Assembly (NCBI GenBank): GCA_021787845.1
Contig: JAJYLH010000056.1
Span: 1-35,305 of the forward strand
DNA length: 35,305 nt
Direction of reading: 5' to 3'
From: Myxococcales bacterium
Lineage (GTDB): Bacteria > Myxococcota > Myxococcia > Myxococcales > JAJYLH01
The translations under genes were made by a program, and so were the position numbers. Within the stretch, counting starts at the first letter, position 1. The number at the start of each line of letters is the position of its first letter. The notes under the pieces are model-generated. The model saw only the letters and a list, made by a program, of their open reading frames with translations. It was not told where the DNA came from and searched no databases. Shown piece by piece: positions 1 through 35,305 of this stretch.

Positions 1-15
1 GCGGCGTCAGCGTGC

Positions 16-84
16 GGCGGGGGGCAAGCCCCCGCCCTACGGTTCTTGAAGTCCCTGCCTGCACCCGGACACTGGCGTGTCCGG
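16..84. repeat. Two intergenic hairpins downstream of the nitrogenase-like operon
   Basis: Positions 16-36 form a GC-rich hairpin (GGCGGGGG stem) followed by CCCTACGG. Positions 65-84 form CCGGACAC, a 4-base loop, and GTGTCCGG. Relatives of both hairpins occur near 19066-19085, 19111-19130 and 19248-19277, so they belong to dispersed intergenic families. They lie 3' of the minus-strand operon ending at 128 and could aid termination, but no T-run follows either stem. Confidence 0.55.
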
Positions 85-127
85 CTCCAACTCCAATTCC
101 GATTCCCATTTGAAACAGCGCGGAGCC

Positions 128-1390
128 TCAGATCTCCGGGAGAGCCCCGTTGATCCTCTCGGCCCAGGTGACGGTGCCGCGAAACCCGAGGTGCGGCGCC
201 GGACGCAGGTAGTGGGCTCGAAAGGAGGGATAGCCGAGCTCCACGAACGGCACCCGGGCGACCTCGCCTTGGAGCGCCCGCCGCTCCCACGAGCTACCGA
301 CGATGAAATCCAGCCCGCCGCCCGCGAGCTCCGCTCCGAGCCGCTCGTTCAACAGACGCACGCTGGGGTCGAAATCGCGGTCGAGCGCGTCAGGGTCGGC
401 GCCGTCCGGACCGTGCCGGCTCCGGCCAAGCCGCACCGGCACCTCGATGCCGAAGTCCTCCTCGAACATCCGCGCCAGGCCCGCGAGCCAATCGTCGCTC
501 GCGATGATCGCCGCCCGGCGCCCCGCGAGGCGGCCGGTGACCACCCGTTCCATCCGTTCGGTCGCCTCGGCCAGCTCGGCGCCAACGAACTTCTCCGCCT
601 GCTCCGACTCGCCCGCCGCGAGCTGACGCACCCACTCCGCGGTCTGACCGAGGCCAATCGGCAGCGGCAACTCATGCACCGTCGCGCCGGTGCGAGACGC
701 GATAATCGACGCGGCCTTGCGCCCGGCACCGGTGGCGACGAGCGTCGAGGCCCCCGCGACCCGCGCCAGCTCGGCCGTCGTCTGCCCCGACAGCCAACTT
801 CCCGCATAGGCGCGGCCGGCGCCCTCGCACAGCCGGGCCAGCTCCCGCAGGTCTCCTTCGTGCTCGCCGCCGGTGCGCGTCCACGGATAGCCGATGATCG
901 CAACGGCCTCGTCGGCGCGGCCGGCAACGTCGAGGTGCGAGGCCAGGTCGGCGAGCACCTGCGTCGCGGCGTCGCCGGAATCGCGCTCCACGTGCCCGAA
1001 GGAAGCCGCGACGACCGGCACCTCGATGCTCGCCCGCAACTCATCAGCGAGTCCCGGCAGGTCCTCGCCGGCAATGGTGATGCGCGACAGCTCGGCCAGG
1101 ATGAGCAGCCCCGGACGGCACCGCTCGACGATCTTGCGCGCCGTCTTCTCGATGACGGGGAGCGTTCCCATCGGCGCGACCGATTGATCGGTGAAGGTGG
1201 TGATGAGCCGGGGATTGTCCGCCGGCGTCGCCAGGCTCCCGCGCGGATCGTGGCGGCGCAGCGTGCTCATCGCGTGCTCGTGGACGCACGCGGCGCCGCA
1301 GTAGAGGAGAACCGCGTCCGCGATGCCGCTCGCGGTCATGAAAACGCCGTCGAGAAAAGTCGGCGAAGTGCGCAGCGAGAAATCGTTCAT
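128..1390 (-). CDS. Nitrogenase component-1-like subunit (third gene, NifK position)
   Basis: A 420-residue protein of the nitrogenase/protochlorophyllide-reductase component 1 superfamily. In this family a NifH-like ATPase passes electrons to an FeS cluster held between two related subunits. Seen here: the N-terminal helix and turn ending YCGAACVHEH (C31, C35), which matches the family HGPxGC element; the ERCRPGLLILAELSRITIAG stretch before GEDLPG (107-113), matching the strand before the IGDD loop; and the C-terminal VPFVELGYPSFRAHYLRP with a GFRG motif, typical of NifK-type ends. Only C35 aligns with a canonical ligand. The first ligand position appears to be Thr and the third is Ser102. 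Its ATG overlaps the upstream TGA (ATGA). It is shorter than NifK (about 520 residues) and near BchN in size. Substrate unknown. Confidence 0.8.
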   Translation of the reverse strand: MNDFSLRTSPTFLDGVFMTASGIADAVLLYCGAACVHEHAMSTLRRHDPRGSLATPADNPRLITTFTDQSVAPMGTLPVIEKTARKIVERCRPGLLILAELSRITIAGEDLPGLADELRASIEVPVVAASFGHVERDSGDAATQVLADLASHLDVAGRADEAVAIIGYPWTRTGGEHEGDLRELARLCEGAGRAYAGSWLSGQTTAELARVAGASTLVATGAGRKAASIIASRTGATVHELPLPIGLGQTAEWVRQLAAGESEQAEKFVGAELAEATERMERVVTGRLAGRRAAIIASDDWLAGLARMFEEDFGIEVPVRLGRSRHGPDGADPDALDRDFDPSVRLLNERLGAELAGGGLDFIVGSSWERRALQGEVARVPFVELGYPSFRAHYLRPAPHLGFRGTVTWAERINGALPEI

Positions 1391-3540
1391 GGCATGCCGA
1401 TCCCATGGCCGCTCGATGGGCTTCGCTCCGCTTCACCCGTCCTGCTCAACAGGCGTAACCGAGACTTGGCGAGAAGGCGCAGGAGGGTTCGCCGTGCGCC
1501 CTTGAGACCCGGTTCGAGGTCCCGCACCGTGAAGGGCACCGCGCCCTGGGCTCGTGCGGCGGCGCCGTCGCCGACCTCGCAATAGACGAGCTGGTCTTTG
1601 CCACTGACGATCGCCGGGAGCGGATTCTCCCCCCGAGCGCACTCCCAGGCGGACACCCGGCCGGGAGCCGCCGCGGCCTGGCGGTCGGCCTCTTCTTGCG
1701 CGCCCGGTCCGGCGAGGCGCACCCGGAATCCGAAGTCGAGCGCCGCGCGCACCGGATCGACGCCATAGAAGAACTCGGGCTCGCACATCTGCGCGACGGT
1801 TCCGCGGTCGGCGACGAGGACCAGCTCCACCTGCGAGGCCGCCTCCCGCAACCGCGCGAGGTCCGGAATCACCGTTTCGACGAGCGCCGCCCAGGTCGCG
1901 TCATCCGGTTCCGGCAGGTCCACCGCGCGCGCGACCGCGCTCGCCCAGGCGCGCGTGCCGCCGGGCCCGTACGGCGACGGCAGCTCGAGATACGGAAATC
2001 CCAGCTCGGCGAAGAGCGGCACCAGCACGCGTCCGACGGGCGCCCAGGGCGTGGCGATGGTGACTTGCGCGCGGCCGGCCTCGCCCTCGAAATCCGCTCG
2101 GGTGCCAGGGAAGAAGGAAGTCCGCACCCGCACGCCGATGGCCGCGAGCAGCCGGTCCAGCTCCAGCGAGACTCGCCCGTCGGGCCAATCGAGACCGGCG
2201 AGATTCACCGTCCGCGGCTCCCGGTCCGTCGAAGCCGCGCTCGCCAGTCGGTCGCGCCACCAGTTCCAGCTCCAGGCGTCGGTGAAACGGGGGAGCGGCG
2301 GGTTCAGCAGCCGCACTTGCCGGCCGTCTTCTCTCTTCAGCCGGCAGATGCCCGCGGTGTCGTCGCCGATGACGTTGAAGTCGCAGCCTTCGATCACCCG
2401 GACCGGGCAGTCGGCGACCTGGTCCAGGGCCGACTCCAACCGCTTCTCGCCACCGAAGACGAGGGAGCTCTCGTCGGTGTCGGTGACTAGGAACTCGGAG
2501 GAGGTGGCGGCGAGGCTCGGCCGTTCTTCCCAGGGGGTCGAGCCCAGCGCGCCATGAGAGGAGAGCGCGCCATTCGCGATGGGGCACTCGCGGCTCGCAT
2601 GGGCGACGAACACCAGCGATTCACTGCCGGCCGCGGTGACCGCGAAGGCGTCCTGGTCTCCCCAGACGTGGAAGAAGCGGCTCGGCTTTGAATCCCAATG
2701 CCGCCAGCTCCGGAAGCAGTGCTTGATGAGCGGCTCGTCGAACCCCGGCGGGCCTTCCGGGGGCGGCGCGTTCACGTCCTCCGGCGGGCGCGCCTCCCCG
2801 TTCGGTGCCTCGCCATTGGAGTCACCGGTGCGCTCTCCCGTTCGATCGCCGGTCCGATCGCCCTGCGCTCCCACGCTTCCCGGCTCGACGGGTTGCCAGC
2901 GCATGTCGCTGTGGAATGCCCGCGAGAGGACGAACGCGACCGCCGCCTCGGGTTGCGAGGCAGGCGCTTCGCGTCCGGGCGCCGAGCCCTCCTCGAGGCG
3001 CGTCAGGGTGCCGAGGGGCGTCGTCATGAGCGGGGTCTCGCCTGGCGGCAAGGGTCCCGCGGTCAGGCCGAGCAGACACCGGCCCGGCGGCTGCGAAGAA
3101 ACGAGGTCGAAGACGAACCGGGGGAAGGGACCGCTCACGCACTCGAGCTCGGCGAGCTGCCAGTCGTGCCAGAACGGTTTGCCCGGCTCGATCTGGAAGG
3201 CGATCAGACCGAGCAGGCCCGGCGCCGACAGCTCGACGCGTTCGTGCTCCCGATTGAGCCGGTCGAGCCAGGGCGCGAACGCCTCTCGCCGCGCGGCCAC
3301 GAGCCCGCCTCGTAGCGCCTGAATCCAATCCAGCCTGGTTTCCCCCGAGAACAGCGGATTGAGCCCGACGTCGCTGGGGCCCCAGCCGGAAACGAGCCTC
3401 GCCTGGACCGGCCGGCCGCGGTAGACGAGGCTCAGGAGAAGCTCGCCGCGCTGGCTCGGCACCGCGTCCTGGCAGACGAGGGGCGGCCGCGAGAGGTGCC
3501 CGGCGAGCTGGCCCAGGAGCGTCTCCAACGGCGCGATCAT
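1387..3540 (-). CDS. Nitrogenase component-1-like subunit with extra N-terminal domain (NifD position)
   Basis: A 717-residue protein. Residues about 280-700 show component-1 features: FVAHASREC (C319) at the HGSxGC position, VFGGEKRLESALDQV (361-375), and VRVIEGCDFNVIGDD with C386 six residues before the Gly of IGDD, as in family members. The first canonical Cys is absent. Residues 1-215 form a domain I do not recognise. Residues about 217-268 are a hydrophilic linker with a tetrapeptide repeat (DRTG DRTG ERTG) and many Pro and Glu. At 717 residues it is much longer than NifD or BchB (about 480-530). The start is fixed by AAAGGTGG seven bases upstream and by the ATGA overlap with the NifH-like gene. 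Its TGA overlaps the next ATG in the same way. It probably pairs with the 128-1390 product. Function unknown. Confidence 0.8.
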   Translation of the reverse strand: MIAPLETLLGQLAGHLSRPPLVCQDAVPSQRGELLLSLVYRGRPVQARLVSGWGPSDVGLNPLFSGETRLDWIQALRGGLVAARREAFAPWLDRLNREHERVELSAPGLLGLIAFQIEPGKPFWHDWQLAELECVSGPFPRFVFDLVSSQPPGRCLLGLTAGPLPPGETPLMTTPLGTLTRLEEGSAPGREAPASQPEAAVAFVLSRAFHSDMRWQPVEPGSVGAQGDRTGDRTGERTGDSNGEAPNGEARPPEDVNAPPPEGPPGFDEPLIKHCFRSWRHWDSKPSRFFHVWGDQDAFAVTAAGSESLVFVAHASRECPIANGALSSHGALGSTPWEERPSLAATSSEFLVTDTDESSLVFGGEKRLESALDQVADCPVRVIEGCDFNVIGDDTAGICRLKREDGRQVRLLNPPLPRFTDAWSWNWWRDRLASAASTDREPRTVNLAGLDWPDGRVSLELDRLLAAIGVRVRTSFFPGTRADFEGEAGRAQVTIATPWAPVGRVLVPLFAELGFPYLELPSPYGPGGTRAWASAVARAVDLPEPDDATWAALVETVIPDLARLREAASQVELVLVADRGTVAQMCEPEFFYGVDPVRAALDFGFRVRLAGPGAQEEADRQAAAAPGRVSAWECARGENPLPAIVSGKDQLVYCEVGDGAAARAQGAVPFTVRDLEPGLKGARRTLLRLLAKSRLRLLSRTGEAERSPSSGHGIGMP

Positions 3541-4373
3541 CCCTCGACCACCTTTCGCAGATGGCTTTCGAGCAGCGCCTGGAGCTGGGCGTCTTCGAGC
3601 GGCGTCGGGATGACGAGGTCGTCGGGGCCGGTCGCGAGCAGGGCCTCCACCGCCTGCGCGCACGCGAGACCGGCGGGCGAATCCGGAAACGCTTCCACCA
3701 CGGTCGTGTCCCGCAGCTCGGCGAGGACCACCGCGTCGTCGCGCGGAATCCTGCCCACGACGCGGGTGCCGATGGCTTGGGCGAAGGTGTCGGCGAGCTC
3801 GTCCTCCCCGGGCGTGCCGCGGCGGTTCAAGAGCAGGCCCGCCAGCCGGCCCCCGCCGCGCCGGGCGAGGTTGACGATGCCCCGGGCGATGTTGTTGCCC
3901 GCGTAGATCGGCGCGACCTCGCCCGAGAGGACGATGTAGATGGCGGAGTCCTTGCCGGTGCGCATCGGGGCGGCGAAGCCCCCGCAGACGACGTCGCCCA
4001 AGAGGTCGTAGATGATGAGATCCCAGCGGTCGAGGAAGCCGGAAGTCTCGCGCATCAGGTCGAGGACCAGGTTGATGGCGCGCCCGGCGCAGCCGACGCC
4101 CGGCTCGGGACCGCCGATTTCGAGGCAGTCGACGCCCGCGCGCCCGCGGACGATCAGCCGTTCCAGGTCGGCGCTGCTCAGCCGCCCCCGCGTGGCCAAA
4201 TAGCTCATCACCGGCTCGACCGGGCCGCCCTGGTGCGCGCACGAGTCGTGCTTGGGGTCGCAGCCGACCTGCAAGACGCGCTGGCCGGCGCGCACCGCGA
4301 GTTGCGCGAGGATCGTGGTCAGGGTCGACTTGCCGATGCCGCCCTTGCCGCTGATGACGACCTTCCTGGGCAC
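3537..4373 (-). CDS. NifH/BchL/CfbC-like iron-sulfur ATPase (nitrogenase-like reductase component)
   Basis: A 278-residue P-loop ATPase of the NifH family, whose homodimer carries a Fe4S4 cluster and donates electrons to component 1 with ATP hydrolysis. Seen: Walker A GKGGIGKST (9-17); CDPKHDS (38-44) at the NifH CDPKADS position, with His for Ala; EPGVGCAGR (cluster Cys95, Arg98); and GDVVCGGFA (cluster Cys130). Both cluster cysteines are therefore kept. The start chosen is GTG at 4373, which puts PRKVVISGKGG at the N-terminus as in NifH. A longer reading from GTG at 4448 would add an unrelated Pro-rich leader. First gene of a three-gene operon. NifH, BchL, BchX, CfbC and MarH cannot be told apart by eye, and the partner subunits match none of them clearly. 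Confidence 0.9.
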   Translation of the reverse strand: MPRKVVISGKGGIGKSTLTTILAQLAVRAGQRVLQVGCDPKHDSCAHQGGPVEPVMSYLATRGRLSSADLERLIVRGRAGVDCLEIGGPEPGVGCAGRAINLVLDLMRETSGFLDRWDLIIYDLLGDVVCGGFAAPMRTGKDSAIYIVLSGEVAPIYAGNNIARGIVNLARRGGGRLAGLLLNRRGTPGEDELADTFAQAIGTRVVGRIPRDDAVVLAELRDTTVVEAFPDSPAGLACAQAVEALLATGPDDLVIPTPLEDAQLQALLESHLRKVVEG

Positions 4374-4562
4374 GGCCGAGGATGGACACGGTTCGAGCCC
4401 GGGGTCAAGAGGGCTGGCGGCGAGCGGCCGCCCGGCCCGGCACGGCACGGATCCGCTTGCGGACGAACCGTTGCACCGCGCCGTTTGCCCGGCCGCTCGT
4501 CCCGACCGCCGTCAAGGGAGGTGGAGCCGTGCCCGAAAGGTCTCCCCCGGCACCGGAGACCC
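4374..4562. promoter_or_regulatory. Upstream region of the nitrogenase-like operon
   Basis: This 190-bp stretch separates the NifH-like start from the tandem array and must hold the operon promoter, unless transcription starts within or beyond the array. I see no convincing sigma-54 (TGGC-N8-TTGC) or sigma-70 promoter on the minus strand, and no obvious ribosome binding site before the GTG at 4373. The assignment rests on position only. Confidence 0.3.
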
Positions 4563-5035
4563 TGCCCCGAGATCCGAGACCTTGGCCCGAGCCCGAAAAC
4601 GGTCTGCCCCGAGATCCAAGACCCTGCCCCGAGATCCAAGACCCTGGCCCGAGCCCGAAAACGGTCTGCCCCGAGATCCAGGACCCTGCCCCGAGGATGT
4701 AGGACACCTGCCCCGAGATCCAAGACCTTGCCCCGAACCCGAAAACGGTCTGCCCCGAGATCCAAGACCTTGCCCCGAGATCCAGGACCCTGCCCCGAGG
4801 ATGTAGGATACCTGCCCCGAGATCCAAGACCCTGCCCCGAGGATGTAGGATACCTGCCCCGAGATCCAAGACCTTGCCCCGAGGATGTAGGACACCTGCC
4901 CCGAGATCCAAGACCCTGCCCCGAACTCGGAGACCCTGCCCCGAGATCCAAGACCCTGCCCCGAACTCGGAGACCCTGCCCCGAACTCAGAGACCCTGCC
5001 CCGAACTCAGAGACCCTGCCCCGGGCCAACGGGCC
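4563..5035. repeat. Tandem array of 22 units in two lengths (20 and 22 bp)
   Basis: Each unit begins TGCCCCGA (TGGCCCGA in two) and ends with one of four tails. Tail A is GATCCAAGACCC with variants (12 nt), B is GCCCGAAAACGGTC (14 nt), C is GGATGTAGGACACC (14 nt) and D is ACTCGGAGACCC (12 nt). Full units run from 4563 to 5016, with a partial unit after. Because 20- and 22-bp units alternate irregularly, no reading frame is kept, so the open frames across it are incidental. Types B and C never follow themselves and are always separated by type A. Type D dominates the right end. Role unknown; a protein-binding array or a slippage-prone minisatellite is possible. Confidence 0.9.
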
Positions 5036-5321
5036 ACGATCGCCGACGACAAAAGCCCCGCAGCGCCCGCGCGGGCTCCTCGCGCGAGTGCGCGCGCAAG
5101 CAAGCGCCGACGCGAGCGCTACCAGCGCCTCTCGCCGAAGCCCCTGGCGTTCACCCGGCAGCGGTTACGCGAGGCGGAGTGGTCGCGCTCGTTTACGCTC
5201 GTGGCTGCCCGGCGCTTCGCGTGTGGGTAGGGTCGACCGGATCAGCAGATCCGCGGCGAAACACAAGAGCACGTCCGCACCCCCCGTTGCGCGCCGCGCA
5301 GGAACGGACGTGAGCGTCCAA
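5036..5321. other. Gene-free stretch between array and restriction-modification gene
   Basis: Short open frames cross this 286-bp stretch on both strands, but none has a start with a ribosome binding site, a recognisable domain or a sensible length. It lies downstream of the restriction-modification gene, so a terminator is expected; I see no strong hairpin followed by T residues. Confidence 0.5.
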
Positions 5322-8300
5322 TCAGTAGGCATCTCCCGGGCGCCGAAGGAGGTCGAGCGGCACGTCGTCGAGTCTGTAGAGCCCTGCAACGATGCCGTCG
5401 ATCTCGCCGCGCAGGCGAGAAATCTCCTCGTCGTATGCGACTAGGTCGAAGGGCGCCGCGCCCACCGACTCGGCATGGCGATCCAGATGCGCCAGGTTTC
5501 TTTCCAGCGTCGGCTCATCCTGTCCAGGGCCAGCCTCGACGGGAAGAGGAGTATCGAGCGCGGCGGCAAGCGAGGTAGCCTTGCGCGTGCGCGCTCTGAG
5601 CGCCGCTTCGATGACCATCGCCGCCCAACGCGCCCGGTCCGACGAAGTGAACACCGCCTCGTGCTCAGCGTGGCGGGTCGAGAGAACCACCGTCAGCCCG
5701 CGCCAGACCACCGTGACTTCTCCCGGCTCGTCGCGCTTGCCCGACGTCCGAGTGGCGAGCGGGTCGCACCATCGGCTCTCGAGCAGCGCGCGGATGGTCA
5801 TCGCGGTCTTCGACGCTCGCGCCAACCGTCCGATGAGCACCGGCGCCTCGCGCCGCAGGCGAACCAGCGCCGAGAGCCGTTCCGATGCCCGCGCCAGCGG
5901 CTCTTGCGCCTCGCCGAGCGCAGCCGGCACCGGAACCTCGTCGAGCGGACCACGGTCGAGCTGCAGCATCTCTCCTTTGCGCTTGCCGCGATGGTAGAGC
6001 CAGAAGCAAACCGGCGCGCTGTTCAGGACCGCCGTCCACGCGCGCAGGGACTCGTCACTCGCCTCCGCGTGCGCTGTCAGGACCTGACACGCGAGGTCGA
6101 CGTAGTAGGCATCGGGGACATACGCGAACGCCGATTCTGGGGTTTGCCGAGGAGTCACGATCTTGGGCTTGAGGAAGATACTCTCCTCGCGTGGCCAGTG
6201 GAGTTGGAACCACTCCCGTTTTTCTTCCTCGGTCTCGCGACGCCTCTCCATGATTTCGCGGAAGCGCGCGAGATGCTTGGCGACGCGCGGGAACCGAGCG
6301 ATATCTGGACATGTCTTCTCGCTGAGATACAGAAGCTGTGACTCGGCCTCGGGGTCGGCATCGAACGCGGCGATGTCACGGGCGAAGTGGAAGGGCCTCA
6401 GGAGCTTGCGTTCGCTCGGTGAAAGCTCGAGCTTGCGCACTTCGTCGCGCGAAAGGACGAACACGCCTTCACCGATTTCCAGATGGTGTCGTTCGCAGTA
6501 GTCCTCGATCTCCTCATCCGAGGGCTCGCCTTCGCCTTTCCTCTCTTCCCGCACGAGCTTCGCGATCGCCTTGCGCCCGACGTCGTTCGGACCGGTCACG
6601 ACGCCCTGGTTCACGAGAAAGACGTCGGCGAGCTTGTTCGGCTGCGCCGCCATCCGCTTGCAGATTTCCTCGGCGGCCGCGGGCGCGAGCTTCATGGCTC
6701 CCCGGTCATCGACGAGCTCGCGCTGAGCGGGCGCCTCGTACCGTCGCACCGCCGGCAGGTCCTCGCCGCCGAACGCGCGCCAGACCGCCGCCTCATCGGA
6801 AACATCCCGCACGCGCGCCACTCGCGGGCGGTTCTCCGGCGCAGGCTCCTTGCGCGCGAGGAGCACGACGTTGTGCTGCCCCGGCGCCGATTCCTTGAAG
6901 ACCTTCACGTCGCCGAAGAAAAAGAATTCCTCCAGCGTCATGCGCTGCGCGAGCATCCGATTCAAGCCCGCCGCGCCCTCGGCTTTCTCGAAGTAGATCG
7001 GAAGGATGTATCCCAGGCGGCCGCCCGCCTTCAGGAGCCGCTCGCCGAGGTGGAGGAAGAAGAAGGCGTAGTCCATCTTCCCTTCGTAGGCGTCCGCGAG
7101 GAACGGCCAGTCCTTCACGAGTCGGAAGATTTCCTTGTGATCCTCCTCGCCGATGTAGGGCGGGTTGCCGATGATGGCGTCGAACTCGATGCCGTGCAGC
7201 TCGACATCGTAGAAAAACGCTGGCTCCGGCAACCGAATCCCCGCGGCGCGGAGCTTCTCGTGCGCCCCGCGGATGATCTCAGGAATCCCTTCCTCCAAGG
7301 CATCGCGGTTCGGCCCGAAGCTCGCCGCGACTTGCCCACGAAGGTTCCGAATGCGGTGGAGGTTCGCCCCCGATTCCTTCGCCGCGGCGATCACGTCCGC
7401 GCGCGGCGGCCCAAGCAGGCTGTTCGCGCAGAAGACGTTCACCTTGAGCGGCGGCAGCACGTGGTTCGTCTCGTGCCCCTGGAGGTTCTGCCAGTCGAAC
7501 GCGGCCGGGTTCGCGCGGACCATCGCGAGCCAGAGGTTCAGCTTTGCCACTCCCACCGCGCCCGGGTCGAGGTCGATGCCGAAGATGCAGGCGACGAGCA
7601 GTCGTTTCGGCATCTCGTCGGGCGCGCGCGGCTGAGTCAGGGAGAGCTGCGAGCCGTTGGCCTGTGCCGCGGAGACCTGCTCGCGCAGGCGCTCCTTGAA
7701 CTGCTTCTCCCAGTCCTGATAGACCGCGACGATGCGCCGGTAGGCCGCGATGAGAAACGAACCCGAGCCGCACGCGGGGTCCAAGACGCGCAAGCTCAGT
7801 AGTCGCTCCTGGATGAGGCGGCGGGACTCCTCGAGATGGCCTTCGCGCAGGGGTTCCAGAGCCTCGCGCGCCATTCGATCGACCAAGGCGCCCACGGTGC
7901 GCTCGACGATGCCCTCCACCACCTCGTGCCGCGTGTAGTAGATGCCCCGTTCGCGACGAAGTCCCGCGAGATAGCGCTCGTAGACGTGTCCGAGGACATC
8001 GACGTCGAGCGCGGCGAAGTTGAACGAATAGAGGTCGTCGCCGAAGAGCCGATCCGCGCCCGGCGCGCCGAGGAGCACGGCCTTGAGCGCGTCGACAGAG
8101 ACGTTTTCCGTTCCGACCTCGTGGAAGATCTCGGTGTCGTAGTAGTCGTAAAACCATTCGTTCAGATCCTTCAGGAAGTAGCCGACTGCCTTGGAGGGCT
8201 TCCGCCGTTCGACGGCCTCGAGCAGGCGCCGGGCGAGGTCGCGATGCCGAACGCATCCCAGATCCTCGAGCGTGCGAACGAAGAGGAACTTGTTCAGCAG

Positions 8301-8957
8301 AAGGATGGACGCCCGCCGCGACTCGGGGGAGCCGTCTTGCAGGTTCCCGCAGAGCAGCTCCACCCACCGCGAGAGCGCGCGATAGAAACGCTCGGCCAGG
8401 TCGGCGCGTTTCCCTTCATCGCGGGCGCGGGCGAGCGTGTCGGCCAAGCGGTCCGGCCCGAGCCGCTCCAGGAGGTCCGGCGAAGACGAGCCGATGAGCT
8501 GCTCCGAGCGGACGACGTAGAACGGCTCCGCGCCGCCCCGCAGCTCCGAGCGCGAGAAGAACATCCACGTGAGAGCGTCGGTCAGCACGAGGTACTCGAC
8601 GCGCGGGTCCTCGAGATACTTCTTCTTCTCTTCCGCGGACTTTCCCAGAGCGCAGCGGTAGGCATCCGCCCGAAGGTTGAACGCGGGCGCCTTGACCTCG
8701 ACGGCGGCGAGCTTGTCGCCGCTCAGGGGTAGCGCGTAGTCCGCATCGCCGGTCGCGAGGTGGAACTCGCTCGCCGGCCGGTAGCCCAGCGCGCCCAAGA
8801 GGGGCGCGAGGAACTTCTCGCGGAGGTTCTCCTCCGGCTTCGCCTCCTGTCGCCGAACGAGATGCAGATAGTGCGCGACGTCTGGATCGCTCAAGTCAAG
8901 CTCGGCTAGCGCGCGCAAATGATTTCGGACCGCGCGTTGCTCCTCACTCCAGGACAT
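5322..8957 (-). CDS. Type IIG-like restriction-modification enzyme (Eco57I-class N6-adenine methylase with fused nuclease)
   Basis: A 1211-residue single-chain enzyme. The N-terminus shows a PD-(D/E)XK-like pattern (Asp73 in DADYALPL, then EVK at 87-89), fitting a fused endonuclease. The SAM-binding motif I DPACGSGSF lies at about 393-401 and the catalytic motif NPPY at 598-601, preceded by IIG. Order and spacing match the gamma-type N6-adenine methylases of Eco57I-like Type IIG enzymes. The C-terminal 400 residues should hold the target-recognition domain (DAYYVDLACQVL, LNSAPVCFWLYHRGKRKGEM). The ATG at 8957 follows GGAG with suitable spacing; longer readings add repeat-derived sequence. No separate specificity or methylase gene is adjacent, consistent with one polypeptide doing all jobs. 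The recognition site cannot be read from sequence. Confidence 0.88.
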   Translation of the reverse strand: MSWSEEQRAVRNHLRALAELDLSDPDVAHYLHLVRRQEAKPEENLREKFLAPLLGALGYRPASEFHLATGDADYALPLSGDKLAAVEVKAPAFNLRADAYRCALGKSAEEKKKYLEDPRVEYLVLTDALTWMFFSRSELRGGAEPFYVVRSEQLIGSSSPDLLERLGPDRLADTLARARDEGKRADLAERFYRALSRWVELLCGNLQDGSPESRRASILLLNKFLFVRTLEDLGCVRHRDLARRLLEAVERRKPSKAVGYFLKDLNEWFYDYYDTEIFHEVGTENVSVDALKAVLLGAPGADRLFGDDLYSFNFAALDVDVLGHVYERYLAGLRRERGIYYTRHEVVEGIVERTVGALVDRMAREALEPLREGHLEESRRLIQERLLSLRVLDPACGSGSFLIAAYRRIVAVYQDWEKQFKERLREQVSAAQANGSQLSLTQPRAPDEMPKRLLVACIFGIDLDPGAVGVAKLNLWLAMVRANPAAFDWQNLQGHETNHVLPPLKVNVFCANSLLGPPRADVIAAAKESGANLHRIRNLRGQVAASFGPNRDALEEGIPEIIRGAHEKLRAAGIRLPEPAFFYDVELHGIEFDAIIGNPPYIGEEDHKEIFRLVKDWPFLADAYEGKMDYAFFFLHLGERLLKAGGRLGYILPIYFEKAEGAAGLNRMLAQRMTLEEFFFFGDVKVFKESAPGQHNVVLLARKEPAPENRPRVARVRDVSDEAAVWRAFGGEDLPAVRRYEAPAQRELVDDRGAMKLAPAAAEEICKRMAAQPNKLADVFLVNQGVVTGPNDVGRKAIAKLVREERKGEGEPSDEEIEDYCERHHLEIGEGVFVLSRDEVRKLELSPSERKLLRPFHFARDIAAFDADPEAESQLLYLSEKTCPDIARFPRVAKHLARFREIMERRRETEEEKREWFQLHWPREESIFLKPKIVTPRQTPESAFAYVPDAYYVDLACQVLTAHAEASDESLRAWTAVLNSAPVCFWLYHRGKRKGEMLQLDRGPLDEVPVPAALGEAQEPLARASERLSALVRLRREAPVLIGRLARASKTAMTIRALLESRWCDPLATRTSGKRDEPGEVTVVWRGLTVVLSTRHAEHEAVFTSSDRARWAAMVIEAALRARTRKATSLAAALDTPLPVEAGPGQDEPTLERNLAHLDRHAESVGAAPFDLVAYDEEISRLRGEIDGIVAGLYRLDDVPLDLLRRPGDAY

Positions 8958-9155
8958 GTCCTTCGCTCCACCGCCCGCCGTTAATAATCGGCATCCCGCG
9001 GGACGCCGCGGCAACATACACCGGACGGCAGAGTGGCGGCAACAGCGCTGGGTTCCTGGCGTGTAGAAGGAAGCCCAAGCGGTCGAGGAGTGCGAACCCG
9101 GGCCGCGGTGGGGTCGCGGTCGAGGTCGCTCCGTGTGGTCGGCATCGGTCACGGG

Positions 9156-9349
9156 CGAAAGAGGGTGCAGGCTCGGCCCGGAGACGTCGAGTCGAGCGCA
9201 GTTGGCCGGCGTCGAGACGAACCTCTCCCGGCGGTCGGCCTGAAAGCACCCGCGAAAGAGGGTGCAGGCTCGGCCCGGAGACGTCGAGTCGAGCGCAGTT
9301 GGCCGGCGTCGAGACGAACCTCTCCCGGCGGTCGGCCTGAAAGCACCCG
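9156..9349. repeat. Perfect 97-bp tandem duplication in IS91 tail
   Basis: Positions 9156-9252 and 9253-9349 are identical, and a third, partial copy seems to begin at 9350. The unit resembles, on the opposite strand, the segment at about 17545-17640 next to the second IS91 remnant. It therefore probably derives from the 3' terminal region of that element. Confidence 0.85.
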
Positions 9350-9390
9350 CGGAAGAGCTGCCGCAAGGATCGAGAGGAGCTACGCCGCCA

Positions 9391-9680
9391 TCAGCGGTGG
9401 GCCGCGGGCGTAGGTGGTCGCCTCGCCGGGTGGATGAGGTAGCGGGCGATCTCCTCGGGGTCGTGTAGCACTGCGATCGGGCGCAGCCGTCCCTTGCAGC
9501 GAGAGCCCTCGAGGGCGTCACCGCCCCAGGTTCGGCGGATCAGCTCGGCCCAGAGGAGGCGCTCGGCGTGCGGCTCCTCGGCGGCCTCGCTCGGCGTCGG
9601 CTCGTCGTGGCGGTGCTCGCAAGCGGAGCCCCGGCGTTTCGTCGGTGCGGGCACCACGAGTGAGCGCTCTTTCGCAGCGC
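9391..9680 (-). pseudogene. IS91-family transposase, C-terminal fragment
   Basis: The minus strand reads LVVPAPTKRRG, then WAELIRRTWGGDAL, then RCKGRLRPIAVLHDPEEIAR. This matches the C-terminal WAELxRRxFxxDxLxCPRCxGRxRxIAxIxDP pattern of IS91-type Y2 rolling-circle transposases. The first cysteine pair of the zinc motif is lost (GSRCKGR where CPRCGGR is usual). The N-terminal catalytic region, with its HxH and two tyrosines, is missing. A sister fragment lies at 17104-17640 in the opposite orientation, so the two bracket the RHS region with their 3' tails outward. A dead relic. Confidence 0.75.
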
Positions 9681-9729
9681 GTGCCGGACATGGTCGGCAG
9701 CGAGCGCGAGCGCTGGCGGCGTCCCTGAT

Positions 9730-10512
9730 ATGGAAAAGGCGCGGAAGCCTCGCGATCCGAAAGCGAAGGTGATCCGCCTCTACCTCGCCGACGCACCGCG
9801 CTTTGTCTCGCGGCGGATCGGGCTTCACTTCACCCATCCTACGGTTTGCGTCGGGGGACAACCTGCGGGCGTCGCTGATGGGCTCCGCTCCGCTCCACCC
9901 ATCCTACGGCTCCATCCCGCTCATCCTGGGCGGCTCCACCCCACCCATCCTACGGCTTCACCCCGCTCATCCTACGGCTCCACCCCGCTCATCCTGAGCG
10001 GCTCCGCTCCACCCATCCTACGGCTCCACCCCGCTCATCCTGGGCGGCTCCACCCCACCCATCCTACGGCTCCACCCCGCTCATCTGAGCGGCTCCACCC
10101 CGCTCATCCTGAGCGGCTCCACCCCGCTCATCCTGGGCGGCTCCACCCCGCTCATCCTGAGTGGCTCCACCCCGCTCATCCTGAGCGGCTCCACCCCGCT
10201 CATCCTGAGCGCAGTCGAAGGACGAGCGTCCTCGCGCTGGTCCTCGCCGCGGCGATCGCCGGATTTTCCAGCCCGCTCCTCGCGTCGGGCACGACCTCGC
10301 CGCCGCCGGAGACGAGCGCTCCGGCCTGCACGAAGCCCTCCGACTGTCCGCACGGGGCGTGCCTGCACACGCGCGACGGCGGGCGCTGCACCAAGGCCTG
10401 CCAGACCGACGCCGACTGCGCCGCGCCCGGGTTCTGTCAGACCTGGCGCGGGATGCGCGGACACGTCGAACGGTACTGCACCTTCGAGGGCCGGGGCTGG
10501 CGCCGGCGCTAG
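9730..10512 (+). CDS. Small cysteine-rich secreted protein, 5' end overrun by a repeat array
   Basis: Only the last 95 codons (from about 10228) look like a real protein. There is a hydrophobic signal segment (VLALVLAAAIAGFSSPLLA), a Ser/Pro/Thr linker, then about 60 residues with eight cysteines in C-x6-C, C-x3-C and C-x5-C style spacing (ACTKPSDCPHGAC and KACQTDADCAAPGFC). No in-frame start codon lies between the array and the signal segment, so the formal frame begins at ATG 9730 and reads through 13 noncoding repeat units. Either the original start was lost when the array expanded, or the start is unusual. The gene sits 26 bp before the RHS gene on the same strand and may be co-transcribed. 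Function unknown. Confidence 0.45.
   Translation: MEKARKPRDPKAKVIRLYLADAPRFVSRRIGLHFTHPTVCVGGQPAGVADGLRSAPPILRLHPAHPGRLHPTHPTASPRSSYGSTPLILSGSAPPILRLHPAHPGRLHPTHPTAPPRSSERLHPAHPERLHPAHPGRLHPAHPEWLHPAHPERLHPAHPERSRRTSVLALVLAAAIAGFSSPLLASGTTSPPPETSAPACTKPSDCPHGACLHTRDGGRCTKACQTDADCAAPGFCQTWRGMRGHVERYCTFEGRGWRRR
9881..10226. repeat. Tandem array of about 13 units in two lengths (22 and 24 bp)
   Basis: Units start GGCTCCACCCC (or GGCTCCGCTCC) and end in CACCCATCCTAC (22-bp type) or GCTCATCCTGAGC/GGGC (24-bp type). One unit is 23 bp, and one 22-bp unit joins the two types. The last copy continues as CTCATCCTGAGCGCAGTCGA and AGGACGAG (10199-10226), a palindromic intergenic repeat that also occurs at 19520-19548. 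The array seems to have grown from one end of that palindrome. Mixed unit lengths break any reading frame. Confidence 0.85.
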
Positions 10513-10538
10513 CCCCTGTGGTAAGACAGGAGACGACG

Positions 10539-13500
10539 ATGCGCTCGGTCTACTTCGCGGCAGCCATCTTTCTCGCCAGTACCCTCGCCGCCAGCGGCGC
10601 GCGGGCCTACTACTGCCGCGCACGCGACCCTAACGCTTGCGGCTTCACGCCCACCGGCGGCAGCAGCCCCGCCAGCGACGACTCTCCCGGCTCCGCCGAC
10701 AACATCGGCGACCCGGTCCAGGTCGGGACCGGGTGGGCCTACCACCGCGAGCGGCTCTTCTCGGCGCCAGCGGGCGGCGGGCTGATGTTCGACTTCATGG
10801 TGGAGTACGAGAGCGCGGGATGGGAGGATTCCACTTCCCAGGACTTTGGCACCTTTAATCCGGGATGGACCGACAGCCTCGATGTCACGATGACCAACGA
10901 TGGCACTCTCGGCGGCTTCTGGGCCATCAAAGACGAGATTGGCGGGCAGCATGCCTTTACCAACACGCCGATTCTCAACGTCTCCACCAACGTCTACGAT
11001 CCCTTGGACGAACAGAACTACACGACCCTCACCGCCCGGACCGATGGAGGGTATGACTGGACTCGCGAGGATGGGACGGTCTGGACGTTCGGGGCTGAGA
11101 ACTGCGCCGCGAGTGGCCAACCCGAAACTCATTGCTTGGTACAGATTGCCGATCGCACCGGTGCGAACAAGATCGTGATTCAGCGTTCTTCGACCGCGCC
11201 GTATCGTGAGATCACCTCCATCACTCTTCCCACCTACGGGGAAACCTTTGACTTCAGCTATGTCAACCTCGGCACCGACCCGCCCAACGACGGTCTGAGC
11301 ACCGTCACCGAGGTTGTCGGCGCCAACCAGTTTCCGGTTGCCGCGTTCACCTACGATTCGCAGGTGCTCAGCGGCTTCACGGATGCCGGCGGCTACTCGC
11401 TTCTCAGTTATGACCCGACGACCGGCAGCCTCGCGACGGTCGACCGCCAGACCAGCTCGACGAGCAACGACCCGGTCCGACTCGTGAAGTACACCTGGAA
11501 TACCAGCGACCTGGTCGGCACCCTGAAAGATCGCAACAACGATCTCGACTTCACGTACGACAGCAACGACGGCGACACGACGGTGACAGACAACACGCAG
11601 TCGGGTCCGCCCTCGGCCAAGTACTACTGGACTTCGTACGGCACTGGCGAGTTCATCCGGGTCTACGACATCGAGCCGGACGCGACCTACCCGATGCACT
11701 GCGTACACTGTAACCGTGGCGTCAGCTTCGAGTTCGACCGGCGCATCAACCGGGCCGCGGTGAAGAACGTGCACGGCCAGTGGACGACGTATCTCTATGA
11801 CGACGATCAGGTCATCTGGAACGGCGCGAACAACTCGACCGCGACCGTCACGACGGGTCAGCCCGACGTCTTGTACGATCCCTCCGCGGACTTTACCGGG
11901 GCCAATCCGGGGGACACTCCTGTCCAGCCGGGCGACGTCTTTCGATGGTTGCGCGCGGACGGCACGCGCAACTGCCTGGTCACGCCGGCCCCGGGTCGGC
12001 TCTGCGACGACGATAACGATGGGAACCAGGACGAGAACATCGTGGCGCAGGTGATCGACCAGACACACGTCCAGCTCGACTCGACGGTCGACACCGGCGC
12101 CAAGCCGAACTACTGGATCGTGCGCGAGAAACGATACGACAACGTGATCAACGGCACGAACGGAAGCATCAAGACGCGGCATCTTCTTGAAAACAGCGCG
12201 TCAGATCCCGCCTTCACGAACGCCGGAATTCAGGCGGGTGACGAGGTCGATGTCCTCGATGTGAACAGCAACGTCGTTGCCACGGTCTACGTTGACACAG
12301 ACGATGCCATGGACCCCCGATGGCTATCGCTGACGGGGTCCATCTCGGGCTATGGGCAGGGTGGATACGGATACCGCGTCCTGGACGGCAGTGGAACGAC
12401 AATCACGACCGGAGCCGTGTACGCCACCGACGACGAAGAGCTGCTCTATGATCCGAACGAGAACTTTCAAGTCTACGCCGCGCCGAACGACCAAATCGAC
12501 GTCGGAGGCGGCGTCCTTCCCGCGCCGGTCACCACCCTCGACTCGAGCGCCGCCTTCTTGAGCCTGTCCGGGATCCCGGAGGGGACCTATCCGAGCTACA
12601 ACATCCAGCGTAGTCGGGACAGCTACGCGGCGAAGAACGGCGGCCGCGTCTTGCGTGCCGTCGAGAACAACATGCGCTGGAACGGCACCTCGTGCGTAGC
12701 GGACCCGGATCCATGGACCGAGGACACCGCGCACTGTCAAGGCCCTGGCTTGTCCGAGGTCACGACCTACGAGTACGACAACGCGGTCTACCCGAACTTG
12801 GTCACTGCCATCGAGCGTCCGAGCATCGTCGCCGGGCAGACGACTTCCACCATCTACGACTACAACCCGAATCCGTCCATCGCGACCGCGAACATTACCT
12901 GTAGCGACCCTCCATCTGATTTCGGGGTGCCGCTTGGAACGCAGAACGCGGGGCTCCTTCGGCGGAAGATCGAGATCGGCTGGACGAACGACTCGACTTT
13001 CACGTCCGCGTGCACGGTGCGCGTCACGACCTACACGTACTCGACCTCCGCTCCTTACGAGCTCCTGAGCATCACCGGTCCCTTGGGGACCAGCGATGTG
13101 ACACAGTACGGCTACGGAACAGACGGGTACTTGAGCACGATCAAACGATACACGGATTCGACGCACTACCTGGAAACGCAGCTCGGTGCCGCCGTCACGG
13201 GCTGCAGCGCCTCGGGTTACAACCCGGTCGGTCGGCCGCAGACGGTCATCGATCCGAACGGCGTCGGTTGGTGCCTCGGCTGGGATCTGCTCGGGCGGCT
13301 GACGTCGGTCCAGCGCGCCGACGCGGCGAGCGGATGGACCTTGTCCTACGACCAGTCGAACAACCTCGTCTCCGTCGTCGACCCGACCGGCACCACGACG
13401 CAGCGGGCGTTCGCCGGTGGGCGAGTCGGCGACCTCGCGGGAGGGTTTCTCAGCGCGGCGTCTCGGTCGACACCGTCCGGCACGCTCCTCTCCGAGACCT

Positions 13501-16499
13501 TTCTGACCTATCCGAGCGACTCCGGCGGTGATCTGAACACCCCGACGAGCGTGAAGACCGCCAGCCGCATTCCGACCGAGGGCGTCGACTGCTCGGCGGA
13601 CGCCGATTGCCTGTTCAGCGGGATGACCTGCAACACCAACGTTCAACCCAACGTCTGCGCGCCGAAATCGTGTACCCAAACCAGCGACTGTTCCGCCGAC
13701 GGGAGCGAGCTGTGCCTCGGCCCCACTGGCGCGAAGGCGTGCATGCTGGTGTCGGGGCTGACCGAATACGGCTATGACATCTACCGGCGGGTCGACGCGC
13801 TGAAGACACATCGAACGAGCTACACCGTCGGCTCGCCGGACGCGACCCGGACCTGGACTCGCGATCCCGACGGGCGAGTCGAGAGCGTTCAGGAAGAGAA
13901 TCAGACGAGCCCCAACGTCTGGTACACCTATGACGCTCAGGGGAACCTCACTGAGATCGACCGCGCCATCGGCGGCACGCGGACCAAGCTCGTGGCCTAC
14001 ACCTACGACCTGCAAGGCGATCTGGCGTCGGTGACCTACTACGATGGCTCGACAGGAGCCCAGAGGTCGCAGACGACCTATACGTACGACGACTTCGGCG
14101 AGCTGTTGAAGGTGGTGAGCCCCGACGCCGGCACGGTCCAGTACGCGTACGATGCAGCGGGGAACGTCTCGAAGAAGCTCGACGCTGTTGGAAACACGAT
14201 TGCTTACGCCTACGATGACGCATCGCGCCTGACCGGCATCACCTATCCGCACGACACGGCGGTGACCCGAACCTACGACGGGGCGGAGGGAACGCCGGCA
14301 CTGACGGATTGCAAGACCGGCGTTGCCATCACCTGGCCGGCGAACCGCTACGGAACCGGGCGGGTAACGAAGATCGCCGACTCCATCGGGACTCACTACT
14401 TCAGCTACGACGCGGACGGCCATGTCATCGATCTCTACGACGCTCGCAAAACGGAGAGCTGTGCTCGGGTCTGGTCGTACAGCTACGACTCGGACGGACG
14501 GCTGAGCTCGCAGGTCTACGCCGACGGCCGGGAAGTCGACTACAGTTACGATGGCCTGGACCAGGACCGTCCGGGTTCGATCAGGGCCAAGCGACAGATC
14601 AACGGCAACTGGGAGACCGACACCATCGTCCAGAGCATCAACTATGGAGCCGGCGGCGAGCTCGGAGCCGTCCTCTATGGCAACGGGACCGGCAATCTCT
14701 ACCAGTGGTTCCTCGACGGCAGCCCCGAAGGCCGGACGACGTACGGAAGCACCGGGAAACTCGACGAACGCGAGGTGACCTCGACGAACGCCCTCGGGTA
14801 TCCGACGGCGGTCTCGGGGATGACCGATGCGACTTCGGAAACGTACCAGTACGACCCGGACCTGCACGAGCTGACGCAGGGGAAGGTGGACTCGTACACG
14901 TCAGGGACGAGCCCGTACGACGAGGAGGACTTCAACTACGAGACGACGCTGCTCGGCGACCGGACGAAGTGGTCCGACGTAGACCCCACGACGCCGGGGC
15001 TCGTCCACAACGAGACGACCACTCGGGCGCCGGGGAGCAGCCGGTTCACGGAGCTGGAGGACGAGGACACCCTGAACGGCGTGCCGCAGCAGGACACTGA
15101 TCAGAAGGTCGACTTCGTGATGAACAGCGCCGGGGCACCCAGTTCGATGACCTTCAGCGCGTACCAGAACGGGACCTGGGTGAACGAGGGAGGCAACACG
15201 TTCGACTACGACGACGCCGGGCGGCTGAAGGACATCTACCCGGGTGGCGGAGGAGCGCGGACGTATTCGTACGACTACGACGATCTGCGGACGGCGGCCT
15301 CGTGGGGCGTGAACAACGCGCGAGACGACTTCTACTACGAGCGCAACGGAGAGCTGGACGCGCATCTCGGGTGCGGCGACTCGACCTGCACCTGGGATGC
15401 GACGCACTCGCGGCCGGTGGACGACTACATCTGGCTTAACGGCGAGCCGATTGCGCTCTTGAGCGCGGCGCTGCCGCCGACCGGGACCGAGGACGACACG
15501 AACGGGGGGATCTACTACATCAACGACGGCCTTCTCGGAGAGCCGCGAACGGCGACCGACCAGAGCGGGAACGTCGTCTGGGAGTTCGACACCAAGCCGT
15601 TCGGCCAGATGCAGGGAGACGCGCCGGAGAAGAACAGCGACAACCTCGACCTGGACCTGCGCTTCCCCGAGGCGCCGGCGGCATTGTCCCGCTTGCGGCG
15701 ACCAGACCGGCGTGGTAACTGGTTCAACCAGTTGGACGGAGGGCGGGCGTTTGCGACTGGTTCGGATGGTTCTCGCGGCACCGTTGCTCGTGGGCAGCGG
15801 GCTCTTGTCGATCTGGCCTGCGCTGGTCAACGGCGCCCCCCTTCTGCTCCTGGATTCGATGGGATATCTCCCAAACGCCGCTTCGGGCCTTCGACCCGGC
15901 TGCCACCTCCGGCGCACGGTGTTCTATCCCATCTTCCTCCGGCTCACATCGCTCGGAATGACGACCCTTTGGACAACCATCGCCGTTCAAGGAGCGCTGC
16001 TTGGCCTCGCGGTGTACCTGCTTCTGGCGATCGAATGGCGCCGCGTCCGACTGTGGGAGCTGAGCGCCATCCTGGCGGCGGTTTTCCTGTTGACGTCGAT
16101 GAGCTGGCTCGCCAGCGAGATCATGACCGACTTCTCGACCACCCTCGTCGCGTTGAGCGGATACCTCTTGCTCTTCAGATGGGGACGGGCCAACCCGAAG
16201 CAGCGAGCCGCCTTGCTCATCCTCTTCGTTCTCGACTGCAGCCTCCACCTGAGCCACCTGCCCATCTTTTTCATCACCGCCGCCGTGGCGTTCGGAACGC
16301 TTCGGCTGTTCGCCAGACCGTGGAAGCCCCAGTGGCGGCGGCTGGCGGTCTTCCCCCTGGCGGCGGCTCTCGTCTTTCCGGTGACCTCCGCGGTCATGGG
16401 CAGGGCTCCGACCACAACGGCGTTCCCCATCTTCACCCTGGCCCGCCTGGCCTCCGATGGAACCCTGGAAAGGGTGCTCAAGGAGGACTGTCCGCATGA
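10539..16499 (+). CDS. Secreted RHS/YD-repeat protein with degenerate core end
   Basis: ATG 10539 follows AGGAG. A signal peptide (MRSVYFAAAIFLASTLAASG, cleavage after ARA) leads to YYCRARDPNACG and DPVQVGTGWAYHRERLFSAP, the usual entry to an RHS shell. YD repeats fill most of the chain (YTYDDFGELLKV, YAYDAAGNVSKKLD, YAYDDASRLTGITYP, YSYDGLDQDRPG), and the core shows LLGEPRTATDQSGNVVWEFD with KPFGQ. A cysteine-rich insert lies at about 13588-13745. Canonical RHS ends (LRFPGQ, then DxxTGLYYNWFRDYDP) are broken: LRFP is in frame, DQTG in another frame, and NWFN back in frame, after which similarity stops at about 15735. The frame stays open to 16499, overlapping the next gene by 750 bp, so the last 260 residues are probably not a real domain. 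No toxin tip or immunity gene is evident. Coding is certain to about 15650. Confidence 0.8.
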   Translation: MRSVYFAAAIFLASTLAASGARAYYCRARDPNACGFTPTGGSSPASDDSPGSADNIGDPVQVGTGWAYHRERLFSAPAGGGLMFDFMVEYESAGWEDSTSQDFGTFNPGWTDSLDVTMTNDGTLGGFWAIKDEIGGQHAFTNTPILNVSTNVYDPLDEQNYTTLTARTDGGYDWTREDGTVWTFGAENCAASGQPETHCLVQIADRTGANKIVIQRSSTAPYREITSITLPTYGETFDFSYVNLGTDPPNDGLSTVTEVVGANQFPVAAFTYDSQVLSGFTDAGGYSLLSYDPTTGSLATVDRQTSSTSNDPVRLVKYTWNTSDLVGTLKDRNNDLDFTYDSNDGDTTVTDNTQSGPPSAKYYWTSYGTGEFIRVYDIEPDATYPMHCVHCNRGVSFEFDRRINRAAVKNVHGQWTTYLYDDDQVIWNGANNSTATVTTGQPDVLYDPSADFTGANPGDTPVQPGDVFRWLRADGTRNCLVTPAPGRLCDDDNDGNQDENIVAQVIDQTHVQLDSTVDTGAKPNYWIVREKRYDNVINGTNGSIKTRHLLENSASDPAFTNAGIQAGDEVDVLDVNSNVVATVYVDTDDAMDPRWLSLTGSISGYGQGGYGYRVLDGSGTTITTGAVYATDDEELLYDPNENFQVYAAPNDQIDVGGGVLPAPVTTLDSSAAFLSLSGIPEGTYPSYNIQRSRDSYAAKNGGRVLRAVENNMRWNGTSCVADPDPWTEDTAHCQGPGLSEVTTYEYDNAVYPNLVTAIERPSIVAGQTTSTIYDYNPNPSIATANITCSDPPSDFGVPLGTQNAGLLRRKIEIGWTNDSTFTSACTVRVTTYTYSTSAPYELLSITGPLGTSDVTQYGYGTDGYLSTIKRYTDSTHYLETQLGAAVTGCSASGYNPVGRPQTVIDPNGVGWCLGWDLLGRLTSVQRADAASGWTLSYDQSNNLVSVVDPTGTTTQRAFAGGRVGDLAGGFLSAASRSTPSGTLLSETFLTYPSDSGGDLNTPTSVKTASRIPTEGVDCSADADCLFSGMTCNTNVQPNVCAPKSCTQTSDCSADGSELCLGPTGAKACMLVSGLTEYGYDIYRRVDALKTHRTSYTVGSPDATRTWTRDPDGRVESVQEENQTSPNVWYTYDAQGNLTEIDRAIGGTRTKLVAYTYDLQGDLASVTYYDGSTGAQRSQTTYTYDDFGELLKVVSPDAGTVQYAYDAAGNVSKKLDAVGNTIAYAYDDASRLTGITYPHDTAVTRTYDGAEGTPALTDCKTGVAITWPANRYGTGRVTKIADSIGTHYFSYDADGHVIDLYDARKTESCARVWSYSYDSDGRLSSQVYADGREVDYSYDGLDQDRPGSIRAKRQINGNWETDTIVQSINYGAGGELGAVLYGNGTGNLYQWFLDGSPEGRTTYGSTGKLDEREVTSTNALGYPTAVSGMTDATSETYQYDPDLHELTQGKVDSYTSGTSPYDEEDFNYETTLLGDRTKWSDVDPTTPGLVHNETTTRAPGSSRFTELEDEDTLNGVPQQDTDQKVDFVMNSAGAPSSMTFSAYQNGTWVNEGGNTFDYDDAGRLKDIYPGGGGARTYSYDYDDLRTAASWGVNNARDDFYYERNGELDAHLGCGDSTCTWDATHSRPVDDYIWLNGEPIALLSAALPPTGTEDDTNGGIYYINDGLLGEPRTATDQSGNVVWEFDTKPFGQMQGDAPEKNSDNLDLDLRFPEAPAALSRLRRPDRRGNWFNQLDGGRAFATGSDGSRGTVARGQRALVDLACAGQRRPPSAPGFDGISPKRRFGPSTRLPPPAHGVLSHLPPAHIARNDDPLDNHRRSRSAAWPRGVPASGDRMAPRPTVGAERHPGGGFPVDVDELARQRDHDRLLDHPRRVERIPLALQMGTGQPEAASRLAHPLRSRLQPPPEPPAHLFHHRRRGVRNASAVRQTVEAPVAAAGGLPPGGGSRLSGDLRGHGQGSDHNGVPHLHPGPPGLRWNPGKGAQGGLSA
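15660..15735 (+). other. Scrambled end of the RHS core and junction with the membrane-protein gene
   Basis: Three pieces of the conserved RHS core motif lie within 76 bp but in two frames: LRFP (frame of the RHS gene), GDQTGV (shifted by +1, about 15697-15714) and NWFNQ (RHS frame again, from 15717). Relative to the usual spacing there are about 16 extra bases before DQTG and about 4 missing after it. RHS similarity ends right after NWFN, where the membrane-protein gene begins. Confidence 0.6.
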
Positions 16500-17112
16500 A
16501 CATTTCGCTCTCTGTCGGTTCGGGTCCACGCTCTTGGGAAAACACCGAGGCATGTGGCTGATCTGGAATCCGTCCGCGCCCGTCATGCAGCTTGGAGGCT
16601 GGAAACGATTCACTCCGGAGGCATATCGCCTCCTGGGGGCGAGCGTTCGCGATCACCCCTTTCGATGGGTGCTGGACGCCGGCCGCGAAGGGGTCGAGCT
16701 CTTCTTTGACGTCAAGCTGCTGGATGGCTGCGTCGACTCCTTCCGGGGAGGTTGGCTGACCGAGCTTCGACACGACATTCCTGGAGCGGCGCCCCAGTTC
16801 GAATCTTCGAGACAAGAACAGGGACGGCTCTTTGGCATCTATGCCGACTCGACGGCGGTCGATCAGTTCGCGACTTGGGCGAGTCTCATCTTCCTCGCCG
16901 GCATCGTCGCGCTCGGTCGCCATCATCCCGAGGAGCGACGTCTGTGCTTCTACTGGCTGCTCTTTCTCGCGGTCAACGCCCTCTTCTGCGCGACGTTCTC
17001 GGGTCAGTTCAACCGTCTCCAAGGGCGGGCCGCCGCCGGGTCGCTCCTCGTCGCTCTCTGCGTCGGCGTCAGCATGTTCCTACGCCGTCGCCGACGGCGG
17101 CTGTGCTACTGA
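15751..17112 (+). CDS. Polytopic membrane protein, possible GT-C-like enzyme
   Basis: About 453 residues with some ten hydrophobic segments: VLAAPLLVGSGLLSIWPALV, TTIAVQGALLGLAVYLLLAI, LSAILAAVFLLTSMSWLAS, ALLILFVLDCSLHLSHLPIF and others. A periplasmic-type stretch follows at about 240-380, then two C-terminal segments and a basic RRRRRR tail. The LLLLDSMGYLPNA element in the first loop, with an acidic residue after the first membrane span, recalls GT-C glycosyltransferases, but no family is recognised. I prefer TTG 15751 because GGAGGG lies seven bases upstream; ATG 15766 is the alternative. The gene overlaps the open tail of the RHS frame in another frame and ends just before an IS91 remnant, so a rearrangement may have placed it here. 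Confidence 0.6.
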   Translation: MRLVRMVLAAPLLVGSGLLSIWPALVNGAPLLLLDSMGYLPNAASGLRPGCHLRRTVFYPIFLRLTSLGMTTLWTTIAVQGALLGLAVYLLLAIEWRRVRLWELSAILAAVFLLTSMSWLASEIMTDFSTTLVALSGYLLLFRWGRANPKQRAALLILFVLDCSLHLSHLPIFFITAAVAFGTLRLFARPWKPQWRRLAVFPLAAALVFPVTSAVMGRAPTTTAFPIFTLARLASDGTLERVLKEDCPHEHFALCRFGSTLLGKHRGMWLIWNPSAPVMQLGGWKRFTPEAYRLLGASVRDHPFRWVLDAGREGVELFFDVKLLDGCVDSFRGGWLTELRHDIPGAAPQFESSRQEQGRLFGIYADSTAVDQFATWASLIFLAGIVALGRHHPEERRLCFYWLLFLAVNALFCATFSGQFNRLQGRAAAGSLLVALCVGVSMFLRRRRRRLCY

Positions 17113-17640
17113 TCCGACATCGGTTCGGATCACAGCGTCAACCTCACCTGCATGTGCACCTACTGCTGGTGGACGGTGCCTTCGCGCAAGAGCCAGGCGA
17201 GCCGCCAACCTTCCTTCGTGCCGAAGACGACGGCGGAAGAGCTGCACAACCTCGCGACGGAGATCGAGCGGCGTCTCGAGCCGCTGTGCAAGGGACGCCT
17301 GCGCCCGATCGCCGCGCTGCACGACCCTGATGAGATCGCCCGCTATTAATCGTTGCGAAAGTAGTCGCAGTCGGAGTCTCGTGGCACAGGCGTCCTCGCC
17401 TGTGAAAGCCACAACGAAGGTACACGGGCGGGGACGCCCGTGCCACGACTGATGATGCGAGGTGCAGATACTTTCGCAACGATTAATACCTCACCACCCT
17501 GCGAGACGACCACGTACGCCCGGGGCCCGCCGAGCATCGCGGCGTAGTTCCTCTCGATCCTTCCGAAAGCTCTTCTTCGGGCGCTTTCAGGCCGCCCGCC
17601 GGGAGAAGCTCGTCTCGAGCCCAGGCCCCAGCGCTCGACT
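17104..17640 (+). mobile_element. IS91-family element remnant, split by a MITE
   Basis: Reading from about 17104, LIRHRFGSQRQPHLHVHLLL then VDGAFAQEPGEPPTF matches the IS91 Y2 transposase HxH region (RFGSALNLNxHxHxLxLDGVF). A frameshift at about 17205-17225 leads to TTAEELHNLATEIERRLEPL. An internal deletion then joins it directly to CKGRLRPIAALHDPDEIARY, the C-terminal zinc region. At 17345 the frame is interrupted by a 141-bp miniature element, beyond which the interrupted sequence resumes (17489 onward). The 3' tail at 17545-17640 matches the 9150-9390 tail in inverse orientation. Non-functional. Confidence 0.75.
17346..17486. mobile_element. MITE-A copy 1 (141 bp, TA target duplication)
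   Basis: The element begins TTAATCGTTGCGAAAGTA and ends with its exact inverse, giving 18-bp perfect terminal inverted repeats. It is flanked by TA on both sides. The unoccupied site is visible in the sister IS91 fragment at about 9437, where the minus strand reads CGCTACCTCA without an insert, so insertion duplicated TA. Inside are two more palindromes (ACGGGCG with CGCCCGT, and CACAGGCG with CGCCTGTG). There is no coding capacity. TA duplication fits mobilisation by an IS630/Tc1-mariner-type transposase, which is not in the window. Confidence 0.85.
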
Positions 17641-17684
17641 TGACGCTTTCGGACAGAACCGGTACCCTCCTTCGCCCGTGGACG

Positions 17685-18998
17685 ATGTCGACCACCTCGC
17701 CAGCGACCCTTCACGACGCCACTGAGGCCCGAGTTCGCCCCCGCAGGCCGCTTGGGCGTCCTAACGTCCCGCCGAGGCCCCTCCTCGCTCTCTTGCCCCT
17801 GCTGACCCTGGCCGCGGCCCAGCCGTGCGCGCTCTCTGGCCGGGTGAAGGAGCTCGCGGCCACCATCGGCCATGGCGAGACCTTCGGGCTCAAGGACGTC
17901 GACCCCCATGCGCCCGTGTTCCGCGGCGTGGCGTACGACCGTGCCTGCGCCGATCAAGCCGTCGCCTGGCTCGGCTCCGACGACCTCACCGAGCGTCTCG
18001 CGGGCGCGGCCTACTACGCCCGGTACCGCATCCAGGATTGGACACGGGGGGTGCGCTTCCTCCTCTTCTTCCGCATGGATGTCGCCGACCGGAACTTCTT
18101 CTTCGTCGGGGCACGGGAGCGCATCCGCTGGGAAGCCCAGGCCCGCGGCGAGCGCTCGTTGGCGGTGGTGCTGGCCAAGTACGAGCTGCTCTTCCGCGTG
18201 GGCAAGCCTGGCGCTGAGGCCGCGCGCTACCTGCTCGACACCAGGCGCCTGATCCGCCATGAGCCGCTCCTCATGTTGGACCTCGAGCGCGACCTGGATT
18301 GGGCCAAGGATATGCCCCTGCGCCCGGACGACCTCGACTTCCTCTGGGCGCACCGCGACGATCGTCAGTTCGCCTTCGGTGCCCTACACGTCATCCTGGC
18401 CCGCTACCACGACCCGCGGGAGAAGAAGCTGGTGGAGCGCCTGCTCCCGAAGGCCGGCTTCGGCGACCTCCACGACCGTGACGACCTCCTTCAGCGCGCC
18501 TACGACGTGGGCCTCGGCGACCGGATGGAGCCGGTGCTGCTCAAGCTCGCGCGGCGGCAGGAGGCGAAGCACCTGCTCTGCCTCGAGCTCGACGACTTCA
18601 TCGGCGCCGCGGCCGGCCACCTGCCCTCGATTCGGGTGCTGCTGAAGCTGGGCCAGGACTGCCACGGCGACCCCCTGACCTCGCTGAGCGGGGCCATCCG
18701 GGCCACGCCGAATCCCGAGACGTCGCTGCGCACGCTGCTCCCGGAGATTCAGCGGATAGAGGGCGACCGGATGTGGATCTTCGGGCTGCCGGTGTGCATC
18801 GCGGCGCTGCCGCCCGAGCCCACCCCGGGCATCCTCCGCGCGATCGCCGAGGCCGTGGCCCAGCAGGAGCCGCGCCCCATTTGGTCGCGCTTGGAAGAGG
18901 TCATCGATGCGCGGGAGAAGACTGCCAACCCCGCTGATCTGGCCGCGCTCCGAAAGCTGCGTCAGGATCTCGAGTCCCGCGCGCTCGGCAAGCTCTAA
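17685..18998 (+). CDS. Unknown secreted or periplasmic alpha-helical protein
   Basis: About 437 residues from ATG 17685. A hydrophobic segment (PPRPLLALLPLLTLAAAQ) after some 30 Arg-rich residues looks like a signal peptide, followed by PCALSGRVKELAATIG. The rest is helical and rich in charged residues (RIRWEAQARGERSL, DRNFFFVG, LLKLARRQEAKHLLCLELDD), with a loose repeated-helix feel but no domain I recognise. An IS91 tail ends at about 17640, just upstream, and there is no good ribosome binding site, so the long pre-signal stretch may be a 5' end altered by that element. No operon partner; repeats follow directly downstream. Confidence 0.65.
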   Translation: MSTTSPATLHDATEARVRPRRPLGRPNVPPRPLLALLPLLTLAAAQPCALSGRVKELAATIGHGETFGLKDVDPHAPVFRGVAYDRACADQAVAWLGSDDLTERLAGAAYYARYRIQDWTRGVRFLLFFRMDVADRNFFFVGARERIRWEAQARGERSLAVVLAKYELLFRVGKPGAEAARYLLDTRRLIRHEPLLMLDLERDLDWAKDMPLRPDDLDFLWAHRDDRQFAFGALHVILARYHDPREKKLVERLLPKAGFGDLHDRDDLLQRAYDVGLGDRMEPVLLKLARRQEAKHLLCLELDDFIGAAAGHLPSIRVLLKLGQDCHGDPLTSLSGAIRATPNPETSLRTLLPEIQRIEGDRMWIFGLPVCIAALPPEPTPGILRAIAEAVAQQEPRPIWSRLEEVIDAREKTANPADLAALRKLRQDLESRALGKL

Positions 18999-19030
18999 CG
19001 GGTGGGAACGGGGGATGCCCTTCGTTCCAT

Positions 19031-19155
19031 GCCCATCCGGTCGACACACTTGCCCGAGGTTGGAGCCGGGCACGTCAGTGCCCGGGTTGGCTCGGGACGC
19101 CAGATCCGACCCGGACATTGACATGTCCGGCTCCAAGTGTGTCAACCGGATAGGC
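19031..19155. mobile_element. MITE-B copy 1 (125 bp)
   Basis: The left end GCCCATCCGGTCGACACACT and right end AGTGTGTCAACCGGATAGGC are inverted repeats with two mismatches over 22 bp. Inside are two hairpins with CCGGGCAC/GTGCCCGG (19066-19085) and CCGGACAT/ATGTCCGG (19111-19130) stems. No coding capacity. Confidence 0.7.
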
Positions 19156-19169
19156 GCGCTTCGTTCCAT

Positions 19170-19313
19170 GCCCATCCGGTCGACACACTTTCCGTGCAGG
19201 AACCGTAGGACGGGGTTTGTTCCGCGCCGTCTTCGCGGTGTTTGAGCTTCGGCGGAGGACAAGCCTCCGCCCCTACGACGATCGATCGGAACGCAAGTGT
19301 GTCAACCGAAGCC
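19170..19313. mobile_element. MITE-B copy 2 (144 bp, one end decayed)
   Basis: The left end repeats GCCCATCCGGTCGACACACT at 19170. The right end (19294-19313) reads CAAGTGTGTCAACCGAAGCC and has diverged at its tip. The interior differs from copy 1 and holds a hairpin (GGCGGAGG with CCTCCGCC) like the one at 16-36. It lies 14 bp after copy 1, and both are preceded by CTTCGTTCCAT or a close relative. Confidence 0.6.
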
Positions 19314-19461
19314 ACGTTGGGTTGCGGGCATCCGCCTGCGCCATGAGGGGTCGATACCCAGCCAAGCCCAAGTGGGCCGCCTCGGCCGGCATCGAGGCGA
19401 GCCTCTGCCGGACGTGCCCGCCGAGCCCGCTGGCAACAAGCCCAAGCCCGAGCCGCAGCTA

Positions 19462-19794
19462 TTAATCGTTGCGAACTGCTTATCGGGTTCACCACACCAG
19501 GCCACGGGGGCAATGCCGCTCATCCCGAGCGCAGTCGAGGGACGAGCGCGGTGAAGCCGAAACCGCCCGTCCTTCGTCCTTCGACTGGCGCTCAGGATGA
19601 CCGCTCAGGACGAGCGGCCGGGAATTCGAGGGAGGTGGGGTCAACCCGATAAGCAAGTCGTTGCGAAAGTATCTGCACCTCGCATCATCAGTCGTGGCAC
19701 GGGCGTCCCCGCCCGTGTACCTTCGTTGTGGCTTCCACAGGCGAGGACGCCTTTGCCACGAGACTCCGACTGCGACTACTTTCGTAACGATTAA
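19462..19794. mobile_element. MITE-A copy 2 (141 bp plus nested insert)
   Basis: The ends are TTAATCGTTGCGAA (19462) and CGTAACGATTAA (ending 19794), with TA on both outer flanks (19460-19461, 19795-19796). Removing a 182-bp insert and one copy of its 10-bp target duplication leaves exactly 141 bp. By my hand count this matches copy 1 at 138 of 141 positions, in reverse orientation. Confidence 0.85.
19476..19657. mobile_element. MITE-C (182 bp) nested inside MITE-A
   Basis: The terminal inverted repeats are TGCTTATCGGGTT at the left and AACCCGATAAGCA at the right. The host sequence TCGTTGCGAA appears directly before (19466-19475) and after (19658-19667), an apparent 10-bp target duplication. 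The interior carries CTCATCCCGAGCGCAGTCGA at the left and its inverse CTTCGACTGGCGCTCAGG at the right, related to the palindrome at 10199-10226. No coding capacity. Confidence 0.8.
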
Positions 19795-19886
19795 TACGTA
19801 GGTGGCGGACGGCCCTTGACTCCAGGTCGCGAGAGCTGGAAAGCTCCGCCGCTCCGATGCGGGCGCATCGGGGAGGAGCCACGGTC

Positions 19887-20711
19887 ATGATTCTGATCAC
19901 CGGAGCGACCGGGAACGTCGGCCGGAACGTCGTCGAGCAGCTTCTCGTGGCGGGCCAGCGGGTGCGGGCGATGACGCGCGACCCCGCGAGCGCGCGGCTG
20001 CCGGCGGGCGTCGAGGTCGTGCGCGGCGATTTGACCGACCCGGAGACGCTGCCGGCGGCGCTCGAGGGCATCGACCGGGCGTATCTCTTCCCAGTCAGCG
20101 GCCATCTGCAGCCGTTTCTGGGCCTCGGCCGCGCGCAGGGGCTAAAGCGGGTGGTGCTCCTGTCGTCGTCTTCCGCGAGCGATCCGAGCGGCGCGCTGGG
20201 CCAGGTCCATGCCGCCAACGAGTCGGTCGTGCGCGCGTCGGGCCTGCCGTGGACGTTCGTGCGCCCGACGGCGTTCATGGCCAACGACCTGCGCTGGGCC
20301 GGGCAAATCAAAACGACGAGCATCGTGCGCGCGCCTTACGGGCATTCGACCACCGCGCCCATCGACGAGCGGGACATCGCGGCGGTCGTCGCGGCGGCGC
20401 TGACGCAGGACGGGCACGAGGGGAGGGCGTATTCGCTGACCGGTCCGCAGTCGCTGTCGGTGGTCGAGCGCGTGCGCATCCTGGCGCAGGTCCTGGGCCG
20501 CGACATCACGTTCGAGGAGCTGCCGCCGGAGCGGGCGCGCCAGTTCATGCCCGCCGCGCCGCCGGCAATCGCCGACAACCTGCTGGCGATGATGGCCAAG
20601 AACGCCGGCCGGCCGGCGCAACTGACGGAGGACGTCGAGCGCGCGACCGGACGGCCGCCGTTCGCCTACCGGCAATGGGCGACCCGGCACGCGCCCGACC
20701 TGACGGGATAG
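19887..20711 (+). CDS. NmrA-like NAD(P)-binding Rossmann protein
   Basis: 274 residues from ATG 19887, with GAGGAG eight bases upstream; an in-frame ATG 30 bases earlier is less well placed. The N-terminal MILITGATGNVGRNVVEQLL gives the GxxGxxG dinucleotide-binding loop of atypical short-chain dehydrogenases of the NmrA/HSCARG type. RVRAMTRDPASARL and VVRGDLTDPETL follow, as expected for the cofactor-selective strand and the Asp-Leu contact. VVLLSSSSAS and TFVRPTAFMAND fit the family fold, but the YxxxK catalytic pair is not evident, as in NmrA-like redox sensors and some NAD(P)H:quinone reductases. It stands alone between MITEs and a convergent operon. Confidence 0.85.
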   Translation: MILITGATGNVGRNVVEQLLVAGQRVRAMTRDPASARLPAGVEVVRGDLTDPETLPAALEGIDRAYLFPVSGHLQPFLGLGRAQGLKRVVLLSSSSASDPSGALGQVHAANESVVRASGLPWTFVRPTAFMANDLRWAGQIKTTSIVRAPYGHSTTAPIDERDIAAVVAAALTQDGHEGRAYSLTGPQSLSVVERVRILAQVLGRDITFEELPPERARQFMPAAPPAIADNLLAMMAKNAGRPAQLTEDVERATGRPPFAYRQWATRHAPDLTG

Positions 20712-20723
20712 AGGCGGGAGGGG

Positions 20724-21056
20724 ATGCTGAAAATCGATCCTCCGCTGTCGTCGCCCTGCCCGCCGGGACCGGAACCAGGCGGCGACTGCGAGAAGGACAA
20801 GGCACGAGAGTTGCCGCTCGCCGGTGCGCGCGGCGTGAGGGGGCACCTGCTCCTCGCGCGTCTGCTCCTGCCGCTGGTCATCCTGGCCGGAGCCTGTTCG
20901 CGCGGTCCAAGCGCATGCGCCGTAGCCCACACGCCGGCGAGGGACGCGGCTCTGGACATCCACGTTCCGCGCGTCGAGCTCCGAGGCGCCGACGTCCGCG
21001 GGCCTCACCCAATCGCGCCTGGCGTGAGAGCGGCGGGCAGGTGCCAGTCATCGTGA
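20724..21056 (+). CDS. Possible small lipoprotein
   Basis: A 110-codon frame follows the NmrA-like gene by 12 bp. GGGAGGGG precedes ATG 20724 at very close spacing. A hydrophobic run (HLLLARLLLPLVILAGAC) ends in a cysteine that could serve as a lipobox. GTG 20835 would place it properly at the N-terminus. The remaining 50 residues have no recognisable domain. Codon use is unremarkable and the frame may be chance. Confidence 0.3.
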   Translation: MLKIDPPLSSPCPPGPEPGGDCEKDKARELPLAGARGVRGHLLLARLLLPLVILAGACSRGPSACAVAHTPARDAALDIHVPRVELRGADVRGPHPIAPGVRAAGRCQSS

Positions 21057-21216
21057 TCAATCGCGGTCGAAGAGACGAGCCGCTCAGCCCACGACGCTGC
21101 GCGCGCCTGCGCGCCCGACTGCGCCCGGGCTGAGCGGATCGCGCATCGCGGGTCGATCGCTGGCCATTCCCTCTTCGACGGCGGGAACCGACGGCCTGCG
21201 GCTGGCCGGCGCAACC

Positions 21217-23073
21217 TCACAAGTGGCGATCGGTGCCGTACCACCGCGAGCCGGCATGGTCCTGGTGAAGGACGACGACGTCCGCCATCACCTCTTCGGG
21301 ACCGAGCACACGGCGGACGTCCAACGCGAACCGATGATCCGCCCCCTCGAAGTGCGGCTGCTCCGGATAGCTCACGCGCTCGAAGCAGTTTCGCCGGACG
21401 CACTGGAAGTAGCCGAGCGGCACCCCTCGGGCCTCCCCCCGGCGCAGCTCGCCCGGCGCTCGGTCGCGCAGGTCGGCGAAGTCCGCCACCGGGTCGCGCA
21501 CGCCAAGCAGCAGCTCTGCCGTGGTCCGCTGGTCCAGCATCTTGCGGCCAGCGACCGCGACGAACGGCGCGTCGCGATAGCGGCCCTCCAACTCCGCGAA
21601 GAGGTTCGGCGGAAAGATGATGTCCGCGTCGGTGAGGACGACCCGCCGCCCGCTGGCGCGCGCGACGGCCTGGTTGATGAGACGGCCCTTGGCGGTCTGC
21701 TCCCTCGCCGGCGCGGCCACTGGCACGATGCGCAGGTCCGGCCAACAGGCACGCGCGCTGTCGAGCACGTCCTCGGTGCCATCGAGCCCGGGCACGAACG
21801 CGACGAGGAGCTCCGCGTGGCGCCGGTCGAAGCCCTGCTGCTCGGCGATGGAACGGACGAGCTGACTGAGCCGCCGCGCGAACCCGGTGCAGACGACGAC
21901 GACCGACAGCTCGATGGGGAGCGAGACCGGTGCCGGCTCCCGCGGACGCTCCGCGGACCAGAGGAGCACTTCCTGCGTGACGAGGTGGTCGCGGATGCCG
22001 TACGCCGCGAGGCGCGGTTCGAGCTGGCCACGCAGGCGGTGCGCCCGAAACACGCAGGCTGGCACGTGCGCCGGCGTCACCGGCTCGCCGTCCTTCAAGA
22101 GCAGGAGCTGCCCGTCCGCGGCGACGTGAACGGCCAGGCGATGGTGCGCCCGCGTCATCAAACACATCGCCTGCGCGTTCGGCGCGAAGGAGAAGCCGAC
22201 ATAGGCCGCGCGGCCGGCGAAGACCGCGCTCAGCGTCATCGGGCGAGGACCGGTCGCGAGCACCGTCGAGAGCGCCAGCCGGTCCTGGAGCGCGTGCCAG
22301 AAGCGACTCCCGTTCATCTTGACGTCGAAGGCGTTGACGACGCGATAGCCCGACGAAGCGATCTCTCGCGCCCGCGCGAGGTCGCGGAGGTCGGCAGTGG
22401 TCTCGCCGAGCAGCGCCGCTGAGGGGCGAAGGATGCGCTCCGGCCCGCCCTGCGCCTCCGGCGAGCGACCGACGCGTTCGATCGCCTCCCGCGAGCGAAG
22501 CCGCTGGACGACAGGGGAGGCCATGAGCCGCTCGAGCGGCGCCGCGAACAGCTTCTGCGCGGCACGACCATATCGACCGTGCGCCAGCGCGAGCACGCGG
22601 TCCTCGACGAACCGCGGAAGCGGCCGTGCAACCGTGCGATCGAGGCGCGAAGCCGTCCGGTCGAGGAACGCGATCCGCGAGCGGTCCGGCAGCGCCAAGG
22701 ACTGCGTGAGCAACCGCTCGGCGGCGGCATCGACGTCGAGCGCCGCGGCCGGCGCGGGCGACCGACGAGCCGCCGAGCGATCGGCGATGCAGCGCACGTC
22801 GAGGTGGAACCTGTGGCACAGCTCGACCACGTCCGCGAGGTGAGCCGGCTCTTCGCCGCCCAGGTCGAGGCACACCTCCTGACAGCCGAGGCCGTCGGCG
22901 AAGATGCGGCAGAGCACCTCCAGCTTGCCCGCCGGAAGGCAGCTCCCGTCCGGAGCGCGCAGTGGAAGCCAGGCGCGGCGTGGACCCTCCGCGGGGGTGA
23001 CGAGACCGCTCGCGGCATCCGGCACGGCTTCCGGGCCGCGCGGCGAAGACCCCGTGTCTTGCTCAATCGTCAT
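21217..23073 (-). CDS. Two-domain protein with C-terminal GT2 glycosyltransferase
   Basis: 618 residues. Residues about 390-618 are a GT-A fold GT2 domain: ELSVVVVCTGFARRLSQLV opens it, VVLTDADIIFPP (Asp482, Asp484) is the metal-binding DxD site, and FEGADHRFALDV lies near the acceptor-side acidic residue. Residues 1-389 are not recognised. They include a region (RVVNAFDVKMNGSRFWHAL and YVGFSFAPNAQAMCL) that resembles no common GT partner. The ATG at 23073 shares four bases (ATGA) with the end of the GT4 gene. Last gene of a four-gene glycan operon; it probably transfers a sugar from a nucleotide donor to a growing saccharide in the cytoplasm. Confidence 0.8.
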   Translation of the reverse strand: MTIEQDTGSSPRGPEAVPDAASGLVTPAEGPRRAWLPLRAPDGSCLPAGKLEVLCRIFADGLGCQEVCLDLGGEEPAHLADVVELCHRFHLDVRCIADRSAARRSPAPAAALDVDAAAERLLTQSLALPDRSRIAFLDRTASRLDRTVARPLPRFVEDRVLALAHGRYGRAAQKLFAAPLERLMASPVVQRLRSREAIERVGRSPEAQGGPERILRPSAALLGETTADLRDLARAREIASSGYRVVNAFDVKMNGSRFWHALQDRLALSTVLATGPRPMTLSAVFAGRAAYVGFSFAPNAQAMCLMTRAHHRLAVHVAADGQLLLLKDGEPVTPAHVPACVFRAHRLRGQLEPRLAAYGIRDHLVTQEVLLWSAERPREPAPVSLPIELSVVVVCTGFARRLSQLVRSIAEQQGFDRRHAELLVAFVPGLDGTEDVLDSARACWPDLRIVPVAAPAREQTAKGRLINQAVARASGRRVVLTDADIIFPPNLFAELEGRYRDAPFVAVAGRKMLDQRTTAELLLGVRDPVADFADLRDRAPGELRRGEARGVPLGYFQCVRRNCFERVSYPEQPHFEGADHRFALDVRRVLGPEEVMADVVVLHQDHAGSRWYGTDRHL

Positions 23074-24218
23074 GGCGGAATCGGACCTCGTCTCCCTCCG
23101 GCGAGCGGCCCCAGCGCCTGGGCGCGACGGAGCAGCGCGGCGAAGCGGTCCACCGCCGACGTCGGGCCGAAGCGCTCCAGGGCTCGGGCAGCGCTGTCCT
23201 GCAGGGACGGGGCATCCGGCGGGTGCGCGCGCAGCTCGGCGAGGCGCCGGGCAAGTGCGCCGCGGCGGCTCAGGTCGCAGAGTCCGCGCGGGTCGTCTTC
23301 GAGGATGTAGCGGCTCCCTCCGTGGGGGTGCGCGACGATAGGCACGCCGGCGACGCGCGCTTCCAGGATGGCCTGACCGAATCCCTCTTCCAGCGTCGCG
23401 AGCACGAAGACGTCGCAGGCCGTGAGCGCGTCGGGAATCTGGTCGTGCGGCAGCGTGAGGAACTTCACCCGCGAGCCCAACCGGCGGCGCCCCAGGTCGA
23501 CGAGACCGCCGCTCCCCGGCTCGTCCTGGCCGACCAAGAGGAGCTTCACCGACGGGTCGTCGATCGCCGCGACCTCGTCGATGACGTAGTCGAGCCGCTT
23601 GTAGCTGCGAATCCAGGCCGCGACGCTGATGACGACGAAGTCGTCGGGCTCGAGGCCGAGCGCCTGGCGCGTCGCCGCTCGCGACCGGGTCGGACGCATC
23701 GGCCGGACCAGGTTCGCGAGCACCTCCATGCGTTCGTCCGGCAGGCCGGCGCGTAGCGCCCGTTCGCGCTTCTCCGGGTGGAGCTGCTGGATGAAATCGA
23801 TGCCACGCAAGCTGCGCGGATCGTCGAGCCCGCCGTTCGCGAGGACGATGACCGTCTCGAAGCCCAGGAGCGCCCTCGCCCGGCGAACGACCCGGGCGAG
23901 CCAGGCGCGTTTGGTCCACAGCACCGCCGGACGGTCACGCCACAGGCGCCAGGCGAGCTCGGCGGCGAAGGCGTACTGGTTCAGGTCGTGGTCGCGGCGC
24001 GGCAATCTTCGGCGCAGAAGTCGGACCACGCCCGCCGGCAAGCCCAGCGGCACCGCTCCCGGAAACGGCCCGCCGCTGTAGAGAGTCGCCTCGATGCCGA
24101 GGTCCGGCCGCTCGCGCAGCGCGTCGGCGAACGCCGCGGTCGTCGTCTCGTACCCGCGCTCGACGAAGCCCAGGCCATCGCAGGCGAACGCAACGCGCAG
24201 TCGGGGCTCGGCCGGCAT
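23070..24218 (-). CDS. GT4-family (GT-B) glycosyltransferase
   Basis: 382 residues with a two-Rossmann GT-B layout. The N-terminal domain opens LRVAFACDGLGFVERG. The C-terminal domain opens FVVISVAAWIRSYKRLDYVI, followed by VKLLLVGQDEPGSGG, ACDVFVLATLEEGFGQAILE (the donor-binding E-x7-E motif) and VPIVAHPHGGSRYIL. These are hallmarks of retaining GT4 enzymes that use nucleotide sugars. Its ATG lies two bases after the DUF579 gene stop, and its TGA overlaps the GT2 gene start. Sugar specificity cannot be read. Confidence 0.88.
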   Translation of the reverse strand: MPAEPRLRVAFACDGLGFVERGYETTTAAFADALRERPDLGIEATLYSGGPFPGAVPLGLPAGVVRLLRRRLPRRDHDLNQYAFAAELAWRLWRDRPAVLWTKRAWLARVVRRARALLGFETVIVLANGGLDDPRSLRGIDFIQQLHPEKRERALRAGLPDERMEVLANLVRPMRPTRSRAATRQALGLEPDDFVVISVAAWIRSYKRLDYVIDEVAAIDDPSVKLLLVGQDEPGSGGLVDLGRRRLGSRVKFLTLPHDQIPDALTACDVFVLATLEEGFGQAILEARVAGVPIVAHPHGGSRYILEDDPRGLCDLSRRGALARRLAELRAHPPDAPSLQDSAARALERFGPTSAVDRFAALLRRAQALGPLAGGRRGPIPP

Positions 24219-24220
24219 GC

Positions 24221-25078
24221 CTAGCTCGACCCTCGCCGAAAAGGCCGATCGCCTATTTCGCGAGGGCTTGAGCCGCGGGCGTTAGCCCGCGGTACCTGTC
24301 TGCGACGCGGGTGGTTGCCAAGAACCGCGGGCTCACGCCCGCGGCTCAAGCCGTCCACGGTCCGCAAGTGCCTCGAATGGAGACAAAGAACGCAGGCCGC
24401 AACCGCCGATCCCTTTTCGGCTAGGCTCTGGCTCGCCTCGGGGAGGCGGTAGTGCGCGAGCAGCGCGCGGCCGCGCACGTCGCCGACGCGGTTGTGCTCG
24501 CCGAGGTAGCGGGCAGCGTAGGCGCGCTCGACCGGGCGCTCGCAGTCGTGAACGAAGACGTCGCCGCCCGGCGCGCCAAGCCGCGAGGCCTCGAAGAGGC
24601 TGCACATGCGGCCAGGCGGATCGATGCCGTGCTCGGCGCGAAAGCTCTCGAGGTCTCCGCGGGGGCCGTCGACGAGGACCACGTCCCATCGCTCGGCGGC
24701 GACGGTCTCGGGGAGCGTCATCGCGAGCTGCCGCGGGCTCTCCAGCAGCGCTTCCCATTGCCCGAGGCGCGTCGCGTAGGTCACGAGGTGCGTCTCCAGC
24801 GCCGGATGCGCCGCGGCGACCTTGGCGCGCCAGCTCGCTTGGTCTTCGAGAAAGACGGTGCGCCCGCCGGCGTTGACGCGCGCCCACAACGCCGAATCGT
24901 GGCCGAGGCCGAAGATCAGGAAGCGGCAGGGACCGCGGTCGGCGAGGCACGCGGCGATCGCCCGCAGCTCCTTCGCCTCCAGGAGCATCGGCTCGCCTTT
25001 GAGCTTGGCGGCGACGAGGGGCACGAGACCATCGAAGACCCGCCGCCGCCAACGTCGCGCCGTCGCGAGGAGCTTCAT
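24221..25078 (-). CDS. DUF579/IRX15-GXM-like protein, probable polysaccharide methyltransferase
   Basis: 285 residues. The core shows CRFLIFGLGHDSALWARVN, then GGRTVFLEDQASW, LVTYATRLGQWE, WDVVLVDGPRGD, PPGRMCSLFEASRL and GGDVFVHDCERPVERAYAAR. This set fits the DUF579 fold, a SAM-dependent methyltransferase-like domain known from plant glucuronoxylan 4-O-methyltransferases (GXM) and IRX15. The bacterial homologue between glycosyltransferases suggests methylation of a sugar in the polymer; this is inference. The ATG at 25078 overlaps the upstream stop (ATGA). The last 45 residues are read through an 88-bp palindromic repeat and look foreign to the fold, so the ancestral stop was probably displaced. 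Confidence 0.75.
   Translation of the reverse strand: MKLLATARRWRRRVFDGLVPLVAAKLKGEPMLLEAKELRAIAACLADRGPCRFLIFGLGHDSALWARVNAGGRTVFLEDQASWRAKVAAAHPALETHLVTYATRLGQWEALLESPRQLAMTLPETVAAERWDVVLVDGPRGDLESFRAEHGIDPPGRMCSLFEASRLGAPGGDVFVHDCERPVERAYAARYLGEHNRVGDVRGRALLAHYRLPEASQSLAEKGSAVAACVLCLHSRHLRTVDGLSRGREPAVLGNHPRRRQVPRANARGSSPREIGDRPFRRGSS
24265..24352. repeat. 88-bp inverted repeat at the 3' end of the DUF579 gene
   Basis: GCTTGAGCCGCGGGCG at 24266 pairs with CGCCCGCGGCTCAAGC ending near 24351, extending to a 28-bp arm with one mismatch and a 30-bp centre. Within each arm lies a smaller hairpin (CCGCGGGCG with AGCCCGCGG). A dispersed palindrome of a family distinct from MITE-A, B and C. Confidence 0.8.
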
Positions 25079-26004
25079 CGCAGCCGGTCTGCCAGACGCC
25101 AGGCGGCGAATCCGGCTCGGCGCGCAAGCCCCGAGGGGCTGACCTTGAGCGGATGAACGAGCTTCTTGCGTGCGCGTCGCGTGCGCCGAATCGACATCGG
25201 GAGCCCTGCGCGCGCACCGACCGCCAGCGGCTGACCGGGATCGGCGAAGCCGTGAATCTCGAAACCCAGGTGCAGGCACAGCGTGGAGAAGACGATGTCC
25301 TCGAAAATCAGGGAGTCCCGCAGCCGCTCGGGCGGGAACGGGCGGCCAGCGAGCAGCGCCTCGACCAACGGGCGCGAGTAAGCGACGCCGCCGCCTTGCG
25401 CGTGCTCTCCGGGCATGAAGTCCGCGCGCGTGGTTTGAAGGGGTCGCAGGACCTCGTTCCAGCTCAGCCGGTCTCTTGCGAACTCCTCCGGGAAGCATTC
25501 GAACTCCCGGGCGCGCGATTTCCCGTTGCAGTCGAGCTTGTAGCTGCCGAGCTGGCCGACCTCGGGGTGCGCCTCGAGGTAGTCGCAAATGTCACCATCC
25601 AGCCCGGGACCGACGATGAGCGAGTCGGGATCGAGCTTGAGCAGCGCGTCGAAGTCCAGATGCTCGACTGCGTATCGCATGCCTTTCAGGAGCGACCAGG
25701 TGACCGTACCGCGGACGTATTGAAACCACTGGGCGTCGCGGCGGCCGCGGACTTCTTCTTTGACACCATCCAGAGGCGGCCGAAACTCGGTGTTGCGCAG
25801 CACGACGAGTTGGCGCTGCCATCTGGCCAGACCTCGCAGGAAGCGCCAGGCGATGTCGCTTCCCGTGTTGTCGACGAGCACCAGCGTGGCGCTCGTCAGA
25901 TACGTCGCGGCGGCGTCGAGGAGGTCGAGCACGCCCAGCAGGTCCCTGACGCGACCGACGACACAAAGGAGCACGAGCCTCGTCTTTTTCCGCCCAGGTG
26001 CCAT
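25075..26004 (-). CDS. GT-A type glycosyltransferase, first gene of the glycan operon
   Basis: 309 residues from ATG 26004 (MAPGRKKTRLVLLCVVGRVR). Upstream in-frame starts add low-complexity sequence. TLVLVDNTGSDIAWRFLRGL and the core FDALLKLDPDSLIVGPGLDG give a GT-A fold with a DxD metal site (Asp-Pro-Asp), similar in outline to galactosyl- and N-acetylhexosaminyltransferases. CVVG and LVLVDN form the first two strands. A conserved acidic cluster (SLIFEDIVFSTL) near residue 245 could be catalytic. Its TGA overlaps the DUF579 gene start. The promoter should lie just before 26004, but the upstream stretch holds only an FN3 fragment and I see no clear promoter. Confidence 0.7.
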   Translation of the reverse strand: MAPGRKKTRLVLLCVVGRVRDLLGVLDLLDAAATYLTSATLVLVDNTGSDIAWRFLRGLARWQRQLVVLRNTEFRPPLDGVKEEVRGRRDAQWFQYVRGTVTWSLLKGMRYAVEHLDFDALLKLDPDSLIVGPGLDGDICDYLEAHPEVGQLGSYKLDCNGKSRAREFECFPEEFARDRLSWNEVLRPLQTTRADFMPGEHAQGGGVAYSRPLVEALLAGRPFPPERLRDSLIFEDIVFSTLCLHLGFEIHGFADPGQPLAVGARAGLPMSIRRTRRARKKLVHPLKVSPSGLARRAGFAAWRLADRLR

Positions 26005-26095
26005 CGGGCCGCTCCGCCGATCCGTCGCCGGCGGGCGCAGCTTGGCTCGAATTCGCGGCTCGGTCAACGGCGCCGGGCGGTCGGCCCGCGCCCGA

Positions 26096-26245
26096 GAGCA
26101 GCGGCGACAGCGTGGCGTTGGTTCCGCCGACGAACGTTCCGGAGGCAGTGGTGAGCGTGCCGTCCAGGTAGATTGGGTAGCCGGAAAGACCGACCGTCGA
26201 ACTCGCCGCTGTCCAGGAAAGCGCGCCGACGAAGGCGACCGTGCC
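26096..26245 (-). pseudogene. Fibronectin type III domain fragment
   Basis: The minus strand reads ALSWTAASSTVGLSGYPIYL then DGTLTTASGTF, which matches the FN3 pattern (LSWTAATDNVGVTGYxVYRDGTLxxTTxGT). It stops before the YxVxAxDxAG end of the domain. There is no sensible start, signal peptide or continuation, so it is a relic of a larger secreted protein, or of a composition-biased reading. Confidence 0.4.
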
Positions 26246-26324
26246 GTCACGTGGGCGCCCATGCGAGGGCGATTGCGCTATCGGCACCCCGAAGCGGTCT
26301 TGAGCCCCTTCGCCCGGCTCCGCC

Positions 26325-26735
26325 TCAAGGCTGCTGAGCGCCCTTGGTGTCCGGGCGCTGCTGGACGAGCTGCTTCAACGCGCTCGCCTGCTTCGGTGTC
26401 ACCTGACGGGCGAGCACCGGCACCGCCCGCGAGAAGTAGCCGTAGTCCTGATACGTCGCGTCGAGGCTACTGCCCCATCGGTTCTTCCCTGTGACGACGA
26501 CCGTGCCATCGGCCGGGAAGCTCACGGTCAGGCCGTCGACCGTCACGCCCGAGCCCCTCGCGACTGGCGCGGCCATCGCGACCTTCGCGGGAGCCGTCGT
26601 GGCAGGCGCGGCAACCGCGGGGACCGGCGCTCCTTCGGCCTTGGTCGAGGTGGTGCTGGTCGCCGCCGTCGACCGACTATGGCACCCGACAGCGACGAGC
26701 GTCAGACACGCCACGAAAATCGATGATCGCACCAT
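26325..26735 (-). CDS. Small lipoprotein of unknown function
   Basis: 136 residues from ATG 26735, with GGAGGG six bases upstream. The signal MVRSSIFVACLTLVAVGC ends in a lipobox, so Cys18 should be lipidated. A Thr/Ala/Pro-rich linker of about 40 residues follows, then a compact domain (GVTVDGLTVSFPADGTVVVT and SSLDATYQDYGYFSRAVPVL) with no recognised family. It is a single gene between the glycan operon and a MITE-like element. Confidence 0.8.
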   Translation of the reverse strand: MVRSSIFVACLTLVAVGCHSRSTAATSTTSTKAEGAPVPAVAAPATTAPAKVAMAAPVARGSGVTVDGLTVSFPADGTVVVTGKNRWGSSLDATYQDYGYFSRAVPVLARQVTPKQASALKQLVQQRPDTKGAQQP

Positions 26736-26962
26736 ACTGTGCCCTCCTGTGAGGTGAAGGCGTCGCCTGAAGGTCGGCGCCGCTCCGACGAGATCCTTGG
26801 CCGCCGCCAAGAAGACGCTCCGAATGCTACCACGGGCTCCGGAAGCAGGGCGCCGGCGAGCGATGCCTGCCCGGTTCACGCACCCGACCGGCACGTTGGA
26901 GGCGGTGCCAACCGGGCGCGCCTCGGGCGAGCCAGCGCCCGCATCGAGCGGGAACGGACCAT

Positions 26963-27123
26963 GCCTATCCGGTTGACACGTTTGCCTCGGCCGCACGCGT
27001 CCGCGCCGCGTCTGAATCTCGTGGCTCGGGCGTCCACGCTGCGTCCACGCCCGTGTAACCGATCTGGCTCTCACAGGCGAGGACGCCTGTGCCGCGGATC
27101 GGGGGTGCGTCAACCGGATAGGC
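26963..27123. mobile_element. MITE-B copy 3 with a MITE-A-like core (161 bp)
   Basis: The ends GCCTATCCGGTTGACACG and GCGTCAACCGGATAGGC are inverted repeats matching MITE-B. The interior (about 27018-27095) instead resembles the MITE-A core: CGTGGCTCGGGCGTCC and CGCCCGTGTAACC, then CACAGGCGAGGACGCCTGTG. It therefore looks like a chimera of the two families. Confidence 0.65.
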
Positions 27124-27227
27124 ATGGAACAGACCGGACAGCGTCGGCCGGCCGCGGGAGAGTGATATGGCTGACCGCCGATCGCCGTCCGCGCCGAAGG
27201 CGGCTTCGGGCGCGAGAGGCAGCACCG

Positions 27228-27709
27228 ATGCCGGACAGCGTCAGGCCCGACCCGCCGGAGCTGCTCGTCGTCAGCTCGAGCTTCCCGAGCCCCGTGCGGG
27301 CGCCCGACGGGCAGTCGATCTACGTCCTCGAGGCGACCCGGGCGCTGGCGCGGCTCGTCGGGCGGCCGCTCCAGGTCGTCGCACTGCGCATCGGCGACGA
27401 GGCGGAATTCGAGCGGGGCGGGGTTCGAGGTCGAGCGGGTGACCCCGAGCCGGCCGGTGCCGGACGTCTTCGCGCTCGACGAGCCCGAATGCTTTACGGA
27501 AGCGCTCCTGCCTACCGCCAGGCGCGCGGGCGCGGGCGCGCGAGCTCGCGGCCACGGGCGCGCCGGTGGTCGGCTGGTGTCACGGCTACGAGACCGCGGC
27601 GGCCGCGCGAGCCTTGCGCGAGGACGGTTCCCTCGTGGTGAGCGTGGTGCACTACAGCGTCGCGGACGACTCGCTGCACGCGCTCGCCGCCGGCAGCGGT
27701 CACGAGTAG
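27228..27709 (+). pseudogene. GT4-like glycosyltransferase N-terminal fragment with two frameshifts
   Basis: The frame from ATG 27228 reads PPELLVVSSSFPSPVRAPDG then QSIYVLEATRAL, the opening of a GT-B N-domain. At a G-rich run near 27415-27425 it shifts to VTPSRPVPDVFALDEPE, and near 27520-27540 to ELAATGAPVVGWCHGYETAA and SVVHYSVADDSLHALAAGS, stopping at TAG 27707-27709. The C-terminal donor domain is absent. It faces a convergent membrane-protein gene 75 bp away. Confidence 0.65.
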
Positions 27710-27783
27710 CGGCAGGGCTGCCGGCCGGTCGATAAGGTAGGCGAGAGCGGTGCGGGCAAGCGTGCGGGCGGACATCGGGCTCG

Positions 27784-29523
27784 TCACCTGGCCGGGCTCG
27801 AGCTGACCGCCGGGTTCGCGCCGCCGCCGCTCGCTGACCGGGCGGGCGGCTCGACGGTGAAGCCCGACTCGAGGTCCCCCGGCCGGCGCAGGCGGAGCGC
27901 CGGGTTGATCCACGGGGTGCACGGCAGCGGTGCATCCCAGCACTGCTGGTACCGCTCGGCGTACCAGATCTTCAACCTCGACGGGAGGGTCACCGGACGG
28001 ACGATCGGCGCGGCCATCGGCTCGAAGTCCGAGAGGTGGCGAAGCAGGTGCCGGCTGCGGGCGAGCATCCCGGCGGCGGTCGCGAGGAGCACGCCAAGCA
28101 GGACCACTCTCGCCAACCGCCAGCGGTGCATCTGCCCCTCGAGGGCGAGCAGGACCATCAGCGCCGCCAGGACCCAGAAGGCGGCACCGGCGAAGCGCGC
28201 CATCGGCGAGCTGACGAACCAGAAGATGAGCGCGAGGGCGGTCGGCAGGAGGATGACGCCGCTCGTCCTCGGGAGGGGGGGCCGCGCGAGGCTGCCGAGG
28301 TGGCGCAGCGGCAAGACGAGGAGCGCGGCGTTGCCGGCGAGCGCGAGCGGCAGCACCACGCCGACCTGATTCCAGCCCCACGAGCGGGCGAACATCGCGA
28401 GCCACGTCCGGTGGGTCGCATCCTGGACCGCGCTGCGTGGCCAGATGCTCATGAAGCGCGCGGTCGGCGCGCGCCAGTCGACCGGGAAGGGCGCGAAGTG
28501 GGCGGGGTAGAGCGGATAGCCGGAGAGGATGACCGCTCGGGCCATCCAGGGGACGAGCACCAAGAGAAGGACGGCGGCGATGACCATCGCCGGGCGGCGG
28601 GCCCGCCGGGCGGTCGGGCGCGCTCTGCGCAGCCACCAGGCGATGCCGACCCCCAGCGTCGCCGCGGCGTCCGCCGCGACGGTGAGCTTCAGGGTCGTCG
28701 CCGCGCACGCCAGGAGCGCCAGCGCGAGAGGCTCAGCCGAAGCGCTGCCGCTTCGCGAGCGCGCGACGAGCCCCACCAACTCGCCCGCGAGGACGACGCC
28801 CAGGACGAAGACCGCGAAGTCGGGAGCCGGGCTGGTGAGGTTGATGTCGAGGGTGAGGTGCAGCGCTACCGGTAGCCACAAGGCGTAGTAGAGGTCCTGC
28901 GCCTCGAGGCCGCCGGCGCCGGGCCGGGCGAGCGCCAGAGCGCCCCAGAGCACCCGCGCGAGCAGCGCCAAGAGGAGCAGGCTGTTCGCCAGGTGGTGCG
29001 CGCCGTGGAGGAAGGGGCCCTTGTCGAGGAGCGCCGCGTAGAGGAAATACGACTGGCTGTAGCCGAAGGCGAAGTCCAGGTTGACGAGCCCGGGGACCAG
29101 CCGGTGCTGGTCGAACCAGCAGACCATCGGCACGTGGTAGAGGCCGCTGTCGCCGTTGCGGGGGCCGCCGAGGGCGTGATTGGAGATCCACCAGGCGGCG
29201 AGGGCGAGGGCGAGGAGTGCCGGCCAGCCGCGGCGAAAGCCCCTGAGGAGCGCAAGCGAGAGGCGTTTGCCCTCCAGCACGAGGCCAGCGCCGCCGAGGA
29301 CCAGGAAGCCGGCGAGGGCGCGGTCGTCGACGGGCCAGGCGAGCTGCCAGAGCTGCAAGAGGGCGATTGCGCCCGAAAATCCGAGCCAGAACGAGCCGAG
29401 CCATCCCTCGGCGCCCCCCGTGAGCTCGAGGCCGAGCGCGCGGCGGACGAGGACGCCCAGGCCGATGAAGGCGAGCCCGACGACGAGCCACGCGACCAGG
29501 ATCAGGGCTTGCGCGTCGCTCAT
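27784..29523 (-). CDS. LIC_10190-like polytopic membrane protein
   Basis: 579 residues from ATG 29523, with GGAAGG seven bases upstream. About a dozen hydrophobic segments are present. The diagnostic loop NGDSGLYHVPMVCWFDQHRL followed by VPGLVNLDFAFGYSQSYFLY is, as I recall it, characteristic of the family named after Leptospira LIC_10190, thought to be GT-C-like lipid-linked sugar transferases. The conserved acidic residue after the first span and the HLTLDINLTSPAPDFAVF element fit that view. The C-terminal soluble tail of about 90 residues has two Cys (CWDAPLPCTPW). It is monocistronic, next to a dead glycosyltransferase and near the glycan operon. A substrate cannot be named. Confidence 0.65.
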   Translation of the reverse strand: MSDAQALILVAWLVVGLAFIGLGVLVRRALGLELTGGAEGWLGSFWLGFSGAIALLQLWQLAWPVDDRALAGFLVLGGAGLVLEGKRLSLALLRGFRRGWPALLALALAAWWISNHALGGPRNGDSGLYHVPMVCWFDQHRLVPGLVNLDFAFGYSQSYFLYAALLDKGPFLHGAHHLANSLLLLALLARVLWGALALARPGAGGLEAQDLYYALWLPVALHLTLDINLTSPAPDFAVFVLGVVLAGELVGLVARSRSGSASAEPLALALLACAATTLKLTVAADAAATLGVGIAWWLRRARPTARRARRPAMVIAAVLLLVLVPWMARAVILSGYPLYPAHFAPFPVDWRAPTARFMSIWPRSAVQDATHRTWLAMFARSWGWNQVGVVLPLALAGNAALLVLPLRHLGSLARPPLPRTSGVILLPTALALIFWFVSSPMARFAGAAFWVLAALMVLLALEGQMHRWRLARVVLLGVLLATAAGMLARSRHLLRHLSDFEPMAAPIVRPVTLPSRLKIWYAERYQQCWDAPLPCTPWINPALRLRRPGDLESGFTVEPPARSASGGGANPAVSSSPAR

Positions 29524-29821
29524 CCGCCGACCTTCCCGGGCAGCGCCGACGGTCAGCAGGAGCGCAGTCGCTCTCCTTGTCCCGCGGGACCGGCGCCGGC
29601 GCACCCCCGGTTCTCGGAGGCGAGCCTACCGGCCTTGGGTAGGACCGGGAAAGAGCGTCCGGCGGCGCGGCGACGCAGATTCGCTTGGCGATAGCGCTGC
29701 TGCCCTTCACCGGACGACCGCTCGCCCAGCCGCGCCCGGAACGCGAAAGATGCAAGCGCTGGAGGCTCGCCCGGGCGGGCGGACGGTTACCGGCGGCGGT
29801 GCCGTCCTCCATGACGGCGCG

Positions 29822-31381
29822 CTAGCGGATGCAGAGGTGCACCTTCGTGAGCCCGGAGCCCCGGCGGTCGGATTCCCCGCTGTAGACGCCGTTGAGCCCG
29901 ACGTACCAGAGGGCATCCGGAGCGCCCTCTGGGTCCGGCGCGTTCAGGCGCAGCGCGTACGGCGAGTTGACGGTGTAGCAGGGGTCGAACGACTGCACCA
30001 CCTCGTCGGCGACCCAGATCGAGCGCGTCGAGAGGCCGGAGGCCGGAACGAAGGGGTTCGAATCGCCGAGGTCGGCGCCGTTGTTGCCGTCGGTCCCGAA
30101 GAGGCTCAAGGTCGTATTGAGAAGCTGGATCTCGGCGTCGTTCGAGAACTGGCCGCCGTCGCCACCCCAGCCGTTGCAGGTCGGCGAGTCGGCGAGGTGG
30201 AACCAATATCCTTGGGGGTTGTTGGCGGTGAGGTCGAACTGCACGCCCCCGTCGTGGCCCTCGCAGACGCCGTTGACGCACGTTTGACCGTTGGCGCAGG
30301 GGACGGCAGCGCTGCAGGTGGCACTGCTGGAGCCGACGTAGCCGCTGAGATCGAGCTCCATCGTCCCGAAGCCACCGGCGGTGAGCGACTGCACGGTGAC
30401 CCCATGGGAAGCGTCGCAGGTCGAGGTGCCGGCGGTCACGTCCACGTCGCACTCGTACTGGCAGGCGTCCGTCGGCAGGGGCGCGCAGCACGCGTCGTCC
30501 GCGTTTCGAGCCTGTCCGTCCGGGCAGCAGACGAGCTGGGCGCCGGCGCTCTCGACGCAGGTCGTGCCCGCGCCGTCGGCGGTGCACTGCTTGGTGCCGT
30601 CGTAATGGCAGCCGTTGTCCGCCGGCACCTGGCAGGCGGCGCCGACGTCGAAACCGTTGTCGACGATGCCGTCGCAATCGTCGTCCTTGCCGTTGCAGAT
30701 GTCCTGCACCGGTGTCGCCCGGCAGGCGGTGGACTTCCCGTCGGCGCTGCACGCGAGCACGCCCGGTCGCTGGCAGACGGAGCCGTCGGGAAGCGTCACC
30801 TGCACCTCGCAGGCGGCGCCGACGTCGTATCCTTCGTCGATCTGCCCGTTGCAGTTGTCGTCCTTGCCGTCGCACAGTTCGGGCGCGCCCGGATGGACGT
30901 TCGGGTCGTTGTCGTTGCAGTCGGGCCCCTTCAAGCAGTGGTCGCCGTAGCCGTCGCCGTCCTTGTCGACGCAGCGGTCGACGCCGTTGCCCTGGATGGG
31001 GATGCGCAGGGTCGCCGAGTCGCCGTCGGCGTCGCTCTGGACGACGAGGTGGTCGTGGACCTCGCCCGCCTTGGTCGGCACGAACCTCACGTTCACCTTG
31101 TCCGGCACGCCCACGTCGATGGTGCCGGGTTTGCCGTCTTGCGACAGCTCGCTGCTGAGCGACGACTCGCCGGCGAGGGCGATCGACGTCACGTGCACCG
31201 CGCGGTTGCCGTCGACCGACAGCGTCACCGTCTGAAACACGCTCGAGCCCAGGTCGACGTCGCCGAAGTCGACGGCCGTCGGCTTCGGGACCAGGGTCGC
31301 GTGGAGCGTCGAGAGCTTGGACTCCCCGCACTGGCACCCCGACAACACCACCGCGAGCACTGCGAGTTGACGAGCTTGCAT
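29822..31381 (-). CDS. Lipoprotein with HYDIN-like domain and MopE-type metal-binding motifs
   Basis: 519 residues from ATG 31381, with GGAGG five bases upstream. The lipobox is LAVVLSGC (Cys16). Residues about 33-133 form an ASPM/SPD-2/Hydin-like (choice-of-anchor D) domain: AVDFGDVDLGSSVFQTVTL and KVNVRFVPTKAGEVHDHL. Residues 139-184 carry the MopE-type putative metal-binding motif (DKDGDGYGDHC, DCNDNDPNVHPGAPELCDG and DDNCNGQIDEG); a second, partial one (DICNGKDDDCDGIVDNGFD) follows near 235. The C-terminal 200 residues are a Cys-containing beta-rich region (MELDLSGYVGSSSATC, GYWFHLADSPTCNGWGG). Probably anchored to the outer membrane or surface exposed. Transcribed away from the cysteine-rich giant gene. 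Confidence 0.82.
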   Translation of the reverse strand: MQARQLAVLAVVLSGCQCGESKLSTLHATLVPKPTAVDFGDVDLGSSVFQTVTLSVDGNRAVHVTSIALAGESSLSSELSQDGKPGTIDVGVPDKVNVRFVPTKAGEVHDHLVVQSDADGDSATLRIPIQGNGVDRCVDKDGDGYGDHCLKGPDCNDNDPNVHPGAPELCDGKDDNCNGQIDEGYDVGAACEVQVTLPDGSVCQRPGVLACSADGKSTACRATPVQDICNGKDDDCDGIVDNGFDVGAACQVPADNGCHYDGTKQCTADGAGTTCVESAGAQLVCCPDGQARNADDACCAPLPTDACQYECDVDVTAGTSTCDASHGVTVQSLTAGGFGTMELDLSGYVGSSSATCSAAVPCANGQTCVNGVCEGHDGGVQFDLTANNPQGYWFHLADSPTCNGWGGDGGQFSNDAEIQLLNTTLSLFGTDGNNGADLGDSNPFVPASGLSTRSIWVADEVVQSFDPCYTVNSPYALRLNAPDPEGAPDALWYVGLNGVYSGESDRRGSGLTKVHLCIR

Positions 31382-31394
31382 CTCGGCCTCCGAA

Positions 31395-31979
31395 TCAGGT
31401 AGCGTGGTTAAACCACTTTGCCGCGACGGGCGCAAGCCCCGGTGGTTCTCGCGGCGAGGCGAGGTGGAAGGGCTGCGGGTTGACGCGTCGGCGGAAGCGA
31501 AATCGACGGGGAGAGAGCCTCGACGCTCGGCGCCGGTGCCGTGAGGTTGGCGCCGCGGGTGGGCGGCGACGGCGGGGGAGCCCCGGAGGGAAAGCGACCG
31601 GCGGCGGCGGCGACGAGCATCCTCGGGTGGAGCGTGGAGGGGCCGCCCCGACGGGGAGACGGCCGGGCGCTGTCTCGAGACGGTCCCGGCGCGACGTTGA
31701 GCAGGAGCGGTGCCGCCTGGCGATTCGCCCGCAGGCCGGTCGGCTGGCCAACACGGCTACCGTGAGCGCTGCCGCTTGGCATGAAGGGTACTGCCCACTC
31801 GAGCGGCCGCGAACGGCGCCCCGGGGTTCGACCTCCTGGGTGCCCTGCGGGAGCGCACCTGCCCTCAGCTCGGGTCGGGTTTCGGCGGCCTGGCGCTGGC
31901 GCGGCTGTGGCGTCGCGCGGATGAGCAGCCGCATCGGGGCCTCGCCGAGCTTGACCTCGAGCTCGAAGGGCTTTCTCAT
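31395..31979 (-). CDS. Doubtful ORF in the divergent intergenic region
   Basis: The frame starts MRKPFELEVKLGEAPMRLLI at ATG 31979 with AGGAGG directly before it. The first 30 codons have the very high third-position GC of real genes here. After about residue 45 the sequence becomes Arg/Pro-rich low complexity and codon bias fades, so at most a short or truncated gene is present. The remaining 31382-32010 region holds the two divergent promoters, which I cannot pinpoint. Confidence 0.25.
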   Translation of the reverse strand: MRKPFELEVKLGEAPMRLLIRATPQPRQRQAAETRPELRAGALPQGTQEVEPRGAVRGRSSGQYPSCQAAALTVAVLASRPACGRIARRHRSCSTSRRDRLETAPGRLPVGAAPPRSTRGCSSPPPPVAFPPGLPRRRRPPAAPTSRHRRRASRLSPRRFRFRRRVNPQPFHLASPREPPGLAPVAAKWFNHAT

Positions 31980-32010
31980 CCTCCTGGGCCCGTAGGTGAA
32001 GGAGCATCCG

Positions 32011-35000
32011 ATGTCGCAGATCAAGTGGCTCCGGACGGGCGCCCGCAAGTGGGCCGGGCTCGCACTGGTGGTTCTCGGAGGGCTCTGGCTGGTCTGGTGC
32101 GGTTCGCCGTCCCCCAAGCGGTGTGGCGGCCAGGTCTGCCCGCCGAGCGAGGTCTGCGATCGCTCCGCCTGCGTCGCGCCCGCCTGCGTGGGCAAGACCT
32201 GCCCCCAAGGCGCGACCTGCGTCGCCGGGGACTGTGTGACGAGGAGCTGCGCCAGCCGGCTGTGCGCCCCGACCGAGGTCTGCGACCACGACACCTGCCT
32301 CGACCCGACCTGCGTCGGAGTGAAGTGCGGCGCCGGCGAGGCCTGCGTGGCCAGCACCTGCTATCCGGAGGAATGTTCGGGCGGGTCGAAGTGCCCGGCG
32401 AACGGCGTCTGCATCTCGGGCGCGTGCGTTCCGGAAGGGTGCGCCGGGGTCAAGTGCGCGTCGGGGCAAGTCTGCGCGTTCGGAAGCTGTTACCCGACGA
32501 CGTGCAATGGGCAGGCGTGCTCTGGGGGCCAGGTCTGCGACTCGGCCTGCGTCGACGCGCTGTGCATCGGGATGAGCTGCGCGGCGGGCTCGAAGTGCGA
32601 AGCGGGCTTCTGTCGCGCCTGCGTGAACGGGAACTGCAATCCGAAGGGCGACGGGAAGATGTGCAGCGCGGCGAGCGAGTGCGCGAGCGGCTTCTGCGTG
32701 AACGGCGTGTGTTGTGATACCGCTTGCAACGACGGCTGCGACGTCTGCAACGATCCCGGTGAAGTCGGCACGTGCTCGGCTCTGCCCGCGGGCAGCAGCG
32801 GCAACGGCAGTCCGGACTGCGCGCCGTACGTCTGCGACGGCCAGGCCGCGGCGTGCCCGACGACGTGTTCGGCTGCGTCCGGTTGCGTGCCTGGGGACAC
32901 CTGCACCGGCGGAACCTGCGTCGCCAATCCTTCGAAGGCGGCGAACGGCACTGCCTGCTCCGGGGATGATCAGTGCGAGAGCGGCCACTGCGTCGACGGC
33001 GTCTGTTGCGACACCGCCTGCGCGGGCGGCTGCGATTCCTGCAACCTCGATGGGAAGGCTGGAACGTGCTCGATCGCGAGCGCCGGAAGCCCTGGCGCCG
33101 ATCCGAGCTGCGCGCCGTACGTCTGCGATGGCCAGACCGCGGCGTGCCCGACCTCGTGCGTCACCGCCGACGGCTGCGCGGCCGGGGACTACTGCGCGGC
33201 CGCGGACGGCGGAGTCTCCGGAACCTGTGTCGCGAACAAGGCGAACGGACAGGCGTGCCAGGCAGCAAGCGAGTGCACCAGCCAGAACTGCGTGGATGGC
33301 TTCTGCTGCGACACATCGTGCTCTGGATCTTGCGATGCTTGCAACGTCTCGGGGAAGGAAGGCATCTGTACGGTCGTCGCCCAGGGGGGCGCGGGCAATC
33401 CGAGCTGCGGTGCCTACGTCTGCAACGGGACCTCGGCCGCGTGTCCGACCGCGTGCACGTCGAGCTCGGACTGCGCGAGCGGGGACAACTGTACGGGCGG
33501 GAGCTGCAAGGCGAGTCGGACGAACGGAGCGAGCTGCGCCGCGGCGTCGGAGTGTGCGAGCGGCCATTGCGTCGACAATGTCTGCTGCGATTCCGACTGC
33601 GCCGGCGCGTGTGGCACCTGCGACTTGTCGGGTTCGGCCGGCACCTGCGAGCCGGAAGCGCGAGGTTTCCCGGTCGCGGCTTGCGCGCCGTACGTGTGCG
33701 ACGGCACGTCGGCGTCGTGCCCGACCGCGTGCCAGACGGACGCCGACTGCGACGGCGCGAGCTACTGCGTGAACAGCCAGTGCGCCGCGCGGCAGGCGAA
33801 CGGGAAGAGCTGCGTCAGCACCAATTCCTGCGCGAGCGGCAAGTGCGTCGACGGAGTCTGCTGCGACACGGACTGCGCCGGCGCGTGCGACGCCTGCAAC
33901 CTCGCGGGAAAGATCGGTACCTGCTCGCCGGACGATCTGGGTAGCGGCGGCAGTCCGGCTTGCGCGCCCTACGTCTGCGATGGCACGTCCGTGTCGTGCC
34001 CGACCGCGTGCGCCTCGGACGTGGACTGCGTCAGCGAAGATTACTGCGCTGGCACGGCGTGCGTGTTGAAGAAGTCGACCGGCGCGACGTGCGCGAAGTC
34101 CGATGAGTGCGCGAACGGCAACTGCGTGGATGGCTACTGCTGCGATACGTCGTGCTCGGGCGCTTGCGACGCATGCAACGTGAGCGGGAAGGAGGGAACC
34201 TGCACCGACGTGCCGGCCAGCAGCGCGGGGAGTCCGACGTGCAGCCCGTATGTTTGCAGCGGCTCGTCGTCGTCGTGTCCGACCTCGTGCAGCGCGGATG
34301 CGGACTGCATCAGCGGGGACTACTGCGATGGCAGCGCGTGCGAGTCGAAGAAGTCGAAGGGCACGAGCTGCGCGGGAGCGGATCAGTGCGCGAGCGGCTT
34401 CTGCGTGGATGGCTATTGTTGCGATACATCGTGTTCGAACGCTTGCGACGCATGCGACGTGAGCGGCAAGCTCGGCACCTGCAGCGTCGTCGCCGCGGGC
34501 AGCGCGGGGAGCCCGAGCTGTAGTCCGTATCTCTGCGATGGAACGAGCGCGTCGTGTCCGACGTCGTGCACCTCGAATGCGGATTGCGGGAGCGGCGACG
34601 TCTGCACTGGCGACGTGTGCGTGGGAAAGAAGGCGAACGGCGGAAGCTGCACCACGGCAGATCAGTGCGAGAGCGGGTACTGCGCGGACGGCTATTGCTG
34701 CGACACGGCTTGTTCGGACGCGGGCTGCCATGCGTGCGACGTGACCGGCAAGCAAGGGACTTGCACCAAGGTCGGATGCGACGCCGGCGCGACACAAGCT
34801 TGTGGCAACTGCGGAACCGAGACCTGCTCGTCGAGCTGCGGCTGGGGAAGCTGCAGCGGCGAAGGCGCCTGCAAGCCGAACGCGACGCAGGCGTGCAACA
34901 CCTACGGCAATCAGACCTGCTCCGGCTCTTGTAGCTGGGGAAGCTGCTCGTGTCCGAGCAATCCGGCCTGCACGCCAAACGCCACCCGGAATGTCAGTTG

Positions 35001-35305
35001 CGGGAACTGCGGCACGGCGCAAGAGACCTGCGACGCCTGCGGCCAATGGGGATCGGAAGGCACTTGCAACGGCCAGGGCTGCGCGCCCAACGCGACGCAA
35101 ACGTGTAACACCTACGGAAGCCAGACCTGCTCCAGCTCCTGCGCCTGGGGAAGCTGCTCGTGTCCGAGCAATCCGGCATGCACGCCAAACGCCACCCGGA
35201 ATGTCAGTTGCGGGAACTGCGGCACGGCGCAAGAGACCTGCGACGCCTGCGGCCAATGGGGATCGGAAGGCACTTGCAACGGCCAGGGCTGCGCGCCCAA
35301 CGCGA
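32011..35305 (+). CDS. Giant modular cysteine-rich exported protein (3' end outside window)
   Basis: ATG 32011 follows AAGGAG. At least 1098 residues, with no stop before the window edge. One hydrophobic segment (WAGLALVVLGGLWLVWC) near the N-terminus suggests export or anchoring; it does not fit a lipobox well. Short Cys repeats (CGGQVCPPSEVC style) run to about residue 210. Then come some seven modules of about 75-80 residues with the pattern CASGxCVDGxCCDTxCxGAC, DACNxSGKxGTC, CAPYVCDGTSAxCPTxC and DYCxGxxC. The last part (from 34881) changes to 70-residue modules such as ACNTYGNQTCSGSCSWGSC. Cysteines are mostly even in number per module, as for disulfide-rich outer-surface proteins. Ligand and role unknown. 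Confidence 0.85.
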   Translation, partial: MSQIKWLRTGARKWAGLALVVLGGLWLVWCGSPSPKRCGGQVCPPSEVCDRSACVAPACVGKTCPQGATCVAGDCVTRSCASRLCAPTEVCDHDTCLDPTCVGVKCGAGEACVASTCYPEECSGGSKCPANGVCISGACVPEGCAGVKCASGQVCAFGSCYPTTCNGQACSGGQVCDSACVDALCIGMSCAAGSKCEAGFCRACVNGNCNPKGDGKMCSAASECASGFCVNGVCCDTACNDGCDVCNDPGEVGTCSALPAGSSGNGSPDCAPYVCDGQAAACPTTCSAASGCVPGDTCTGGTCVANPSKAANGTACSGDDQCESGHCVDGVCCDTACAGGCDSCNLDGKAGTCSIASAGSPGADPSCAPYVCDGQTAACPTSCVTADGCAAGDYCAAADGGVSGTCVANKANGQACQAASECTSQNCVDGFCCDTSCSGSCDACNVSGKEGICTVVAQGGAGNPSCGAYVCNGTSAACPTACTSSSDCASGDNCTGGSCKASRTNGASCAAASECASGHCVDNVCCDSDCAGACGTCDLSGSAGTCEPEARGFPVAACAPYVCDGTSASCPTACQTDADCDGASYCVNSQCAARQANGKSCVSTNSCASGKCVDGVCCDTDCAGACDACNLAGKIGTCSPDDLGSGGSPACAPYVCDGTSVSCPTACASDVDCVSEDYCAGTACVLKKSTGATCAKSDECANGNCVDGYCCDTSCSGACDACNVSGKEGTCTDVPASSAGSPTCSPYVCSGSSSSCPTSCSADADCISGDYCDGSACESKKSKGTSCAGADQCASGFCVDGYCCDTSCSNACDACDVSGKLGTCSVVAAGSAGSPSCSPYLCDGTSASCPTSCTSNADCGSGDVCTGDVCVGKKANGGSCTTADQCESGYCADGYCCDTACSDAGCHACDVTGKQGTCTKVGCDAGATQACGNCGTETCSSSCGWGSCSGEGACKPNATQACNTYGNQTCSGSCSWGSCSCPSNPACTPNATRNVSCGNCGTAQETCDACGQWGSEGTCNGQGCAPNATQTCNTYGSQTCSSSCAWGSCSCPSNPACTPNATRNVSCGNCGTAQETCDACGQWGSEGTCNGQGCAPNA
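34881..35305. repeat. 210-bp tandem repeat inside the cysteine-rich gene
   Basis: The period is exactly 210 bp (70 codons): 34881-35090, 35091-35300, and a third copy beginning at 35301. By my count, 34941-35090 and 35151-35300 differ at one base (34968 versus 35178). The first 60 bp of each copy are more diverged. The window ends inside this array. Confidence 0.9.

Follow-up and report, generated by a model that had tools for sequence, protein, structure and literature searches.

An operon at the end of a Myxococcales contig encodes a nitrogenase-like reductase that branches apart from the reference clades of our trees and whose family co-occurs, across Myxococcota genomes, with the Hxs peptide system. 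It is made of a NifH-like ATP-dependent iron protein (H) and two component-1 subunits (D and K). As a complete account, we see about an even chance that H-D-K is a DPOR-like, ATP-driven two-component reductase acting in the maturation of the Hxs peptide.

The H-D-K operon and its Fe protein

The window, meaning the whole stretch of 35,305 nucleotides that was analysed, is contig C32 (1-35305) of an assembly (G000) that measures 6.24 Mb and is 98% complete. The operon occupies positions 128-4373 of the minus strand in the gene order H, D, K, and both junctions are ATGA overlaps (Table 1). A preliminary description had reported a NifH-like protein with a Walker A motif and both cluster cysteines, followed by two component-1 genes with such junctions, and all of these features were found. 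The frame of H has a longer alternative that extends to 4448. The contig stops 127 bp beyond K, so the absence of partner genes 3′ of K carries little weight, and the earlier remark that no known gene lies beside the operon is weak for the same reason. The window itself holds no Hxs gene, and no radical SAM gene is in view at the operon.

Table 1. Positions of the operon genes, their motifs and other features of the window
Feature	Position	Strand	Remarks
Contig end	1..127	.	gene content 3′ of K out of view
K, component-1 subunit	128..1390	-	420 aa; ATGA overlap with D; PF00148 145.7 bits
K C35	1286..1288	-	aligns with NifK C95; by hand alignment the BchB D36 position; sole invariant Cys in 16 K proteins
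D, component-1 subunit	1387..3540	-	717 aa; ATGA overlap with H; PF00148 79.7 bits
D C386	2383..2385	-	aligns with NifD C154 / BchN C112; invariant in 17 D proteins
D C319	2584..2586	-	aligns with NifD C88 / BchN C51; invariant in 17 D proteins
D N-terminal extra domain, residues 1-185	2986..3540	-	motif PGKPFWHDW; no Pfam match
H, NifH-like ATP-dependent iron protein	3537..4373	-	278 aa; GTG start
H C130 (DVVCGGF), second [4Fe-4S] ligand	3984..3986	-	invariant in family
H C95 (GVGCAGR), first [4Fe-4S] ligand	4089..4091	-	invariant in family
H Walker A GKGGIGKS, residues 9-16	4326..4349	-	family-invariant except one position
Tandem repeat	4557..5023		about 20/42/146 bp; between H and the restriction-modification gene
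Eco57I-type restriction-modification methylase gene	5322..9521	-	upstream of the H-D-K operon
Another repeat array	9887..10211
Large open frame	31996..35304	+	reaches the contig end; 210-279 bp tandem repeats encode Cys-rich repeats

The Pfam matches of all three proteins are far above chance. H matches Fer4_NifH (PF00142; 245.9 bits, E 7e-73) and is a complete Fe protein. Having component-1 subunits beside a NifH-type Fe protein that bears Walker A and both cluster cysteines, the operon belongs among the nitrogenase-like two-component reductases. By HMM score NifH is the nearest model to H, with 260 bits for the NCBIfam nifH model (cut-off 394) and 242 for CfbC (cut-off 402). None of H, D and K reaches an NCBIfam equivalog cut-off, and D and K stay far below. 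K matches Oxidored_nitro along its whole length (146 bits) and D in its core only (about residues 300-605; 80 bits). The best NCBIfam score of D is that of NifE, at 26 bits only, and its top PDB match is a MAR-type D; the best solved relatives of K are BchB proteins. Single-sequence AlphaFold2 models had a mean pLDDT of 34 for K and 33.5 for D.

Family placement and predicted cluster ligands of D and K

The references for the trees were Bch and Nif genes from public plasmids, bch and nif loci of Myxococcota and the MAR-like operon of one genome (G062); CfbCD was compared by HMM scores only. H, D and K all fall outside the Nif, NifEN, Bch (BchNB, BchYZ, BchX) and MAR-like clades. In the component-1 tree the 19 D rows form a group of their own (support 99/98), as do the 18 K rows (100/99), and the D and K of the window each pair with their counterpart on contig C1 of genome G163 (100/99). 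Likewise, the H of the window pairs with its G163 counterpart (88/98), whereas a second copy from the same genome belongs to a separate 13-row clade (98/93); several branches of this tree are long, and we claim no deep order from it.

The preliminary description held that the partners match none of the known relatives by length or ligand set, a view that placement of both component-1 proteins inside a named clade would have overturned. No such placement occurred among the clades compared, and the NCBIfam scores and the ligand set (for CfbCD, the HMM scores only) agree with the trees. Membership in COR (BchXYZ) is rejected since there is no placement with BchX, BchY or BchZ, and membership in MarHDK since the MAR-like operon lies outside the H-D-K family. 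We also rejected CfbCD, on the CfbC score and the presence of a K subunit, and Mo-nitrogenase NifHDK, on the nifH score of H, the far lower scores of D and K, and the missing FeMoco cysteine and NifB. NifEN fusions in family f6 gave weak matches to D and were set aside. The contig collection yielded no match to D, whether queried alone or as a pair, and plasmids yielded none to the D of the second copy.

Other nitrogenase-like loci were seen alongside. The MAR-like operon used as a reference (L077 6965-10920 (-)) is a methylthio-alkane reductase-like H-D-K whose H matches MarH at E 3e-114; its genome, G062, is a family f6 genome of the same order and also has a normal nifHDK-type NifH. At L073 7078-8919 (+) (G137 C2, about 142.1-143.9 kb), one frame of about 600 aa holds two complete tandem NifH-like domains, both with two cluster cysteines, the second with GTGGIGKS instead of GKGGIGKS. 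Two component-1 genes adjoin it on the opposite strand, and the H tree places this NifH in no named clade. Five loci in three genomes (L075, L076, L078, L079 and L084; G160, G114 and G155) carry bchXYZ and bchLNB genes, pointing to phototrophic Myxococcota.

Only three cysteines, D C319, D C386 and K C35, are conserved without exception among the 17 D and 16 K proteins compared. D and K have no counterpart of NifD C275, of the first cysteine of BchN/NifD, or of the second and third NifK cysteine positions apart from C95; where NifD has C275, the FeMoco cysteine, inspection of the sequences shows a proline in D. FeMoco and L-cluster ligands are absent from D and K in the alignment. No nifB match was found in the genome, which contains only two D-K pairs. 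The three invariant cysteines fit one bridging FeS cluster at the D-K interface, as in DPOR. Because of this ligand pattern and the lack of NifB, a single interface cluster is predicted, and FeMoco-type chemistry is strongly disfavoured.

An enzyme of the FeMoco or L-cluster type (nitrogenase, methylthio-alkane reductase or isethionate reductase) might be suggested by the HMM nearness of H to NifH and by the top PDB match of D. It is already contradicted by the missing C275 equivalent, the absence of NifB and the position of D and K outside the Nif and MAR-like rows, and we regard it as extremely improbable. MAR binds a P-cluster and a large [Fe8S9C] cluster (PMC12552129), whereas the operon described here has no MAR cluster ligands and its genome no NifB. 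A further point against it is that IsrD is placed beside MarD (PMC11423573). What the operon shares with Mar and Isr is the H-D-K arrangement, and Isr and the second copy in this genome each adjoin a radical SAM gene.

The resemblance to DPOR is closer in plan: three genes in the order H-D-K, one expected interface FeS cluster and no FeMoco ligands. The differences are nevertheless clear, and membership in BchLNB is rejected. D has two of the cysteines and K has one, as against three cysteines in BchN and an aspartate in BchB; D lacks the first cluster cysteine (BchN C26), and K has a cysteine at the position of BchB D36. The additional N-terminal domain of D and the separate positions of the two families in the trees set them further apart. 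The ligand set likewise differs from those of the Nif, NifEN, other Bch and MAR-like clades, in keeping with the earlier claim that it is unlike those of the named relatives.

Relatives in Myxococcota and the Hxs peptide system

The operon had been called an orphan, which it is not. On contig C148 the same genome has a second H-D-K (D 753 aa, K 457 aa) with a radical SAM gene after it, and about 12 further Myxococcota genomes carry relatives. When 195 genomes of the phylum were scanned with a D-pair profile, true relatives emerged in G163, G099, G100, G103, G104, G105, G107, G165, G166 and G167, and a K profile added divergent D-K pairs in G101 and G102. The subclade of the window has one other member found, the G163 operon on C1. 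Two relatives have a second, divergent D-K pair, G165 (L039 6025-8620 (-)) and G104 (L036 8189-9604 (-), with a D-like frame at 9487-12834 on the minus strand). These pairs are placed like NifEN beside NifDK, and the two form one branch at the family's base.

In a Pfam sample of the neighbours of these relatives, radical SAM genes dominate, and in G100, G107 and G165 the neighbourhoods link Hxs genes to H-D-K. The gene order in G100 is HxsB, H, D, K, with HxsA (127 aa) starting about 70 bp past K, and in G107 and G165 HxsB, H-D-K and HxsA all lie within about 14 kb. In G103, G104 and G105, HxsA and/or HxsB are found 20-30 kb from H-D-K on the same contig.

The genome of the window encodes HxsB (548 bits; NCBIfam cut-off 370) and HxsD (64 bits; cut-off 50), and further HxsC-like enzymes belong to the radical SAM suite; its Hxs genes lie on contigs C104 and C58 and not on the window contig. 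A small precursor that ends in HCS(HGS)nW came out of a scan for His-x-Ser repeats. There are two HGS-repeat precursors in this genome, one of them HCS(HGS)58W (contig C104 65353-65886 (-); L116 11354-11887), and the second lies immediately upstream of it. Repeat numbers are far lower in related precursors elsewhere. In the 58-repeat DNA, 11 different nine-base units encode the one peptide unit, which suggests selection on the peptide. Compared with the described Hxs system, the likeness is in HxsB and HxsD above their curated cut-offs and in the His-x-Ser precursor; the differences are the HCS(HGS)nW form of the precursor, the many extra radical SAM enzymes and the nitrogenase-like genes, which fall outside the described system within the limited literature searched. 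That search found no report linking nitrogenase-like genes with Hxs and no assigned product of the Hxs system.

The association holds across the phylum. The exact DNA pattern HCS(H[G/A]S)3 was found in 15 of the 195 genomes and its reversed control in none. Among the 13 K-family genomes, in which G101 and G102 are counted via a divergent D-K pair only, 10 have this HxsA pattern, against 5 of the 182 others (p 4.6e-11; family level p 0.002). HxsB follows a similar distribution (12/13 against 19/182; p 3.7e-10, family level p 1.2e-4), as does a radical SAM enzyme of the suite (12/13 against 2/182; p 2.6e-16), where all per-genome p values treat genomes, which are non-independent, as samples. The G163 genome has HxsB, and an exact HCS(HGS)3 match was not found in it. 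The core Hxs pathway does not depend on the reductase, since the precursor also occurs in five genomes that lack H-D-K. The window operon itself is tied to Hxs by family and genome, not by adjacency.

The extreme histidine content of the product bears on another reading, in which a NifEN-like D-K builds a metal centre or loads it into the His-rich peptide. The second D-K pair in some relatives, as in nif operons, and the NifE score of D, though low, would suit such a scaffold or inserter. We consider it very unlikely, as the genome has no NifB and the FeMoco and L-cluster ligands are absent.

D carries about 270 additional N-terminal residues ahead of its component-1 core, a feature that the preliminary description had passed over. 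The N-terminal domain of the window D is related to that of the D of L029 and weakly to those of L031, L033, L036, L037, L038 and L040 (hhalign 79%, E 1.6e-5); the D proteins of G099 (C47), G107 (C23), G100, G103, G104 and G105 are such weak relatives. In G100 the D whose gene immediately precedes the peptide gene has the window-like type of N-terminal domain. D proteins of the larger subclade start with one or two copies of a module of roughly 100 residues. The adjacent HxsC-like radical SAM protein has the same module at its N-terminus (hhalign 88.7%, E 2.5e-6), and other radical SAM-type cluster proteins carry it C-terminally (E 3.4e-6 and 2.9e-5). By profile comparison, the N-terminal domain of the window D is not detectably this shared module, and HxsD, used as a negative control, gave no match to the module. 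Large proteins of 670-960 aa adjoin H-D-K operons at L033 1542-6430, L031 198-2216 and L028 17334-19901; they have a GGCTFC-type or GCSFC-type cysteine motif and the radical SAM/D module at their C-termini, and are almost without Pfam matches (two weak DUF483).

A module common to D and radical SAM proteins could serve docking, and B12-binding radical SAM genes lie near two operons (L029 and L033). Both observations would fit H-D-K as an electron donor or activase that leaves the product untouched and reduces or reactivates partner enzymes, for example at cobalamin or FeS sites in the radical SAM suite. Flavodoxin or ferredoxin serves most radical SAM enzymes, and a full D-K pair exceeds the needs of a simple electron donor; this role therefore seems to us decidedly unlikely.

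Proposed role

Group VI nitrogenase paralogs, attributed to Meheust et al. 2020 (ISME J 14:2907), reportedly occur with an extensive radical SAM suite, also in Myxococcales, and a tetrapyrrole substrate was predicted for them. The family described here is probably this group, as matched by the reported description and the radical SAM context. The genome has 69 radical SAM matches, and orthologs of the suite co-occur with the family. The two accounts differ in the substrate, a tetrapyrrole there and the Hxs peptide here, and at the window operon no radical SAM gene is visible. The preliminary label of an unknown reaction thus stands, but the family had probably been described already.

A reductase of a tetrapyrrole or other small cofactor would reduce a double bond in the ring of a tetrapyrrole, itself also modified by radical SAM enzymes, yielding a new cofactor. 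DPOR, COR and CfbCD, the nearest mechanistic relatives, all act on tetrapyrroles, the best solved relatives of K are BchB, and some radical SAM enzymes of the suite score with the AhbD and NirJ models. Later papers repeat the prediction, citing group VI paralogs as putative tetrapyrrole cofactor genes (PMC9391474, PMC11257099). The AhbD and NirJ scores are far below cut-off, however, whereas HxsB and HxsD reach theirs and the repeat precursor is present, and the Pfam sample of operon neighbours showed no recognisable tetrapyrrole gene. On balance we hold a small-cofactor substrate to be unlikely.

For the peptide-directed reductase that we favour, a DPOR-like mechanism is highly likely. The H dimer would hydrolyse MgATP and hand single low-potential electrons to an FeS cluster at the D-K interface. 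This cluster, which we take to be a single bridging one, would be coordinated by D C319, D C386, K C35 and a fourth ligand, and FeMoco would play no part in its direct reduction of an organic substrate. That substrate may most plausibly be the HCS(HGS)nW peptide, or an intermediate on it, after modification by radical SAM enzymes, and the extra N-terminal domain of D could dock the peptide or a partner enzyme. That H-D-K has a role in the Hxs pathway is, in our judgement, rather probable. The narrower claim, that a nitrogenase-type ATP-driven reductase acts on the ribosomally made HCS(HGS)nW repeat and that the peptide itself is what is reduced, is tentative, and we rate it somewhat below even.

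The nitrogenase relatives of known role act on N2, tetrapyrroles or small organosulfur compounds, or serve metal cofactor assembly, and to our knowledge none has been demonstrated to act on a peptide. If the proposal is true, nitrogenase-type machinery would extend to peptides, and the radical-SAM-associated nitrogenase paralogs, for a long time unassigned, would gain a concrete and testable substrate, the HGS-repeat precursor. It would also point toward the product of the Hxs system.
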